64,000 nt of DNA, taken from NCBI RefSeq assembly GCF_947499945.1, contig NZ_CANMQD010000001.1:372001-436000 (forward strand). Direction: 5' to 3'. The notes beneath the pieces are model-generated. The model ran no database searches. It was given only the letters and a program-made list of their open reading frames with translations, and was not told the DNA's origin. The position numbers and the translations under genes were made by a program. Positions 1 through 64,000 of this stretch are shown here, piece by piece (position 1 is the stretch's first letter; each line of letters opens with the position of its first letter). This DNA comes from an uncultured Sulfitobacter sp. Lineage in GTDB: Bacteria > Pseudomonadota > Alphaproteobacteria > Rhodobacterales > Rhodobacteraceae.

Positions 1-359
1 GAACTTCCAAAATGGATACAGTGGGCTGGTTTGACAGAACAAGTAGCCTCCCAAGAAAGTTTGTGAAACCACTCCCCGTTTGATGGGCCCCTCTACTTCC
101 GCACTGGCTCTCGCTGTTGGCGAAGTGAGTAGGTTCCAAATTGGCAGTTCAGGTATTGGATTGCTGATTTCAAACCACAACCCGGCGGCACGCAAAGGGA
201 GTAGATAGGTGGATTTTTCCACATAAAAATACGCCTATCCAATGCAGAGAGAAACTGTTTCTTTTTAATAAATACAGATAACCGCCTTTTAAACCTTGTT
301 TGACAGAGCCCTAAATAGAGTTCTTTCTAGTGACAGCCCTTACTCTGGAAATTTCTTTT
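1..359. other. non-coding or fully decayed stretch
   Basis: No open frame of convincing length, no RNA gene and no clear hairpin is visible on either strand. The base composition is AT-richer than the rest of the window and continues into the broken genes that follow, so this is probably more of the same decayed region. Confidence 0.5.
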
Positions 360-940
360 TTGATCCGTTCAGCGCTTATCATCGCAAGTATTTTCCATAT
401 CATCATGTTCTGCGTGGGCCGCAGATATTACGGTTATTGAAGCAAATCTAATTGGCCGATCCCGAGGGCTCTATTACGACCAGATCATCAGGCTTCAAGT
501 CAGCCGTACGATCGACGCGGGTGATGATGAGAAGTTATGCAACATATTGGCTTCCACTGTTCAAAACTACCATCCGAACGTTCTCAGCAGCCTCACTGCC
601 TCTCTTATAGTCTTGGAGGGTCCTTTTCCGCAGGTCTTGGATTGCATGCGCCAAGTCTTGCTATTTCGGGGGAAGCCTCATTCCCATTAGCATGCTAGAT
701 GAGTCCTATGCTCTTGCGTCAGCCGCCCTTTGAGACCTCATAGAGAAGAGCGATACGTTCGAAATAGAAACAACCCTGTTGCAAAAAATCGCATCAATGC
801 CACCTGAAAAAATGTATGAAATCGTTATATGAATGATTTCGAACGTTGAAAAATCGACATTATTCTCGATAGTTTACGCTGGTATCCAGACAACAATAAT
901 GTCGCGCGGATTTGCTCCAACGTCTTCGAATGGAACATGA
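360..940 (+). pseudogene. broken gene for a secreted protein
   Basis: Reading from a TTG gives a signal-peptide-like start (LIRSALIIASIFHIIMF). The frame then hits a stop, but the neighbouring frame carries on with a sensible mature start (AADITVIEANLIGRSRGLYYDQ) for about 85 codons. A third segment (MLDESYALASAAL, then DLIEKSDTFEIETTLLQKIASMPPEKMYEIV) is interrupted by two TGA codons. This is the pattern of an old exported protein broken by frameshifts and stops. I do not recognise the family. It lies just upstream of two further broken genes on the same strand, so the three may once have been one operon. The ORF track misses it because no frame is long enough. Confidence 0.45.
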
Positions 941-1423
941 GGGCCAGCGTAAGAAATATCGAAGGATTTGACAGGAAGGGCTTTCAACAAAAACTGTCCC
1001 AAAACATCCGATGAACAACATTCGAGGGTGGTCGCAAGGTTGAATATATTTATGTCCAGACTCTAGAGTATAAATATAACGAATATTGCATCCTTTAGGT
1101 CTGTGCTGGGGCGTTGGGCGTTTCAATTGGCGTACATTCCACAATATCTTCGCCAGAAAGTGCAATTCCCGCGGCTCCCAGCGTGCCAATCGCACCAGAT
1201 GGCAGCACGTTTGACGAGTATATTGTGTATTCTAGAGCCGAGCTTAGTTGTCTCAAAGCTTTGAAGCTTGAAAGCGCGATATCTCCTGTGCGGTTACCTC
1301 AAAAGCCCTGCGGTTAGAGTTAATAGACCGAATTAAGAATGAAACCAAAGGCGACGCAGGCTCGAGCATAGAGCCCGCGTAGAATGAAAAATCGATCCCA
1401 CTGCACCTGAAGCGAGCATAAGT

Positions 1424-1989
1424 GTGCCCCTAGAGAACACCATTACCATTCGCCGCACAGAAGCAGCGCAAAGGCGGGAGTGGTGGCGGGACATCTTGCA
1501 AATCTTTGCAAACATTATGGTTCCTATCGCGATTATTGTGGCCGCTTTCGGCTTGTATTTGGACGATGTGCAACGTGGTCAGGACGCCGCAAGTCGCCAG
1601 ATAGAGCTGCTGAATTCAGAAGGTTTGAGCGCGTCACAAGTCACGCTGTCCAACCTTTGGCATGGGCAGGATATGAGCGTGCTCGAGAACGCAGTGCCAA
1701 AACGTTTGGTCGTTGAATTCGTCACCCGAAGGATCGAAGCAAGCAAGATTGATCGAAACGAAATCACATCCGCGATCGTGTCGATTGCCTCATATTTCGA
1801 CCGTGTTGAAACTGTGTTGCGTCAGATCGTTGCGATGAGGAAGAGTTTGTATCCCAGATCGGTGAATACGGCCGCGACTTTCACTGATTTTACACGAGCC
1901 AGATAGATGCGCTGCGCAACCAAAGGTTTTTCATGTACCTTGGTGCTGGACTGCGAGACTTTGCCGAGCGTTCGGGCGTATGCGGATGA
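1424..1989 (+). pseudogene. broken gene for a one-TM membrane protein
   Basis: The first 140 codons read well: a charged N-terminus, one membrane segment near residues 29-48 (FANIMVPIAIIVAAFGLYL), then a helical soluble part. Near base 1838 the sense shifts to the next frame (EFVSQIGEYGRDFH), which has an in-frame TGA and then continues (FYTSQIDALRNQRFFMYLGAGLRDFAERSG) to a TGA at 1987. The gene is therefore frameshifted and has a premature stop. The family is not recognised. The next broken gene begins 28 bases later on the same strand, which suggests an ancestral operon. Confidence 0.5.
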
Positions 1990-2017
1990 CAGTGATAGGC
2001 GATATAAGAGAGTGTTC

Positions 2018-3491
2018 ATGACATTGAAATCGAGTGTGTGGGCGTCGGGAATCAATGGCCTGATGGTATTGTCTACTTAGGCAGCAGAGTTTGAGATCAA
2101 AAAGGCTGAAACCCAGACGCAATAAGGTGTGTCTATTGTTGTCAATATGACCGAGCCAGTGCTCGAAGGGGACAAGGACAGGTTAGAAGCTGCTGTTCAA
2201 TCGGTGGATTGGGACATTAACTGGCAAGAGAAATTCCTCAGGATGAACTCACATGGCGGTTCACTCAGTGCAAGCATTGAATTGGCTGAGTATATTTACG
2301 CAACTGGATTTCAAACATATGTTGGAAAAAACGACAGCTGTTTGTCAGCTTGTGCGATTGCATTCATGCACGAAGCACAACTGGACGGCGATGACACAAG
2401 AAATATCAGTAGAGTAATACGCCATGATGCCGTTATCGGCTTTCATGCAGCTTATGCTTTTCCAAAAATTAAAAATTCCCAACAGCGTGCGCGACGCACT
2501 TTTGCCCTTGGCTGAGCGGGGTGCGCGGCAGGCGGGTTCTGATCTTGTTCGCCTGAGCGTTGCTGGCAGGATTCCTACTGATCTGATTCAGAAATTGTTG
2601 ATTGTGGAACAAGAAGACTTCCTTCTTGTTGATAGTGTCGATCGTGTTGGCCGCTGGGGAATTCAGATAGAGAGCGCCAAGCGTTTGGAAGATTTGAATC
2701 ATACAAGACTTGGCGACTACTGCACCAATCGAATGCTTTGGGAGGAAAAGCTCGCCTACGAAGATCGGCACGCATATTATGCCTTCAAGTTGATCACCAT
2801 GCCTGATGGCTTTGGAACCGACATGATGCACTTCCACTGTTTTGTCTCTCTTTAGGAGAGTACGGCCACCAACGAAGTGTACGCAATCGAACGAGATCGT
2901 GGGACGACATATGCTTGGAAGGCGATGTCGGCAAACGTATCACTCAGCACTCTTGGCCCCGACGAGGTAGTTGGCGCATCTGGCCCAACGTGGTCGCAGC
3001 GATTTCCTGTTATAAACGACACGGGTGTTGTCGACTACGACGCCATCAGAGAAGTCAGCGGGCCTTGCAGGGACGGGTTATTCTAGACTGGAGGATGGTA
3101 TGGTAAAGACAGATCAGTGGATCACAACGACTTTGAAAAGAGTAGCGCAACTGTAGCAACCTGCGGCGGTGGTTTTGGGCCCATGTCCATTGAATGTGCG
3201 GCAGGATCATCAAGCTTGGTTTTCCGTTTTGCTTACGGCCCTTCACAAGTTGCAAACAAAAATGGCCTTGTGTTCGTCGATGTTGACGGCCAAATCAGCA
3301 CATTCAATGGTCAAAACGGGGACGTTTATGGCCACGAACAGGTGTATGTCGACCTTCCCAAAGGCCATGCTATTCTAGACGCGCTGAAAGCAGGCTCCTC
3401 ATTGAAACTCATTGGGGATGGCCCAAATCAATTAATCCATCTGAGTGAATCGCGTCAAGCGATTGAAGCAATGGAAATTTCGTGCAAGTGA
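2018..3491 (+). pseudogene. broken gene for a secreted ClpP-fold (COG3904-like) protein
   Basis: From the ATG at 2018 a signal-peptide-like start (MTLKSSVWASGINGLMVLS) runs into a TAG at 2078, then AAEFEIKKAETQTQ and a TAA at 2123, then the long open part the ORF track lists from 2129. This part holds the crotonase/ClpP-like motifs NSHGGS and CLSACAIAFMHEA. Near 2480 the sense moves to another frame (SVRDALLPLAERGARQAGSDLV), which continues through TAG codons at 2853 and 3084 to a TGA at 3489. The pieces at 2424, 2877 and 3117 share this one frame, so they are one gene of about 490 codons with at least four stops and one frameshift. The intact gene at 41832 has the same motifs (NSPGGS, CYSACPYLLA). 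Confidence 0.65.
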
Positions 3492-3629
3492 GCGGCACGC
3501 TCATTGCGCACAATGGAATTCTCCCAAACGGACGCACCCCTCTAAAACACAACTCGAATGCCACCCCACCTGAAAGAGGATACCGTCACTTCGAGGCCAA
3601 AAACTTATGATGACTCTTGCATCACCGAA

Positions 3630-4388
3630 TTAGACAGCAAGGAGCGGTGCGACCTGAATTTGCCCTGAAGGTCCGCGAAATATGTCCGCTTTAATCCCAT
3701 ACATCGCGTGCAAGCTTTGGGCAGTGAGAACTTCTTCTGCGAGACCTGAGGCAATGACATAGCCATCCTTGAGGCCGATCATGCGGTCCGAAAATTGTGC
3801 TGCAAGTGTGAGGTCATGCATGGCGATTGCCACACAAGCACCACTGGCACGGGCGTAGGCACGAACATGCTCCAAAACGAGCAATTGATGACGCAAATCA
3901 AGCGCCGCTGTCGGCTCGTCGAGCAGCAAGACCTTAGGTTTACGAAACAGCGCTTGAGCGAGGTAAACCAATTGCCGCTGGCCGCCGCTAATTTCGTTCA
4001 ATGTGCGTTTTTGCAGGTCCAGAAGGCCAAACGCGGCGAGCGCTGCTGTCGCATCTTCAACCAAGGAGAGCGGCAGGCGCAGGCCGAGTTTTCCGAGGCG
4101 ACCAAGAAGGACAACTTCCAGCACGCAAAGCGATGAGGCTGCATCAGTATCTTGAGGCATATAAGCGATAAGACTGTGTTGTTCGGACCGGATTAAAAGG
4201 TGCTCTGCGAGGGTGAGCTCCCCTTCCATGGGGGACAGGCCTGCCATTGCCCGCAATAGCGTTGACTTGCCAGCACCATTGCAACCGATCAAGGCCGTCA
4301 CCTGCCCCGCTATGAATTTTTCGCTGAAATCTCGGATTACAGGCTTTTTGCCATACGACACGATGAGATGGTTTGTCTGTAGGCTCAC
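3630..4388 (-). CDS. iron-complex ABC transporter ATP-binding protein
   Basis: This is the ATPase of a FecBCD-type importer for an iron-siderophore or similar chelate, working at the inner face of the cytoplasmic membrane. The 252-residue product has Walker A (GCNGAGKS, near residue 37), the ABC signature (EISGGQRQL), Walker B (VLLLDEP) and the switch histidine (AMHDL). I start it at the GTG at 4388, which has AAAGGAGG just upstream and overlaps the permease stop as GTGA. The ORF track begins at 4817, but its first 140 residues are a shadow of the permease gene. It is the last gene of a three-gene operon. A haem or cobalamin substrate cannot be excluded from sequence alone. Confidence 0.9.
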   Translation of the reverse strand: MSLQTNHLIVSYGKKPVIRDFSEKFIAGQVTALIGCNGAGKSTLLRAMAGLSPMEGELTLAEHLLIRSEQHSLIAYMPQDTDAASSLCVLEVVLLGRLGKLGLRLPLSLVEDATAALAAFGLLDLQKRTLNEISGGQRQLVYLAQALFRKPKVLLLDEPTAALDLRHQLLVLEHVRAYARASGACVAIAMHDLTLAAQFSDRMIGLKDGYVIASGLAEEVLTAQSLHAMYGIKADIFRGPSGQIQVAPLLAV

Positions 4389-5488
4389 CAGTGCCTCCTT
4401 TGGCCGCGAAGAATGAGGAAGAATAGGAACGGCACCCCGATGAGGGCAGTGACGATGCCAATTGGGATCACGCCACCGGGGGAGATCAACTTGGAGACCA
4501 CAGAGGCCCCCGTCATTGTGATTGCCCCAGTGAGCGCAGCCATTGGCAATAGGATGCGCTGATCCTCGCCCACCAGCATGCGGGCGATATGGGGCGCTAC
4601 AAGACCGACAAAGCCTATGGTGCCAACAAAGGCGACGCCACTCGCTGTGAGCAGTGCGACGATGGCAAAAAGCTTGATGCGGAGCGCTTTTACATTGACA
4701 CCAACGGATGCGGCACGCGCGTCGCCCATGCGCAAGGCTGTCAACTGCCATAGGTTGGGAAGCACCAGCAGGCTGCACATCGCAAAGCAAACTGCAACGA
4801 TAGGAACGTTGTTCCAACTGGCTTTCAGCAGAGAGCCGAACAGCCAGAACACGATGGATTGGAGAACCTCAGGCGAGGCCAGATACTGCACCATAGATTG
4901 GGCGGACTGGAACATAAAAAGCGTGGCAATCCCTGCAAGCACCATAATTTCGGGACTCATCCCGCGTATACTTGCAAAAGCAAAGACCAGCCCTGCGGCC
5001 AAGGCACACATCACAAAAGCCGCCAAAGGGACGCTCAGCCAGGGCACAAGAGGCAGCGTCACCCCGGTCAGAATGGCGAAGGCAGCGCCAAACCCCGCTG
5101 CTGCTGAAAAGCCCAAAGTGTAAGGGCTGGCCAATGGGTTCCCAAGGATCGTTTGCATGTGAACACCGGCGGTTCCAAGCGACATACCAACAAGAATTGC
5201 CATTAATGTCATCGGGAGGCGGATGTCATACACGATTATCTGCACCATTGCGCTGGCGTGGCTTGGCGCAAACAGTGCGCCAAGCACCTCTCCGACGGTG
5301 AGGAACGCGGGCCCAATTAGGATATCCGCGACCACAAGCATTGCTAGCGTAGCCACGGTTACGACGAGCCAGATGATCCGCCGTACCATCAACCCTGCAT
5401 ATATCTCCGTTGAAGGGGCCGCTTGCGCCGCCCCATCTGTTACCGTTCCGGTCACGCAGACAGAGAACCCTGAAGGCTTAGGTTTCAT
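4385..5488 (-). CDS. iron-complex ABC transporter permease (FecCD family)
   Basis: This 367-residue membrane protein is the channel subunit of the same importer. It has about nine or ten hydrophobic segments and typical family stretches: DIRLPMTLMAILVGMSLGTAGVHMQTILGNPLASPYTLGFSAAAGFG near the front and TIGFVGLVAPHIARMLVGEDQR near the end, where it contacts the ATPase. Only one permease gene is present, so it probably acts as a homodimer. Its start overlaps the binding-protein stop (ATGA at 5485-5488) and its stop overlaps the ATPase start. The N-terminal 30 residues before the first membrane segment are longer than usual and could mean an internal start (for example near LMVRRIIWL). Confidence 0.9.
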   Translation of the reverse strand: MKPKPSGFSVCVTGTVTDGAAQAAPSTEIYAGLMVRRIIWLVVTVATLAMLVVADILIGPAFLTVGEVLGALFAPSHASAMVQIIVYDIRLPMTLMAILVGMSLGTAGVHMQTILGNPLASPYTLGFSAAAGFGAAFAILTGVTLPLVPWLSVPLAAFVMCALAAGLVFAFASIRGMSPEIMVLAGIATLFMFQSAQSMVQYLASPEVLQSIVFWLFGSLLKASWNNVPIVAVCFAMCSLLVLPNLWQLTALRMGDARAASVGVNVKALRIKLFAIVALLTASGVAFVGTIGFVGLVAPHIARMLVGEDQRILLPMAALTGAITMTGASVVSKLISPGGVIPIGIVTALIGVPFLFFLILRGQRRHW

Positions 5489-6591
5489 GGCAGCTGTGTC
5501 ATGTAAGTGCCTTTAAACTCTACAGGCATATAGAGCTTAAAGAACCGCTCCAGTGACGCCTGCGGGTCAACGTCGACAAAGGCATCGGGATAAAGCCCTT
5601 TGGCCACAAACTGTAGAAATGCGTAGTCATAAAGGGTGCGGTTGCCACCGTGATAGATGCCAAAAACCTTGCCATTTTTAACCGCATCAAGACTGCCCCA
5701 ACCCGGTCGACCAAGATAGGCAGTCATGCGTTCATGCGTTACCGCGCTGTCCACGTTCGGCCCCATGATCACGGCTTCATCGCGGCCAGACCAGCCAGAG
5801 CCTGCCAGTAAAATCGCCTGAGGATTCTGCGCCAAAACATATTCCGGGCTGAGCTTACCCCAATTGCTGATTTGACCATCGGCAATATTGATCGCACCTA
5901 GTTGATTGATCACGCTGCCCCATTGAGTACCTGAGTAGGAGTTGTCGACAGTGTCTTTGCCTTTGCGGGCCAACTCAACATAGACTTTGGGCGCGTCCCC
6001 TTTTGGCAAAGCTGCGATGTGTTTTTCAATTGTGGCAATTTGAGCGGCATATTCATCAGCCAGCGTTTTAGCGCGTTCTTCGGCACCCATAATCTGGCCC
6101 AAAATCTGTGTTGATTGAACATGCTTTTCGACGGTCTGGGCGTTGTAATCCAAGACGACGACGGGAATACCTGCGGCTTCAATGCGGTCTGCAACCTCGC
6201 CGAGCGCAGAGTATTGCCACGCTGCAAGAATTGCGAGGTCCGGCTTGGCAGCGACAACCGCTTCAAGGGAGAAGGTGCCTGAACCAACTTCACCAACGTC
6301 GGCAAGCTCCTCCAGACGCGGAATGGCCGCCGCATAGGTCTTCCACTGGAGATTGCGCCAACCGGCCCAAGTATCTTTGGAAATTGCGACGACGCGCTCG
6401 AATGCATCCGGCCCTGCCACGGCAAGGAAATCTTCGTAGTAGAAGCCCAGCAGGATGCGCTGCGGATCTTCGGGTATTTTAACTGTGCGGTCGAGTGTGT
6501 CCGTAATGGTGATGTTTTCTGCCCATGCAGGCAAGGCGAATAAGGCCGCAAAAGCCGCCGCAGCAACGCCACGGAAGAGTGTGTTTAACAT
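5485..6591 (-). CDS. iron-complex ABC transporter periplasmic binding protein
   Basis: This 368-residue FecB/BtuF-type protein captures the chelate in the periplasm and delivers it to the permease. It has a clear Sec signal peptide (AAAAFAALFALPAWA, cleavage before ENITITD) and the family's two-lobe pattern (TDTLDRTVKIPEDPQRIL, then DLAILAAWQYSALGEVADRIEAAGIPVVVLDY). AAAGGA lies seven bases before the ATG. It is the first gene of the operon. No cobalamin riboswitch motif is visible upstream, which leans towards iron rather than B12, although this type of binding protein is not reliably assigned to a substrate by eye. Confidence 0.88.
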   Translation of the reverse strand: MLNTLFRGVAAAAFAALFALPAWAENITITDTLDRTVKIPEDPQRILLGFYYEDFLAVAGPDAFERVVAISKDTWAGWRNLQWKTYAAAIPRLEELADVGEVGSGTFSLEAVVAAKPDLAILAAWQYSALGEVADRIEAAGIPVVVLDYNAQTVEKHVQSTQILGQIMGAEERAKTLADEYAAQIATIEKHIAALPKGDAPKVYVELARKGKDTVDNSYSGTQWGSVINQLGAINIADGQISNWGKLSPEYVLAQNPQAILLAGSGWSGRDEAVIMGPNVDSAVTHERMTAYLGRPGWGSLDAVKNGKVFGIYHGGNRTLYDYAFLQFVAKGLYPDAFVDVDPQASLERFFKLYMPVEFKGTYMTQLP

Positions 6592-6671
6592 AGGGTTTCC
6601 TTTGGTTCACAGATCGTTTTCGCACAACTCAAAAAGAGCGGCGCGGATGTTCGGTCAGGTTTTGTGAAAAC

Positions 6672-7043
6672 TCAAAGGGTCGGAGGTGCCCGACTTTGAA
6701 AATCTGCGACAAGGCGCATGGGACAAACCATGGGCGCCAATACAGGGAGCAGTCGCTTATGGTTTCGGTCAAAGGGGTACCAGGCAACATTGTGGCGCGT
6801 GGCCGCATCAACCATGACGCCAAAGGACTGACACCAATCGCACCCGCTCCCCATGGCTTGCTCAATTGGCTCACCTGTTTCAGGATCAATAGCAATCATC
6901 TGAATGCCGAAGGGGGAGCAAATTTCGACTTGCATCGCGTTGGCAGGCGATCCGAGTATAATCCCAGACATGCTGAACTGAATAAACAGCCATGCCACCG
7001 CTGGAAGAAGCATCCAGCCTTTATGTCGGTTCGATTTCTTCAA
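6672..7043 (-). CDS. small exported protein with CxxC motif, DUF2946-like
   Basis: The likely start is the TTG at 7043. It gives a basic n-region (LKKSNRHKGW), a hydrophobic core (MLLPAVAWLFIQFSMSGIILG) and a cleavage site after SPANA, for a precursor of about 123 residues. The track's upstream ATG adds 35 residues unlike a signal peptide. The mature part has one Cys in EICSPFGIQMIAIDPETGEPI and a CDWC pair further on. This resembles the DUF2946 family often found near metal-uptake genes, which I know from memory and could not check. It lies upstream of the iron importer on the same strand, so a role in metal handling is possible. Function is not known. Confidence 0.45.
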   Translation of the reverse strand: MKKSNRHKGWMLLPAVAWLFIQFSMSGIILGSPANAMQVEICSPFGIQMIAIDPETGEPIEQAMGSGCDWCQSFGVMVDAATRHNVAWYPFDRNHKRLLPVLAPMVCPMRLVADFQSRAPPTL

Positions 7044-7629
7044 TGTTACTCGCGAAATTGGTCCATCGAGTGTTATTTGCAGGTTGCCGCCTAAAAATTC
7101 AACGCCATTCTTGGACACTCTGCAGGATGTGGACCAAACGCATGTCACGGATAGCAGGAGAATATCTGTTCTCGAACACGAGGGGCCGCTACTCGTTCAT
7201 GCCCCGCCTCCAACATGGTTCTGTGGGAATTCGCTGCCGTCAAACCACAAGTTCAAGGCAGAACGCCAGCTTCATCAAAGAGCAGATTCAGCCCAACTAC
7301 CATGCGTGCCCCATATTTCGTTGAACCCTCGCTGTTGCCCGCGCGCGGATCAATCGGTAAATACGGCTAATCTCTTTGGCACACCGCTGCTGCAATAGTG
7401 TTTTCGTTCGGCGCTAACTTTGCGCGTTTTTGAGCTGTTTGAGTGGCGCAGCAAGGTCAGCGCAAAAGGTGCCTGCCAAAACCGTTTGCCTCTTGCGGAA
7501 TCCCGCGCATAACCCGCTTTCACAGTCGCACATCACTTGGTAGCTCATTGATATTCAGCCCCTAGGCCGCTACCAAGCGCCGCAAACCCGCGTTCGACGG
7601 GCACCGAATAATACCATTAGAGGCCCATC
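7044..7629. other. gene gap between the importer region and a lipoprotein gene
   Basis: Apart from the possible receptor scrap at 7253-7366, no coding region stands out on either strand. The overlapping forward ORFs listed here have poor, Cys/Pro/Arg-rich translations and look like chance. Confidence 0.5.
7253..7366 (-). pseudogene. possible remnant of a TonB-dependent receptor C-terminus
   Basis: One reverse frame of about 37 codons, bounded by TAG and TGA, reads PYLPIDPRAGNSEGSTKYGARMVVGLNLLFDEAGVLP. The stretch YGARMVVGLNLLF looks like the last strand of an outer-membrane barrel, and a TonB-dependent receptor is the usual partner of the iron importer next door. No further receptor sequence can be read upstream up to 7630. 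The match is short and could be chance. Confidence 0.25.
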
Positions 7630-8040
7630 ATGCATTTTTTTCAATTCGCCCTCCCAGCCCTTATCCTTTTGGCAGGGTGCAACAGCACATCCGCGCCGAC
7701 AATGCCTACCGCTCCCGCCGAAGTGTCAGCAAAAGTCACAACAGTTTGTGCACTCTATGAACGCGCCTACGTTGAGACGAAGGCAGCCCTTTTACCCGCT
7801 CCCTTGGACATCGTAATCGGGTGCCCGGGCCGTACCAGCCTCAAGTCCCAGATGAGCCGGCTCGAAAATGCCGCTGCCTTTCGCCGCGCCGCTGCCGCGC
7901 CCCTTCCCGCCGCTGCGAGCAAGAGCGACGTTGGCAAACGGCTATTCCAGCGCATGATCTCACGCGGGGTACCTGTGGAAGTAGCGACACGGATGACCTC
8001 GACGCCCGAATTTTCTAGGGCATTGGCCGCACGTACTTAA
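7630..8040 (+). CDS. small lipoprotein of unknown function
   Basis: The 136-residue product starts with a lipoprotein signal peptide ending in a lipobox (LILLAGCNS), so it should be anchored by Cys-16 to a membrane, probably the outer one. The mature part is Ala-rich, with a conserved-looking C-terminal helix pair (DVGKRLFQRMISRGVPVEVATRMTSTPEFSRAL). AGAGG sits eight bases before the ATG. It stands alone, followed by a strong hairpin terminator shared with the convergent gene. I do not recognise a family. Confidence 0.7.
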   Translation: MHFFQFALPALILLAGCNSTSAPTMPTAPAEVSAKVTTVCALYERAYVETKAALLPAPLDIVIGCPGRTSLKSQMSRLENAAAFRRAAAAPLPAAASKSDVGKRLFQRMISRGVPVEVATRMTSTPEFSRALAART

Positions 8041-8075
8041 AGCGGCGCTCAGCCCCCTACCCCTCTTAGACAGAA

Positions 8076-8109
8076 AAGGCCCCCACTCCACTGCAGGAAC
8101 GGGGGCCTT
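8076..8109. terminator. bidirectional intrinsic terminator
   Basis: AAGGCCCCC (8076-8084) pairs with GGGGGCCTT (8101-8109), leaving a 16-base loop. It lies between two convergent genes and has A-rich and TTCGTATTTA flanks. Confidence 0.7.
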
Positions 8110-8132
8110 CGTATTTACATTGGAATAAAGAC

Positions 8133-10295
8133 TTAAATGATCAGATCGTCATCTTCGGCGTCGACTTCCTTGATCGCCTCAACCAGCTTGTCATTGGACA
8201 CTGGCTGAAGAACAGGGATGCCTGCGATATACTCAACGTCATACTGGTCGCCTTTGCCATCATCGGCATTCTCTTCATCAGAGTTCGGGATGAACGTCAG
8301 ATCGTCAACAGCACCAGAACCGACAAGATTGACCTGCATCGTGGAGACGTTATCTGCGTTGATGATCACCTCTTGCTGGCTGTTGTCGCCAGAGGCAGGG
8401 ATATCGATCGTGTTGATCAGACTGCCATCGGCATCGAACAGGTCAATTGTGCCGCCTGTCTCTTCAATGTCGAGCATGTTAATGCTGACCACCTCGGAGG
8501 GCACTTCAAAATCAAGAGTCATGGTGCCGCCGTGGGCGTTATCATCGGCATCCGAGCTGTCGTTATCCTCGGAAATGATGAGTGCATTGCCGCGGTCATC
8601 ATACTCCAGATCGTGATCACCACCCGTCGGGTTGTTGGTGTCAAAGATCATGGCATCATTCTGGCTGTTTTCGTCATCGCCAGCACGCTGTGCGGAAACG
8701 GTAACACCTTCAAACTGACCATCCACAACATCGCCAGAGGCAAGACCTTCAAAGCCAACTGTGATCGCATCGCCTGAAGGTGCGTCTACAACTGCGGCAG
8801 AAGTCTCGGTCACGGTGAGATTGTCAAAGAACACGCGCTCGTCGCCAGCGGAGATATCAGACACGATACGGAACTCAACGTTTCCGTTGATGTCGTCCAG
8901 CGCACCACCGGAATAGGTCAGCGTGCTGCCGCTCTCGGTGATCTCGTTGCCAGTATTGCTGCCCACAAGCGCTGTGCCTGCATGGTTGACGACAAAGTTG
9001 TCGAGAGTCTGCCAAAAGCCATCTTCGGCACGGACCTGAAGCAAGAGTTTGTCGGCATACTGACCGGAGGCTTCGAACTTGCTGGCATCATCTACCCGCG
9101 CGTCAAAGCTCAGCTCGACATCGCCGTCTGCCTGAACTGCTGCGGTTTTAAGAATACCGTCATTGTGGCCATCTGTGACCAACTCGTCACCGCGAACATC
9201 CCAACCGCCGTCACGGGCGATTGCCGCGCTGTCATCTGGATCGTGGATGTCATCAAAATCTTCGGACAGCAAAACAGTTTCCACCGCCTGCACTTCGCCG
9301 TCCACTTCTTCGGACGCTGTGACAGAGATGTTGTCGAGCTTGATCCACTCGTCTGATGCCGTCACATCGGAGTCAAAGCGGAACTGAACAGTGTCTTCTG
9401 CGGTATCGAGGACACCACCTTCATAGAAGAGATTGCCTGCGGAGTTGCCAAAGGTCTGGCCTGTCTCGGAACCAACCATAGCCGTGCCAGCATCATTGAC
9501 CTGAAATTCGTCCAGCAGGACCCAAGGACCGCCATCGATGCTCACTTCAACGCGCAGGCTGTCTGCCATGCTCCCAGAATTCTCGAACAGGTGTGTGTTG
9601 TGCACGTTTGCATCAAAGCTCAGCGTCGCGGGACCATCGGTGCTCACAGTTTTCAGCTCCACGACACCTTCATTGTGGCTGTTGGTAACCAGTTTGTCCC
9701 ATGACACATTCCAGTCGGTGTGACCGTCGATGATGTCGGACTCGCTTGGGCTGTTGATATCGTTGAAGTTGTCGAACAAAACTTCCTTGGAAACCAGAAC
9801 CGGGTCAGCGTTTGGCGCGTCGCCCGTTGTCAAAACCTGACCGCTCACGCCATCGTCGCTGTCTACAACAGCGGTAAAGCTGCTTACGTCCAGATCGGAA
9901 ATACTCAGCGGCTGGCCGTTGGCGGAGAACAAGGTGAAGTTTGCGTTGGCAACCTGACCGTCTGTTGTGTTGTCGGTTGTGCCGAACTGGATACCGATGT
10001 CGTAACCGTCGGCAACCTGCGCACCATTCTGCAATGTATCAATCGCGTTGGCAGCGGCCTGAATACCTGTGACAGGCGAAAAGATGCTGCCGTCGTTGGC
10101 TTCTGGTGAGAAGTTAATGTTGTCGATCGTGCTGTCGTCGGACAAATTGAAGAACAGACCATCAAGGTCGGCAGGGGACACTTGGTCGGCATTTACAACC
10201 TGAATAAACAGTGTGCCAGAATCTGTCTCGGAGATGCGGACAGTCACGATAGGGTCGCACCCCAGCGTCGCGGTAACAGTGTTTTGTGAGCTCAT
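8133..10295 (-). CDS. large acidic repeat protein, probably extracellular
   Basis: The 720-residue product is very rich in Asp, Glu, Asn, Thr and Ser with few Lys or Arg and almost no Cys, as in secreted or surface beta-sandwich proteins. It has no N-terminal signal peptide. An N-terminal domain (1-165) is followed by two related repeats: about 170-328 (FDNFNDI...DWNVSWDKLVTNSHNEG...LDNISVT) and 343-500 (SEDFDDI...GWDVRGDELVTDGHNDG...FDNLTVT). A different domain follows (515-670, VGFEGLASGDVVDGQFEGVTVSA), then an acidic tail ending DAEDDDLII. Lack of a signal peptide with an acidic C-terminus would fit type I secretion, but no exporter genes adjoin and no GGxGxD repeats are seen. Adhesin or matrix protein is an inference. 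Confidence 0.75.
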   Translation of the reverse strand: MSSQNTVTATLGCDPIVTVRISETDSGTLFIQVVNADQVSPADLDGLFFNLSDDSTIDNINFSPEANDGSIFSPVTGIQAAANAIDTLQNGAQVADGYDIGIQFGTTDNTTDGQVANANFTLFSANGQPLSISDLDVSSFTAVVDSDDGVSGQVLTTGDAPNADPVLVSKEVLFDNFNDINSPSESDIIDGHTDWNVSWDKLVTNSHNEGVVELKTVSTDGPATLSFDANVHNTHLFENSGSMADSLRVEVSIDGGPWVLLDEFQVNDAGTAMVGSETGQTFGNSAGNLFYEGGVLDTAEDTVQFRFDSDVTASDEWIKLDNISVTASEEVDGEVQAVETVLLSEDFDDIHDPDDSAAIARDGGWDVRGDELVTDGHNDGILKTAAVQADGDVELSFDARVDDASKFEASGQYADKLLLQVRAEDGFWQTLDNFVVNHAGTALVGSNTGNEITESGSTLTYSGGALDDINGNVEFRIVSDISAGDERVFFDNLTVTETSAAVVDAPSGDAITVGFEGLASGDVVDGQFEGVTVSAQRAGDDENSQNDAMIFDTNNPTGGDHDLEYDDRGNALIISEDNDSSDADDNAHGGTMTLDFEVPSEVVSINMLDIEETGGTIDLFDADGSLINTIDIPASGDNSQQEVIINADNVSTMQVNLVGSGAVDDLTFIPNSDEENADDGKGDQYDVEYIAGIPVLQPVSNDKLVEAIKEVDAEDDDLII

Positions 10296-10679
10296 GGCAG
10301 TGATTTCCCAGTCGTAATGAACGTTACGGCCAAGCCTTAATCATGTCTTTAGGATCGCCGAGAGGGGAAAACACTATCATGGCACTCATGCGACACAATC
10401 GCCTTGGTTTCGCCCGATTGATCGCTTTTTAGCGGCTAGAGTGTTTCGCTTTGAGCAACAATCGCTTGAAAACAAACATTTTGTTTTTTTGGAAATTGAA
10501 CACTGCCCGATTGGTAGCGAATCGCCAAACGTCCCGATCTTTGTTGCTTTTGGAACTTCCGCTGTCCTCATTTGAACTACCGTTGGCGCAGAAAACGTCT
10601 CTTCCAAAACGCTACCTGCACCCTATAATGCAGGAAAAAAAGCGCATCTTGCCGCACGTAAGAGCAAAAAGGACAGAGC
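10296..10679. other. intergenic region between divergent genes
   Basis: This 384-base gap separates the acidic repeat protein from the glycosyltransferase-like gene. It must hold promoters for both. A TATAAT-like -10 lies at 10624-10629, enclosed by the short inverted repeat CCTGCA/TGCAGG (10615-10634). The -35 region is weak. No coding region is evident. Confidence 0.5.
10624..10629 (+). promoter_or_regulatory. candidate -10 element of the glycosyltransferase operon
   Basis: TATAAT lies about 50 bases before the ATG at 10680, inside the loop of a CCTGCA/TGCAGG inverted repeat that could be a regulator site. No good -35 hexamer is seen 17 bases upstream. Confidence 0.35.
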
Positions 10680-11684
10680 ATGGCACCCAAATCCACAGCG
10701 GCAAAACCCTACAACGTTGTTGTTGTGGGCCAGAATGGAAGGCTGTCATACGAGGCCGTGATTTTTGTCGCTTCGCTCCGCACCATGAGCCCTGATTTCA
10801 AAGGCCGCGTATTGGTTGCGGAGCCCCAAGTAGGTCCGTTGTGGGAAAAAGACCCCACCATCCGAAACCAGCAAGTCCGCGACGCTCTGACGGAGATGGG
10901 CGCAGAGATCATTCCCTTCGAGAACAAGCACTTTGGTGAGAAATATCCTTTCGGTAATAAAATCGAAATGCTGAGCGCTCTGCCTAAGGGCGAACCTTTT
11001 GTCTTCTTCGACACCGACACATTGATTACTGGCGATCTGAACGCAGTTCCCTTTGACTTTGACCGCCCCAGCGCCTCGCTCCGCCGCGAAGGGACATGGC
11101 CCCATCCCCAACTTTACGGTCCCGGCTATACGGGTTTGTGGAAATCGCTTTATGATAAATTCGGATTGGATTTTGAGTCCTCTCTGGATTTGAGCCAACC
11201 TGACGAATACTGGCGCCGCTACCTCTATTTCAATGCTGGTTTTTTCTTTTACAAATGCCCCCACGAGTTTGGCGCAAAATTCCTCGAATACGCCCTCGCC
11301 ATTCGCGACACACCGCCTGTCGAGCTTTGTGCGCAAGTGTTTGACCCTTGGCTGGATCAGATCGCCCTGCCCCTCGTCATTCACGCCCTTGGCGGTGGAC
11401 GCGACACCCTGCCCGATGGGCTGCTTGATGGCGCTGTAACTTGCCATTACCGCCTTCTGCCCCTGCTCTATGCCCGCGAAAGCGATCACGCGGTCGCTGT
11501 GCTGGAGCATGTGACAGCCCCCAATAAAGTCAAAAAGGTGCTCAAGAATTACGATCCTATCAAGCGCATGATTTATCAGGGCCGCGGCGTCAAAGCGCGC
11601 GCACTCTTTGATCAGAAAAATATGCCCCGCAAGGAGCAAGCGATCCGCAACCGTCTCAAATCAAACGGTTACTGGATGCGGTAA
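10680..11684 (+). CDS. GT-A-type glycosyltransferase-like protein
   Basis: The 334-residue soluble protein has the layout of a nucleotide-sugar transferase. The N-terminus is NVVVVGQNGRLSYEAVIFVASLRTM, with an acidic DxD motif (VFFDTDTLITGDL, about residues 109-121) that would bind metal and sugar nucleotide, then YLYFNAGFFFYKC and FDPWLDQIALPLVI, typical of acceptor-side helices in GT8-like enzymes. AAAGGAC precedes the ATG by six bases. Only two bases separate it from the next gene, so the two are surely cotranscribed and probably act together. The sugar and acceptor are unknown; a cell-surface glycan is the likely target. Confidence 0.7.
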   Translation: MAPKSTAAKPYNVVVVGQNGRLSYEAVIFVASLRTMSPDFKGRVLVAEPQVGPLWEKDPTIRNQQVRDALTEMGAEIIPFENKHFGEKYPFGNKIEMLSALPKGEPFVFFDTDTLITGDLNAVPFDFDRPSASLRREGTWPHPQLYGPGYTGLWKSLYDKFGLDFESSLDLSQPDEYWRRYLYFNAGFFFYKCPHEFGAKFLEYALAIRDTPPVELCAQVFDPWLDQIALPLVIHALGGGRDTLPDGLLDGAVTCHYRLLPLLYARESDHAVAVLEHVTAPNKVKKVLKNYDPIKRMIYQGRGVKARALFDQKNMPRKEQAIRNRLKSNGYWMR

Positions 11685-11686
11685 CG

Positions 11687-12697
11687 ATGACGCAGGAGGC
11701 AAAACGGCTCGGCTGGGTAGTCTGCGCCAACATCTCCGATCATCTGCGCAGCGGCCGTGAAAAAGGCCGCTTTTATCAAGGCACCCGTAAGTTCTCTGCC
11801 GGTACAAAAGTCTATCTGGGGGTGCCCTTCTGGGGCATGGGCGGCATTAACCTGCGGGTGGCGGGCCTGCACCGTATGTCGCGCAGTTGGACCACAAGCA
11901 TCATCTCAAGCAGCGTTCTGGTCAACATCCGTCCCTATGGCATCTATTCTCCCCGGAAATGGGAAACCATTACTGACAATTACGCCACTCCCTTTGATGC
12001 AAAGGAAGATGCCCTCCATTTCATGGAGTATATTATCGACGCCTCCTACCGCGAGCGGCCGGAAAAGATACAACCTGTCACAGTCGAGAGGCCTTGGGGC
12101 TATTTCCAGACGGCACCCTACCGTCCTGCTCCATCTGCCCCGTCGAGGGGTGACATTGGCCTCATTACCCGCTCCGCTCAATACGCAAATAAAGTCCATA
12201 TGGGCCACACACTGTGGCTTGGCACACACCATTCCTACATCAGCTACCTCAAGCAAACTACTGATATCGTGAAGAAAATAGATCCAGATCCAAGCGTTTT
12301 TTCAGCCGCTTGGTTACACGGAACGCTTACACGAACGGGGACTGGGTACAGGGAATTGGAAACACGTTTCGGCATGCGGGCTGCGGGACTTGTGCGCGAA
12401 CTGACCTACCCCGAACAGTCCGATGGCAAGCCGCCGATGCAGGCTCAATTTAACTGCGCAAGTCTGAAGACTAATGCCGCTAGCCTGATTGATGCGGCAA
12501 CACTCATCGTGACAACGCGCGAAATGCGCACCGACCCGCCAAATTGGCCGCGCGAGGGCACGCAGGCTTATCTAAACAACGCCACAAAAATCATCAAAAA
12601 GCTCGGCGTGGGAAGTACGCTGCGCCTGATGTTCGAAGAAGAGAAATTGGCGACGGGGCGTTTCTGGAAAACACTCCCGCCGCCACTCCCCGATTAA
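11687..12697 (+). CDS. protein with a degenerate SpoT/MESH1-type HD domain
   Basis: The first 150 residues (HLRSGREKGRFYQGTRKFSAGTKVYLGVPFWG...) form a domain I do not recognise. Residues about 160-335 follow the (p)ppGpp-hydrolase HD fold closely: AQYANKVHMGHTLWLGTHHSYISYLKQTTDIV, then FSAAWLHGTLTRTGTGYRELETRFGMRAAGLVRELT, then PPNWPREGTQAYLNNATKIIKKLG, which matches the end of MESH1-like proteins. The metal ligands are mostly gone: NHP is replaced by SYL, HD by HG, and the LAD aspartate by Thr (IVTTREMR). It is therefore probably not a hydrolase and may sense or bind a nucleotide. It shares an operon with the glycosyltransferase-like gene. Confidence 0.65.
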   Translation: MTQEAKRLGWVVCANISDHLRSGREKGRFYQGTRKFSAGTKVYLGVPFWGMGGINLRVAGLHRMSRSWTTSIISSSVLVNIRPYGIYSPRKWETITDNYATPFDAKEDALHFMEYIIDASYRERPEKIQPVTVERPWGYFQTAPYRPAPSAPSRGDIGLITRSAQYANKVHMGHTLWLGTHHSYISYLKQTTDIVKKIDPDPSVFSAAWLHGTLTRTGTGYRELETRFGMRAAGLVRELTYPEQSDGKPPMQAQFNCASLKTNAASLIDAATLIVTTREMRTDPPNWPREGTQAYLNNATKIIKKLGVGSTLRLMFEEEKLATGRFWKTLPPPLPD

Positions 12698-12700
12698 GGC

Positions 12701-13312
12701 TTAGGCCTCAGCCGCTACAGGCTTCTCAAGCAGCGTATAGGTCGCGATAACCGCATCCTGCACTTGTGCGCGTACCACACGGCCCTGCTCGTTACGCTTG
12801 CCGCGTGCGCCAACTGATTTCTTAATCACACGGCCGATTTGCTGGTTCAAGGAAACACGCGCACGGCTGGATTTGCCATCTTCGTCCATTTCCCCAAGTG
12901 CGGTTTCATATTGTGCTTTGAAGTTCGCATCTTTTTGCGCTTCTTTTACGACGGTTAAGATAAAATTCTCGTCGAACTTCCCTGCTTCATCGAGCTTTTT
13001 AGCCAATGCAACCGTGTGGTCAATCACGTGACGCTTCGCGGCAAGGCGCAGTGCCAGCGCGTCGTCCTTGGGTGCGGTGGCAATTACGTGGGTCTCGACC
13101 AGCTTTTGCATGTAGTGGGTCATATTCATGCCAGCGGCTTTTGCCTGTGCATCCATAAACTTGCGAACAGGCAATTCGAGCATGAACGTCACTGTAGAAG
13201 CCTTTTCAAGCTTCTCGAGGCGACGTGCACGGCCTCCTACTTTCTTATCGACCTTTGCCACTTTTGGGGCTTTGGCGGATTTTGTCTTTGTGATTTTTTC
13301 AATCTTTGTCAT
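12701..13312 (-). CDS. basic ribbon-helix-helix-like protein, probable autoregulator
   Basis: The 203-residue product has a Lys-rich N-terminus (KITKTKSAKAPKVAKVDKK) followed by TVTFMLELPVRKFMDAQAKAAGMNMTHYMQKLVETHV. That stretch reads as a strand and two helices like a ribbon-helix-helix DNA-binding domain (about 40-77). The rest is helical with a second basic stretch (RVIKKSVGARGKRN). AGGAGAC precedes the ATG. Two near-identical palindromic sites lie just upstream, where an autorepressor would bind. The gene converges on the HD-protein gene, with three bases between the ends. The family is not recognised and DNA binding is an inference. Confidence 0.6.
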   Translation of the reverse strand: MTKIEKITKTKSAKAPKVAKVDKKVGGRARRLEKLEKASTVTFMLELPVRKFMDAQAKAAGMNMTHYMQKLVETHVIATAPKDDALALRLAAKRHVIDHTVALAKKLDEAGKFDENFILTVVKEAQKDANFKAQYETALGEMDEDGKSSRARVSLNQQIGRVIKKSVGARGKRNEQGRVVRAQVQDAVIATYTLLEKPVAAEA

Positions 13313-13332
13313 TTTTGTCTCCTACCTCAAAA

Positions 13333-13387
13333 CATACTTGTAGTGTATGCGATGCAAGCCTACCCGTCAACATACTTGTTGTGTATG
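13333..13387. promoter_or_regulatory. tandem operator-like palindromes
   Basis: CATACTTGTAGTGTATG (13333-13349) recurs as CATACTTGTTGTGTATG (13371-13387) with one mismatch, 38 bases apart. Each has CATAC...GTATG arms around a 7-base centre. They sit 21-75 bases before the start of the ribbon-helix-helix-like gene, where the promoter must be. This is a typical arrangement for an autoregulated repressor. Confidence 0.65.
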
Positions 13388-13551
13388 AATCGCGAGTGTG
13401 ACCAAAACACAATTCCCCCCGAGTGCGATTTTTGGAACACCCATTCCAGCTAGCACCCCTAACTCGCGCAGATGTTCCTGACACGTGGCATGCCCTTGTC
13501 GCCTCTCCTGCAATCACGTAATCGTGCGCCTGAATTCAATGGGAGAAACGA

Positions 13552-14832
13552 ATGTCACACGGCTTTGATACACTACAAATTCACGCAGGCGCACGCCCTG
13601 ATCCGGCCACTGGCGCACGTCAGACGCCGATCTACCAGACAACAGGTTATGTGTTCCGCGATGCTGACCACGCCGCCGCACTCTTCAACCTGCAAGAAGT
13701 GGGCTTCATCTACTCCCGCCTGACCAACCCGACGGTTGCCGTGCTACAAGAGCGTATTGCGACCCTCGAAGGTGGTGTTGGCGCTGTGTGTTGTTCCTCT
13801 GGTCATGCAGCCCAGATCATGGCGCTGTTCCCGCTGATGTCACCCGGCAAAAACGTTGTTGCATCCACACGCCTTTATGGCGGCACAGTCACGCAATTTT
13901 CCCACACAATCAAACGCTTCGGCTGGGAAGTTAAATTTGTAGACTTCGATGATCTCGACGCTGTGAAAGCTGCGATTGACGACAACACCCGCGCGGTATT
14001 CGGCGAAGCCATCGCCAACCCGGGCGGCTATATTATGGACGTCCGTGCCATTGCCGACATCGCGGATGCAGCACAGCTCCCGCTCATCATCGACAACACG
14101 ACCGCCACGCCGTACCTGTGCCGCCCGATCGAGCATGGTGCGACACTGGTCGTGCACTCCACCACCAAATACCTCACAGGCAACGGGACTGTTACAGGCG
14201 GCTGCATCGTGGACAGCGGCAATTTTGACTGGTCCGCCACCGATAAATTCCCATCGCTCAGTGCGCCTGAGCCTGCCTATCACGGCCTCAAATTCCACGA
14301 GACATTCGGCAATCTGGCTTTCACCTTCTTCGGCATCGCCGTCGGGCTGCGCGATCTGGGCATGACCATGAACCCCCAAGCGGCGCATTACACGCTGATG
14401 GGCACCGAGACGCTGAGCCTGCGGATGGACCGTCATGTCTCCAACGCAGAAAAGATCGCCGCTTGGCTCGAAGCGGATGACCGCATCGACTACGTCACCT
14501 ATGCAGGCCTCGAATCATCCCCTTACTACGAGCGCAGCAAAACCGTCTGCCCCAAGGGCGCTGGTGGCCTCTTCACCTTTGCAGTCAAAGGCGGATACGA
14601 CGCCTGCGTCAAGCTGGTGAACGCATTGGAAGTCTTTAGCCACGTGGCAAACCTCGGCGACACGCGCTCTCTCATCATCCATTCCGCCTCAACCACCCAC
14701 CGTCAGTTGACGCCTGAGCAGCAGGATGCCGCAGGCGCCGGAGCCAGTGTAGTACGCGTTTCCATCGGTACCGAGGACGCAAATGACCTGATCGCCGATC
14801 TGGATCAGGCGCTGACACAGGCCACAGCGTAA
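13552..14832 (+). CDS. metY: O-acetylhomoserine sulfhydrylase
   Basis: This PLP enzyme (426 residues, usual length for MetY) makes homocysteine from O-acetylhomoserine and sulfide, or methionine from methanethiol, in the cytoplasm. It shows the Cys/Met-metabolism family marks: the N-terminal TLQIHAGARPDPATGARQTPIYQTTGYVFRDADHAA, the PLP-phosphate region SSGHAAQIMALFPL, the aspartate in LPLIIDNTTATPYLCRPIEHGA and the Schiff-base lysine in VVHSTTKYLTGNGTVTGG. GGGAGAAACGA precedes the ATG. It is monocistronic, followed by a hairpin. I looked for a SAM-type riboswitch upstream and did not find a convincing one. Confidence 0.93.
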   Translation: MSHGFDTLQIHAGARPDPATGARQTPIYQTTGYVFRDADHAAALFNLQEVGFIYSRLTNPTVAVLQERIATLEGGVGAVCCSSGHAAQIMALFPLMSPGKNVVASTRLYGGTVTQFSHTIKRFGWEVKFVDFDDLDAVKAAIDDNTRAVFGEAIANPGGYIMDVRAIADIADAAQLPLIIDNTTATPYLCRPIEHGATLVVHSTTKYLTGNGTVTGGCIVDSGNFDWSATDKFPSLSAPEPAYHGLKFHETFGNLAFTFFGIAVGLRDLGMTMNPQAAHYTLMGTETLSLRMDRHVSNAEKIAAWLEADDRIDYVTYAGLESSPYYERSKTVCPKGAGGLFTFAVKGGYDACVKLVNALEVFSHVANLGDTRSLIIHSASTTHRQLTPEQQDAAGAGASVVRVSIGTEDANDLIADLDQALTQATA

Positions 14833-14842
14833 CCAAACAGCA

Positions 14843-14870
14843 CCCGTGCGCGATCCCTTTCGCGCACGGG
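14843..14870. terminator. strong hairpin after metY
   Basis: CCCGTGCGCG (14843-14852) pairs perfectly with CGCGCACGGG (14861-14870) around an 8-base loop. No U-tract follows, so it may be a terminator of reduced efficiency or an mRNA 3'-end stabiliser. Confidence 0.55.
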
Positions 14871-14985
14871 CCATCCGCGATGCTTCGCCGAAAACCGTGC
14901 GCGGACCTTTTCTTGGGACCCACACTGCGTTAATCTGTAGTGATACGAAGTTGTTGGTTAACCAAGCCCATGTTAAAGGCCGCCC

Positions 14986-17900
14986 ATGAAGCCTAATTTT
15001 GCACTCTCATTGTCTTTCGAAGGCATCAAACTGTTGCACCGCGCAGCAGGCGGTTGGCGTGAGGTCGGCGAAGTGCCGGTCACCGCCGCTGATCTTGGCG
15101 GGGAGTTGGCCATGCTGCGCAAGACCGCGGCCAGCCTTGAACCTGCGGGTGTGCGTACAAAGCTGCTTATTCCCGCAAGCCAGATTAAGTATCTCACGAT
15201 TGATACTCCCGGCTTGTCCGAGGCAGCACGCCGCAAGGAAGCTGAAACAGCGCTGCACGATGCGACCCCCTATGAGGTGTCCGAGCTTGCCTACGACATC
15301 AGCGTAGAAGGCCCCAAAACACACGTAGCCGCCGTCGCGCGCGAGACTTTGGCTGAGGCAGAAGCCTTCGCAACCGAGCACCGCTTTCATCCCGTCAGTT
15401 TTGTCGCTGTGCCGGATGAGGCGCCCTATTTGGGCGAGCCGTTCTTTGGAATGACATCAGAGGCAGCAAAGCTGCTTGAAGCCGGTGAAACGGTAGAGCC
15501 TGATGGCATCGCTGTGGTCGTGGTTGGCGCAATTACGCCCGAGTTTGTACCGCCGCGCACAAAGCCCGAGTCCGAGCCCGAAAGTACACCAGCGCCCGCA
15601 CCTGATCCCGTGCATGAGCCAAAGTCCGGAACTGAAACTGAGGCGAAAACCGAACAGCCAACAACCAAAGAAGAACCCGGCCTTGAAGAAGCAAAGGCGG
15701 AGCTTGCCCCCGTTGAAACAGCGCCCACACCAAAGGCTGCGCCAACGCCCGTACCAGAAAATGATCCGGCCCCGTCTAACGCAGCAAAGCCTATTGTAGG
15801 GCCGCCAGCGGACAAGACCGAAGAAGCAAAGCAAGCGGAAGCCCCTATAGACACGCAAGCTGTCCCAGAAAAGCCTGCGGCGGCCAAACCAGCGCAGAGC
15901 GGTGCGACACCCGACTCTGTCCCATCCGCACCGCTACCTACCGAAGAAAAGCCCGAAGCCAGCACTCCGCCGTCCCAACCAGAGCTGGAATTTGCACCTG
16001 CACCGGCGCCAAAAGCCCTGCCTGCGGCTGAGAAACCATCCGCTAAGGAACCTTCAGCACAGCCAGTAAAGCCAGCGCCAGAAGTTGAACAACCTGCTGT
16101 TGAAGCGCCTGAAGTAGTACCGCCTGTTTCATCAAAGGCACCAACGCCTGTTGCTGCTCCTGCTGCACCTCTAGAGAAAGCTGAAAATGCGCCAGACGCC
16201 GCGCGTGCGGCTTTACTTGCTGCTGCTGCCGCTTCTGGTCCGACGCAGCAGGCTTCTCGATCATCAGACGCGGCATCACGCCCGCTCACAGCAAATGCCC
16301 CCATTGCTGCCGCTCCCCCACCCGATACTGCGGCCACAACTGGGTTTGCCAGCCGCCGCAATGCCCCACCGTCGAACCCCGCTGCCAAACCCGTCGGCGG
16401 CGCCCAACGCATTGCAGTGCGCACGCCAACACCAGACAGCAGCTCACTGACAAAACCAGCCGCCGTCGTGGCATCAACGGCTGCTGCCGCTGCGCCTGTT
16501 GCTGCGGCAGCTCGTTCAATCGGGGGATTTCTGAGCCGCCGTAAACCACGCACAGGGCCCGCCGCACCACTGCCCGCACCCACAAGCGCTGCACCCGCTG
16601 TTGGCACCGAAGCAGAGCGGATGACTGTATTTGGGGCCCGCAACGGCCAAGTCGGCGGCAAGCCGCGCTTTCTCGGCCTGATTATGACAGTGATTTTGCT
16701 CGTCTTTCTAGCTGGTGTAGCCGCGTGGGCCGCAGTTTTTCTTGACGATGGCATCGCAAGCCTGATCAAAAAGGATAAGACCCGCGCGACTGCCTCTGCG
16801 CCTGAAAACCAGATAAACCCCGAGGTTATTCGGACCCCCGACGGCATTGATCCCGCCCAAACCGACACCACCGCAGATGTGCAGATTGCAGCGCTCGATC
16901 CTGTACTCTCGGCTGAAGAGACTGCTGTGGTTGATGCCGCGCAAAACCCTCGCCCAGATCCGCAGGTCCCTGTAATCACCGAGGCAGAGGCCGCAGCACG
17001 CTATGCTGTGACCGGCATTTGGCCCCTTGCACCTACGACACCGCTGTCTGACCCTGACACCGTCGACGCGCCCGTTTACCGCAGTGGTATCGACCCTGTC
17101 AGTGGTGCCGCCGATGCCTTCGCCCTCCCAGCACCGCAAGAGATCGATACAGGCGTGCAATTGGCCGCTGCCATTTCGCCACCGCCCTTCGGTCAGCGCA
17201 CTGCAAAGGATGCAGCAGGCCTCATCATTCCCACCCCCACCGGCGTCGTCACGCCCGAAGGTTACACGCTCTTCTCGGCCAGCCCTCCACTGAAACCACC
17301 CGCCACTCTGGCCCGTTTCGCAGCCCAGCCCACTGTCACTGCACCCCAAGCGACTTCGGCACTTGCCGCGCTGCGCCCACAGAACCGCCCTCTCGGCCTG
17401 TCCGAACGTTCGGAGCGTGCGCAGCTTGGTGGTGTAAGCCGAGGTGAGTTGGCCGCCTTCCGCCCCGCACTTCGCCCTCGCTCCATTCAAGAACGTGCAA
17501 AGGAAGCTGACGAAGACGCCCTAAAAGCGGCCGAACAAGATGAAGCCCGCGCAAAAGCCGCTGCTGAATCAGCCGCTGCGGCCGCGGCTGCCGCACTTTT
17601 GGTCCCAACAACTCCAACAGCACCCGCTGCGGCTCCGACACCTGCACCGATCGTTGCCACACGCTTTGCCACAGCGCAGTCCAAGCGGCCCGATACCCGC
17701 CCGCGCAATTTCTCCCGCATTGTGAAACGCGCCCAACGCGCAGCGCCCAAGCAAGAAACGCGTGTTGCCGCAGCAGCATCCGTAGCGCCGCGTACTGTCA
17801 AGCCCAGCTTGCCCTCAAAGGCCTCCGTTGCGCGTAGTGCGACAGTTAAAAATGCTATCAACCTGCGCAAGGTCAATCTGATCGGAATCTACGGCAAACC

Positions 17901-18054
17901 GTCCAGCCGCCGCGCGCTGGTCCGGCTAGGTAATGGCCGCTATCAAAAAGTAAAAGTGGGTGACCGTATCGACGGAGGCCGCGTTGCATCTATCAGCAAC
18001 TCTGAATTGCGCTATTCAAAAAGTGGCCGCAACGTTGTGCTGAAGATGCCTTAA
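14986..18054 (+). CDS. PilM-like / PilP-like bitopic fusion protein
   Basis: The 1022-residue product has four parts. Residues 1-180 look like the N-terminal subdomain of a PilM/GspL protein (LSLSFEGIKLLHR, then TKLLIPASQIKYLTIDTPGLSEAARRKEAETALHDATPYEVSELAYDI). About 190-530 is a long Pro/Ala/Glu-rich linker. A single membrane helix lies near 561-583 (FLGLIMTVILLVFLAGVAAWAAVFL). The rest is periplasmic, low in complexity until about 960-1022 (LIGIYGKPSSRRALVRLGNGRYQKVKVGDRIDGGRVASISNSELRYSKSGRNVVLKMP), which matches the PilP/GspC HR-domain pattern. One chain would thus link a cytoplasmic actin-like module to a periplasmic adaptor. No pilus or secretion genes adjoin it, so its role is unknown. 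The long antisense frames here are shadows. Confidence 0.7.
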   Translation: MKPNFALSLSFEGIKLLHRAAGGWREVGEVPVTAADLGGELAMLRKTAASLEPAGVRTKLLIPASQIKYLTIDTPGLSEAARRKEAETALHDATPYEVSELAYDISVEGPKTHVAAVARETLAEAEAFATEHRFHPVSFVAVPDEAPYLGEPFFGMTSEAAKLLEAGETVEPDGIAVVVVGAITPEFVPPRTKPESEPESTPAPAPDPVHEPKSGTETEAKTEQPTTKEEPGLEEAKAELAPVETAPTPKAAPTPVPENDPAPSNAAKPIVGPPADKTEEAKQAEAPIDTQAVPEKPAAAKPAQSGATPDSVPSAPLPTEEKPEASTPPSQPELEFAPAPAPKALPAAEKPSAKEPSAQPVKPAPEVEQPAVEAPEVVPPVSSKAPTPVAAPAAPLEKAENAPDAARAALLAAAAASGPTQQASRSSDAASRPLTANAPIAAAPPPDTAATTGFASRRNAPPSNPAAKPVGGAQRIAVRTPTPDSSSLTKPAAVVASTAAAAAPVAAAARSIGGFLSRRKPRTGPAAPLPAPTSAAPAVGTEAERMTVFGARNGQVGGKPRFLGLIMTVILLVFLAGVAAWAAVFLDDGIASLIKKDKTRATASAPENQINPEVIRTPDGIDPAQTDTTADVQIAALDPVLSAEETAVVDAAQNPRPDPQVPVITEAEAAARYAVTGIWPLAPTTPLSDPDTVDAPVYRSGIDPVSGAADAFALPAPQEIDTGVQLAAAISPPPFGQRTAKDAAGLIIPTPTGVVTPEGYTLFSASPPLKPPATLARFAAQPTVTAPQATSALAALRPQNRPLGLSERSERAQLGGVSRGELAAFRPALRPRSIQERAKEADEDALKAAEQDEARAKAAAESAAAAAAAALLVPTTPTAPAAAPTPAPIVATRFATAQSKRPDTRPRNFSRIVKRAQRAAPKQETRVAAAASVAPRTVKPSLPSKASVARSATVKNAINLRKVNLIGIYGKPSSRRALVRLGNGRYQKVKVGDRIDGGRVASISNSELRYSKSGRNVVLKMP

Positions 18055-18102
18055 CCTGCTGCGTCCAGAAAAAGATACTTAGGACTTCAGAATAAAAGAA
18101 AT

Positions 18103-18123
18103 GCGCGGGGCATCGCCCCGCGC
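18103..18123. terminator. hairpin between convergent genes
   Basis: GCGCGGGG (18103-18110) pairs with CCCCGCGC (18116-18123) around a 5-base loop, between the PilM/PilP-like gene and hppD, which converge here. No U-tract is present. Confidence 0.5.
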
Positions 18124-18153
18124 TCGTTCATATCAACCATAATTTTCCTGTGC

Positions 18154-19263
18154 TTAAGTCGCACTTAGCTCGCCGCTATCGATCTGCTCTTGCTCAATGC
18201 TCTCGAACAGCGCCTTGAAGTTGCCCTCACCAAACCCGTCGTCGCCTTTGCGCTCGATAAACTCAAAAAAGATCGGGCCGATCACCGTTTTTGAGAAAAT
18301 CTGGAGCAAGATGCGCGTTTCGGGACCTTCTTGACCGTCAACTTCCACAACCCCCTCACCGTCGATCAGGATACCGTGCTTTTTCATCCGCTCGATCGGC
18401 TCGGCGTGGCCAACAACCCGCGTTTTGCTCAACTCGTAGTATGCTTCTGGTGGCGGTGGCATAAACTTCAAACCGTTTTCGGCAATCGCATCCGTGGCGT
18501 CATATATGTTGCGGGCGCCCACAGCGATGTGCTGTATCCCTTCCCCGTTGTACTTCTTGAGATATGCTACAATCTGCCCTGTTTCGCCACGGTCTTCATT
18601 GAGCGGGATGCGGATGCGCCCACACGGCGAGGTCAACGCACGGCTGAACAGCCCCGTGAACTTCCCTGCAATATCAAAGAACCGGATTTCGCGAAAATTG
18701 AACAAATCTCCGTAGAATTTGAACCACTTGTCCATGTTTCCCTTAAATACATTGTGGGTGAGATGATCGAGATAATAAAACCCGACCCCCTCAGGCTTGG
18801 ACTGCGCAATCCAATCGTATTCCCAGTTATAGGGCGAAGTATCGTAATACTGGTCGACAAAATACAACAGTGACCCGCCAATCCCCATAATCGCAGGCAC
18901 ATCCAGCACCTTGCCATCGCCAGTATATTCCTCGGCACCTTGTGCTACCGCATGGGCCAGCGCCTTTTGCGCATCCACCACACGCCACCCCATCGAGGGC
19001 GCACAAGGCCCATGGATCTCCACAAATTTCGCGGCAAAGCTACCCGCATCATAGTTCAGCACATAGGTAATATCACCCTGCTGCCACAGTTCGATCGACT
19101 TGGTTTTGTGATTGGCGACATGTGCATAGCCCATCTTGCGAAACACCTCCCGCAGTTCGTCGGGGTTAGGTGACGCATACTCGACGAATTCGAACCCGTC
19201 GGTGCCGGCAGGGTTTTCAGGCGTAATCGTGGATTTTGGTGCATCGTGCGGGAACGGACCCAT
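18154..19263 (-). CDS. hppD: 4-hydroxyphenylpyruvate dioxygenase
   Basis: This Fe(II) enzyme (369 residues) converts 4-hydroxyphenylpyruvate to homogentisate in tyrosine breakdown. It has the two-fold vicinal-oxygen-chelate layout with the iron ligands of the second half visible: His in YLDHLTHNVF, His in GEGIQHIAVG and Glu in GPIFFEFIERKGDDGFGEGNFKALFESIE. I start it at the ATG at 19263, which has AGGAGG six bases upstream. The track's ORF adds 25 residues from the upstream intergenic region. An Lrp/AsnC regulator gene diverges from it across 138 bases and may control it, as is common for amino-acid catabolism. Confidence 0.93.
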   Translation of the reverse strand: MGPFPHDAPKSTITPENPAGTDGFEFVEYASPNPDELREVFRKMGYAHVANHKTKSIELWQQGDITYVLNYDAGSFAAKFVEIHGPCAPSMGWRVVDAQKALAHAVAQGAEEYTGDGKVLDVPAIMGIGGSLLYFVDQYYDTSPYNWEYDWIAQSKPEGVGFYYLDHLTHNVFKGNMDKWFKFYGDLFNFREIRFFDIAGKFTGLFSRALTSPCGRIRIPLNEDRGETGQIVAYLKKYNGEGIQHIAVGARNIYDATDAIAENGLKFMPPPPEAYYELSKTRVVGHAEPIERMKKHGILIDGEGVVEVDGQEGPETRILLQIFSKTVIGPIFFEFIERKGDDGFGEGNFKALFESIEQEQIDSGELSAT

Positions 19264-19401
19264 GGCGTACCTCCTGTTTGGCGCTATTTGTGCAAGTATA
19301 CCGCCATAAACATACAAAATTTGCGCATAATGCAGCACGAATATGGATACTTCCGCGAAGAAGCCGCATACTAATAGGCAAAAGCGCGAAAGAGACGCAT
19401 C

Positions 19402-19857
19402 ATGCTAGACGACACCGACAAACAACTGCTCGACGCCTTGCAAGAGGATGCGCACCTGACTGCCCATCAATTAGCCGAGACGCTCAATCTTTCCCCCTCC
19501 CAAATCGGGCGCCGGCGACAAAAGCTCGAAGCAGAAGGCGTGATCCGCAAATACACCGCCCAACTTGAGCCGCGCAAATTAGGATTGGCCGTGCAAGGTT
19601 TCGTTCAGGTCCATCTTGGCACCCATGGCCCCGAGCATTCCATGAGTTTTGCGCGCCTTGTTGCCAATCGTGCCGAGATTGTGAGCGCTTGGACCATGAC
19701 AGGGGATGCGGATTATTTACTGCGGGTCTATTGTGAAGATCTACCCGCCCTCAACAGGCTGATTCACGAAGTGCTGCTGCCGCACAAGGCTGTGGCTCGC
19801 GTTCACAGTCAAATCGTCATGGACCAGCTTAAACGCGACGGCCCGCTACCTACCTAA
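19402..19857 (+). CDS. Lrp/AsnC family transcriptional regulator
   Basis: The 151-residue protein has the usual two domains: an N-terminal winged helix-turn-helix (DTDKQLLDALQEDAHLTAHQLAETLNLSPSQIGRRRQKLEAEGVI, residues 4-48) and a C-terminal RAM ligand-binding domain (FVQVHLGTH...VSAWTMTGDADYLLRVYCEDLPALNRLIHEVLLPHKAVARVHSQIV). It lies divergently from hppD, so local control of tyrosine breakdown with an aromatic amino acid as effector is a reasonable guess. The antiporter gene follows after only 11 bases, so it may be cotranscribed. Confidence 0.9.
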   Translation: MLDDTDKQLLDALQEDAHLTAHQLAETLNLSPSQIGRRRQKLEAEGVIRKYTAQLEPRKLGLAVQGFVQVHLGTHGPEHSMSFARLVANRAEIVSAWTMTGDADYLLRVYCEDLPALNRLIHEVLLPHKAVARVHSQIVMDQLKRDGPLPT

Positions 19858-19868
19858 AAAGGACGTCC

Positions 19869-21776
19869 ATGGAAGGTTTTCTGTTTCAAGCCACGATCTA
19901 TCTCGCTGCCGCTGTGATTGCGGTACCCATCGCGGCACGTCTTGGGCTCGGCTCTGTGCTGGGCTATCTCGCCGCGGGTATTTTGATCGGCCCCGTTCTG
20001 GGCCTTGTCGGTGCCGAGACCAAGGATCTCCAGCATTTTGCCGAATTCGGCGTGGTGATGATGCTGTTCCTGATCGGGCTAGAGCTTGAGCCAAAAGCGC
20101 TGTGGGACATGCGTCATAAATTGCTGGGCCTAGGCGGGCTACAGGTCGGGCTAAGCACTTTGGCAATCATGGGCATCGCCATGCTCTATGACCAACCTTG
20201 GGGCGTATCGCTTGCCATTGGCCTGACGCTCTCGCTCAGCTCCACCGCGATTGTGCTTCAAACGCTGACGGAAAAAGGATTGATGCAAACGGCAGGTGGA
20301 CGGTCGGTCTTTTCGGTCCTTCTCGCACAAGATATCGCTGTCATCCCCATGCTGGCCTTCTTGCCACTCATCGCGGTCACACTGCCCACCGCAATGGTCT
20401 CCCCTGATGGCTCCATCACCGTTGATACGGCAAAAGACGCAGGTCACGGCGCGGGACACGGTGATTCCCCTGCGGATGCAGCATTCACCTTTATCGACAG
20501 CTTACCTGCGTGGGGTGTGACCCTTGTTACAATTGGCGCTATTGCTGGCATCATTATTATGGGCGTATTTTTTACGCGACCCGTGTTTCGCTATATTCAC
20601 TCCGCCAAACTGCGCGAAATGTATACCGCACTGGCCCTGCTGATTGTAGTCGGTATCTCGTTCACCATGATGCTCGTAGGTCTGTCCCCTGCCCTTGGTG
20701 CATTCCTCGCTGGCGTTGTGCTTGCGAGCTCCGAATTCCGCCATGAGCTTGAAACTGACCTTGAACCATTCAAGGGTCTGCTGCTGGGGCTGTTCTTTAT
20801 CACCGTTGGCGCAGGCATAAACTTTGAGCTTCTAGCCTCTGATTTTGTCATTATCATCGGCATGGCGCTGTTGGTCATTATGGTCAAAGGGCTGATCCTC
20901 TTCATCCTTGGCCGCATGTTCAAACTGCGTGGACGCGATCAATGGCTCTTTGCCCTCGGGCTGGCCCAGGCAGGCGAATTCGGCTTTGTCCTCGTGAGCT
21001 TTTCTGTCGCGACAGGCGTCATGCCAGACGGTGTTGCCGAGACGCTGCTGCTGGTCATTGCGCTCACAATGCTAATCACGCCGCTGCTGTTTATTCTGCA
21101 CGACATCATCTCGAAACGAAGCGTCGACGCCCATACCCGCCCGCCAGATGACGAGATTGACGAAGAGGGTCCCGTTATCATCGCGGGCATCGGCCGCTTC
21201 GGACAAGTTGTAAATCGCCTTGTCCAAGCGTCAGGGTTCGAGACTGTTGTATTGGATCACAATCCCGAAACCATCGCTGTCATGCGCCGCTTTGGCTTCA
21301 AGGCGTTTCTGGGCGACCCCACCCGCGCCGATGTCCTGCGCAAGGCAGGGCTGGCCGATGCGCGTGTGTTGGTTGTGGCCCTCGACAACCGCAAATCAGC
21401 CCGTGCGCTAGTGGCCTATGCCCGCGCCCAGCGGCCCGACTTGCACATCATCGCCCGCGCCCATGACCGAACCGATGTTTACCATCTCTATCAGGCAGGG
21501 GCGAATGACATCGTCCGCGAAATGTTCGACAGCTCCCTGCGTGCAGGGCGTTACGCGCTCGAAAACCTCGGCCTGTCCGAATATGAGGCGGCGGAGGCAC
21601 AGCGCATCTTCTATCACCATGACCGTATGTCTGTGCGCGAACTGGCAAGCCTCTGGCGCCCTGATGTGGCACCGGGCGACAATGCCGAATACGTAAAACG
21701 CGCCAAAGAGCTTGAGAAAGATCTGGAAACGGCATTCCTCAACCGCGCCGACGAAGACGACGAGAAACGCGCCTAG
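19869..21776 (+). CDS. Kef-type K+/H+ antiporter with TrkA-N domain (CPA2)
   Basis: The 635-residue inner-membrane protein has about 12 hydrophobic segments of a Na+/H+-exchanger fold ([71 protein letters not shown]-type core). A cytoplasmic RCK/TrkA-N domain follows, with a dinucleotide-binding motif ([13 protein letters not shown]) near residue 440 and the following Asp (VVLDHNPE). It resembles KefB/KefC/YbaL, which release K+ to protect against electrophiles. A His/Asp-rich loop sits between helices ([13 protein letters not shown]). Its TAG stop overlaps the TAG stop of the convergent cobT in the palindrome CTAG. Confidence 0.9.
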
Positions 21777-22783
21777 CCTGTGCTAACACCTGCTTCGGTA
21801 AAGGTGGCCATGCCGCTGTGACACTCGAGGGCTGCTTTGACGATGGAGATCGCCAACGCCCCGCCGGAAGCCTCGCCCAACCGCAGGCCAAGCGACAGCA
21901 GTGGCTCCTTGCCCAAGGACTCAAGCAAGCGGCCATGCGCGCCCTCGGAGCTCAAATGCCCCGCCACACAGTGGTCCAACGCCCCTTTGCGCGTATGCTC
22001 AAGACACATCGCCGCCGCCGTACAGATGAACCCGTCAAGGATCACAGGGATGCGCAGGCTGCGCGCCCGTGCAATGGCTCCCACCATCGCAGCCAACTCA
22101 CGGCCGCCCAAACGGCGCAGCGTCTCAAGGCCGTCACCCTGCCCTTTGTGCAGCGTCAGACCTTCGGAGACCACTCGTGTTTTATTAACAAGCCCTGCAT
22201 CATCCACACCTGTCCCACGCCCCGTCCAGTCAGCGGCATCACCGCCGAGCAGCGCCGCAGCAAGGGCCGCCGCTGGTGTTGTATTGCCAATGCCCATCTC
22301 ACCCACCACCAGCAGGTCTGAATCCCCGCCCACAGCGTTCCAGCCTGCGTTTAAGGCGGCTACAACATCCACTTCCGACATGGCGGGCCCTTTGGTGAAG
22401 TCGCCTGTCGGGCGGTCAAGCTCAAGCGCATGAACGTCCAGATGCGCACCTGCCGCGCGCGCCAACTGGTTGATCGCGGCACCACCATGTTGAAAATTCA
22501 TCACCATCTGCTCGGTCACTTCAGACGGAAAGGCCGAGACGCCCTGCGCCGCAACACCGTGATTAGCAGCAAATACAATGATCTGCGGGGATGTGATCTT
22601 GGGCTGCGGGTTCCCGCGCCAGCCTGAGTACCACTGCGCAATATATTCCAAACGGCCCAACGCACCGGGGGGTTTGGTCAGTTGGCTGTTGCGCTCTGCC
22701 GCGCCCTCACGCGCCGCCATATCCAAATCCGGCAGTGCCACGAGGGCGGTACGGAACTCGTCCAGATCAAAAAACTCTACCAT
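21773..22783 (-). CDS. cobT: nicotinate-nucleotide--dimethylbenzimidazole phosphoribosyltransferase
   Basis: CobT (336 residues) activates 5,6-dimethylbenzimidazole to alpha-ribazole-5'-phosphate for the lower ligand of cobalamin. It shows [21 protein letters not shown] at the N-terminus, the [20 protein letters not shown] stretch, [19 protein letters not shown] and, near the end, the catalytic-glutamate region with [25 protein letters not shown] prefer the ATG at 22783, which has GAGGG upstream, over the track's start five codons earlier. It is divergent from cobS, whose enzyme uses the next intermediate. Confidence 0.93.
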
Positions 22784-22863
22784 CGTGATAACCCTCATTG
22801 CCAGACTGTCTCTGCCTGTTTACCCAATGAGGCGCAGCTCACAAGCGTTGAAAAGGCACGTTC

Positions 22864-23613
22864 ATGGATAAAAGCGACCCCCTTCGCCAGCTTTGGCTGG
22901 CCGCCGTGCTGCTAACGCGTCTGCCACTGCCCCATCTGCCACAGAATGCCTTTTCTCAAGGGCCGCATGCGGTCTGGGCCTATCCGCTGGTCGGCGTCCT
23001 TGTGGGCACTCTGGGTGCGGTTGCGGGACAGATTTCCCTCTGGCTCGGCCTGCCCGAATTCGGCGCAGCATCCCTTGCCCTTGGCGTAATGCTGCTGGTG
23101 ACAGGAGCCATGCACGAAGACGGTCTGGCCGATACATTTGACGGGCTCTGGGGCAGCTTCACGCCCGAGCGGCGCTTGGAAATCATGCGAGACAGCCAGA
23201 TCGGCACCTATGGCGTGCTCGCACTGATCGTCACATCCATGGCCAAGATCAGCGCACTGGCCGCGCTGTTGGGGGACACAGGACTGACAGTGATCGCAGC
23301 AGCCGCCCTGTCCCGCGCCATGATGCCTGCGCTTATGCACACCCTGCCCCATGCCCGCAGCGACGGCCTGTCACACAGCGTTGGACGCCCGCCGCTTAAA
23401 GCCACTCTTCTCGGGCTGGGCATTGCCGTTGCCGTCACACTCGCCTGTCTCGGCATCACGGCAATGGCGGCAGTCATAGCCGCAGTGGTCTGCACCTTTG
23501 CCATGGCGCTACTGGCAGAACGCAAAATCGGCGGCCAAACAGGAGACGTACTTGGTGCTGCGCAAAACCTGTCCGAAACGGCAATCCTGCTAATCTGCGC
23601 CGCTCTTCTCTGA
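22864..23613 (+). CDS. cobS: adenosylcobinamide-GDP ribazoletransferase
   Basis: CobS (249 residues) is an inner-membrane enzyme that joins adenosylcobinamide-GDP and alpha-ribazole to give cobalamin. It has the family's N-terminal LTRLPLPHLP and AVWAYPLVGVLVGTLGA, and the conserved acidic motif HEDGLADTFDGLWGSFTPERRLEIMRDSQIGTYGVLAL around residues 80-117, which binds metal and substrate, followed by four to five membrane helices. It shares an 80-base divergent region with cobT. No cobalamin riboswitch fits in that space. Confidence 0.93.
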   Translation: MDKSDPLRQLWLAAVLLTRLPLPHLPQNAFSQGPHAVWAYPLVGVLVGTLGAVAGQISLWLGLPEFGAASLALGVMLLVTGAMHEDGLADTFDGLWGSFTPERRLEIMRDSQIGTYGVLALIVTSMAKISALAALLGDTGLTVIAAAALSRAMMPALMHTLPHARSDGLSHSVGRPPLKATLLGLGIAVAVTLACLGITAMAAVIAAVVCTFAMALLAERKIGGQTGDVLGAAQNLSETAILLICAALL

Positions 23614-23620
23614 CATAGAA

Positions 23621-23652
23621 AAACCGCGCCTGACCTGTGTCAGACGCGGCTT
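23621..23652. terminator. hairpin between cobS and carD
   Basis: AAACCGCGCCTGAC pairs with GTCAGACGCGGCTT with two mismatches and a short loop. It lies between convergent genes and can serve both. Confidence 0.5.
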
Positions 23653-23675
23653 CATACCATTCGTCGCCTTGAGCC

Positions 23676-24203
23676 TTAGGCCGCTGGTGCGATACGGCTC
23701 TGCAGGACATCGCCAATCTGCTTGGCTGCGCCCAACTCGTCACCACTTGAAACTGCCGCAACTTCACGGGTCAACCGCTCAAGGGCTGCTTCATACAACT
23801 GGCGCTCGGAGTAGGACTGCTCACGTTGGTCATCCGTGCGGTGCAAGTCACGCACCACTTCAGCAATCGCGATCAGATCGCCGGAGTTGATCTTTTGCTC
23901 GTATTCCTGTGCACGGCGCGACCACATGGCCCGCTTTACCTTTGCTTTGCCTTTGAGCGTCTTCATCGCCTTTTCGATCACATCAGGCGAGCTGAGCGCG
24001 CGCATGCCAATTTCAGTCGCTTTATGGGTCGGCACCCGCAGGGTCATCTTGTCTTTCTCAAATGCGATCACAAATAGCTCAAGGGTGATCCCTGCAACTT
24101 CCTGCTCTTCAACCGAGACGATCTGGCCTACGCCATGCGCAGGGTAGACAACAAACTCATTGGGGCGGAAATCAAGTTTTTTCGATTTGGTCATACTCTT
24201 CAA
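23676..24203 (-). CDS. carD: CarD family transcriptional regulator
   Basis: The 175-residue protein binds RNA polymerase beta and stabilises open promoter complexes, as known for CarD/CdnL. The N-terminal RNA-polymerase-interaction domain is clear (FRPNEFVVYPAHGVGQIVSVEEQEVAGITLELFVIAFEKDKMTLRVPTHKATEIGMR, residues 11-68). A helical DNA-contact domain follows, including the typical tryptophan (KAKVKRAMWSRRAQEYEQKINSGDLIAIAEVVRDLHR). GGAGC lies upstream of the ATG. In Rhodobacterales this is a general activator of vegetative promoters. Confidence 0.93.
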   Translation of the reverse strand: MKSMTKSKKLDFRPNEFVVYPAHGVGQIVSVEEQEVAGITLELFVIAFEKDKMTLRVPTHKATEIGMRALSSPDVIEKAMKTLKGKAKVKRAMWSRRAQEYEQKINSGDLIAIAEVVRDLHRTDDQREQSYSERQLYEAALERLTREVAAVSSGDELGAAKQIGDVLQSRIAPAA

Positions 24204-24365
24204 GCTCCTAAAACTGCCCTACATCTTAGAAGTAAGGCACAGCAAACACGACCCGCCTCAGGCAAATCGCCCGCGGAATCCGTGTTCAAGATTGGGTGGT
24301 CAGATGCGCCGTGACAGGGCGGCGTCTTTGTGTGTGAAATAGCGTATCATTAAATCCATTATACC

Positions 24366-24394
24366 ACAAAAAAGCCCCCCCTTAAAGGGAGGGC
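24366..24394 (-). terminator. intrinsic terminator downstream of fdxA
   Basis: On the minus strand GCCCTCCCTT and a G-rich arm (24374-24394) form a hairpin followed by TTTTTTGTGG. Position and polarity fit the end of the fdxA transcript. Confidence 0.75.
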
Positions 24395-24459
24395 GAAACC
24401 TAACAAATTATGGCGATGCGGCACGATGCGCCCGGATCACGCGAATCGCGTGAAAGATC

Positions 24460-24795
24460 TCAGCCCCCCTCGCCAGGGTTCTCTGAAAACAGATCGATCT
24501 TACCTTCTTTGCCATCCATTTCCTCTGCCGTCGGCAGCGGATCTTTCTTTGTGATGATGACAGGCCAGAGGATCGAATACTTGCGATTGAACTCGACCCA
24601 TTTTTCCATGTCCGGCTCGGTGTCGGGGCGGATGGCGTCGGCAGGACACTCAGGCTCACACACACCACAGTCGATGCACTCGTCAGGGTGGATCACCAGC
24701 ATGTTCTCCCCCTCATAGAAACAATCCACAGGGCAAACCTCGACACAGTCGGTGTACTTGCAGGCGATACAGGCGTCGTTCACGATATAGGTCAT
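24460..24795 (-). CDS. fdxA: 7Fe ferredoxin (FdxA type)
   Basis: The 111-residue electron carrier has an N-terminal [3Fe-4S][4Fe-4S] pair: [18 protein letters not shown] and [16 protein letters not shown]. In the first motif the residue that would be the second ligand of a 4Fe cluster is not in the classical CxxCxxC spacing, as in 7Fe ferredoxins. The extra C-terminal 50 residues ([34 protein letters not shown]) are characteristic of FdxA. It follows the helicase and S4 genes on the same strand, 54 bases after the S4 gene, and ends in a strong terminator. Confidence 0.93.
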
Positions 24796-24849
24796 AGGGA
24801 GATGTCTCTGTCAGATTTGGTTGACACGTAGCTAGAACAGCAGCGCCGA

Positions 24850-25239
24850 TCATTCAAGATGGCGTGCCTTAGAAAGATCAAGCTGGCGGCGGTCCCGCTT
24901 GGTCGGGCGGCCTTTGCCGTCAAAGGCTGGATTTGCCGTTATCAGGTCCTTTGGCGCGCGCTCGGGCGGGGAGAGGTCTGTATATAGGGCCTGTGCCTCA
25001 GGAGCGGGCCCGCGCCGCTCCCCCAAAGCGTCGATTTGGATCACGCGAATATGATCGTCTTTGGGGAAGGTCAGCACGTCACCGGGCGTAATTGTCGCAC
25101 TGCGCTTGTAGGCCAGCATGCCGTTGATACGCACGTTGCCTCCGCCGACGATACTCGCCGCCAGAGTGCGTGTTTTAAAGAACCGCGCGTACCACAGCCA
25201 TTTGTCCAGGCGCAGTTTCTCCGCAGGTTGATCGCTCAC
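24850..25239 (-). CDS. S4-domain RNA-binding protein (Hsp15-like)
   Basis: The 129-residue protein has an S4 RNA-binding domain at residues 8-65 (KLRLDKWLWYARFFKTRTLAASIVGGGNVRINGMLAYKRSATITPGDVLTF) and a basic C-terminal tail (GKGRPTKRDRRQLDLSKARHLE). It matches the Hsp15/HslR type, which binds stalled 50S subunits carrying nascent chains. Its start overlaps the helicase stop as ATGA (25236-25239), so the two are translationally coupled. This helicase-S4-ferredoxin order is one I associate with alphaproteobacteria. Confidence 0.9.
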   Translation of the reverse strand: MSDQPAEKLRLDKWLWYARFFKTRTLAASIVGGGNVRINGMLAYKRSATITPGDVLTFPKDDHIRVIQIDALGERRGPAPEAQALYTDLSPPERAPKDLITANPAFDGKGRPTKRDRRQLDLSKARHLE

Positions 25240-28049
25240 TTGTCGTTCTTGAGGCCCATAAGAGCGGCCGCAAACGGGTTGTCAGGATCAATTTTCTTCT
25301 CGGGCTTTGGCGGACGGGCCGAAAAGTTCTGGCTCTTGTTACCTTTGTCCCCATCACGCTGACCTTTTTTGCCACGCGGGTTGGGCTTGCCCTTGCCTTT
25401 GGGACGATCACCACCCGCAGGCTGTTGCCGACGTGCAGGACGCGCCCATGTGAAGGTATAAAATGTTTCCATCTCCACAGGAGCAATCGCTGCGTCTGCA
25501 GCCTCACCGATCGGCGTTTCAGTCTCGGAGACTTCTGCGATCGGGGCTTCTTCGGTCGGCACCGCCGCTTCGTCGGTCACAGCACCCGCAACAGGTGTTT
25601 CACCCGCATCCATCACGGGCGTATCCGCAGGCACTTCAGTCGCAGGCGGCACCACTTCCATCACGGCCTTCACCTTCGGACGCTCGCCTGCTTCGGCTTT
25701 GTAACCCAAGCCGCGCATGAGATCAGCAAACTGTTCCAGCGTTGTGCCAGAGATCGACAGCATATCGGCCTTCGCCTCAAACCCGCCGCGCGAATCTTCG
25801 CCGCGCAGCATATCCGCCAGACGCTCCAACATATCAATGCGGATCGCGCGTGTACCTGCATTTCTGTAGCCCGACATAGTGTCCGACCCAGTCGGTGCGC
25901 TGGCATCCACAGGAATCGTTACCAAACCCGGAGGGGGCGATTCGGGGAACTCGGAGAGGCCCTTGGTCAGCGACCACAGCACCAGACGCAGGCGCGTCGG
26001 CGCAGGCTTCAAGAGCAGTGGCATGAAGATCGTGAACTGGCCAAACCGTATGCCATGCTTGCGCAGCGCCCCTCGTGCGTCCTGATCCAGTGACTTCACT
26101 TCCTCGGCCAGATCGGCACGCGGCAGCACGCCAAAACCCTCGACCATGCGGAAAGCAAAGCCACGGGCAAGACCCGTCAACGCCTCGTCATTCTTCAGTG
26201 CGACGAGCGGTTCAAAAAGGCTCGCAACCTTGCGATCGATGAAGTGTTGAAGGCGGCGCTGAACCTTTTGCGCCACGTCCGGACCTGCCACATCGTCCAC
26301 AAATACTTCGACTTGCGGCTTGAGACCGTCAGATCCCGCAACAAGCTTACCCACCGCAGAGCTGCCCCACATCAGGCCACCCTGCTCGGTGAAATCAATC
26401 TCTGTATCGGGCGCATTGTAAAAACGATCCGCACGCAAATGGAACTGCGGGGCCAGCGCTTGGAGCGCCGCCGTCTTGATCGTTTTATTTTCTGCCGTGC
26501 CGGCCCCTTTGTCAGCGCGGAAACGGAAACCGTCCAGCTTGCCTACAAATTCGCCTTCAACGGTTACTTCACCAGTCTCGTTATTTACTTCGGCCACCAT
26601 GGCTTCCTTCTGTCCTAGCCGCCGCAACAAAACTGATGTCCGCCGGTCTACAAATCTTTGGGTCAGGCGTTCGTGTAACGCATCTGACAGTCTGTCTTCT
26701 ACGACACGCGCCTCCCCGCGCCAATGGGTTTCGTCATTTGTCCAACCTTTGCGCTGGGTCACATATGTCCACGTGCGGATAAACGCCAATCGCTTGGACA
26801 ACGCATCGATGTCCCCATCGGTTCGGTCGATGCGCTTTATTTGTCGTGCGAGCCAGTCGTCGGGAATGCTGCCGCGCTGGTGCAGGTGGTTGTAAATATG
26901 CTCCAACAGATTGGCATGCTCTGCATGACTGATGGACCGAAAATCAGGGATGCGGCACACATCCCAAAGCAATTTAACCGAAGGTCCGTCTGTGCAGCGC
27001 GCAGCAATCTCCGCATCCTCACCCAAATATTTTAGCACCCGCAGGTCATCCGCTTCGCGTGCTTTGACCAGCCGCTCGTGATCTGGCCCCACTTCCAGCG
27101 ACTTCACCAGCGCCGCGATGGTGCCAAACTGCAAATGCGGGTTACGCCAGTTGATCTTGTTCTGCGGGGTAAAGCGGTGATCCATTATCGCCTGCGCCAC
27201 CCCTTCATCCAATGGATGCACATCGCCTGTGACGCCAAAGGTGCCGTTCTTCATTCCCCGCCCTGCACGTCCTGCGATCTGGGCCAACTCATTGGGGGCA
27301 AGGGGCCGCATGCGCCGCCCGTCAAACTTGGTCAAGCTGCTGAAGGCCACATGGTCCACGTCGAGGTTGAGGCCCATCCCGATGGCATCCGTTGCCACCA
27401 GATAATCAACCTCGCCATTTTGATACATATCAACCTGCGCATTGCGCGTGCGCGGGCTGAGCGAGCCCATAACAACGGCTGCACCGCCTTTCTGGCGGCG
27501 GATCAATTCGGCGATAGCGTATACATTTTCAACTGAAAATCCAACAATCGCACTGCGCGGGCGCATTCGGCTAATCTTTTTTTGCCCTGAATAGGTTAGT
27601 TCCGACATCCGCTCACGGCGCACGAACTGCGCTTCCGGCACCAGCTCTGCAATCGTGCCCCGCATGGTGTCGGACCCCATAAACAGCGTCTCGTGCAGGC
27701 CGCGCGAGCGCAACAAACGGTCTGTAAACACGTGCCCTCGCTCAGGATCGGCACAAAGCTGTATCTCGTCGATGGCCACAAAATCCGCCCCCATGCCGTC
27801 AGGCATCGCTTCCACGGTACAGACCCAATACTGCGTGCGCGGTGGCACAATCCGCTCTTCGCCCGTTACAAGCGCTACAACAGACGGCCCGCGTGCCGCA
27901 ACGATGCGGTCGTACACTTCACGCGCCAAAAGACGCAGCGGCAGGCCAATAATCCCCGTCCGGTGCCCCAGCATCCGCTCAATCGCGTAGGTCGTTTTTC
28001 CGGTGTTGGTGGGGCCTAAAACGGCCACAACCCTGCCTTGCGTATTCAC
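25236..28049 (-). CDS. SUV3-like superfamily 2 RNA/DNA helicase
   Basis: The 937-residue protein begins directly with the ATPase core: Walker A GPTNTGKTTYAIERML, motif II as DEIQ (FVAIDEIQLCADPERGHVFTDRLL) instead of DExH, and motif VI AQIAGRAGRG. This pattern is typical of the mitochondrial Suv3 family. A C-terminal Suv3-like region follows, then an acidic, Ala/Pro/Glu-rich low-complexity segment (about 800-880) and a basic tail (RPKGKGKPNPRGKKGQRDGDKG) likely to bind RNA. It probably works in RNA decay or ribosome assembly. It is the first of a coupled set with the S4 protein and is 19 bases from the TPR gene. Confidence 0.88.
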   Translation of the reverse strand: MNTQGRVVAVLGPTNTGKTTYAIERMLGHRTGIIGLPLRLLAREVYDRIVAARGPSVVALVTGEERIVPPRTQYWVCTVEAMPDGMGADFVAIDEIQLCADPERGHVFTDRLLRSRGLHETLFMGSDTMRGTIAELVPEAQFVRRERMSELTYSGQKKISRMRPRSAIVGFSVENVYAIAELIRRQKGGAAVVMGSLSPRTRNAQVDMYQNGEVDYLVATDAIGMGLNLDVDHVAFSSLTKFDGRRMRPLAPNELAQIAGRAGRGMKNGTFGVTGDVHPLDEGVAQAIMDHRFTPQNKINWRNPHLQFGTIAALVKSLEVGPDHERLVKAREADDLRVLKYLGEDAEIAARCTDGPSVKLLWDVCRIPDFRSISHAEHANLLEHIYNHLHQRGSIPDDWLARQIKRIDRTDGDIDALSKRLAFIRTWTYVTQRKGWTNDETHWRGEARVVEDRLSDALHERLTQRFVDRRTSVLLRRLGQKEAMVAEVNNETGEVTVEGEFVGKLDGFRFRADKGAGTAENKTIKTAALQALAPQFHLRADRFYNAPDTEIDFTEQGGLMWGSSAVGKLVAGSDGLKPQVEVFVDDVAGPDVAQKVQRRLQHFIDRKVASLFEPLVALKNDEALTGLARGFAFRMVEGFGVLPRADLAEEVKSLDQDARGALRKHGIRFGQFTIFMPLLLKPAPTRLRLVLWSLTKGLSEFPESPPPGLVTIPVDASAPTGSDTMSGYRNAGTRAIRIDMLERLADMLRGEDSRGGFEAKADMLSISGTTLEQFADLMRGLGYKAEAGERPKVKAVMEVVPPATEVPADTPVMDAGETPVAGAVTDEAAVPTEEAPIAEVSETETPIGEAADAAIAPVEMETFYTFTWARPARRQQPAGGDRPKGKGKPNPRGKKGQRDGDKGNKSQNFSARPPKPEKKIDPDNPFAAALMGLKNDK

Positions 28050-28068
28050 CGCAATTTCCTAACTTGGA

Positions 28069-28632
28069 TTAGAGTGTACGCCCGATGCCTTCGGATTTCA
28101 GCTGCTCAAGCGCCTTTTCGGCGTTCTCGTGATGCGGGTTCAGTGCCAAAACACGGCGATAAAGTTCTGCGGCGCGGCGACTGTCGCCCAATTCCTCAAA
28201 CAACACGCCAAGGCCGAAAATAGCGTTAAAATTATCAGGATTCAGCGCAAGAGCCGTCTCAAGATCATCCAGCGCGGGACCATACAGATCAGCACGGTAA
28301 TAAGCAGTGGCCCTTGCATGGAACCCCTCGGCAAAATCCGGCGCGTGGTCTGTGAGAGCTGTCAAATGGTCAATCGCAACCGAAAACTCCCCTACCGCCA
28401 GCGCATCGCGCCCACGCTTGAGAAGCAGGTCCATCGCGGCAGAGCCCGACTTGGACCATTCCCGCTGGATGTTCCGCTCGGCCGCTTTCGCCTGTTCGGG
28501 CGGGGCGGTGCGCAAGGCTTCCAACAGCTCCGCAACCTGCGGGCTTTGCTCGGCATTTGCGGGGCCGCACAGCAACACAAGCACGCCAAGTGCCGTAACG
28601 GTATGTTTGAGGTTGACGATGTATCTGACCAT
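28069..28632 (-). CDS. exported tetratricopeptide-repeat protein
   Basis: The 187-residue product has a signal peptide (VTALGVLVLLCGPANA, cleaved before EQSPQVAEL). Several TPR units follow, with the typical Ala/Gly/Tyr spacing (FAEGFHARATAYYRADLYGPALDDLETALALNPDNFNAIFGLGVLFEELGDSRRAAELYRRVLALNPHHENAEKALEQL). It should be a periplasmic scaffold protein. It lies 19 bases upstream of the helicase gene on the same strand and is divergent from the SCP2 gene. No specific partner can be named. Confidence 0.85.
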   Translation of the reverse strand: MVRYIVNLKHTVTALGVLVLLCGPANAEQSPQVAELLEALRTAPPEQAKAAERNIQREWSKSGSAAMDLLLKRGRDALAVGEFSVAIDHLTALTDHAPDFAEGFHARATAYYRADLYGPALDDLETALALNPDNFNAIFGLGVLFEELGDSRRAAELYRRVLALNPHHENAEKALEQLKSEGIGRTL

Positions 28633-28710
28633 AACAAAGGTGAATGTAACAGGTGGGGGGCTGAATTCCAGTGATGTCCGCCACCATTTGCCAAAAAAGG
28701 GCTAAATATA

Positions 28711-29001
28711 ATGAGCGACATGATTAACGAAGCTGTAAAAGTACTGACTGCAAAGATGGATGGCGTTGAAATCGGCGGCACAGTCAAGTTCGAGATCGAA
28801 GGCGAAGGATGCGTTATGGTTAACGATACCGACGTCCACGCAGGCGACGAGGAAGCGGATGTGACGCTCACCGCCGATCCTGAAACATTCCAAGGCATCA
28901 TGAGTGGTGACACAAACCCGACATCTGCCTTTATGACTGGTAAACTCAAAGTAGACGGTGACATGGGCATGGCGATGAAACTCGCTTCTGCACTGGCGTA
29001 A
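28711..29001 (+). CDS. SCP2 sterol-binding-domain protein
   Basis: The 96-residue protein is almost entirely one SCP2 lipid-binding domain (VEIGGTVKFEIEGEGCVMVNDTDVHAGDEEADVTLTADPETFQGIMSGDTNPTSAFMTGKLKVDGDMGMAMKLASAL). It probably carries acyl chains or other hydrophobic ligands in the cytoplasm. The lysophospholipase-like gene begins 13 bases downstream, so the pair may act on membrane lipids. Confidence 0.9.
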   Translation: MSDMINEAVKVLTAKMDGVEIGGTVKFEIEGEGCVMVNDTDVHAGDEEADVTLTADPETFQGIMSGDTNPTSAFMTGKLKVDGDMGMAMKLASALA

Positions 29002-29014
29002 CCGACACAAACCG

Positions 29015-29962
29015 ATGACCCTTACGCCTGCGCCTTTGTTCACCGATATCCACCCCGGACCTGATCCGGCGCAGGCCTATTGGGCCGAGACATCTGACGG
29101 AAAACGGATACGGCTGGGCGTGTGGTCCATTGACGGTTCAAAAGGGACGGTGCTCATATTTCCGGGCCGCACTGAATACATTGAAAAATATGGCCCCGCC
29201 GCTGCCGAGTTCGCCGCGCGAGGCCTGTCATCCATAGCAATCGACTGGCGCGGTCAGGGTCTTGCCGACAGGATGCTGGATGATCCGCTGATCGGGCATG
29301 TCGACCATTTCCCCGACTATCAAAAAGACGTGGCCGCCCTAATGCGGGCCGCACGAAGCCTCAATTTGCCCCGCCCCTATTTCCTTGTGGCCCACTCCAT
29401 GGGCGGTAGCATCGGCCTGCGTGCTGTAATGGAGGGGCTGGCCGTGCAGGCGGCGGCATTCTCCGCGCCCATGTGGGGCATCCACATCGCACCACACATG
29501 CGCCTGCCTGCAAAACTGCTCAGCACATGGATGCCAAAGTTCAATCAGGGTCACCGCCTGCCTGTTGGCACCACCAGCACTCCCTACCCGCTCACAGCGC
29601 CGTTTGAAGATAATATGCTGACGACGGACCCGGAAATGTACGACATGATGCGAGATCAGTTCATCGCCCATCCCGAGCTACAGCTCGGCGGACCAAGCTA
29701 TGTCTGGCTCCGCGAAGCGCTGGCAGAGACAAAGCATCTGGCCCAGCGTGCGGCCCCCAACCTTATTTGCACCACCTTTGTAGGCACAAACGAGCGTATC
29801 GTGGATGTGCCGCGCATCTATGCCCGAATGAACGGTTGGAAGGGTGGCCAGTTACGAGAAGTCGAAGGCGGTGAACACGAGGTTTTGATGGAGATACCCG
29901 AACTCAGAACACCCATTTTTGACGAGATCGCACACCTCTTTCTTAACACCACCACAGGATAG
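29015..29962 (+). CDS. alpha/beta-hydrolase, lysophospholipase-like
   Basis: The 315-residue enzyme follows the PldB/monoglyceride-lipase pattern: oxyanion region (LIFPGRTEYIEKYGPAAAEFAARGLSSIAIDWRGQGLADR), nucleophile elbow with Ser in VAHSMGGSIGLRAV (about residue 130) and a late catalytic His (EGGEHEVLMEIPELR). It probably removes a fatty acid from lysophospholipid or monoacylglycerol. It lies in a likely operon with the SCP2 gene. No signal peptide is evident. Confidence 0.88.
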   Translation: MTLTPAPLFTDIHPGPDPAQAYWAETSDGKRIRLGVWSIDGSKGTVLIFPGRTEYIEKYGPAAAEFAARGLSSIAIDWRGQGLADRMLDDPLIGHVDHFPDYQKDVAALMRAARSLNLPRPYFLVAHSMGGSIGLRAVMEGLAVQAAAFSAPMWGIHIAPHMRLPAKLLSTWMPKFNQGHRLPVGTTSTPYPLTAPFEDNMLTTDPEMYDMMRDQFIAHPELQLGGPSYVWLREALAETKHLAQRAAPNLICTTFVGTNERIVDVPRIYARMNGWKGGQLREVEGGEHEVLMEIPELRTPIFDEIAHLFLNTTTG

Positions 29963-30012
29963 ACCTGCGACTAGGGCTGGCCCTGCCCGCTTTGTCGCCT
30001 AAGTTAAGCGGC

Positions 30013-31038
30013 ATGAGCAAAACACCCGTCCTCACATTTAGCCCCGAAGGCATCTATTGCCCCGCTGGCGATTTCTACATCGATCCATGGCGGAGGGTGG
30101 ACCGCGCACTTATCACCCACGGCCATGCAGACCACTCCCGCTGGGGCATGGGGTCTTATCTCGCAACCCACGATGCCCTGCCCGTAATGCGTCACCGCTT
30201 AGGCGACATCGTTGCCGAGGGTATCGCTTACGGCGAACAGCGCACCATCGGCGATGCCACCGTTTCCTTCCATCCCGCAGGCCACGTGCCTGGTTCCGCC
30301 CAGATCCGTGTCGAAGTCGATGGCGAAGTCTGGGTCGCCTCAGGTGATTATAAAGTCATCGACGACGGCGTGAGCACCCCGTTCGAGCCTGTCCGCTGCC
30401 ACCACTTCATTACGGAAAGCACCTTTGGCCTGCCGGTCTTTCATTGGGAGCCCCAAGAGGTCGTCGCGCAGCAGATCAACGATTGGTGGCGCAACTGTAT
30501 CGCCAACGGTAAAACCGCCATCCTCGGCGCCTATTCACTGGGAAAGGCACAGCGCCTCATCTCCATGCTCGACCCCTCCCTCGGTCCGATCCTGTGCCAC
30601 ACGGCAATTGAAAATACGAACGCTGTCATGCGCACCCAAGGCATCATTTTGCCCGACACGGTGCTGGCAAACAAAGACGTGAGCGCCAAGACCCACGCAG
30701 GCGCTATGGTAATCGCGCCACCCTCCGCTCTCGGCTCCGCATGGTCCAAAAAATTTGGCCCCCAAGAGAGCGGCTTCGCCTCAGGCTGGATGGCTATGCG
30801 CGGTGTTCGACGCCGCCGCGCAGGTGATCGGGGCTTTATCATCTCCGATCATGCCGATTGGGCGGGACTGCTTTGGGCAATCAAACAAACGGAAGCTGAA
30901 AATATATATGTTACACACGGTTATACTGATATCTTCGCGCGATACTTGAACGAGAATGGGTATCACGCCCAAGTCGTCCCAACCCAGTTCGAAGGCGAAA
31001 GCCTCGATCCTAAAGATGATAGTGGAGAAGCCGCATGA
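30013..31038 (+). CDS. ligase-associated MBL-fold DNA exonuclease
   Basis: The 341-residue protein is a metallo-beta-lactamase/beta-CASP nuclease (ALITHGHADHSRWGMGSYLATHDALP gives the HxHxDH zinc motif; FHPAGHVPGSAQIRVE and SDHADWAGLLW supply later ligands). It belongs to the small mRNA-3'-processing-like exonucleases that pair with an ATP-dependent DNA ligase in bacterial repair clusters. I start it at the ATG at 30013 (MSKTPVLTF); the track uses a TTG seven codons earlier. Its stop overlaps the ligase start as ATGA. Confidence 0.88.
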   Translation: MSKTPVLTFSPEGIYCPAGDFYIDPWRRVDRALITHGHADHSRWGMGSYLATHDALPVMRHRLGDIVAEGIAYGEQRTIGDATVSFHPAGHVPGSAQIRVEVDGEVWVASGDYKVIDDGVSTPFEPVRCHHFITESTFGLPVFHWEPQEVVAQQINDWWRNCIANGKTAILGAYSLGKAQRLISMLDPSLGPILCHTAIENTNAVMRTQGIILPDTVLANKDVSAKTHAGAMVIAPPSALGSAWSKKFGPQESGFASGWMAMRGVRRRRAGDRGFIISDHADWAGLLWAIKQTEAENIYVTHGYTDIFARYLNENGYHAQVVPTQFEGESLDPKDDSGEAA

Positions 31039-32633
31039 AAGCCTTTGCGGCCCTATTCACCGCCATTGATCAGAGCACTAAAACTACAATTAAAGTCAAT
31101 GCCTTATCCGACTACTTTCAAGAAGCAGATGACATTGACAAACTCTGGACCATTGCGCTGTTTTCCGGTCGCCGCCCCAAGCGTGCTGTTACTACAACCA
31201 AATTACGGGAATGGGGAGCCGAAGTTGCAGGTGTCCCGCTCTGGCTCTTCGAGGAATGCTACCCCATCGTTGGCGATCTGGCAGAAACAATCGCCCTTGT
31301 CCTGCCCCCCAACCAGACGACTGACAACCGTTCCCTCTCCCAATGGATCACCGATCTGCGCGAGGTCTATAAAGCCGATGACGAGGCAAAGAAGGCGTTT
31401 GTGCTGGACGCTTGGGCGCGGCTCGGGGGCACGGAACGCTTCATCTTTAACAAGCTTATAACAGGCGGCATGCGCGTTGGCGTGAGCCAGAAACTGATGA
31501 CCCGAGCATTGGCACGCGCCACGATGCGCGACGAATCCGAGCTCGCCCACCGCCTCATGGGCAACTGGCATCCTGACGATACCACATGGCACGCGCTGAT
31601 TGAGGCTGAGGATGCGTCCGCCGATGCCTCGCGTCCTTATCCCTTCTATCTCGCCTATGCTATCGAAGGCGGGCCTGACGCTCTGGAAACGCCAGAAGAC
31701 TGGCGTGCAGAATGGAAATGGGACGGCATCCGCGGTCAGCTTATCCTGCGCGGCGGTGAACACTTTGTGTGGTCGCGAGGCGAGGAGTTGATGACAGACC
31801 GTTTCCCGGAACTTGCCCGCGCTGTTGACTACCTCCCCGATGGCACTGTCCTCGACGGTGAACTCCTTGTCTGGCATGCGGGGGAGGAATACCCCGCCAG
31901 CTTCAACACCCTCCAGCCCCGCATTGGCCGCAAAACCGTGCCGAAAAAGTTGCTGACCGATGCACCTGTCGTCCTTCACGCCTACGACCTCATCGAATGG
32001 CAAGGCGCGGACATCCGCCATCTGCCATTCGCCGAACGCCGTGCCATGCTGGAGCAAGCCTGCAAGGACCTCGCCCCAGAAGCACCCGTCAAACTCTCCC
32101 CCCAGCTCCCCTTTAAAACACCCGCAGACCTGCACGCTTACCGCGACCGCGCCCGCGGGGCCCACGCCGAAGGTCTCATGCTCAAACGCGCAGACAGCCC
32201 CTACCTCGCTGGCCGCAAGAAAGGCGACTGGTGGAAATGGAAACTCGCGCCGCTCACCATTGATGCCGTGATGATCTATGCCCAAGCAGGCTCAGGTCGC
32301 CGCGCGAACCTCTTTACCGATTACACATTTGCAGTCCGTGACGGCGATGCCCTCGTCCCCTTCACAAAGGCCTACTCAGGCCTCACCGACAAGGAGTTCC
32401 GCCAGATTACCACATGGGTCCGCAAAAACACGCTCCAACGTTTTGGCCCCGTGCGGCAGGTCACCCCGCATCACGTATTCGAGATCGCATTCGAGGGCAT
32501 CCAAGCCTCGCCGCGTCACAAATCCGGCGTGGCCCTGCGCTTCCCCCGAATGCTGCGCTGGCGCCACGATAAACCGCTATCAGAGGCCAATACACTGGAC
32601 GATCTGAACGAGATGCTGCGGATATTCGGCTGA
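31035..32633 (+). CDS. ATP-dependent DNA ligase
   Basis: The 532-residue enzyme has the three ligase domains. An N-terminal DNA-binding domain (1-190) is followed by the adenylation domain with the lysine motif EWKWDGIRGQL (K near residue 231) and the later motifs LDGELLVW, AEGLMLKRADSPYLAGRKKGDWWKWKL. The OB-fold domain ends with PRMLRWRHDKPLSEANTLDDLNEML. It is the ligase half of a repair module. The helicase and phosphoesterase genes that often complete this module are not adjacent here; an M3 peptidase follows. Confidence 0.92.
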   Translation: MKAFAALFTAIDQSTKTTIKVNALSDYFQEADDIDKLWTIALFSGRRPKRAVTTTKLREWGAEVAGVPLWLFEECYPIVGDLAETIALVLPPNQTTDNRSLSQWITDLREVYKADDEAKKAFVLDAWARLGGTERFIFNKLITGGMRVGVSQKLMTRALARATMRDESELAHRLMGNWHPDDTTWHALIEAEDASADASRPYPFYLAYAIEGGPDALETPEDWRAEWKWDGIRGQLILRGGEHFVWSRGEELMTDRFPELARAVDYLPDGTVLDGELLVWHAGEEYPASFNTLQPRIGRKTVPKKLLTDAPVVLHAYDLIEWQGADIRHLPFAERRAMLEQACKDLAPEAPVKLSPQLPFKTPADLHAYRDRARGAHAEGLMLKRADSPYLAGRKKGDWWKWKLAPLTIDAVMIYAQAGSGRRANLFTDYTFAVRDGDALVPFTKAYSGLTDKEFRQITTWVRKNTLQRFGPVRQVTPHHVFEIAFEGIQASPRHKSGVALRFPRMLRWRHDKPLSEANTLDDLNEMLRIFG

Positions 32634-32692
32634 CGCCTTGCCCCTCGTGCGACGCGCCCTTACCTATGCTCCAAACGATCAAAGGATTACCG

Positions 32693-34513
32693 ATGTTTAC
32701 CCTCCCTTTCCCCGTCCGCGACGCCAATGCCTCTGGTGGCAAACCCGACTTCGGCGACCTGCCCGAATGGAATCTCAACGACCTCTACACCGCCGAGGAC
32801 GCCCCGGAGCTCAAGCGCGATCTGGACTGGCTGGAGCAATCCTGCGCCAGTTTCGCCGCTGACTATGAGGGCAAGCTGGGAGCCCTAGACGCCGCAGGCC
32901 TCTTGGAGTGCGTGTTGCGCAACGAGAAGATCAACCAGATCGCAGGGCGCATTATGTCCTACGCAGGTCTGCGCTACTACCAACTGACCACCGACTCGGG
33001 CCGCGCCAAATTCATGTCCGACATGCAAGAAGCAATCACTAACTTCACCACCCCGCTGGTCTTTTTCACGCTGGAACTGAACACACTAGAGGATGCCCAC
33101 CTCGACGCCCTGCTGGGCCAAAACGCCGACCTCGCCCGCTACACCCCGATATTCGAGCGTATACGCGCGATGAAGCCCTACCAGCTTAGCGACGAGATGG
33201 AGAAATTCCTGCACGATATGGGCGTTGTCGGTGACGCCTGGGAGCGTCTGTTCGACGAGACAATCGCAGGCCTGCAATTCGACGTGAACGGGGAGACGCT
33301 CGGCATCGAGGGCACGCTGAACCTCATGACCGACCCCAACCGCGATAACCGCGAAGCGGGCGCGCGCGAGCTGGCCGATGTGTTTGGCGAAAACGTCAAA
33401 ACATTTGCGCGTGTGCACAACACACAGGCCAAGGAAAAAGAAATCATGGACCGTTGGCGTGGCATGGAGACCGCGCAAACCGCCCGTCACCTGAGCAATC
33501 AGGTAGAGCCCGAAGTGGTTGAGGCCCTGCGCGACGCGGTGGTCAAAGCATATCCCAAACTCTCGCACCGCTATTATGCGCTGAAAAAGAAATGGCTTGG
33601 CCTCGACACTATGCAGGTCTGGGACCGCAATGCCCCCTTGCCGATGGAAGACCCCAAGATCGTCGATTGGCCCACAGCCGAAAAGATGGTCATGGACGCC
33701 TACTCCGCCTTTGATCCGCGTATGGGCGAGTTGGCAGAGCCTTTTTTCCGCAAAGGCTGGATCGACGCGGCCGTAAAACCCGGCAAAGCGCCTGGTGCCT
33801 TCGCCCACCCCACCGTTACGGATGTACATCCCTACGTCATGCTCAACTACCTAGGCAAACCCCGTGACGTGATGACCCTCGCGCATGAATTGGGCCACGG
33901 CGTGCACCAAGTTCTCGCCGCTGGTCAAGGCGAAATGCTCTCCTCCACCCCGCTGACACTGGCCGAAACCGCGTCGGTGTTTGGCGAAATGCTCACCTTC
34001 CGCAAAATGCTCGAAGGGGCCAAGACCACCTCCGAGCGTCGCATCCTGCTCGCGGGCAAAGTCGAGGACATGATCAACACCGTCGTGCGCCAGATCGCGT
34101 TCTACGATTTCGAATGCAAGCTCCACGCCGCCCGCCGCAAGGGCGAGCTGACCCCAGACGACATCAACGCGCTGTGGATGAGCGTCCAAGCCGAGAGCCT
34201 TGGGCCAGAGTTTGAGTTTATGGACGGATACGAAACCTTCTGGGCCTATATCCCGCACTTCATCCACTCGCCCTTCTACGTCTACGCCTACGCCTTTGGC
34301 GACGGCCTCGTGAACGCGCTCTATGCCGTTTACGCCGAAGGTCACGAGGGATTTGAGGAAAAGTACTTTGACATGCTCAAAGCAGGCGGCTCCAAGCACC
34401 ACAAAGAACTGCTCGCCCCCTTCGGTCTTGACGCCTCTGATCCTGCGTTCTGGGACAAAGGGCTGAGTATGATTTCAGGCTTCATTGATGAATTGGAAGC
34501 CATGGAAGAATAA
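32693..34513 (+). CDS. M3-family oligoendopeptidase (PepF-like)
   Basis: The 606-residue cytoplasmic zinc peptidase has the M3 active-site motif HELGHGVHQ (TLAHELGHGVHQVLAAGQGEMLSSTPLTLAETASVFGEML, around residue 405), with the downstream Glu as third ligand. The N-terminal half is the helical substrate-channel domain (LDAAGLLECVLRNEKINQIAGRIMSYAGLRYYQL). It should degrade short peptides. I start at the ATG at 32693 with AAAGGA upstream; the track's ORF begins nine codons earlier. It is not clearly in an operon with the ligase. Confidence 0.9.
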   Translation: MFTLPFPVRDANASGGKPDFGDLPEWNLNDLYTAEDAPELKRDLDWLEQSCASFAADYEGKLGALDAAGLLECVLRNEKINQIAGRIMSYAGLRYYQLTTDSGRAKFMSDMQEAITNFTTPLVFFTLELNTLEDAHLDALLGQNADLARYTPIFERIRAMKPYQLSDEMEKFLHDMGVVGDAWERLFDETIAGLQFDVNGETLGIEGTLNLMTDPNRDNREAGARELADVFGENVKTFARVHNTQAKEKEIMDRWRGMETAQTARHLSNQVEPEVVEALRDAVVKAYPKLSHRYYALKKKWLGLDTMQVWDRNAPLPMEDPKIVDWPTAEKMVMDAYSAFDPRMGELAEPFFRKGWIDAAVKPGKAPGAFAHPTVTDVHPYVMLNYLGKPRDVMTLAHELGHGVHQVLAAGQGEMLSSTPLTLAETASVFGEMLTFRKMLEGAKTTSERRILLAGKVEDMINTVVRQIAFYDFECKLHAARRKGELTPDDINALWMSVQAESLGPEFEFMDGYETFWAYIPHFIHSPFYVYAYAFGDGLVNALYAVYAEGHEGFEEKYFDMLKAGGSKHHKELLAPFGLDASDPAFWDKGLSMISGFIDELEAMEE

Positions 34514-34554
34514 GCCTAAGCCTTACCTCTCTGGGGCCGAATGATCTGGAACGG

Positions 34555-34986
34555 GTGGCTCACATTACTGTGGCCGCCCACCAGATTGCCTTTTCCGGCA
34601 TAGTGGCCGAGGCATTTAAGACTGTGGAAGCAAGCATCGATTTCCACGCGATCTTCGACGCCGACCACGCAATCGGCTTTTTCAGAATTGACAGGGGGGG
34701 GTATTCAAAGGCCTATCCCTGCGCATCAAAAAGCAGCCTTGGATTGCGCGCCTTTATAATTGACCGCGCGCTTCAGGGATGTGGCTATGCCTCTGGGGCC
34801 ATCGCTTTGCTGCGTGGCTATTTGCCACTGCACTATAATGCTGATGCAGTCTTCCTCACTGTCAACATGTCCAATCCCGCCGCGGTTAAATGCTACCTCA
34901 ACGGAGGCTTCGCCGACACCGGAGAGGTCTGGCCTCACGGTATGGCAGGACCACAGTACATCATGCGCCTGTCGTTAGCTTCCTGA
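34555..34986 (+). CDS. GNAT-family N-acetyltransferase
   Basis: The product has GNAT motifs: strand and acetyl-CoA loop (LGLRAFIIDRALQGCGYASGAIALLRGYL) and motif B (VFLTVNMSNPAAVKCYLNGGFADTGEVW). The GTG at 34555 gives 143 residues but misses the first strand of the fold. In the same frame upstream the sequence ISLSLTSLGPNDLERV reads like a normal GNAT start, yet no ATG, GTG or TTG precedes it before the TGA at 34489. The gene may therefore use a rare start codon overlapping the M3 gene, or may have lost its start. The substrate is unknown. Confidence 0.7.
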   Translation: MAHITVAAHQIAFSGIVAEAFKTVEASIDFHAIFDADHAIGFFRIDRGGYSKAYPCASKSSLGLRAFIIDRALQGCGYASGAIALLRGYLPLHYNADAVFLTVNMSNPAAVKCYLNGGFADTGEVWPHGMAGPQYIMRLSLAS

Positions 34987-35101
34987 TCATATGGTCAAAA
35001 GACGGCGTAAAAACAGACTGTTGCCGATAAATCCTTTGACACGTTAACCATAGCAGGGCCACAGTCAGTCGCATACATATAACAATTAAGGCATTTACCG
35101 C

Positions 35102-35563
35102 ATGATACGCACCCTTCTGATCGTGGGCCTGCTGGCCACCACTGGCGCTTCTGAAGCTTCCGCAAGGTCCCTTGTCGGAAAATGGGACTGTAATGGCCGT
35201 GACGGCAAGAACCTCGCGATCCGCATGCTGCTTGACTACCGTCAAAGCGGGCAGTTCTACCACCTCGCCAACATCGCCGTGGGGGATCGGCGCGGGCGTA
35301 TTGACGGCTCGGTCGCCCTCAATGGTAAATGGTTCCGCAATCATAGCAAACTGAGCGAAACAGTGAAACACGCACGAGTACGGTCTCTCACGGCAAACGG
35401 GCAGGATATTTCCAAAACGCCAGTTGGCCGCCACATGACCAGAAGCCTGCCCAAACGGATGGTGTCAGGCAATCGCCCTGACGTGACAAACGTCCGTTTC
35501 CTCTCCAACAGCAAAGTCAAACTGACCAGTGGCCGCATGACTGCCACCTGCACAAAGCGCTAA
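35102..35563 (+). CDS. small exported protein of unknown function
   Basis: The 153-residue product has a Sec signal peptide (MIRTLLIVGLLATTGASEASA, cleaved before RSLVGKWDC). The mature part has two Cys residues (KWDCNG and the C-terminal TATCTKR) that could form a disulfide, and a strand-rich pattern (LVGKWDCNGRDGKNLAIRMLLDY...GKWF...VKLTSGRMTATC) like small lipocalin-type folds. I do not recognise a family. It faces the zinc-finger gene tail to tail with four bases between. Confidence 0.65.
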   Translation: MIRTLLIVGLLATTGASEASARSLVGKWDCNGRDGKNLAIRMLLDYRQSGQFYHLANIAVGDRRGRIDGSVALNGKWFRNHSKLSETVKHARVRSLTANGQDISKTPVGRHMTRSLPKRMVSGNRPDVTNVRFLSNSKVKLTSGRMTATCTKR

Positions 35564-35567
35564 TCAG

Positions 35568-35837
35568 CTATTTGAGCTGACTGTCTTTGGACCCGCGTCG
35601 ATTTATTCCGCCGCGGGTCTGATAGGCAGCATCGCGCTCGCGCACACACTCAATACACAGCTTAACACCCGGCAGGGCTTCGCGCCGCGCCTGTGGAATT
35701 GGCTCCTCACACTCGGCACAAAGCGTTGCACTCTCTCCAACGGGCACCCGCCGCGCTTTTAGCCGCGCCAATTCGTCATTGATCGACGCTTCAATCTGTT
35801 CTGAAACCGCACCGTCCCGCGCCCACCCACCAGCCAT
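35568..35837 (-). CDS. DksA/TraR-type zinc-finger protein
   Basis: The 89-residue protein has the four-Cys zinc finger of the DksA/TraR family (CAECEEPIPQARREALPGVKLCIECVRERD, residues 41-70) after a short helical N-terminus (EASINDELARLKARR). It is much shorter than DksA, so it lacks the long coiled coil and resembles TraR or the short YbiI-like proteins that enter the RNA-polymerase secondary channel. Regulation of transcription initiation is likely, but the target is unknown. Confidence 0.85.
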   Translation of the reverse strand: MAGGWARDGAVSEQIEASINDELARLKARRVPVGESATLCAECEEPIPQARREALPGVKLCIECVRERDAAYQTRGGINRRGSKDSQLK

Positions 35838-35916
35838 ATGGCAACCCTCCTGCCCGTCTTTGCATCAGCCTAAGCGCGATGCCCCATCATTCCAAGTGTC
35901 TTGCCCCAAACACAGA

Positions 35917-35942
35917 AAAGCCGCCCCAAGAGGAGCGGCTTT
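35917..35942. terminator. bidirectional intrinsic terminator after rpoH
   Basis: AAAGCCGC (35917-35924) pairs with GCGGCTTT (35935-35942). On the minus strand it is followed by TCTGTG after TTTT, and on the plus strand by CTTTTTCT. Confidence 0.7.
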
Positions 35943-35965
35943 CTTTTTCTAAAAGATGGTTTGGC

Positions 35966-36862
35966 TTAATCCGCGACAGCCATACCCTTTTCGCCAGCAA
36001 GTTCCTGCATCCGCTCTTGCAGTTTCTCGAACGCACGTACTTCGATCTGCCGGATGCGCTCGCGGCTCACTTTGTATTGACCGCTCAAATCCTCCAGCGT
36101 CACAGTCTCGTCCGACAAACGCCGCTGCATCAGAATGTCCTTCTCGCGGTCGTTCAGTACAGTCATGGCTTCGGCAAGCATTTCGCGGCGCGTTTCAAGC
36201 TCGTCACGCGCCTCATAATCGCCTGCTTGGTCGGCACTCTCGTCCTCCAACCAGTCCTGCCACTGCATCGTGCCTTCGCCCTCGGACCCGACAGTCGCGT
36301 TGAGCGATGCATCGCCCCCCGACATCCGACGGTTCATCGAGATGACCTCTTTTTCGGTCACACCCAACTGCGTCGCGATTGTCTTGACGTTCTCGGGGCG
36401 CAGATCGCCTTCTTCCAGCGCACCAATCTTGTTCTTGGCCTTACGCAGGTTGAAAAACAGCTTTTTCTGACCTGACGTCGTGCCAAGTTTCACAAGGCTC
36501 CATGAACGCAGGATGTATTCCTGAATACTCGCCCTGATCCACCACATGGCATAAGTCGCAAGGCGAAAGCCCTTTTCGGGATCGAAACGTTTCACCGCCT
36601 GCATCAGGCCAACATTTGCCTCCGAAATCACTTCGGCCTGCGGCAAACCATATCCGCGATAGCCCATAGCGATCTTGGCAGCCAAGCGGAGGTGGGACGT
36701 CACCATACGGTGCGCCGCCTGCGTGTCCTCTTTCTCGACCCAAGCTTTGGCGAGCATGTATTCTTCTTCCGGCTCCAACAGCGGGAACTTCCGGATTTCC
36801 TGCATATAGCGATTTAGACCACCCTCGGGGGTCGGCGCTGGCAGATTTGCATAATTGGCCAT
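35966..36862 (-). CDS. rpoH: RNA polymerase heat-shock sigma factor (sigma-32)
   Basis: The 298-residue sigma factor directs transcription of heat-shock genes. Region 2 is clear (EANVGLMQAVKRFDPEKGFRLATYAMWWIRASIQEYILRSWSLVK), and it is followed by the RpoH box (QKKLFFNLRKAKNKI), which is diagnostic for sigma-32, and by region 4 ([47 protein letters not shown]). I start at the ATG at 36862, with AAAGGA 13 to 8 bases upstream; the track adds eight residues. A sigma-32-like promoter lies upstream, so it is probably autoregulated. Confidence 0.94.
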   Translation of the reverse strand: MANYANLPAPTPEGGLNRYMQEIRKFPLLEPEEEYMLAKAWVEKEDTQAAHRMVTSHLRLAAKIAMGYRGYGLPQAEVISEANVGLMQAVKRFDPEKGFRLATYAMWWIRASIQEYILRSWSLVKLGTTSGQKKLFFNLRKAKNKIGALEEGDLRPENVKTIATQLGVTEKEVISMNRRMSGGDASLNATVGSEGEGTMQWQDWLEDESADQAGDYEARDELETRREMLAEAMTVLNDREKDILMQRRLSDETVTLEDLSGQYKVSRERIRQIEVRAFEKLQERMQELAGEKGMAVAD

Positions 36863-36923
36863 GGTTCTTCGTCCTTTCCCTGGCACCCCTATTTTTACAG
36901 ATATGTAACAGGGCTTAACATCA

Positions 36924-36952
36924 ATATGGGGTCAGCGATCTTGCGTTACAAG
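36924..36952 (-). promoter_or_regulatory. sigma-32-like promoter of rpoH
   Basis: On the minus strand CTTGTAA (36952-36946), a 14-base spacer and CCCCATAT (36931-36924) match the enterobacterial sigma-32 consensus CTTGAAA-N11-16-CCCCATNT at all but one position. It would start transcription about 55 bases before the rpoH ATG. Confidence 0.65.
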
Positions 36953-37048
36953 ATGATGTGGCACCCTTTCGTTCACACTTAACTCACACTGGTTAATGAA
37001 ACATGGCCCAACAGTTCTGTTCACCACCTTGTGCAATATGTAACAGGC

Positions 37049-38083
37049 TTACGCCCGCGTAGGTTCCAACATTGCCAATAGGTCTGCCATATCGGCGGGC
37101 AATGGCGCTTCAAACCGCAACGCCTCGCCGCTGACTGGATGCACAAACCCCAAAACCGCCGCGTGTAATGCCTGACGCGGGAACGCTTTTACGGCCTCCG
37201 CCAAAGCTTCGGGCAACGCGGCACGTGCCAGCTTGCGCTTGCCGCCATAAGTTGGATCACCGACAAGTCCGTGGCCCGCATGGGACATGTGGACGCGGAT
37301 CTGGTGCGTGCGCCCCGTCTCTAACCAACACTCCATCAACGCCAGCACGGGCGGTGTGCCGAACCGCGCCACTGTCCGCGCCCGCGTCACGGCATGACGG
37401 CCCGCGTTAAAGATTACGGCCTGCCGCTGGCGGTCCGTCTTATGCCGTGCGAGGCCCGTGGTCAGCTTGAGGATATTTCCGCTCTCGAAATTGGCCCCTT
37501 TCACACCGCGCAGGCGCGGATCGTTGGCATCAGGCACACCATAGACGAGACAGCGATAGTACCGCTCTACTGTATGCGCCTCGAACTGTTTGGCGAGCCC
37601 ATGATGCGCGGCATCCGATTTGGCCACGACCAGCAATCCTGACGTCTCTTTATCAATGCGGTGCACAATGCCGGGCCGTTTCATGCCGCCCACACCCGAC
37701 AGATCATCCCCGCAATGCGCCAGCAGCGCGTTCACCAATGTCCCCGAGGGCGATCCCGGTGCAGGGTGCACGACCATTCCCGCAGGCTTGTTGATAACAA
37801 CAAGGTCGTCATCCTCATAAATAATCTCGAGCGGAATATCCTCGGGCAAGATATGGCTCTCTTGAGCTTCCTCCACGTCAATGTCGATTTTTGCTCCTTC
37901 CTCCACGACAGCACGCGGATCGCGCTGCACCTCGTTATTCACAAACACGACCCCCTGATCGATCAGTTTCATAATCCGCGTGCGCGACAGGTTCGCATCC
38001 TCTGGCACATCGCGGGCAAGCGCCTTATCAAGGCGCGGCGGGGGCGTCTCGCCCAGAATGAATGTAATACGGCGGTGCGACAT
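37049..38083 (-). CDS. rluD: 23S rRNA pseudouridine synthase (RluD family)
   Basis: The 344-residue enzyme isomerises uridines in helix 69 of 23S rRNA. An N-terminal S4 domain (RLDKALARDVPEDANLSRTRIMKLIDQGVVFVNNEV) precedes the catalytic domain with the aspartate motif GIVHRIDKETSGLLVVAKSD and the later ETGRTHQIRVHMSHAGHGLVGDPTYGG. I start at the ATG at 38083 (MSHRRITFILGE); the track's extra 56 residues are the antisense of the neighbouring gene. The start codon overlaps the start of the divergent gene in the sequence CATG. Confidence 0.92.
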   Translation of the reverse strand: MSHRRITFILGETPPPRLDKALARDVPEDANLSRTRIMKLIDQGVVFVNNEVQRDPRAVVEEGAKIDIDVEEAQESHILPEDIPLEIIYEDDDLVVINKPAGMVVHPAPGSPSGTLVNALLAHCGDDLSGVGGMKRPGIVHRIDKETSGLLVVAKSDAAHHGLAKQFEAHTVERYYRCLVYGVPDANDPRLRGVKGANFESGNILKLTTGLARHKTDRQRQAVIFNAGRHAVTRARTVARFGTPPVLALMECWLETGRTHQIRVHMSHAGHGLVGDPTYGGKRKLARAALPEALAEAVKAFPRQALHAAVLGFVHPVSGEALRFEAPLPADMADLLAMLEPTRA

Positions 38084-38366
38084 GGATGAACTTCCCGAAC
38101 CAACCAACCTGCGCTTTCTAAGGCGCATGGTTACGGTCCTGACAACAGTGATGGTTTTGGGGGTCGTAGTCGTTATCGGCCTGCTTGTCACGCGCCTCAC
38201 ACGCGATACCCCGATTTTGCCGACTGAAATTGTATTGCCTGACGGGGCCAAGGCCGTTGCCTTTACCCAAGCCGCGGATTGGTATGCCGTTGTGACGGAC
38301 GCAAACGAAATTTTGGTGTTTGACCGGATGTCAGGGGCATTGCGGCAGACTGTGGTGGTGGAATAG
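38082..38366 (+). CDS. small membrane protein, DUF6476-like
   Basis: The 94-residue product has one membrane helix (MVTVLTTVMVLGVVVVIGLLV, residues 16-36) and a periplasmic part (LPTEIVLPDGAKAVAFTQAADWYAVVTDANEILVFDRMSGALRQTVVV) of strand character. I recognise it as the DUF6476-type protein that sits next to rluD in Rhodobacterales. Function is unknown. The track's ORF begins earlier, but those residues are antisense to rluD. An alternative start at 38058 adds eight residues. Confidence 0.75.
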   Translation: MDELPEPTNLRFLRRMVTVLTTVMVLGVVVVIGLLVTRLTRDTPILPTEIVLPDGAKAVAFTQAADWYAVVTDANEILVFDRMSGALRQTVVVE

Positions 38367-38467
38367 TTTAACAGCGCTCACTCTGAGAGGGGGCCAGAAC
38401 GCGCATCTGCGATACGTTGCCTTCGGCGCCTGACAAAAATCCTTCGGGTTTGGTGCAGGGGATTTCA

Positions 38468-38502
38468 CCACTTTCAAGAAATCTCTGATTTATTGAAAGT
38501 GG
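38468..38502 (-). repeat. 10-base inverted repeat trailing the tRNA-His gene
   Basis: CCACTTTCAA (38468-38477) and TTGAAAGTGG (38493-38502) are perfect inverted repeats with a 15-base loop. The second arm overlaps the last bases of the tRNA. It would form a hairpin just 3' of the tRNA, without a U-tract. Confidence 0.6.
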
Positions 38503-38578
38503 TACCGGAGGATGGTTTCGAACCAACTACCTCGTGGACCACAACCACGCGCTCTAACCGATTGAGCTACTCCGGCAC
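38502..38578 (-). tRNA. tRNA-His (GTG anticodon)
   Basis: On the minus strand GTGCCGGAGTAGCTCAATCG begins a full cloverleaf. The D arm has GGTTAGAGC, the anticodon stem-loop is CGTGG-TTGTGGT-CCACG with anticodon GTG, and the T arm is GGTTCGAAACC. The acceptor pairs TGCCGGA with TCCGGTA, with the extra G-1 opposite C73 as expected for tRNA-His. The 3' CCA is not encoded (the gene reads ...TAC then CAC). Confidence 0.93.
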
Positions 38579-38750
38579 TGTGAGCGTGCATAATCTGGCC
38601 TACAAGCGAGGTCAACGCCCGTTCTCACAAAATCTGACCTAAGTTATGTTTCAATATCTGCGCCTAGGATAACCCACAAGTTTTTCCATACCCCCTAGCG
38701 ATCCTGCACCACTCTAATATGTTGAAAGCAGAACAAAACGGGAGCATGAC

Positions 38751-39209
38751 ATGACACTCACCAAACGCCACTTTCTGTTTAGCGCCGCCGCCTTCGCAGG
38801 CTACAGCGCCCTACCCACGATGGCATTTGCCAAAACACCAGCCATCTATGTTGAGGACGGCATCGCAATCGACGGAACAGACCCTGTCGCCTACTTCATC
38901 CAAGGTGCCCCCGTTCAAGGCTCGCCCGAGTTCACCTACAGCTATAATGGTGCCACGTGGCAGTTCTCCTCCGCCGCCAACCGCGACACCTTCGCCGCTG
39001 ATCCTGCCGCCTATGCACCGCAATACGGCGGCTATTGCGCCTATACGGTCAGCGAAGGCTACACGGCCTCCACAACACCAAAAGCGTGGAAGATCATGGA
39101 TGGAAAACTCTATCTGAATTACTCGAAACGCATTCAGCGCCGCTGGGAAAAAGACATCCCCACACGAATCACAAATGCTAACACCAACTGGCCAAGGGTC
39201 TTAGAATAG
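38751..39209 (+). CDS. exported YHS-domain protein
   Basis: The 152-residue product has an N-terminal export signal (TKRHFLFSAAAFAGYSALPTMAFA, cleaved before KTPAIYVEDG). A YHS-type domain follows (AIDGTDPVAYFIQGAPVQGSPEFTYSYNGATWQFSSAANRDTFAADPAAYAPQYGGYCAYTVSEG), with the conserved Cys in GGYCAY. This type occurs as stand-alone periplasmic proteins thought to bind metal, and is common in marine alphaproteobacteria. It stands alone, with GGGAGC upstream. Confidence 0.87.
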   Translation: MTLTKRHFLFSAAAFAGYSALPTMAFAKTPAIYVEDGIAIDGTDPVAYFIQGAPVQGSPEFTYSYNGATWQFSSAANRDTFAADPAAYAPQYGGYCAYTVSEGYTASTTPKAWKIMDGKLYLNYSKRIQRRWEKDIPTRITNANTNWPRVLE

Positions 39210-39215
39210 CGCAAC

Positions 39216-39698
39216 CTAAAGCGTCAGCATCATATCCAACTCAACGAGCGGCTGGCCGTAGTGATGCACCGGCCGCTCATCCACTTCCCGCCACCCGTTG
39301 CGCAAGTATAACGCACAAGCCGCCTCATGACTGCGATGGGTGGACAGCACCATATCGCGGTATCCCTGTACGCGGGCAAACTCCGTACAAACATCTAACA
39401 ACCTCCGCCCCAACCCGCGCCCCCGCGCCTGTGCACTCAACTGGAACAACCGCAGCTTGGCCGTCTGCGCGTCAACCCGCACACAGAAGATTGAACCAAG
39501 CCGTACACCCCCATCCCACGCGATCCAGCCCCGCTCAACCGCAGGATCATGCTCGGCAATAAACGCATCGACAATTTCGCCAACCAACACGCCAAAACTG
39601 TCGTCAAACCCCGCCTCACGCGCATAAACATCTGCATGGGCCGCCACGACCCAATCGCGGTCATCAGGGGTAAAGGGGCGTATTTCAATCTCACTCAT
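39216..39698 (-). CDS. GNAT-family N-acetyltransferase
   Basis: The 160-residue protein is a single GNAT domain (IEIRPFTPDDRDWVVAAHADVYAREAGFDDSFG, then QLSAQARGRGLGRRLLDVCTEFARVQGYRDMVLSTHRSHEAACALYLRNGWREVDERPVHHYGQPLVELDMML). The acetyl-CoA loop ARGRGLGRRLL is intact. It resembles acetyltransferases that occur fused to MarR regulators, but here alone. I use the ATG at 39698; the track's GTG is three codons earlier. The substrate is unknown. Confidence 0.85.
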   Translation of the reverse strand: MSEIEIRPFTPDDRDWVVAAHADVYAREAGFDDSFGVLVGEIVDAFIAEHDPAVERGWIAWDGGVRLGSIFCVRVDAQTAKLRLFQLSAQARGRGLGRRLLDVCTEFARVQGYRDMVLSTHRSHEAACALYLRNGWREVDERPVHHYGQPLVELDMMLTL

Positions 39699-39782
39699 GT
39701 CGTCCACCCTAGCGTTGCACCCACTTGCCTTTCAAGCTGGGTGACGATAGCGATATTTCAGATTAATCAAAGGAAGAGCGCC

Positions 39783-39983
39783 ATGGGCATCAACGACGAG
39801 AGCGATATTGAAGCCAACCTGCAAATCGGTCCTACCGACAAAGGCATGGTGCGTCTGTTCATTGAGGGCAACGGCATCGAAATTCCCATGGATTTCACCC
39901 CCGACGAAGCCCGTGAGATCGCCGAAGAAATTACGTCTGCCGCAAAAGCCGCCGCCCAGTTAGGTGGCAAGAAGCGCCGGTAA
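39783..39983 (+). CDS. small protein, DUF6324-like
   Basis: The 66-residue protein (MGINDESDIEANLQIGPTDKGMVRLFIEGNGIEIPMDFTPDEAREIAEEITSAAKAAAQLGGKKRR) is acidic in the middle with a basic tail. I recognise it as the short conserved DUF6324-type protein of Rhodobacterales. AGGAAGAG lies upstream of the ATG at 39783. The track ORF starts 78 codons too early. No function is known. Confidence 0.7.
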   Translation: MGINDESDIEANLQIGPTDKGMVRLFIEGNGIEIPMDFTPDEAREIAEEITSAAKAAAQLGGKKRR

Positions 39984-39993
39984 AGCTTCGGTA

Positions 39994-40446
39994 TTACCCC
40001 CAGTCGGAGTGCATATCCGGATCACGTAAAACCTGTAGCCGCCGCGCTGCGGTGGTTGCAAACTTTTGCACCATAACCTTACGCCGCGCCGCCGCCAGCT
40101 TCACCTCTGGCGCCATGCGCACAATCTCCGCAGTATAGGCATCACCAATGATCAACCCCTGATCATCCGGCAACATCTCAGTCGGGAAATGCTCGTCCAC
40201 CGCGAAAAAGAACCTGTCCGCCCACTCCAGATAGCCCTGCCATTTGGAATCAGACGTAAAATCAACACGGCTTGATTTGCATTCCACCACCCAGATCTCG
40301 CCCTTGGGCCCCAGCGCCATCACATCCACCCGCAATCCCCGCGCAGGCACCAACTCCTCCACACAGGCGAAACCATGGCTCGCCAGATGCCGCGAGACCC
40401 CGCGCTGCAACAGCTGACCAGGTTGAAGGATGGGACGCTCATTCAT
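39994..40446 (-). CDS. mmcB: MmcB-family DNA repair protein
   Basis: The 150-residue protein has a PD-(D/E)xK nuclease-like core: RVDVMALGPKGEIWVVECKSSRVDFTSDSKWQGYLEWADRFFFAV, with the D...ECK catalytic spacing near residues 37-53. It matches the MmcB family, known from Caulobacter as an LexA-controlled DNA-damage gene. I start at the ATG at 40446 (MNERPILQPGQ). It is convergent with the DUF6324-like gene. No clear LexA site was identified by eye. Confidence 0.82.
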   Translation of the reverse strand: MNERPILQPGQLLQRGVSRHLASHGFACVEELVPARGLRVDVMALGPKGEIWVVECKSSRVDFTSDSKWQGYLEWADRFFFAVDEHFPTEMLPDDQGLIIGDAYTAEIVRMAPEVKLAAARRKVMVQKFATTAARRLQVLRDPDMHSDWG

Positions 40447-40554
40447 GACGTCAAATATGAACATACCATGAACAAACGCAACCCCCACTCACGCCACCTT
40501 GGCCTTTTGCCGATCCCTGCCTATCTTCATTCATAACCAGTTAAGGATTCCCGC

Positions 40555-41835
40555 ATGAGCGACCTCGATGACCCTTCCGCCCGCGCCCGTGGTGTGCGCT
40601 ATTCGCGTGAGCTTGAGGGCCACCTGACGTGGCTCGACACCTTCTCTGGCACTGCCCTCGGCGTGCTGGCCACGGCCTCGGGCATTTACACCTATCTCGG
40701 CGTCTCCTCCCTGCTGGATGACAATGGTGCGATGTCCGCCTTCGCCGCGATCGCCTATTCCGTTGCAGTCTCAGTCGGTATCTTTGTCTTCTGGTCCTAC
40801 ATGCTGCGCCTGTTTCCCGCTGTGCGCGGCGCACGCGCCCGTGTCGGTCTGATGGGGGCAATGGCCCTCGGCTCTCTTGCCATCATCGCCATGTCGAGTT
40901 GGCTCAACGCCGCCGCCCTCGCAGGCTCTGCCGCCGTAGAACAACACCTCGCCAAGACGGTCCAAGATTATCAAGTCTCCCTTGAGCGCGCCCACGAAGT
41001 CGCCCTGTCCGCCCAAGGCCTAGAGCGCGACGTCGCCCGCGTGCGCCAGTCCTTCGAGGACCTGAGCGAACAAGAAGCCACAGGCAATCTGTCTGGCCTC
41101 GCGGGCCGCGGTGCCGTCTTTCGCGTGCTGCGCCAAAAATCCTCCGAGCTCGCAGGCCTAGAAGCACAAATCGCCTCCCAAACCCCACTGGTTGAGGGCG
41201 CATTTACCGAGGGCAACGCAATCCTGAGCCGCATGCGCGCTCTTACAGTCGAAGCTGGCCCCGTTGAGGCCCGCTCGGTTGAATTCTCCGAACAGGCCGT
41301 GCGCCTCGCAGGCCTCATCACCCAAATGCGCCAACTCTCCGTCGCCTCACTGGTGGAACGCGCCGCCCAAGACCTCTCCGCTTCCGTGGTGCTGCCCGAA
41401 CTCGACGGCAGCTCCGCCCAAATCCGCAACGACCAATCTGCCACCATCACTTCCGTGCTCGAAGTGCTGTCTCAACGCGCCCTGACATTGGCCCGCGCCG
41501 CCCAAGTGGTCCAAGCGATGCCCGCCGCGCCCGACACGACTTACACGCCGATTTCCTCAGCTGATGCTGTGATCCTTTATGCCCGCAATTTCATACCCTC
41601 GTGGGCTGGCGCCATCGCCATTGATCTGCTGCCTGCCGTGCTTGTTTTCATCCTCGCCATCACCCAATCCGCAATCCGTCTGGGCCGCGAGGGCACAGCC
41701 GTCGAGGACAGCATGACACTGGCCGAACTTCGCGCTGCCATCGCTGTGATGAAGGAAATGGACGAAGCGATGAAGGCCGACGTCACAGCACCGGCGCCAC
41801 CCGCCGCACCACCGCTGAAAACTGCCGCCGAATGA
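40555..41835 (+). CDS. four-helix membrane protein with coiled-coil domain
   Basis: The 426-residue product has three membrane helices near the start (about 25-45, WLDTFSGTALGVLATASGIYTYLG; 60-85; 90-115) and one near the end (about 342-370, WAGAIAIDLLPAVLVFILAITQSAI). Between them, about 120-330, is a long helical region of coiled-coil character (QDYQVSLERAHEVALSAQGLERDVARVRQSFEDLSEQEATG), probably periplasmic or cytoplasmic as one block. The next gene, for a ClpP-fold protein, overlaps its stop as ATGA, so the two are coupled and may form a complex. I do not recognise a family. Confidence 0.75.
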   Translation: MSDLDDPSARARGVRYSRELEGHLTWLDTFSGTALGVLATASGIYTYLGVSSLLDDNGAMSAFAAIAYSVAVSVGIFVFWSYMLRLFPAVRGARARVGLMGAMALGSLAIIAMSSWLNAAALAGSAAVEQHLAKTVQDYQVSLERAHEVALSAQGLERDVARVRQSFEDLSEQEATGNLSGLAGRGAVFRVLRQKSSELAGLEAQIASQTPLVEGAFTEGNAILSRMRALTVEAGPVEARSVEFSEQAVRLAGLITQMRQLSVASLVERAAQDLSASVVLPELDGSSAQIRNDQSATITSVLEVLSQRALTLARAAQVVQAMPAAPDTTYTPISSADAVILYARNFIPSWAGAIAIDLLPAVLVFILAITQSAIRLGREGTAVEDSMTLAELRAAIAVMKEMDEAMKADVTAPAPPAAPPLKTAAE

Positions 41836-42575
41836 GCACCGCAGCGAAACGCAATCCCGTCGCCCGTGTGCTGGTGGGCGTCCTCGGTTTCCAACTTTTG
41901 CTGGGGGGCCTTCTGTTTATTGGCGATCTGCAAAACGGATTTCGCCTCCCCAGCATGGGGCCAAAGGCACCATCGCTTTCTGAACCCGTCCGCCCCGGTG
42001 ACCAGACCCGCCGCTTCTCCCCCAACCGCGTCGTGCCGGGCAGTCGGGAGCCACTCCCCGAACGCCTGACCCTCACGGTTGTCTCCGCAGGGACCGCAGT
42101 GTTGCTGGAGGGTGAGATCGCAGGCGGTGACGCCACCCGCATCCTCAAACAAATCGAGGAGTTGCGCGAAGCCCCGACCCGCGCCATCCTCAACTCACCC
42201 GGTGGCTCTGTGCAAGATGCACTCGAATTAGGCCGCGCCCTGCGCCTCAAGGGCATGGAAACGGAAATGCGCGAGGGTGACATCTGCTACTCCGCCTGCC
42301 CCTATCTGCTCGCCGCTGGTGTGACCCGCACCGTGCCCAATAAGGCCTTCGTCGGCGTGCACCAGCACTATTTCGGGGAAAGCACGCTGCTCCCCGCCTT
42401 TGCCGCCGTAGAGGACATTCAACGCGGCCAAGGCCAAGTCATGCGCTACCTCGACCAAATGGGCATCGACCCGCTGGTGATGCAACATGCGCTGGTAACA
42501 CCTCCTGACGAAATCTATGTGCTGCTGCCCGAAGAACTGGCCAAGTACAAATTTATTGAGGCCCCGGCGGAGTGA
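41832..42575 (+). CDS. membrane-anchored ClpP-fold (COG3904-like) protein
   Basis: The 247-residue product has one N-terminal membrane segment (ARVLVGVLGFQLLLGGLLFIG, residues 9-29), a Pro-rich spacer, then a ClpP/crotonase-like domain from about 75: AILNSPGGSVQDALELGRALRLKGMETEMREGDICYSACPYLLAAGVTRTVPNKAFVGVHQHYFG. The Ser in CYSAC is where the ClpP nucleophile sits, and the His in GVHQHYF may complete the site. It is probably a periplasmic protease or a binding-only relative. It is coupled to the membrane protein upstream, and a 6S-like RNA follows. The broken gene at 2018-3491 has the same motifs. Confidence 0.8.
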   Translation: MSTAAKRNPVARVLVGVLGFQLLLGGLLFIGDLQNGFRLPSMGPKAPSLSEPVRPGDQTRRFSPNRVVPGSREPLPERLTLTVVSAGTAVLLEGEIAGGDATRILKQIEELREAPTRAILNSPGGSVQDALELGRALRLKGMETEMREGDICYSACPYLLAAGVTRTVPNKAFVGVHQHYFGESTLLPAFAAVEDIQRGQGQVMRYLDQMGIDPLVMQHALVTPPDEIYVLLPEELAKYKFIEAPAE

Positions 42576-42581
42576 TACCCC

Positions 42582-42610
42582 TTGCCGTAGCGCCTATACG
42601 CGCCTACTTA
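42582..42610 (+). promoter_or_regulatory. candidate promoter of the 6S-like RNA
   Basis: TTGCCG (42582-42587), a 17-base spacer and TACTTA (42605-42610) form a plausible but imperfect sigma-70 promoter, placing the start within GAGGGGTGACGGG. Confidence 0.4.
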
Positions 42611-42613
42611 TGA

Positions 42614-42780
42614 GGGGTGACGGGCTCTGCCCTGCTCGACTGACGTTACATTCCAGTGGCCTTAAGCAAATCCTAGGGAGCTGGCTCTGTCTGAGCCCTG
42701 GTTCATTTATCTGGCGCCCACCTGTACATACAGGTCCCCGGGAATACAACCGACCCGGCAACGGCGGTCCCGTCACACAC
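42614..42780 (+). ncRNA. ssrS: structured RNA, candidate 6S RNA
   Basis: This gap holds no ORF but strong pairing over about 167 bases: an outer stem GTGACGGG/CCCGTCAC, an inner hairpin GGCTC-TGTCT-GAGCC region, and a perfect ACCTGTA-CA-TACAGGT hairpin followed by GGGAATACA and CCCGGCAACGGCGGTCCC. Hairpin, GGG(A)xTACA and CGGCGG-outer-stem come in the same order as the 3' half of E. coli 6S RNA, and length and rod-like shape fit. A promoter-like sequence lies just upstream on the plus strand. The call rests on recall of 6S features; the opposite strand or another RNA family is possible. Confidence 0.5.
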
Positions 42781-42814
42781 TACTTAAGCATCTGAAAATA
42801 TTAGAATACCGCCC

Positions 42815-43039
42815 CTAGCGGACGCGTAAAGCGTTTCCGAATAGCTTTACGATCTCTTCACGGGTCACAAGATCTGCCTCGTCAAAATGCTCTGGCTCCC
42901 GCGGCATCTGCTCGGCGGACTGCACACTTGGCGCATATTCTGGCTGCTGGGGCATGGATGGGGCGCGGTGGCGACGTCCCACAGGACGCGACGTGTCAAC
43001 CACAGTTGACGGGCCAACATCATCAGCCTGCCGTGACAT
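42815..43039 (-). CDS. small hypothetical protein
   Basis: The likely product is 74 residues from the ATG at 43039 (MSRQADDVGPSTVVDTSRPVGRRHRAP...), a Pro/Arg-rich N-terminal part and a helical end (HFDEADLVTREEIVKLFGNALRVR). The track start at 43144 adds 35 residues with a Cys/Phe-rich run from an AT-rich region that does not look coding. The clean C-terminal helix suggests a real gene. The function is unknown. Confidence 0.45.
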   Translation of the reverse strand: MSRQADDVGPSTVVDTSRPVGRRHRAPSMPQQPEYAPSVQSAEQMPREPEHFDEADLVTREEIVKLFGNALRVR

Positions 43040-43737
43040 TAAAAACAAGAATACTCTTACAAAAAACACAACCACCGCACCCCTATACTCTGCGAAACAA
43101 AACTTCGAAGAACAACTGTAAGTGGTACTGTCAGACTGGGACACTGCAATAAATTTTCACCCATTCCGAGTATTTTATTCTCGGGGCATTCGACGTTAGT
43201 TTTTGTAACTGGAGGCAGAATTTTCCAACCTCGGAGTGCAAAAACTGAAACGCCATCCGCTACACAGGTTAAATTTCAATAGGTTATCAACTCAAACACT
43301 ACAAAAACGCACACTGCCCCAATGCTCTTGTCAAAAATTGACGTCGCGGAAACATCCAAGCTTACCGTTGCGAAATCACAACACCTCGTTACCTGGGTGT
43401 ATTTTGGTCAGTTGCCAATAATTCAAATCGACCTGCCGGCACTGAAAACTACCAACTATAGACTATTTTCTGCCACTTTATAAATTTCAAAGCAGATCGC
43501 CCCTCGCTGTGCAAGCTTCATAAGTTGCTCCTCAACAAATACATCCTGCTCACTACTACTGTGTGACCTAAAACTTCTGTGCAAATTCGCACACATATAG
43601 TTAACGTAAGGTTAATGGAGACGCGGTCCAACCTTTTCAAATGCTTGCAACAAGCGCGTAAAAACAAGCAGTCCCATCGCAACAGGCTGCTTTAACACCA
43701 TTTAAAATATGAATAATTGCAACGTAAGAAGAGAGCG
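43040..43737. other. long AT-rich gene gap
   Basis: About 700 bases between the small hypothetical gene and nusB, clearly lower in GC than the flanks. The short ORFs here have unconvincing translations and I see no strong hairpin or RNA gene. It may hold regulatory sequence or be recently acquired or decaying. Confidence 0.5.
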
Positions 43738-44223
43738 CTAGAACGCCTCGGGCCGCGCCTCACGGGCTATATGATCCAGCACTGCATTCACAAAACGCGC
43801 TTCTTTCCCATCAGGGAAAAATGCTGCTGCAAGATCAAGGTATTCCGAAATTACCACCTTTGGCGGCGTTTCCTCATCCCGAAATTCGGCCCCTGCGGCA
43901 CGAAATAATGCGCGCAAGGTCGGGTCAATCCGCCCAATTGGCCATTTCGCGACCAAAGCACGGTCAGTCATCTGGTCGATCACTGCTTGATGGGTCACAG
44001 CATCCTCAAGGACACGTGTAAAGTGGGCCTCATCGCCCTCCAACATCTCTTCCCCGTCCATATAATCGCCAAAACGGTGGTCGAGGAATTCAAGCCGCAC
44101 TTTATCAATTGTCAGATTGGAATGCTCCATCTGGAACAACGCCTGCACCGCATAAAGCCGTGCCGCCGAGCGCATCTTGCGCTTCATATTGCCAGTCATG
44201 TTATCGGTGCGTGAAGCAGTCAT
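43738..44223 (-). CDS. nusB: transcription antitermination factor NusB
   Basis: The 161-residue protein binds boxA RNA with NusE in rRNA antitermination. It has the all-helical NusB pattern: RSAARLYAVQALFQMEHSNLTIDKV near residues 18-42 and APKVVISEYLDLA-type end (TPPKVVISEYLDLAAAFFPDGKEARFVNAVLDHIAREARP). The ATG at 44223 overlaps the ribH stop as ATGA. A later start (MKRKMRSAARLYA) is possible. It ends the ribE-ribB-ribH-nusB gene run, an order common in alphaproteobacteria. Confidence 0.93.
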   Translation of the reverse strand: MTASRTDNMTGNMKRKMRSAARLYAVQALFQMEHSNLTIDKVRLEFLDHRFGDYMDGEEMLEGDEAHFTRVLEDAVTHQAVIDQMTDRALVAKWPIGRIDPTLRALFRAAGAEFRDEETPPKVVISEYLDLAAAFFPDGKEARFVNAVLDHIAREARPEAF

Positions 44224-44771
44224 GCGGTGGTGTTTCCGTCCGTATCTCCGGCCATCAACGTATCCTCGCCCTGTGGCTTGAACCCGATGCCCGATGGTGT
44301 GGAGGACCACTTACGAGCCAGTGCGATAAGATGCAAGGCCGCCAATGCCGCCCCGCCCCCTTTGTTCTGGCCCTCTGGGTCGGCGCGTACATCCGCCTGC
44401 GCCTTATTCTCGACTGTCAGGATGCCATTGCCGATGCACAAACCTTGCAGCCCCAGCAGTTGCAGCGCACGGCTGCTATCGTTGCACACCGTCTCATAAT
44501 GCGTTGTCTCACCACGGATCACACAGCCAAGGGCGACAAACCCGTCAAAGTTGGTGCGACGATCAGATATCCCAATCGCAGTCGGTATTTCCAAGGCACC
44601 CGGCATCTCAACCACATCATAGGTCGCCCCAGCTGCTTCCAACGCGGCCTTCGCCCCCGTCAGCAATCCCGCCGCAATGTCGCTATAATAAGGGGACACC
44701 ACAATCAGCACCTTAACAGGCTTATCGAACTCTGGCGCAGGCAATACAGTATGCTCAAGCGATGCGGCCAT
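44220..44771 (-). CDS. ribH: 6,7-dimethyl-8-ribityllumazine synthase
   Basis: RibH (183 residues) condenses the pyrimidine intermediate with 3,4-dihydroxy-2-butanone 4-phosphate to give lumazine. It shows VLIVVSPYYSDIAAGLLTGAKAALEAAGATYDVVEMPGALEIPTAI, FDGFVALGCVIRGETTHYETVCNDSSRAL (with the catalytic His region) and ENKAQADVRADPEGQNKGGGAALAAL. It is five bases downstream of ribB and coupled to nusB. Confidence 0.95.
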   Translation of the reverse strand: MAASLEHTVLPAPEFDKPVKVLIVVSPYYSDIAAGLLTGAKAALEAAGATYDVVEMPGALEIPTAIGISDRRTNFDGFVALGCVIRGETTHYETVCNDSSRALQLLGLQGLCIGNGILTVENKAQADVRADPEGQNKGGGAALAALHLIALARKWSSTPSGIGFKPQGEDTLMAGDTDGNTTA

Positions 44772-44776
44772 GGGAC

Positions 44777-45898
44777 TTACTCCTTGGTGATCGGGCGGCT
44801 GCCCACGATCTTGAGGTTATAGGCTTCAAGACCTGTATATTTCGTTTGCGGGTTATCTGTCAGCAGCACAAGTTCATGCACGCCCAAGGACGCGAGGATT
44901 TGCGCGCCCAGCCCTGTGCGCTTGATCGTGCGCGGCGCATCGTCGTCTTTATCCAGTCGCAGACGCGGGTTCGGCTCACGGAACAGCAACACTGCCCCTC
45001 GGCCCTCTGTCGCTATCAGTTTCATCGCACGCGGCAGCTCGTCAGGGGCCTTGGTCCCCAGCCCCAGCACGTCTTCCAAAGCGTTCAACGCATGGGTCCG
45101 CGTCAAAACAGGTGCCCCGTCGCCAATCTCGCCTTTGCTCAGCACCACATGGTCCGTGCCAGAAATCTGGTCTTCAAACACACGCATCCGCCATTCGCCG
45201 CCGTATGCCGAGGCCACCATGCGATCGTCACGCTGCACCAGCATATTATCGTGCTTGTTGCGGTAGGCGATCAGGTCGCTGATCGTGCCAATCTTCATGC
45301 CATGCTCGGAGGCAATCGTCACCAGATCGGGCAGCCGCGCCATAGTCCCATCAGGCTTCATAATCTCGCAAATCACTGCCGAAGGATGCTTGCCCGCCAA
45401 ACGGCTGATATCAACAGACGCTTCTGTATGCCCTGCCCGCACCAACACACCACCATCGCGCGCACGCAATGGGAACACGTGGCCTGGTGTCGCGATATCG
45501 GCCGCACCGTTATTCTCGTCAATCGCCACAGCCACCGTCAGCGCACGGTCGCCAGCAGAGATACCTGTGGTCACTCCCTCACGCGCTTCGATGCTCACGG
45601 TGAACGCTGTCTCGTGGCGCGAGGAGTTGTTCGTCGCCATCATCGGCAGCTCAAGCGTATCCACACGCGCCTGCGTCATCGGCAAACAGATCAATCCGCG
45701 CCCGTGCGTCGCCATAAAGTTGATGGCCGCCCCGTCCGCATGCTCGGCCGCGATGATGAAATCGCCCTCGTTCTCGCGGTCCTCATGATCCACCAGAATA
45801 TACATCTCGCCCGCAGCGCAGGCCGCAATCACATCTTCAATGGGGGAAATGGCATTGGCAAGTTCAGCCTCAACCGGACCAGGTGTCTCAAAGCTCAT
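44777..45898 (-). CDS. ribB: 3,4-dihydroxy-2-butanone-4-phosphate synthase with degenerate GCHII half (RibBX)
   Basis: The 373-residue protein makes 3,4-dihydroxy-2-butanone 4-phosphate from ribulose 5-phosphate. Its N-terminal half is a full RibB domain: ILVDHEDRENEGDFIIAAEHADGAAINFMATHGRGLICLPM and GHTEASVDISRLAGKHPSAVICEIM. The C-terminal half is related to GTP cyclohydrolase II (RTHALNALEDVLGLG...IATEGRGAVLLFREPNP...LGAQILASLGVHELVLLTDNPQTKYTGLEAYNLKIVG), but the three zinc Cys residues (Cx10CxC) and surrounding motif are absent. It should therefore lack GTP cyclohydrolase activity, as known for RibBX proteins, and a separate ribA is needed elsewhere. Confidence 0.93.
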   Translation of the reverse strand: MSFETPGPVEAELANAISPIEDVIAACAAGEMYILVDHEDRENEGDFIIAAEHADGAAINFMATHGRGLICLPMTQARVDTLELPMMATNNSSRHETAFTVSIEAREGVTTGISAGDRALTVAVAIDENNGAADIATPGHVFPLRARDGGVLVRAGHTEASVDISRLAGKHPSAVICEIMKPDGTMARLPDLVTIASEHGMKIGTISDLIAYRNKHDNMLVQRDDRMVASAYGGEWRMRVFEDQISGTDHVVLSKGEIGDGAPVLTRTHALNALEDVLGLGTKAPDELPRAMKLIATEGRGAVLLFREPNPRLRLDKDDDAPRTIKRTGLGAQILASLGVHELVLLTDNPQTKYTGLEAYNLKIVGSRPITKE

Positions 45899-45977
45899 GG
45901 CAGGCTCCTTTAAATATCACTTCACGCCTAGCCCACCAAAGCCTACAAGACCAGAGCAACCGCTGCGTCACAAATCC

Positions 45978-46565
45978 TCAGGACATCTCAGCAAGCCGCG
46001 CCACATAACGCGCAAGTGTGTCGATCTCGAGGTTCACACGATCACCGACGGCAGTATCGCCCCATGTGGTCGACACCTTGGTATGGGGAATAAAGTTAAT
46101 CCCGAAATCACAGCCATCCACTTCATTCACCGTGAGCGATGTCCCGTTCAACGCAACAGATCCTTTGGGCGCAATAAACCGCGCCAAGGCTTCAGGCGCG
46201 CGCAATGTCACCCGCGTACTGTCACCTTCATCCCGCATGGCGACCACTTCGGCCACACCGTCCACATGACCCGACACAATATGCCCGCCCAACTCGTCAC
46301 CCACCCGCAAGGCCCGCTCAAGGTTCACACGCCGTCCTTGCTTCCAGTCACCAAGGTTCGTCATATCCACTGTCTCGCGGCTCACCTGCACTTCGTACCA
46401 GTCAGGTCCAAGGTCCACGACCGTCAGACACACACCATCACTGGCAATCGAGGCACCCATATCAATGCCGCTGGTGTCATAGCCGCAGGCGATGCGGGCC
46501 CGCAGATCGCCCTCTTGCGTCAACTCGGTTATGGTGCCGATATCTGTGATAATCCCCGTGAACAT
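45978..46565 (-). CDS. ribE: riboflavin synthase alpha chain
   Basis: RibE (195 residues) dismutates two lumazines to riboflavin and the pyrimidine. It has the two-barrel repeat with MFTGIITDIGTITEL at the start, the first-barrel GASIASDGVCLTVVDLG and the second-barrel GSVALNGTSLTVNEVDG, plus GHIVSGHVDGVAEV. It heads ribE-ribB-ribH-nusB on the minus strand. The divergent neighbour is kpsS, 102 bases away. No FMN riboswitch motif is seen upstream. Confidence 0.94.
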   Translation of the reverse strand: MFTGIITDIGTITELTQEGDLRARIACGYDTSGIDMGASIASDGVCLTVVDLGPDWYEVQVSRETVDMTNLGDWKQGRRVNLERALRVGDELGGHIVSGHVDGVAEVVAMRDEGDSTRVTLRAPEALARFIAPKGSVALNGTSLTVNEVDGCDFGINFIPHTKVSTTWGDTAVGDRVNLEIDTLARYVARLAEMS

Positions 46566-46667
46566 CGCGGTCCCCTTTGATCTACATTAAATGCCACGGC
46601 GCAAAGCCATAGTTTCGCCCATGTTTTCTGTCTAAATAACCCGAAGAGCAACCAAAGAAAGCGCATC

Positions 46668-47960
46668 ATGACGCCGCACGCCCCCGATCATCGGGTATTT
46701 TTGTTCCTGCAAGGGCCGCATGGTCCCTTCTTCAACCGTCTGGGCAAGATGCTGCGGACGGCAGGGGCAGATGTTTGGCGCGTCGGTTTCAACGCAGGCG
46801 ACCGCGCCTTCTGGTTCCATCCACGCACCTACATCCCCTATCGCGGAACTGCCGATGCATGGCCGGACACTTTCAAATCCTTGCTCGACGAGAAATCCGT
46901 CACCGACATCGTTCTTTATGGCGACACCCGCCCAATCCACGCCCAAGCTGTTGAGGAAGCACGCAAACGTGGCCTCACCGTACATGTGTTCGAGGAAGGC
47001 TACATGCGCCCCTATTGGGTTACGTATGAGCGCGGCGGCACCAACGGCAACTCTCGCCTGATGGAGATGAGCATTGAGGACATGCAAAAAGCCCTCGCCA
47101 AATCCGATATGGAGGCCCCCCTGCCCCCCGGTCATTGGGGCGACATGCGCCAACACGTCTTCTACGGTGCACTCTATCATTGGTTTGTGATGTTCAGGAA
47201 CGGCGACTATCGCAATTTCCGCCCCCATCGCGACCTGCCCGTCACTGCTGAATTCGCGCTCTATGTAAAACGTCTGCTGCTGATGCCCATCCAAGGGATC
47301 GAGCGGCGCCTTGCCACCCTGCGCATTCGGCTAAGCGGCTTTCCTTATCATCTGGCCCTGTTGCAGCTAGAGCATGACAGCTCGTTTCAGATGCACTCGC
47401 CATTCGACACCATGACCGACTTCCTCGACGAAGTGATCACTGGTTTCGCCAAAGGGGCGCCGCAACACCACCACCTTGTGGTCAAAGCGCATCCGCTGGA
47501 AGATGGCCGCGTGCCTGTGCGCCGCGATATCAAACGTCTCGCGAAACTGCATGGCGTGAGCAAACGCGTACATTTCGTGCGTGGCGGCAAACTGGCCCAA
47601 CTTCTAAATGACGCCCGCACTGCCGTAACGGTAAACTCCACCGCTGGCCAACAGGTCCTGTGGCGTGGCATACCGCTCAAGGTGTTTGGCCGCGCGGTCT
47701 ATGCCAAGCCCGAATTTGTCTCGGAGCAGCCCCTGCCAGAGTTTTTCCAGACTGCCACGCGCCCCGACAACAAAGCCTACAAAGATTTCCGCCGCTACCT
47801 TCTGGAGACAAGCCAGCTGCCGGGCGGTTTTTACTCGGCACGTGGCCGCCGACAACTCATGCGGCAGGTCGTTGATATGATGCTCGGCCCCGATGACCCC
47901 TATGAAGCGCTCGATTCAGGCACCGCTCCGCCACGCCAGCAGTTGCGGCTTGTGAACTAG
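46668..47960 (+). CDS. kpsS: capsule polysaccharide Kdo transferase KpsS
   Basis: The 430-residue cytoplasmic protein belongs to the KpsS/LipB family, which adds the first beta-Kdo to the lysophosphatidylglycerol anchor of group 2 capsules. It shows FLFLQGPHGPFFNRLGKMLRTAGADVWRVGFNAGDRAFW at the N-terminus, VHVFEEGYMRPYWVTYERGGTN, HHLVVKAHPLEDGRVP and VTVNSTAGQQVLWRGIPLKVFGRAVY. It starts a capsule gene set placed between ribE and ribD and reads away from ribE. Confidence 0.9.
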   Translation: MTPHAPDHRVFLFLQGPHGPFFNRLGKMLRTAGADVWRVGFNAGDRAFWFHPRTYIPYRGTADAWPDTFKSLLDEKSVTDIVLYGDTRPIHAQAVEEARKRGLTVHVFEEGYMRPYWVTYERGGTNGNSRLMEMSIEDMQKALAKSDMEAPLPPGHWGDMRQHVFYGALYHWFVMFRNGDYRNFRPHRDLPVTAEFALYVKRLLLMPIQGIERRLATLRIRLSGFPYHLALLQLEHDSSFQMHSPFDTMTDFLDEVITGFAKGAPQHHHLVVKAHPLEDGRVPVRRDIKRLAKLHGVSKRVHFVRGGKLAQLLNDARTAVTVNSTAGQQVLWRGIPLKVFGRAVYAKPEFVSEQPLPEFFQTATRPDNKAYKDFRRYLLETSQLPGGFYSARGRRQLMRQVVDMMLGPDDPYEALDSGTAPPRQQLRLVN

Positions 47961-48151
47961 TCACCACAACCCCTTGTGGTACATCGCAAACTTAGCCCCC
48001 TATCGCGGCAGCAATGCCACACATTTTTCGTATCCCCCCCTCTTCCACCCACGCCCGAGTAGATTTTGCGGAATAACTCCGCTACGCTCAGCGCTAATAC
48101 GTCGAAACAATCGGCGATTTGAGGCAGAACATAGGTCGAGGAGACCGGGCA

Positions 48152-49291
48152 GTGAAAACCCTTAGAATCCGGTGGGCGCACCCCATCGCAGCAGTTGCGG
48201 CTTGTGCCGTACTGGCCTCTTGCGGATTGCCGCAGGTAGGTCCTAACAAACGTCAGATTTTTGCAGGCTCGGTGCAGCGCGAAGGCGATGCATTTGTGGT
48301 CTCAGTGAATGACCGGGTGACCCGCGCTACCGCAGTGGTGCCGGCCTTGGGCTTCTCCAATGCGTTCAAGAACGCGTCCACGCTTGGCTCTGACACAATC
48401 CGGGCAGGCGATGTCCTCGGCATCACTGTTTACGAGAATGTCGACGACAGCTTGCTCGGCACCGAAGGCGCCCCTGCTACTCTTGAAGAAGTGCAAGTGG
48501 ACGGCGACGGGTTCATCTTTATCCCCTACGCGGGCCGCATCCGTGCTGCAGGCAACTCACCCGAAGCGATCCGCCGCATCATCACCAACAAATTGGCCGA
48601 CCAAACGCCCGACCCACAGGTCGAAGTGCGCCGCGCGGCAGGTGACGGCTCCACCGTATCGCTTGTGGGTGCTATTGGCGCCCAAGGCGTCTACCCGATC
48701 GAGCGCCCCACCCGTTCACTCGCCACCATGCTGGCACGATCAGGCGGCATTACCATCGCCCCCGAAATTGCACAGATCACCGTAATCCGTGGCAAAGCGC
48801 GTGGTAAAATATGGTTCGAAGACCTCTACAAGCATCCAGAACTCGACATCGCCCTACGCGGCGGAGACAAAATTCTTGTGGAACAAGACACGCGCTCCTT
48901 TACAGCCCTTGGTGCAACAGGCTCTCAGGCCCGTGTCGCGTTCGAGACACAAAATCTCTCCGCCATTGAAGCAATTGCCCAAGTGGGAGGTCTGCTTGCT
49001 GCCTCCGCAGACCCGACTGGCGTCTTCGTGCTCCGTAACGAACCTGAAGAAGTGGCAGAGCAAGTCCTGGGCCGCAACGATCTGGAAGGCACCCAGCGCA
49101 TGGTTTACGTGCTCAACCTTACGGAACCGAACGGCATGTTCATGGCGCGTGACTTTGTGATCCGTGATGGCGACACGCTCTATGTTACTGAAGCACCGTT
49201 CACCCAGTGGAGCAAAGTCATCACTGCCATCACAGGCACGGCAAGCTCGGCGGGCAGCATCGCAGCCCTCGCACCCGGGTCTAGTGGCTAA
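48152..49291 (+). CDS. polysaccharide export lipoprotein (Wza/KpsD type)
   Basis: The 379-residue outer-membrane export protein has a lipoprotein signal (IAAVAACAVLASCGLP, Cys-28 by lipobox LASC), the polysaccharide-export domain (TIRAGDVLGITVYENVDDSLLG...VQVDGDGFIFIPYAGRIRAAGNSPEAIRRIITNKL) and SLBB-like repeats (VSLVGAIGAQGVYPIE, FTALGATGSQARVAFE). It would form the outer-membrane channel for capsule. I start at the GTG at 48152, which has AGGAGA upstream; the track start is 11 codons earlier. It lies between kpsS and kpsC. Confidence 0.88.
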   Translation: MKTLRIRWAHPIAAVAACAVLASCGLPQVGPNKRQIFAGSVQREGDAFVVSVNDRVTRATAVVPALGFSNAFKNASTLGSDTIRAGDVLGITVYENVDDSLLGTEGAPATLEEVQVDGDGFIFIPYAGRIRAAGNSPEAIRRIITNKLADQTPDPQVEVRRAAGDGSTVSLVGAIGAQGVYPIERPTRSLATMLARSGGITIAPEIAQITVIRGKARGKIWFEDLYKHPELDIALRGGDKILVEQDTRSFTALGATGSQARVAFETQNLSAIEAIAQVGGLLAASADPTGVFVLRNEPEEVAEQVLGRNDLEGTQRMVYVLNLTEPNGMFMARDFVIRDGDTLYVTEAPFTQWSKVITAITGTASSAGSIAALAPGSSG

Positions 49292-51320
49292 GCCATTGGG
49301 CCTTGGTCCTGAAACATACAATTCAAACGCCGCCGGTTCCGAAATGAACCGGCGGCTTTTTGTGTATAATGGCGGCTTCCTGACCCAAGGACGCATCCGC
49401 CGCATCCTGCAACTGTCGGGCTACTCCATCCATGTGGGCCTACCAACGCAGAAGGGCGATTCCGTAGCAGTCTGGGGCAACTCCCCCACCGCGCATCGTG
49501 GCGAAGGGGTGGCCGAGGCACGCGATGCTCCCATTGTCCGGGTTGAGGATGCCCTCTTGCGTTCCCTTTTCCCCGGCCGCGATGGAGAGCCACCCCTTGG
49601 GCTCTTTATTGACCACCGCGCCGTACATTTCGACCCGTCCATACCTTCAGACCTCGAAATCTTGCTGGCCACACACCCCTTAGACGATACTGCCCTCCTG
49701 AATCGCGCCCGCACCTGCATCGCAAGGCTCCAAGAGGCTCACCTGAGCAAATACGCCGCCATTCCGCTGGACACGCCCCCCCCGGAAGCAGGCTATGTCG
49801 TGGTCATCGATCAAACCGAAGGCGATGCTTCTGTCACCGCCTCAGGCGCAGACCGTGCACGCTTTCTCGAAATGCTCTACTACGCCCAAGAGGAACACCC
49901 CGGCGCACGCATCCTCGTCAAAACCCATCCCGAAACTGCCGCAGGTCACCGCAAAGGCTACTTCCGCGACAGCGACATGAACGAGCGCATTTCATTCCTC
50001 ACAGACCCGATCAGCCCGTACACCCTCTTCGAGGGCGCACTCGGCGTTTACACTGTCTCCTCTGGCCTAGGGTTCGAGGCGATCTTTGCAGGCCACAAAC
50101 CCCGCGTTTTCGGCCAGCCTTTCTACGCTGGCTGGGGCCTGACCGATGACGCCTTCGAGGTCCAGCGCCGCCAGCGTAAACTCACCCGCGCCCAACTCTT
50201 CGCCGCCGCGATGATCCTCTATCCCCGCTGGTACGACCCCTACCGCGACACCCTCACCACGCTCGAAGTCGTAATCGACACGCTGGAGGCCCAAGCGCGC
50301 AGCTGGCGCGAAGACCGCCACGGCTGGGCCGCTGTCGGCATGAGCGTCTGGAAACGCCCGCACCTGCAGAAAATTTATGGTGCCTACACGCCGCTGACTT
50401 TCGCCGACCACCTCGCCGACATATCAGACCGCCCCCAAATGGCATGGGCAGGTAAAATCGACAGCGGTGGCAGGGGCATCACCCGTGTTGAGGACGGCTT
50501 CATCCGTTCGCGCGGCCTTGGCGCATCCCTTGTCCCCCCCCTCTCGCTAGTCACCGACGATCTTGGCATCTACTACGATCCCGCGCGCCCTTCACGGCTC
50601 GAAAAACTAATCGAACAACGCGCCACACCGCGCCTCGACCAGGAATTCCGCGCCGCGCGTCTCGTCCGCTCCCTAATCGACGCAGGCCTCAGCAAATACA
50701 ACACGGGCAACCCGCCCGAAGCGCTCCCCGATGGCCACCGCATCCTTGTCTGCGGCCAAGTCGCCGATGACGCCTCCATCAAGTTCGGCACCAGCGACAT
50801 CACCACAAACCAAGCACTCCTCGACGCCGTCCGCGAAGCGCATCCCGACGCCATCATCCTATATAAACCCCATCCCGATGTGGAAGCAGGCCTACGGAGC
50901 GGTGCGCTCACCGACCCGTCGAAAGCCACCCAAATCATCACGAATACCGACCCTGCCGCCCTTTTGGCACAGGTGAACGAAGTGCATACCATGACGTCGC
51001 TCATCGGATTCGAGGCCCTCATACGTGGCATCCCCGTCACCACCTATGGCGCACCGTTCTATGCAGGCTGGGGCCTCACCACTGACCGCTCCGACGTGCC
51101 GCCGCGCCGCCGCGCCACACCCACAATCGAAGGCTTGGCCCACGCCACCCTCATCGACTACCCGCGCTACTATGATCCAAAAACCAACCAGCCTTGCCCC
51201 GCAGAGATCGCCGTCCTGCGGCTTAGCGAAAACGACGTCCCCGCCCCCAGCCGCCGCAACCGCATCGTCTCAAAGTTGCAAAGCATATTTGCCCGCTACG
51301 CGCATATCTGGCGCAAGTAG
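49284..51320 (+). CDS. kpsC: capsule polysaccharide Kdo transferase KpsC
   Basis: The roughly 678-residue cytoplasmic enzyme extends the poly-Kdo linker of capsule. It has two tandem homologous transferase halves, each with the same marks. Half one: VRVEDALLRSLFPG, ARILVKTHPETAAGHR, YTVSSGLGFEAIFAGHKPRVFGQPFYAGWGLT. Half two: TRVEDGFIRSRGLGASLVPPLSLV, AIILYKPHPDVEAG, HTMTSLIGFEALIRGIPVTTYGAPFYAGWGLT. The start is uncertain: a GTG at 49284 overlaps the exporter's stop, while the ATG at 49344 (MNRRLFVYNGGF) lies inside a terminator-like hairpin. The track's 49164 start is antisense or overlap sequence. Confidence 0.9.
   Translation: MAKPLGLGPETYNSNAAGSEMNRRLFVYNGGFLTQGRIRRILQLSGYSIHVGLPTQKGDSVAVWGNSPTAHRGEGVAEARDAPIVRVEDALLRSLFPGRDGEPPLGLFIDHRAVHFDPSIPSDLEILLATHPLDDTALLNRARTCIARLQEAHLSKYAAIPLDTPPPEAGYVVVIDQTEGDASVTASGADRARFLEMLYYAQEEHPGARILVKTHPETAAGHRKGYFRDSDMNERISFLTDPISPYTLFEGALGVYTVSSGLGFEAIFAGHKPRVFGQPFYAGWGLTDDAFEVQRRQRKLTRAQLFAAAMILYPRWYDPYRDTLTTLEVVIDTLEAQARSWREDRHGWAAVGMSVWKRPHLQKIYGAYTPLTFADHLADISDRPQMAWAGKIDSGGRGITRVEDGFIRSRGLGASLVPPLSLVTDDLGIYYDPARPSRLEKLIEQRATPRLDQEFRAARLVRSLIDAGLSKYNTGNPPEALPDGHRILVCGQVADDASIKFGTSDITTNQALLDAVREAHPDAIILYKPHPDVEAGLRSGALTDPSKATQIITNTDPAALLAQVNEVHTMTSLIGFEALIRGIPVTTYGAPFYAGWGLTTDRSDVPPRRRATPTIEGLAHATLIDYPRYYDPKTNQPCPAEIAVLRLSENDVPAPSRRNRIVSKLQSIFARYAHIWRK
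49329..49361 (+). terminator. intrinsic-terminator-like hairpin over the kpsC start
   Basis: GCCGCCGGTTC (49329-49339) pairs perfectly with GAACCGGCGGC (49346-49356) around CGAAAT, followed by TTTTTG. The ATG at 49344 is in the loop and first stem base. The hairpin lies inside the reading frame if the GTG at 49284 is used. Confidence 0.75.
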
Positions 51321-52415
51321 CTAGCCGCGAGTACGCACCCAACGGTGCAGCACATCAGGCCCCACACTTCGCGTCTCCACAAGATCAAATCGCGGAGCGG
51401 CACCCAAGCGCTGCAGACCCATCGGACCAATCCCCGCCAAACCCTCGGCTCCAATCACAACACCTGCCGTAAACCCGACCAAATGATCCACCAGATCCGC
51501 CCGCAGCAGGCTCGCCGCCATAGCAGACCCTCCTTCGGAGAACACCCGCGTCAGCCCATGCGCACCCAACTGCTGCAACACATCGCCCATATCCAACTGT
51601 GCCGCAGACGCGCGACAAGGCAGCATAACCGCCCCCATTCCGCGCCACGCATCAATCAACGCATCAGGCGCATCCGCCCCATGACACAGGATCAGCGGCA
51701 CATCGCCCACCGTCTGCGCCAGCTTTCCCGTTAACGGAATATCCAACCGCCGCGACACAACAACCCGCGCAGGCTGCCGCGCAACACCCAAATCACGCAC
51801 ATTCAGCGTAGGATCATCGGCACGCACAGTACCGCCGCCGACCATCACAGCATCATGATTGGCCCGCATCCCGTGCACCGCACGTCGCGCAGGACCTTGT
51901 GTGATCCACTGGCTCTCACCCGTCGCCGTGGCGATCCGCCCGTCAAAGGATGACGCCAGCTTGAGCGTGATCATGGGTCGACCCTGCTCCACACGACTGA
52001 AAAACCCGATGTTGTCGTGACGGGCCTGCGCTTCGAGAACCCCCGTCACAACTTCGATACCCGCATCACGCAACATAGCAATACCACGCCCTGCAACGCG
52101 ATCGTCACTGTCACCAGCGGCAACAACAACCCGCGCAACGCCCGCATCAATTAATGCACTAGCACAGGGCGGTGTCTGGCCCTGATGCGCACAAGGCTCC
52201 AATGTCACAAATACGTCCGCCCCACGCCCAGCAGCCCCTGCTTGGGCCAAGGCCTGTGTCTCCGCATGGGGCCGACCAGAGGGCGCAGTCCAACCGCGCC
52301 CCACAATCAGTCCATCCGACACAACTACACAGCCCACCGCTGGGTTGGGCCACGTGTTGCCTAACCCGCGCCGCCCCAAGGACAGCGCGAGGGCCATGTA
52401 GCGTGTATCGCTCAA
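51321..52415 (-). CDS. ribD: bifunctional riboflavin deaminase/reductase RibD
   Basis: RibD (364 residues) deaminates and reduces the early pyrimidine of riboflavin synthesis. The deaminase half shows the zinc ligands HAETQAL and [14 protein letters not shown]. The reductase half follows from about residue 145 ([62 protein letters not shown]) and ends with a [16 protein letters not shown] motif. Its start overlaps the nrdR stop (ATGA at 52412-52415). It is separated from ribE by the capsule genes, which run the opposite way. Confidence 0.94.
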
Positions 52416-52885
52416 CTCTCGGTTTCGGGAGGTGTGTCAGGGCGCAATTCAGCGACGAACTTGTCAAAGTCGTCCGCCTGCTGGAAGTTCTTGTATACGC
52501 TCGCAAAACGCACATAAGCTACGGTATCAATCCGCGCCAACGCTTCCATCACGATCTCGCCAATCTGCTTGGAGCCGACATCCGTCTCGCCCATGCTCTC
52601 CAACCGGCGAACAATGCCACTGATCATCTGGTCAATGCGCTCGGGCTCGATCGGGCGCTTTTGCATTGAAATACGAATGGAGCGTTCCAGTTTGTCGCGG
52701 TCAAAGTCCTCGCGCTTGCCCGATGTCTTGATCACCACCAGGTCGCGCAACTGCACACGCTCATATGTGGTAAAACGCCCGCCGCAGGCAGGGCAAAACC
52801 GTCTGCGGCGAATGGATACATGATCCTCCGCCGGTCGGCTGTCTTTAACTTGTGTATCTACATTTCCGCAAAATGGGCAGCGCAT
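52412..52885 (-). CDS. nrdR: transcriptional repressor NrdR
   Basis: NrdR (157 residues) represses ribonucleotide reductase genes when dATP is high. It has the N-terminal zinc ribbon ([45 protein letters not shown], residues 1-45) and the ATP-cone domain ([85 protein letters not shown]). It is coupled to ribD, as in many proteobacteria. Confidence 0.95.
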
Positions 52886-53091
52886 TGGCTGTGTCCCCTT
52901 GTTCCTGATCCGCCTCTATTGTGGGATCACCGCCCCACTTATCCACAGGTATAGGCGAACCCATAGGTTTTGGGTAGTACCGATTTTAACCCCAACATTT
53001 AGAAATCCCGCTTCCCTTTCCCAGCTTTATAGGATGGACCTTTTTACCTAGGTGGGGCGTTGGACCGTGAACACAGTAAAAGGATAGCATT

Positions 53092-53763
53092 ATGGGTAAG
53101 ACACTCTTTATCACCGGCGCCTCCAGCGGGATCGGCGAAGCCACCGCAAAAGCAGCTGCAAAAGCAGGTTGGAACGTCGGCCTCTTCGCCCGCAGCACCG
53201 ATGATCTGGAAAAAATCGCCGCCGACATTGGCGATCAGGCACTGGTCCTGACAGGCGACGCAACAAAACTCGACGATCAAAAGGACGCACTGGCCAAGCT
53301 CAAAGACAAGTTTGGCAGCATTGATGCTGCATTCGCCAACGCAGGTCGCGGATCAGCTGGTGCAGGCATTCAAGAAGGCGACCCCGAAGATTGGGACGGC
53401 ATGGTTGATCTCAACATAAAAGGGGCGCTCTACACCGCCCACGCGGCCCTGCCGCACCTCAAGCCCGTCAAAGGACAGTTCCTCGTCACAGGCTCCATGG
53501 CAGGTCGAAACCACCTCAAAGGGTCGGTCTACGGTGCCACGAAATGGTTCATTCACGGTTTCGCGGGAAACTTGGCCCAAGAGATGGCAGAATGGGGTGG
53601 CCGATGTATGGTCATCTCCCCTGGTATGGTTGACACAGGTTTCTTTGACAGCCCAAAACCTGACAAACTTAAGCCCGAGGATATCGCTAACGCTATGGTC
53701 TTTGCGCTGAACGCAGATCAGCGTGCAAACGTCCGCGAAATCTACATCGCACCAACCAACTAA
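53092..53763 (+). CDS. short-chain dehydrogenase/reductase
   Basis: The 223-residue enzyme is a classical SDR: NAD(P)-binding TGASSGIGEATAKAAAKAG (residues 7-25), NAG in FANAGRGSAG, and catalytic Ser in VTGSMAGR with YGATK as the Tyr-x-x-x-Lys pair. The cofactor choice is not clear from the sequence and the substrate is unknown. It stands alone between nrdR and the three-paralogue cluster, with a promoter region upstream. Confidence 0.9.
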   Translation: MGKTLFITGASSGIGEATAKAAAKAGWNVGLFARSTDDLEKIAADIGDQALVLTGDATKLDDQKDALAKLKDKFGSIDAAFANAGRGSAGAGIQEGDPEDWDGMVDLNIKGALYTAHAALPHLKPVKGQFLVTGSMAGRNHLKGSVYGATKWFIHGFAGNLAQEMAEWGGRCMVISPGMVDTGFFDSPKPDKLKPEDIANAMVFALNADQRANVREIYIAPTN

Positions 53764-53777
53764 TCCGAGTTAAGAAC

Positions 53778-53805
53778 GCGCCGCCGCCAAACAGGTGTGC
53801 GGCGC
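53778..53805. terminator. weak hairpin after the SDR gene
   Basis: GCGCCGC (53778-53784) pairs with GCGGCGC (53799-53805) with a 14-base loop, between convergent genes. No U-tract. Confidence 0.35.
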
Positions 53806-53869
53806 AACGATATTCTGGAAAACTGAAGCGACCACCACGCGCCCCGAGTTGGGTCAAGGCGCGGAAAAG

Positions 53870-54274
53870 TTATTTGGTCGAGCGCGTAAAAGCATCGCGG
53901 CAAAAACGCCGAGCGGTGGCCGATTTCACCATAGCCCCCACAACATCAACAGTCAGCGTGTTTCGCTTCTGCGCGGCAGGAAGACCCGCATTGCTCAGGC
54001 TGAACACGACACCCTGCCGCCCTGATGCTGTGCGCGCAGGCCCGAGGGGGTTGCGGACATAAATCGGTGTATTCTCGGACAACCCGCGCCGCACTTCGAC
54101 ATAACTTGCAGCGGCGCACCACAATTCTGACGTGCCCATCTGCTGGAGACGGATCACTTCAAAATTGCCACCGCCCAAGGGATTGATCACAAACCGCCCC
54201 TCCTCCCCCAAAGTGGCGGCCTGAGCACCGATCCCCGCGAAAGCTACAATGGCGGCAATGATTACGGCTCTCAT
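53870..54274 (-). CDS. secreted WCAA-motif protein, third of three paralogues
   Basis: The 134-residue product has a signal peptide (AVIIAAIVAFAGIGAQA, cleaved before ATLGEEGRF). The mature part contains ELWCAAASYVEVRRGLSENTPIYVRNPLGPARTASGRQGVVFSLSNAGL and ends TARRFCRDAFTRSTK. The Cys in WCAA and the C-terminal Cys could form one disulfide. It is the last of three genes of the same type coupled by 4-base overlaps (54271-54274). I do not know the family; the fold is probably a small beta-rich domain in the periplasm or outside. Confidence 0.75.
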   Translation of the reverse strand: MRAVIIAAIVAFAGIGAQAATLGEEGRFVINPLGGGNFEVIRLQQMGTSELWCAAASYVEVRRGLSENTPIYVRNPLGPARTASGRQGVVFSLSNAGLPAAQKRNTLTVDVVGAMVKSATARRFCRDAFTRSTK

Positions 54275-54675
54275 GGTCGGTTACCTGAGCGCAGCAACTT
54301 GTGATCAGCGCAAAATCCGATCGCATGACCCACTCCCATATTTGCACCTGCATCCCTGACAGTCAGACCTACGATGGTAACGGGCGTGCGGGTTTGCCCA
54401 TTGGCATCCAGCGTGAAAGTCACTCCGCCCCGCCCCTTGCGCCCTTCGGCAACATAGAGACGCTGAGGCGCACGTGCACCCTCAACGCGGCGCGCATAAT
54501 CGGCGGCAGCACACCACATGCCCCGCGCACCCACACCCGCATCGCCCTGAACCAAGAAGCCCCCAGCCACTGGCACAACAGTCACACCGTTTTGCGCTTT
54601 AAAACTCTGCGCAGCCAAAGGACCAGCCCCGAGCAAGGCAATCGCCCCGCAAATCAACAAACGTCTCATATTCAC
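54271..54675 (-). CDS. secreted WCAA-motif protein, second of three paralogues
   Basis: The 134-residue product has a signal peptide (LLICGAIALLGAGPLAA, cleaved before QSFKAQNGV). The mature part is GARGMWCAAADYARRVEGARAPQRLYVAEGRKGRGGVTFTL and ends VGHAIGFCADHKLLRSGNRP. It shares the WCAAADYA core, the (R)LYV strand, a G-rich RG..VTF segment and the late Cys with its neighbours. Its start overlaps the first paralogue's stop and its stop overlaps the third's start, so it is expressed together with both. Confidence 0.75.
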   Translation of the reverse strand: MNMRRLLICGAIALLGAGPLAAQSFKAQNGVTVVPVAGGFLVQGDAGVGARGMWCAAADYARRVEGARAPQRLYVAEGRKGRGGVTFTLDANGQTRTPVTIVGLTVRDAGANMGVGHAIGFCADHKLLRSGNRP

Positions 54676-55094
54676 TTCCTTCTTAATAAACGGTCGGTAA
54701 TGTCGAAATCATCGGGGCGACAAAACTGGATCGCATGCGCAATCGGCAACCCCACACCAACCTGTGAAGTGTTCAACGATGTGGACTGAAACGGCCCTTG
54801 CGAGAGATTTGCCGCATTTGTCGTAAAGACAACGGATTTGCGCCCCACAACGCTGCGCGACGGGCCACGGGCATCACGGATGTAAATACGCCCCTTTGCT
54901 CCCAACCGCCGCTCGGCATAATCAGCCGCAGCACACCAGATGCCGCGTGGACCTTTCCCCCGTGCCTCGATCACTTCGAAGGTCGAGCGGCTCAGCGGCA
55001 CAACATCAAGATCATTCACAGCGCGGTAGGTTTGGGCCTGAGCCGCAATCGGCGTGGCCACAGCAAGCACAACGGCATATAGTAGAGGACGCAT
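54672..55094 (-). CDS. secreted WCAA-motif protein, first of three paralogues
   Basis: The 140-residue product has a signal peptide (LYAVVLAVATPIAAQA, cleaved before QTYRAVNDL). The mature part is KGPRGIWCAAADYAERRLGAKGRIYIRDARGPSRSVVGRKSVVFTTNAANL and ends PIAHAIQFCRPDDFDITDRLLRRK. GGAGAAACC lies upstream of the ATG. It heads the three-gene unit. Both conserved Cys residues are present. The function is unknown; conservation of signal peptides and Cys pairs suggests all three remain functional. Confidence 0.77.
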   Translation of the reverse strand: MRPLLYAVVLAVATPIAAQAQTYRAVNDLDVVPLSRSTFEVIEARGKGPRGIWCAAADYAERRLGAKGRIYIRDARGPSRSVVGRKSVVFTTNAANLSQGPFQSTSLNTSQVGVGLPIAHAIQFCRPDDFDITDRLLRRK

Positions 55095-55270
55095 GGCAGG
55101 TTTCTCCTTTGAATGTATCCATTAGATAGGTGCAGCAGCCCAGAGGTCAAAATCAAAGCAGCGTGACCAGCATGTTACCGCCACCGGCGACGGCATCAGA
55201 ATTTTAGTAGTTCTGGCCCAATTTTTCGCGAAAAATTGTTTCCCGCCGCCAAACACATCTTCAAAACGAA

Positions 55271-55305
55271 AAAGCCCCACCAGAGGCATGCTCGGGCGGG
55301 GCTTT
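55271..55305 (-). terminator. intrinsic terminator after rpoD
   Basis: AAAGCCCC (55271-55278) pairs with GGGGCTTT (55298-55305). On the minus strand it is followed by TTCGTTTTGAAG after a T run, which suits the end of the rpoD transcript. Confidence 0.7.
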
Positions 55306-55322
55306 AATCCTATAACGACCGC

Positions 55323-57305
55323 TTACTGGTCGAGGAAACTGCGCAGTTTGCGCGAACGGCTCGGATGCTTAAGCTTGCGCAGCGCCTTGGCCTCAATCTG
55401 ACGGATACGCTCACGCGTGACGCTAAACTGCTGGCCCACTTCTTCAAGCGTGTGATCCGTGTTCATACCGATGCCAAAACGCATCCGCAGAACCCGTTCT
55501 TCGCGTGGTGTAAGCGAAGCGAGAACCCGCGTCGTAGTCTCTTTAAGGTTCTCCTGAATGGCACTATCCAAAGGCAGCACAGCATTCTTGTCCTCGATGA
55601 AGTCACCCAGCTGGCTATCTTCTTCGTCACCAATCGGCGTCTCAAGGGAAATCGGCTCCTTGGCGATTTTCATCACCTTGCGGACCTTCTCCAGCGGCAT
55701 TTGCAGCTTTTCGGCCAATTCTTCCGGCGTCGGCTCGCGGCCAATCTCGTGCAGCATCTGACGACCCGTACGCACCAGTTTGTTGATCGTCTCGATCATG
55801 TGCACCGGAATACGGATGGTTCGCGCCTGATCCGCGATCGAGCGTGTTATCGCCTGACGGATCCACCATGTCGCATAGGTCGAGAATTTATAGCCACGGC
55901 GATATTCGAACTTATCGACCGCTTTCATCAAGCCAATGTTACCTTCCTGAATAAGATCAAGGAATTGCAGACCACGGTTCGTGTATTTCTTCGCAATCGA
56001 GATAACCAGACGCAGGTTCGCTTCGACCATTTCTTTCTTGGCCTGACGGGCTTCTTTTTCGCCCTTCTGAACCTGCTGCACGATGCGGCGGAATTCAGAG
56101 ATATCCAGACCTACATACTGGCCCACTTGCGCCATATCGGTGCGCAGCTCGGTCACTTTGTCGGCGGAGCGTTCGATGAACATCTGCCAGCCACGACCAG
56201 CCTTTTCGCCCATCCGCTCCATCCAGTTGGGGTCAAGCTCGTGACCACGGTAGGCATCCACAAACTCTTTGCGGTTGATGCGCGCCTGATCCGCCAACTT
56301 CACCATTGCACTATCGATCTGCATGATGCGGCGGTTGATGCCATAGAGCTGGTCAATCAACGCTTCGATACGGTTGTTGTGGAGGTGCAGGTCATTAACC
56401 AGCAGCACAATTTCCGACCGCAGCTTCTGGTAGGCCGCCTCGTTCTTGCCCGAGAAGGATCCGTCCTCATTCAGCGTGGCCGAGATACGGTTGTCCTGCA
56501 TTTGGCTCAGCTTCACATAATCATCAGCGATCAGGTCCAGTGCTTCAAGAACCTGAGGCTTAAGTGCCGCTTCCATCGCTGCAAGCGACATGTTGGCCTG
56601 TTCGTCCTCATCATCGTCGTCGTCATCTTCTGCCACAATCGCATTGCCATCCGCGTCCAACTCTGGCTCGCCGTCGGTTTTGGCCGCAACAGGCGCACCC
56701 GCAACGGGGACAACAGGTGTCACGGTCTCTTCTTCACCCATCGTTGTGCCGAATGTCGCCTCAAGATCGATCACATCACGCAGCAAAATATCCTCGGACA
56801 AAAGTTCGTCACGCCAGATGGTAATCGCCTGAAAGGTCAGAGGGCTCTCGCACAGGCCCGCGATCATTGTATTGCGACCAGCCTCAATGCGCTTGGCAAT
56901 CGCAATCTCGCCTTCACGGCTCAGGAGTTCCACGGACCCCATCTCGCGCAAGTACATGCGCACAGGGTCGTCGGTACGGTCCAATTTCTCTGAGGTGCCG
57001 GACCCCAAAACAATCTCTTTGGGGCCATCTGTGGTGGCAACATCCGTGCCACCTTTCTCCTCGTCTTCGTCTTCATCTTCAATGATGTTAATGCCCATCT
57101 CGGACAGCATCGACATCACGTCTTCGATCTGTTCGGAGGACACCTGATCAGGTGGCAGAACCGTGTTGAGCTGATCGTAGGTGATATATCCCTTCTCTCG
57201 GGCATCACCGATCATCTTCTTCACAGCCGCTTGCGACATATCCAGCGAGTGACCAGAATCCTGATCGTCGCGCTTTGCATCTTCGTTGGTGTCTTTCGCA
57301 GCCAT
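55323..57305 (-). CDS. rpoD: RNA polymerase primary sigma factor (sigma-70)
   Basis: RpoD (660 residues) directs vegetative transcription. Region 1.1 is at the N-terminus ([21 protein letters not shown]), region 1.2 is [29 protein letters not shown], and an acidic stretch lies in the non-conserved region ([11 protein letters not shown], about residue 225). Region 2 is [64 protein letters not shown], and region 4 ends [61 protein letters not shown]. It lies downstream of dnaG. The 542-residue forward ORF over it is a shadow. Confidence 0.96.
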
Positions 57306-57330
57306 AAAAAGCTCCTATCTGTCCCTAAGC

Positions 57331-57350
57331 GAATCACTCGGCAGTGATTC
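57331..57350 (-). promoter_or_regulatory. perfect inverted repeat in the rpoD leader
   Basis: GAATCACT (57331-57338) and AGTGATTC (57343-57350) are perfect inverted repeats around CGGC, 26 bases upstream of the rpoD ATG. It could be an operator or a hairpin in the 5' leader. Confidence 0.45.
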
Positions 57351-57478
57351 GGTATTCCGAATCATGCGGGGTTTGAGGTGATTCTTAAACCCGACATTCT
57401 TATTTTTCCGCTAATTGCGGAGATTTGGTGACGTCCACGCCACAAATCTTTACCTTAATTCACCCAAAATCGCCCTAG

Positions 57479-59464
57479 TCAGCGCTTCTTGCCGCCTTTG
57501 GAAAAGTCGATTTTATCAAACATACTCCGGCTATTTGCCACCTGCTCGCGATCAAGGCGTGCGCCGTTGTCCGCGATAACATATTCCGCTTTGTCTTCCT
57601 GACCAGCCCGTAGCGCCATATCAGCAGCTTTCGCTGCCTCCGCAAGCCGCCATGTCAGTCCCTCGTCCGCCTCACCGCTTAAATCATCTGCTGCATCTTG
57701 CACTTCGTCTTTCAGGCCCCGCGCCGCTTCAAGCTGGGCAAGCCCTGTCGATACCGCAATGCGGGCCACCTCGGCATTGCCGGGATTTCGCACACTAGGG
57801 GTCAGCCTTACGTGGCTCTGCGACAGCAGATCTTCAAGGGCATCAGGCCCCAAAGCCATGCGAATTTTATCATTGAGCACATCGCTGCCTTGCCCCACGT
57901 GTCGCAGCATCAGATCACGGAAAATCCGGTGCGTCTGGTCTAGACAAACCATCCCCTCCAGACCGCTCTCAAAATCCTCGATGATCTCGGGGCAGGTCAC
58001 AAAGGCCGCCAGAATAACCGCCTCGCACAGATGCTCTGTTGTGCCGTCATTGCCGGATGCCGCCAGCAGCGATGACTTCGCCCCCGCCGAGGGGCCTTGA
58101 GGGGCTTTGGTGCCCCACGACTGGCCCCATTGCTTACCGCCGCCGCGCGGCGCGACACGCATCCCACCGCCACTGGGTTTCGAGCGGAACAACTGCCAGC
58201 GCATATCCTTGATCGCTTGCCCGTAGTGGCTGCGGATGCTCGGATCTTTAATAAGCATAATCTTCTCGCGCAGGCTTTTGTCCAGCGCTGCCTTACGTTC
58301 TGGACTGTCGAAATTCTTGCCCTCGACTTCACGGTTCCACAGCAGTTGCACCATCGGTACCGCCGCATCAATCAGGGTCTGCACTGCCCCCGCACCGCTT
58401 GCTTTCAGCAGATCATCAGGGTCCTGCCCCTCGGGCATCATTGCAAAACGCAAGGATCGCCCCGCCTCCAACAATGGCAGCGCCAGATCAATCAGCCGTA
58501 ATGCTGCCCGCTGCCCCGCCGTATCGCCATCCAGCGTGATAATCGGCTCGTCTGAAATCCGCCACAGCATCGCCAGCTGGTTCTCGGTAATCGCCGTACC
58601 CAGCGGCGCCACAGATGCACCGAACCCCGCTTCTGACAGCGCGATCACGTCCATATAGCCTTCAGCCACCAGCAAAGGCAGCCCCTTGCCCGCAGCAACC
58701 CGCGCGTCTTTCACATTGTAAAGGCTGCGCCCTTTATCAAATAATTCCGTCTCGGGAGAGTTGAGGTATTTCGCCTTATCCTCAGGGTCCATTGCACGGC
58801 CACCAAAGGCAATCGCACGCCCCCGCGCATCACGGATCGGATACATAATCCGTCCGCGAAACGTGTCATAGGGCTTGCCGCCCTTGGTCGACGGCTTTGC
58901 CAGCCCTGCGCCAATAATTAGATCGTCAGGGATATCTTTGCCCTTGAGCGCATCCCACAACCCCTGCCAGCTGTCAGGCGCAAATCCGATCTCCCAGCGG
59001 TCACACACCTCGCCAGACAATCCACGCCGATCCAGATACTCCCGCGCACTCGACGCTGCCCCCGTGCGCAACTGCAAGCGGAACCACTTGACCGCCAGCT
59101 CCATCACATCAGCCAGATCCTTGCGTGCATCCGCCTTCTCGGCGGCACGCGGATCACGCTCTGGCATCGGCATACCCGCTTCACCAGCCAATATCTCGAC
59201 CGCCTCCATGAAGCTCACATTCTCCGTCTCGCGTACGAAACTGATCGCATCGCCTTTTGCGTGACAGCCAAAGCAGTAGTAAAACCCCTTGCGGTCATCG
59301 ACATGAAAACTGGCAGATTTTTCCTGATGAAACGGACACGGCGCCCACATATCGCCCTTGCCCTGATTGGATTTTCGCGCATCCCACATGACTTTGCGCC
59401 CGACAACCTGCGAGAGGCTCGACCGTGTGCGTAATTCGTCAAGGAAACCGGGAGGAAGACTCAT
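57479..59464 (-). CDS. dnaG: DNA primase
   Basis: DnaG (661 residues) makes RNA primers for replication. It has the N-terminal zinc ribbon (CPFHQEKSASFHVDDRKGFYYCFGC, residues about 42-66) and the TOPRIM core (PLLVAEGYMDVIALSEAGF, with the acidic DGDTAGQRAALR). A C-terminal helicase-binding-type region follows. I start at the ATG at 59464 (MSLPPGFLDELRTRSSL), three codons after the track's TTG. rpoD follows 173 bases downstream on the same strand, the usual dnaG-rpoD order; rpsU is not present. Confidence 0.95.
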   Translation of the reverse strand: MSLPPGFLDELRTRSSLSQVVGRKVMWDARKSNQGKGDMWAPCPFHQEKSASFHVDDRKGFYYCFGCHAKGDAISFVRETENVSFMEAVEILAGEAGMPMPERDPRAAEKADARKDLADVMELAVKWFRLQLRTGAASSAREYLDRRGLSGEVCDRWEIGFAPDSWQGLWDALKGKDIPDDLIIGAGLAKPSTKGGKPYDTFRGRIMYPIRDARGRAIAFGGRAMDPEDKAKYLNSPETELFDKGRSLYNVKDARVAAGKGLPLLVAEGYMDVIALSEAGFGASVAPLGTAITENQLAMLWRISDEPIITLDGDTAGQRAALRLIDLALPLLEAGRSLRFAMMPEGQDPDDLLKASGAGAVQTLIDAAVPMVQLLWNREVEGKNFDSPERKAALDKSLREKIMLIKDPSIRSHYGQAIKDMRWQLFRSKPSGGGMRVAPRGGGKQWGQSWGTKAPQGPSAGAKSSLLAASGNDGTTEHLCEAVILAAFVTCPEIIEDFESGLEGMVCLDQTHRIFRDLMLRHVGQGSDVLNDKIRMALGPDALEDLLSQSHVRLTPSVRNPGNAEVARIAVSTGLAQLEAARGLKDEVQDAADDLSGEADEGLTWRLAEAAKAADMALRAGQEDKAEYVIADNGARLDREQVANSRSMFDKIDFSKGGKKR

Positions 59465-59538
59465 ACCTACCAATATGGGGAGCGGCGCGTCAGAGTCCAG
59501 AAGCCGCCGTAGCGATCATAGCGCTTATTGCATCAAAT

Positions 59539-59841
59539 CTACTGGGAAAGACACATCTCGTTCCACGCCGCCTTGAGGTCGACAGACTTCACTTCGGCCA
59601 TTTTCATCCCGTAGACCCAAGGCGTCACAAGCGGGATCACAGCATTGTATTTCTCTGGCCAAGCGGGCGCAGTCTCGGCCACATGCGCAGGCACTTTCCG
59701 CTCTCCCACACGCGCCATGCGCGCCGCCTGAACAGCCGCGACAATATCACTTTGATAGCCACAGTCTTTTTCCTTGGCCGTTGCAGCAAAGGATGGGGAT
59801 GCAAGCGCAAGGCAAATGGAAAAACTCAACAGACGGATCAT
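59539..59841 (-). CDS. small exported hypothetical protein
   Basis: The 100-residue product has a signal peptide (MIRLLSFSICLALASPSFA, cleaved before ATAKEKDCGY). The mature part has two Cys (KDCGYQSDIVAAVQAARMARV and NEMCLSQ at the end), which could form a disulfide, and a central VPAHVAETAPAWPEKYNAVIPLVTPWVYGMK. I do not recognise the family. It lies between dnaG and the sarcosine oxidase genes on the same strand, 33 bases from soxG's end, so it may or may not share their transcript. Confidence 0.6.
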   Translation of the reverse strand: MIRLLSFSICLALASPSFAATAKEKDCGYQSDIVAAVQAARMARVGERKVPAHVAETAPAWPEKYNAVIPLVTPWVYGMKMAEVKSVDLKAAWNEMCLSQ

Positions 59842-59874
59842 AACAAACTCCAGAAAAACATATTCCGGTACGTT

Positions 59875-60411
59875 CTATCCCCGTGCGGCTACCGCTTCCA
59901 GTGCTCTCGCCAAATCGTGAACAAGCGTTCCAGCCATTGAGCGGAATACCGCAATCATAAATGTATCGCCGTCCAGCCGCGTGATGCTCGCATTCATATG
60001 CCCCAACTGACTGCGTACGGATGCGCCCACACCAAACGCGCTCAGCCGCATGTCCACTGGCACCAACCGCGCCAATGCATCCGCTCCGCCCGTCCCCGTC
60101 AGCGTCACCACAGCCCATGCGTCCGACTGGTCCACCACCGCCGCATAAGCCCCAAGGTTCGCGTCAGGCACCGCGCCCATGAGCAGCGCCTCGCCACGTC
60201 CAGCCCAAACCAGCCGCGCATCACCATCGGTCGTGCTTTGCAACGGTGCAGGAAACGGCATGCCCAGCGCACGGCCCAGAACAGACCCAGACGCCCCTGA
60301 AAACGGCGTCACCGAGGTAATCGGCCACATATCCACTTCTTCAACCGTCAACGCGCCAATGGTAATCGGCAATAGACCCGCACAAGGGCTCACAGCTTGC
60401 AATTTATCCAC
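59875..60411 (-). CDS. soxG: sarcosine oxidase gamma subunit
   Basis: The 178-residue product is the small gamma subunit of heterotetrameric sarcosine oxidase, related to the glycine-cleavage T-protein fold (ITSVTPFSGASGSVLGRALGMPFP...VVTLTGTGGADALARLVPVDMRLSAF). I start it at the GTG at 60411 (VDKLQAVSPCAG), which overlaps the soxA stop in GTGGATAA; the track adds 16 residues from soxA's end. The enzyme oxidises sarcosine to glycine, formaldehyde or methylene-THF, and peroxide. It is the last gene of soxD-soxA-soxG. Confidence 0.88.
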   Translation of the reverse strand: MDKLQAVSPCAGLLPITIGALTVEEVDMWPITSVTPFSGASGSVLGRALGMPFPAPLQSTTDGDARLVWAGRGEALLMGAVPDANLGAYAAVVDQSDAWAVVTLTGTGGADALARLVPVDMRLSAFGVGASVRSQLGHMNASITRLDGDTFMIAVFRSMAGTLVHDLARALEAVAARG

Positions 60412-63325
60412 GCACACGCACTCCCTCTGGATCAACAAAGACAGGGCTGCAAATCTCAACCTCCACGGTCAGATCGCGCACATGGTCGCGCACCACCATC
60501 CGCTCGCCCATCCGCGCAGGCCCGTTCTTCACAAACCCCAGCCCGATCATCGTCCCGACAGCAGGCGAGAAACAGACCGAAGTCACATAGCCCTGATCGT
60601 TTGCGTGCACATGCGCGGCCCTCGCCTCGAACACATGCGCCCCCGCGCTCAGGGATTTCACAGCCCCCACAGGACGCAACCCAACCATACGCTCCCGCAT
60701 GGGGTCAACCAATCCTTCGCGCGCAGCCAGAACCTTGCCCACACAGTCCTTCTTGGGCGATATCATCCGCTCCATCCCCACGTCGAACGCCGTCACCCGC
60801 CCGTGGATTTCCGAATGGGTGATATGCCCCTTCTCGATCCGCAAGACATTGAGCGCCTCCATCCCGTAGGCACCGCCCTCCATCGCCTCGGCACGGCGCA
60901 CCAATTCGGCAAACAGCGCCGCCCCGTACCGCGCAGGCACCGCCACTTCATAGGCATGCTCACCGCTAAACGAGATCCGAAACAACCGCCCCGCCACACC
61001 CAGAACACTCACTTCACCACAGGCCATAAACGGCCAATCATCATTGTTCAGAGCCGTCTCTAAAACACCGTTCAACAGCTCCCGCGACTTCGGCCCCGCC
61101 ACTGCAAACTGCGCCCATTGCTCCGTCACAGAGGTAAAGGCCACATCCCACTCAGGGTGCAGCATCTGGCACACGAACTCCAAATGCCGCATCACATCCC
61201 CCGCCGCCGCTGTGGTCGTCGTCATCACATAATGCTCCGCCCCCATCCGCGCACAGGTCCCGTCATCCATGACCGTGCCATCCTCGCGCAGCATCAGGCC
61301 ATAACGCACGCGCCCCTCCTTCAGCGTCGAAAACATCCCAGTATAGACAAAATCCAACAGCTTGCCCGCGTCAGGCCCCTGAATATCAATCTTGCCCAGC
61401 GTGCTCACGTCGCACACACCAACCGATCTGCGCACATAGCCGACCTCACGATCACACGACTGCCGCCACGTGCTCTCACCACTACGCGGAAAATAACTAG
61501 GCCGATACCAAAGCCCCGCCTCAATCATCGGCGCACCCACCTCCACGGATTGCTTGTGCGACGTTGTCAGGCGTTCAGGCGCAAAGCCCTTCCCCTGCGC
61601 CCCTGCGCCCAAAGCTGCAATCGCAACAGGGCTATAGGGTGGCCGAAACGTCGTCACCCCGGTCTCGGGAATCCCGCGCCCCGTCGCATCCGCCAACACA
61701 GCCAGCGCACCGACGTTAGAGTTCTTCCCCTGATCCGTCGCCATGCCTTGCGTGGTATACCGCTTCATATGCTCGACCGAGCGGAAGTTCTCCACCGCTG
61801 CCTGCTTCACATCCTTCACCGACACATCGTTCTGGAAATCAAGCCAAGCACGCCCCTTCCCCGCAACCGCCCAAAGCGGCAAAATGTTATACGGTGCATC
61901 CTCAGCCTCGGGCAAAGCAACCTCAGGAACCTTAGCCCCCAAAGCCTCCACAACACGCTCCGCAGCCGCCATGCCTTCGGCCAGACAAGCAGCCGTCGAG
62001 AACGCGCCATTACACGCCCCCACCGCCTCTAACGTCGGCACTGCATTCGGTGTCGGCACAAACGCAGCAATATCCTCCCGCCACTGTGGCCGCCCATTCA
62101 TATGGCATGTCAAATGCACCGTAGGGTTCCAGCCGCCAGACATCGCCAGACAGTCAGCGCGTACCGAAAACTCCGCCGCCCCCTTGCGCACCATAACCTC
62201 GCGCAACGCCATGCGCCCCTTGGTGCCCACCACATGCGCCCCACGGTGCACAGGATAAGGCACATCCCCCACTTCCGCATCCGCGCGGCTGTCAATCAAC
62301 GCCGCGACTGTCACGCCTGCGCCGTGCAAATCCCGCGCCGTGCGGTGCGCATCATCATTATTGCCGAACACAACAACGCTCTGCCCCGCCGCCACACCCC
62401 AGCGGTTCACATATGCCCGCACCGCGCCTGCCATCATCACACCCGGTCGGTCATTATTCTCAAACGCAATAGGCCGCTCCAACGCCCCTGCACACAGCAC
62501 CGCGCGCCGCGCCGTAATCCGCCAGAAACACTCAATCGGCGCAGCCGAGCGCGGCACATGATGCGTCACCCGCTCCAACGCGCCAAACACACCGCCGTCA
62601 TACGCCCCTGTTACAGTCGTTCGCGTCATCAACCGCACATTGGGCATCGCCGCCAACTTCTCAATTTGCGCCGCCGCCCATTCAGCCGCGGGCAAGCCGT
62701 CCACATCCTCAACCTCGGCCAGCAACCGCCCACCCATGCGCGCATCCTCATCGCAAAGGATCACATCCAGCCCCGCCTCAGCCGCCACAGTCGCCGCCAT
62801 CAACCCCGCAGGCCCAGACCCCACAACCAACAAGTCACAAAACGCAAACGCCTTGTCATAGGTATCAGGATTATGCTTCCCGCTCAGCGCCCCAAGCCCC
62901 GCAGCCCGCCGAATAACGGGCTCGTACACCTTCTCCCAAAACGCCTTGGGCCACATGAACGTCTTGTAATAAAACCCCGCCACCAAGAACGGTGCAGCCA
63001 GATCATTCACCGCCATCGCATCGAACTTCAGCGACGGCCACGCCGACTGCGAAAACACCTCCAGCCCGTCGTAAACCTCCTGCACGGTGGCACGCACATT
63101 CGGCTCCGCATGTGCCCCACGCCCCACGGTGATAAGCGCATTCGGCTCCTCACTACCCGCCGTCAAAACCCCGCGCGGACGGTGATACTTGAATGATCGC
63201 CCCATCAGATGCACGCCATTGGCTAGCAACGCAGAGGCGACCGTATCACCGACACGCCCGTTGTAGCCGACCCCGTCAAAGCGAAACCGCACCACATCGC
63301 CCACGTTCTTATCCGACAGCCTCAT
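60404..63325 (-). CDS. soxA: sarcosine oxidase alpha subunit
   Basis: The 973-residue subunit carries NAD and folate sites. N-terminal part: GDTVASALLANGVHLMGRSFKYHRPRGVLTAGSEEPNALI (ferredoxin-like fold), then the dinucleotide-binding DLLVVGSGPAGLMAATVAAEAGLDVILCDE near 165-195 and a second one VVVFGNNDDAHRTARDLHGAGV. C-terminal half is a T-protein/aminomethyltransferase domain (GVCDVSTLGKIDIQGPDAGKLLDFVYTGMFSTLKEGRVRYGLMLREDGTVMDDGTCARM) that uses THF. Its start overlaps soxD's stop (ATGA at 63322-63325). The beta subunit, which holds FAD, is not encoded in the window. Confidence 0.93.
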   Translation of the reverse strand: MRLSDKNVGDVVRFRFDGVGYNGRVGDTVASALLANGVHLMGRSFKYHRPRGVLTAGSEEPNALITVGRGAHAEPNVRATVQEVYDGLEVFSQSAWPSLKFDAMAVNDLAAPFLVAGFYYKTFMWPKAFWEKVYEPVIRRAAGLGALSGKHNPDTYDKAFAFCDLLVVGSGPAGLMAATVAAEAGLDVILCDEDARMGGRLLAEVEDVDGLPAAEWAAAQIEKLAAMPNVRLMTRTTVTGAYDGGVFGALERVTHHVPRSAAPIECFWRITARRAVLCAGALERPIAFENNDRPGVMMAGAVRAYVNRWGVAAGQSVVVFGNNDDAHRTARDLHGAGVTVAALIDSRADAEVGDVPYPVHRGAHVVGTKGRMALREVMVRKGAAEFSVRADCLAMSGGWNPTVHLTCHMNGRPQWREDIAAFVPTPNAVPTLEAVGACNGAFSTAACLAEGMAAAERVVEALGAKVPEVALPEAEDAPYNILPLWAVAGKGRAWLDFQNDVSVKDVKQAAVENFRSVEHMKRYTTQGMATDQGKNSNVGALAVLADATGRGIPETGVTTFRPPYSPVAIAALGAGAQGKGFAPERLTTSHKQSVEVGAPMIEAGLWYRPSYFPRSGESTWRQSCDREVGYVRRSVGVCDVSTLGKIDIQGPDAGKLLDFVYTGMFSTLKEGRVRYGLMLREDGTVMDDGTCARMGAEHYVMTTTTAAAGDVMRHLEFVCQMLHPEWDVAFTSVTEQWAQFAVAGPKSRELLNGVLETALNNDDWPFMACGEVSVLGVAGRLFRISFSGEHAYEVAVPARYGAALFAELVRRAEAMEGGAYGMEALNVLRIEKGHITHSEIHGRVTAFDVGMERMISPKKDCVGKVLAAREGLVDPMRERMVGLRPVGAVKSLSAGAHVFEARAAHVHANDQGYVTSVCFSPAVGTMIGLGFVKNGPARMGERMVVRDHVRDLTVEVEICSPVFVDPEGVRVRG

Positions 63326-63579
63326 AACACAGCCTCCCGTGCCAAAACGGCACCCAGCACTTCATGGCTGACCGTATTGCGCGTCACCACAATCCACGCG
63401 CCACAGCCCGCCTCATGCTGCCACAAATCCCGCGTCACACCCGCAGGATTTTCGCGCAGATGCACATAGTCATCCCACGCCTGCGCGCCCGCCTCAGGGT
63501 CAGGACAATCTAATGCCGCACCTTTATAGTAAAACTCGCGCCGATCTCGAGGGCCGCACAATGGACATGGTATTCTCAA
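63322..63579 (-). CDS. soxD: sarcosine oxidase delta subunit
   Basis: The 85-residue zinc subunit has the Cys ligands MRIPCPLCGPRDRREFYYKGAALDCPDPEAGAQAWDDYVHLRENPAGVTRDLWQHEAGCGAWIVVTRNT: CPLCG at residues 5-8, with His and Cys in HEAGCGAW. I start at the TTG at 63579, preceded by GGAG eight bases upstream. It is followed directly by soxA. Its usual upstream partner soxB is missing; the next upstream frame on this strand is unrelated. Confidence 0.88.
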   Translation of the reverse strand: MRIPCPLCGPRDRREFYYKGAALDCPDPEAGAQAWDDYVHLRENPAGVTRDLWQHEAGCGAWIVVTRNTVSHEVLGAVLAREAVL

Positions 63580-63631
63580 AACTTCATCTCCAGTACATCA
63601 AAGCACGCAAATCTTGTGGTTATCGAGCGTA

Positions 63632-64000
63632 TCATTCGCCCGAACCTTCACAGCTTTCCAAGCTAAAAACTGCGAAATCACGAACGGCGATTTGGTTCAA
63701 ACCCACCCCAAACGAGGCTTCAAAGCGATACTCTGACACGCCACCCGCTTTCAGAAAGGATCGGGTTCCCTCTCCCCTGCAGACCTCATTCTTAAGGCTT
63801 GTACTCAGCTGAGCCACAGACGCGTCAAACATTCTCGCATTGGCAACGTATTCCTTTGCCAATTCATCACTATTACTTCTGATAATTAGATAGAGTTGGC
63901 TCGTTGGCGCATCTGATAAAGCCACTAATAGGTGCCTGCCGATCCAGACACTGAATGAGTACTTACGGAAAATGGATTCCTCGTCACTCAACGCCTCAAG
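63632..64000 (-). CDS. partial unknown protein, open at the window edge
   Basis: The frame is open from 63632 to the window end (LEALSDEESIFRKYSFSVWIGRHLLVALSDAPTSQLYLIIRSNSDELAKEYVANARMFDASVAQLSTSLKNEVCRGEG...), so its start probably lies outside. The track's first residue is a TTG at 63991. It has mixed strand-helix character and no signal peptide that I can see. It is not SoxB. I do not recognise a family. It lies 53 bases upstream of soxD on the same strand. Confidence 0.5.
   Translation of the reverse strand, partial: LEALSDEESIFRKYSFSVWIGRHLLVALSDAPTSQLYLIIRSNSDELAKEYVANARMFDASVAQLSTSLKNEVCRGEGTRSFLKAGGVSEYRFEASFGVGLNQIAVRDFAVFSLESCEGSGE

Follow-up and report, generated by a model that had tools for sequence, protein, structure and literature searches.

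A fusion of a GTKVY domain to a small alarmone hydrolase fold with an erased catalytic site in an uncultured Sulfitobacter

A 336-aa open reading frame in a window of 64,000 nucleotides from an uncultured Sulfitobacter sp. combines an N-terminal domain of the GTKVY type with a C-terminal HD fold of the MESH1/small alarmone hydrolase (SAH) kind, and no interruption occurs along the whole frame. The initial annotation had proposed a dead (p)ppGpp hydrolase fold joined to an unknown N-terminal domain, which could be a sensor or an adapted enzyme; the dead fold and the fusion are well supported, with eight of nine catalytic or pocket residues lost and the fold kept. The C-terminal half is of the MESH1/SAH lineage in both fold and ancestry, and it should be called a pseudo-SAH because it has neither the catalytic residues nor the one-domain architecture of a SAH. 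We consider it probable that the gene is a GTKVY-SAH fusion in which the hydrolase site was erased and the fold retained, with the GTKVY domain doing the work and the pseudo-SAH serving as a scaffold or interaction module. Coordinates of the features are collected in Table 1.

Table 1. Features of the fusion gene and the gene upstream of it, in window coordinates
Feature	Position	Strand	Evidence
Whole gene: GTKVY domain and pseudo-SAH (HD fold)	11687..12697	+	One frame holds both domains
GTKVY domain with C-terminal extension, residues 1-146	11687..12124	+	Profile 76.7 bits; G828 homologue; AlphaFold2 model
GTKVY signature GTRKFSAGTKVY, residues 32-43	11780..11815	+	GT..F..GTKVY invariant in 49 aligned members (the same positions form the search pattern)
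Pseudo-SAH domain, MESH1 fold, residues 153-336	12143..12694	+	phmmer to MESH1, 1.2e-7; model TM 0.82
RKG motif, Arg position R176, Leu in query	12212..12214	+	Relatives: 96% Arg
First metal-ligand His position, Tyr187 in query	12245..12247	+	Relatives: His 87/87
HD motif: H211 retained, Asp212 to Gly	12317..12322	+	Relatives: His and Asp 88/88
Glu-Asp pair after HD, Thr215-Arg216 in query	12329..12334	+	Relatives: Glu and Asp 88/88
KxAD..SN motif: Lys to D269, Asp ligand to T272, Asn to T276	12491..12514	+	Relatives 88/88
Core gene upstream of the fusion	10680..11684	+	Orthologues in 60/60 genus genomes

Sequence matches and structure prediction both place a MESH1/SAH HD fold at residues ~153-330. 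Pfam HD_4 (PF13328) aligned with residues 165-241 at 25.3 bits (E 1.4e-5; gathering score 27.2), and in the genome-wide search it scored 26.3 bits, or 27.3 bits when neighbours were included, at the same cut-off. Searching the PDB with phmmer retrieved Drosophila MESH1 (3nqw) over residues 195-318 (E 1.2e-7) and human MESH1 (E about 1e-5). A full-length AlphaFold2 model built from 34 sequences predicted a helical C-terminal half mostly above pLDDT 90, with a loop at residues 172-179 below 50. The best Foldseek matches to this model were human MESH1 structures (9chy and 5vxa; TM 0.81-0.82 by target length, E about 1e-5), and other solved structures matched were Drosophila MESH1 and bacterial SAHs. 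The SpoT/MESH1-like HD domain read by eye in the initial annotation is thus borne out by a sequence E value of 1.2e-7 to Drosophila MESH1 and a modelled TM of 0.82; as far as prediction reaches, a fold other than HD is excluded.

Although the protein resembles MESH1 and SAH proteins in its HD fold (TM 0.82 to human MESH1) and in descent by sequence, it departs from them in the active site. In an alignment with 88 further distinct HD domains from SAH and long RSH proteins, the query kept only one of four metal ligands (H211). Nine catalytic and pocket positions were 96-100% invariant among up to 88 relatives, and H211 was the only one unchanged, the others reading R176L, H187Y, D212G, E215T, D216R, K269D, D272T and N276T. 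The first His, found in 87/87 relatives, is Y187, and the Asp residues of the HD and KxAD motifs, each 88/88 in relatives, are G212 and T272; the SYL, HG and T that had been placed by eye at the ligand sites were therefore aligned correctly. Glu215, Asp216, Lys269 and Asn276, each also 88/88, are Thr, Arg, Asp and Thr, and in the RKG motif Leu and Trp replace Arg and Lys. Among the 21 columns conserved at 90% or more, the query retains nine (H211, A167, H171, Y184, A208, L210, F228, G229 and V236); losses fell on eight of nine catalytic or pocket columns versus four of the other 12. Loss is concentrated in the pocket. On these substitutions, the pseudo-SAH is predicted no longer to hydrolyze (p)ppGpp, (p)ppApp or NADPH, and an adapted enzyme appears unlikely because metal ligands, Glu-Asp pair and basic pocket residues are all gone.

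The nearest relative of the HD half lies in the same genus and at the same locus. A search of 62 genus genomes with the full protein returned one other match, in G357, with 34% identity over residues 141-332 (E 7e-24). This gene (L033) codes for a SAH of 185 aa that consists of one domain and retains every catalytic residue, and it sits directly downstream of an orthologue (84% identical) of the gene that precedes the fusion. The two proteins have a C-terminal tail in common, FEEEKLATGRFW in the query and FEQETGMTAAFW in G357, and differ in that the G357 protein is catalytically complete and has no second domain. When the G357 protein was searched against 60 genus genomes, the only other matches were long Rel and, remotely, a 168-aa frame in G340. 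In a phylogeny built from 55 HD domains, the fusion paired with G357 (94/94), with branches of 3.01 and 0, respectively; the placement is unsure because the query branch is long. An orthologue with intact ligands, named in the initial annotation as evidence against the loss, thus exists, and it marks the loss as derived rather than refuting it.

The simplest reading is a common origin of the query HD half and the G357 SAH at one slot. This slot (11685-13551; loci L113-L141), which runs from the upstream core gene to an O-acetylhomoserine-sulfhydrylase-like gene, varies in content between species, being empty or holding an intact SAH, the fusion or other ORFs (e.g. L130). These differences suggest a variable site of insertion, and since it takes other inserts in other species, the shared locus could be coincidence. 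A SAH or pseudo-SAH occupies it in two of about 60 genus species, and the nearest relatives by upstream gene have neither. Foreign base composition of the fusion was rejected, as both halves are similar in G+C to the surrounding genes. The fused, dead form was found in one species only. A scan of 84,980 species genomes, sensitive to close relatives only, gave no close full-length relative, and the searches of species genomes, genus, plasmids and phages turned up no second fused form; matches among plasmids and phages were to the HD half only and were all ordinary SAH or RSH proteins.

The fusion ATG lies two bases past the stop codon of the upstream gene, so the two are likely to form an operon. 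Complete copies of the upstream gene in the genus are 73-88% identical. By eye, an FFDTDT motif suggests a glycosyltransferase-like protein; no match was obtained in Pfam, NCBIfam, PHROG or PDB, even with a profile. Convergent to the fusion (12701-13312, minus strand) is a gene whose 203-aa product has a basic N-terminus rich in lysine and matches no family significantly; this gene occupies the slot in some genus species and is absent from others. Promoter and terminator scans at the fusion gave nothing beyond chance. In this genome, a RelA_SpoT synthetase domain occurs only in a 731-aa long Rel and not in the fusion, and no small alarmone synthetase was found in the genome or next door. A role as antitoxin against a toxic alarmone synthetase is therefore unsupported.

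Single-sequence searches with the N-terminal half gave no match in the genus, class, plasmids, IMG/VR or PDB. Relatives were reached only with the motif pattern GT[KR]xFxxGTKVY, which served as a lead. It matched 75 stretches among species genomes; once translated, nearly all of them gave the same domain, about 110-130 aa long, from Bacteroidota, Bacillota, Planctomycetes, Actinomycetota and other groups; two (L044 and L047) were rejected as chance hits of the pattern. A profile built without the query scored the query at 76.7 bits and 500 motif-keeping shuffles at 29.5 bits or less. Masking the motif left the query at 28.0 bits, and the similarity extends outside the motif. GT..F..GTKVY is invariant in 49 aligned members, but these same positions were the search pattern; the query has all 11 conserved positions, three of which (N15, G60 and R82) lie outside it. 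Pfam and NCBIfam gave no significant match for four members tested. The GTKVY family (signature GTxxFxxGTKVY) is widespread, sporadic and absent from Pfam and NCBIfam. The N-terminal domain had been called unknown, which holds in that neither database has a model for it; it is not unique, being a member of a widespread, undescribed family.

Some GTKVY domains are fused to other domains: an R2K_3 ATP-grasp in L036, L059 and, weakly, L098, a methyltransferase in L043 and DUF1643 in L074. In the part of the published account drawn on here, R2K enzymes are predicted protein-peptide ligases, and no extra GTKVY-type domain is mentioned (PMC4431377). Among the members found, an HD domain occurs in the query only. 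One other clear copy was present among 397 genomes of the taxonomic family (G828); this protein of 154 aa stands alone, has 59 residues identical to those of the query and is similar as far as the point where the SAH starts. An AlphaFold2 model of the domain from 49 sequences (pLDDT 82) predicted five strands and two helices. Foldseek found no significant match to this model in PDB or BFVD, and weak SH3-like and Sm-like hits make an SH3-like label tentative. Genes beside GTKVY genes (L035-L111) are heterogeneous, with no common partner found; they include SUKH, AbiH, resolvase, transposase and phage genes. Three actinobacterial members (L038, L056 and L062) have a further common region after the domain, IERR.R.D...GGAWYG. 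The signature was not described for a bacterial domain in the open-access literature searched.

Divergence of the HD half was compared with neutral, stop-free evolution of the G357 gene simulated to equal identity. Over 185 codons, the query and the G357 gene differ at 95, 87 and 133 first, second and third positions, respectively, a skew reproduced in none of 400 simulations. The query scored 78.1 bits with the family profile, and 398 neutral simulations scored 47.9 bits or less (median 13.0), which rules out chance similarity to SAH. Hydrophobic positions were retained at 53 of 81, as against 50 +/- 4 in simulations, and so do not separate the query from neutral expectation. Because family score and codon-position skew lie beyond all simulations, the divergence is not neutral overall; the constraint may predate loss of the site. 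Plain neutral decay is not favoured by the 78.1-bit score.

These results bear on whether the hydrolase half is now simply decaying. If selection after fusion acted on the GTKVY domain only, the former hydrolase would be a passive tail drifting to loss, a course that fits the occurrence in a single species, the very long query branch and hydrophobic positions kept no better than under neutrality. However, the HD half carries no stop or frameshift, its losses are selective for the pocket, and its family score and codon skew exceed every simulation, albeit with the reservation on timing given above; we regard decay as somewhat unlikely. Slightly less probable still is separate entry of the G357 SAH and the query HD half into one insertion hotspot, the latter already fused and dead when it came from elsewhere as a unit. 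The rarity of either insert, its absence from the nearest relatives and the other genes carried in the slot elsewhere agree with independent entry. Against it stand the pairing in the tree, the common C-terminal tail, the neighbour-like G+C of both halves and the failure of the searches to find the fused form anywhere else.

Two further explanations assign the altered pocket a function. A pseudo-hydrolase that binds an alarmone or related nucleotide uncleaved and relays a signal to the GTKVY domain would be in keeping with the retained fold and with the regulatory part that HD domains have in RelA and SpoT (PMC8012599, PMC3153485). A (p)ppGpp sensor is weakened by the loss of the basic pocket residues: with the RKG Arg/Lys now Leu/Trp, Lys269 now Asp and Asn276 now Thr, the ppGpp pocket looks dismantled, and the loop at residues 172-179 is modelled at pLDDT <50. 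We judge a sensor of this type improbable. Polar residues new to the pocket (Y187, T215, R216, D269 and T272) could be taken to mean that the site was rebuilt as a different catalytic centre, but they occur in no relative and thus form no conserved new site, which leaves such an enzyme with a very slight chance.

The reading that we favour, a fusion with an erased site and a retained fold, would begin with a stand-alone GTKVY-domain protein becoming fused with a small alarmone hydrolase directly downstream of the genus core gene. The hydrolase half would have lost its metal and catalytic site while retaining its fold, presumably together with or after fusion. We take the GTKVY domain as the probable working part because its signature is intact while that of the hydrolase is erased. 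By analogy with the RelA pseudo-HD, the pseudo-hydrolase would act as a scaffold or interaction module and may bind another protein, or a ligand that does not resemble ppGpp. The gammaproteobacterial RelA pseudo-HD, which is regulatory and not catalytic, illustrates that a dead hydrolase fold can have a regulatory task (PMC8012599; PMC3153485), and like the query it retains an RSH-type HD fold without catalytic residues. Unlike RelA, the query lacks synthetase, TGS and ACT domains, and its loss is independent and in a SAH rather than a long RSH. The open-access literature searched yielded no account of a dead SAH fused in such a manner. The parts are of known kinds, namely SAH and RelA pseudo-HD; neither their combination nor the domain family is described in the databases and open-access literature searched.

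A broader view, to which we give slightly less than even odds, is that this is a SAH pseudoenzyme not belonging to a long RSH protein, and that fusion enlisted it to regulate, or provide interactions for, a domain of the widespread, undescribed GTKVY family. The analysis reveals that family as one with no Pfam or NCBIfam model, whose domain stands alone or is joined to putative protein-modifying enzymes. Two species of one genus provide a before-and-after pair in nature at one locus, with an intact SAH in one and a fused, erased SAH in the other. This pair allows the role of the HD hydrolase fold without hydrolysis, so far asked about mainly for the RelA pseudo-HD, to be addressed.
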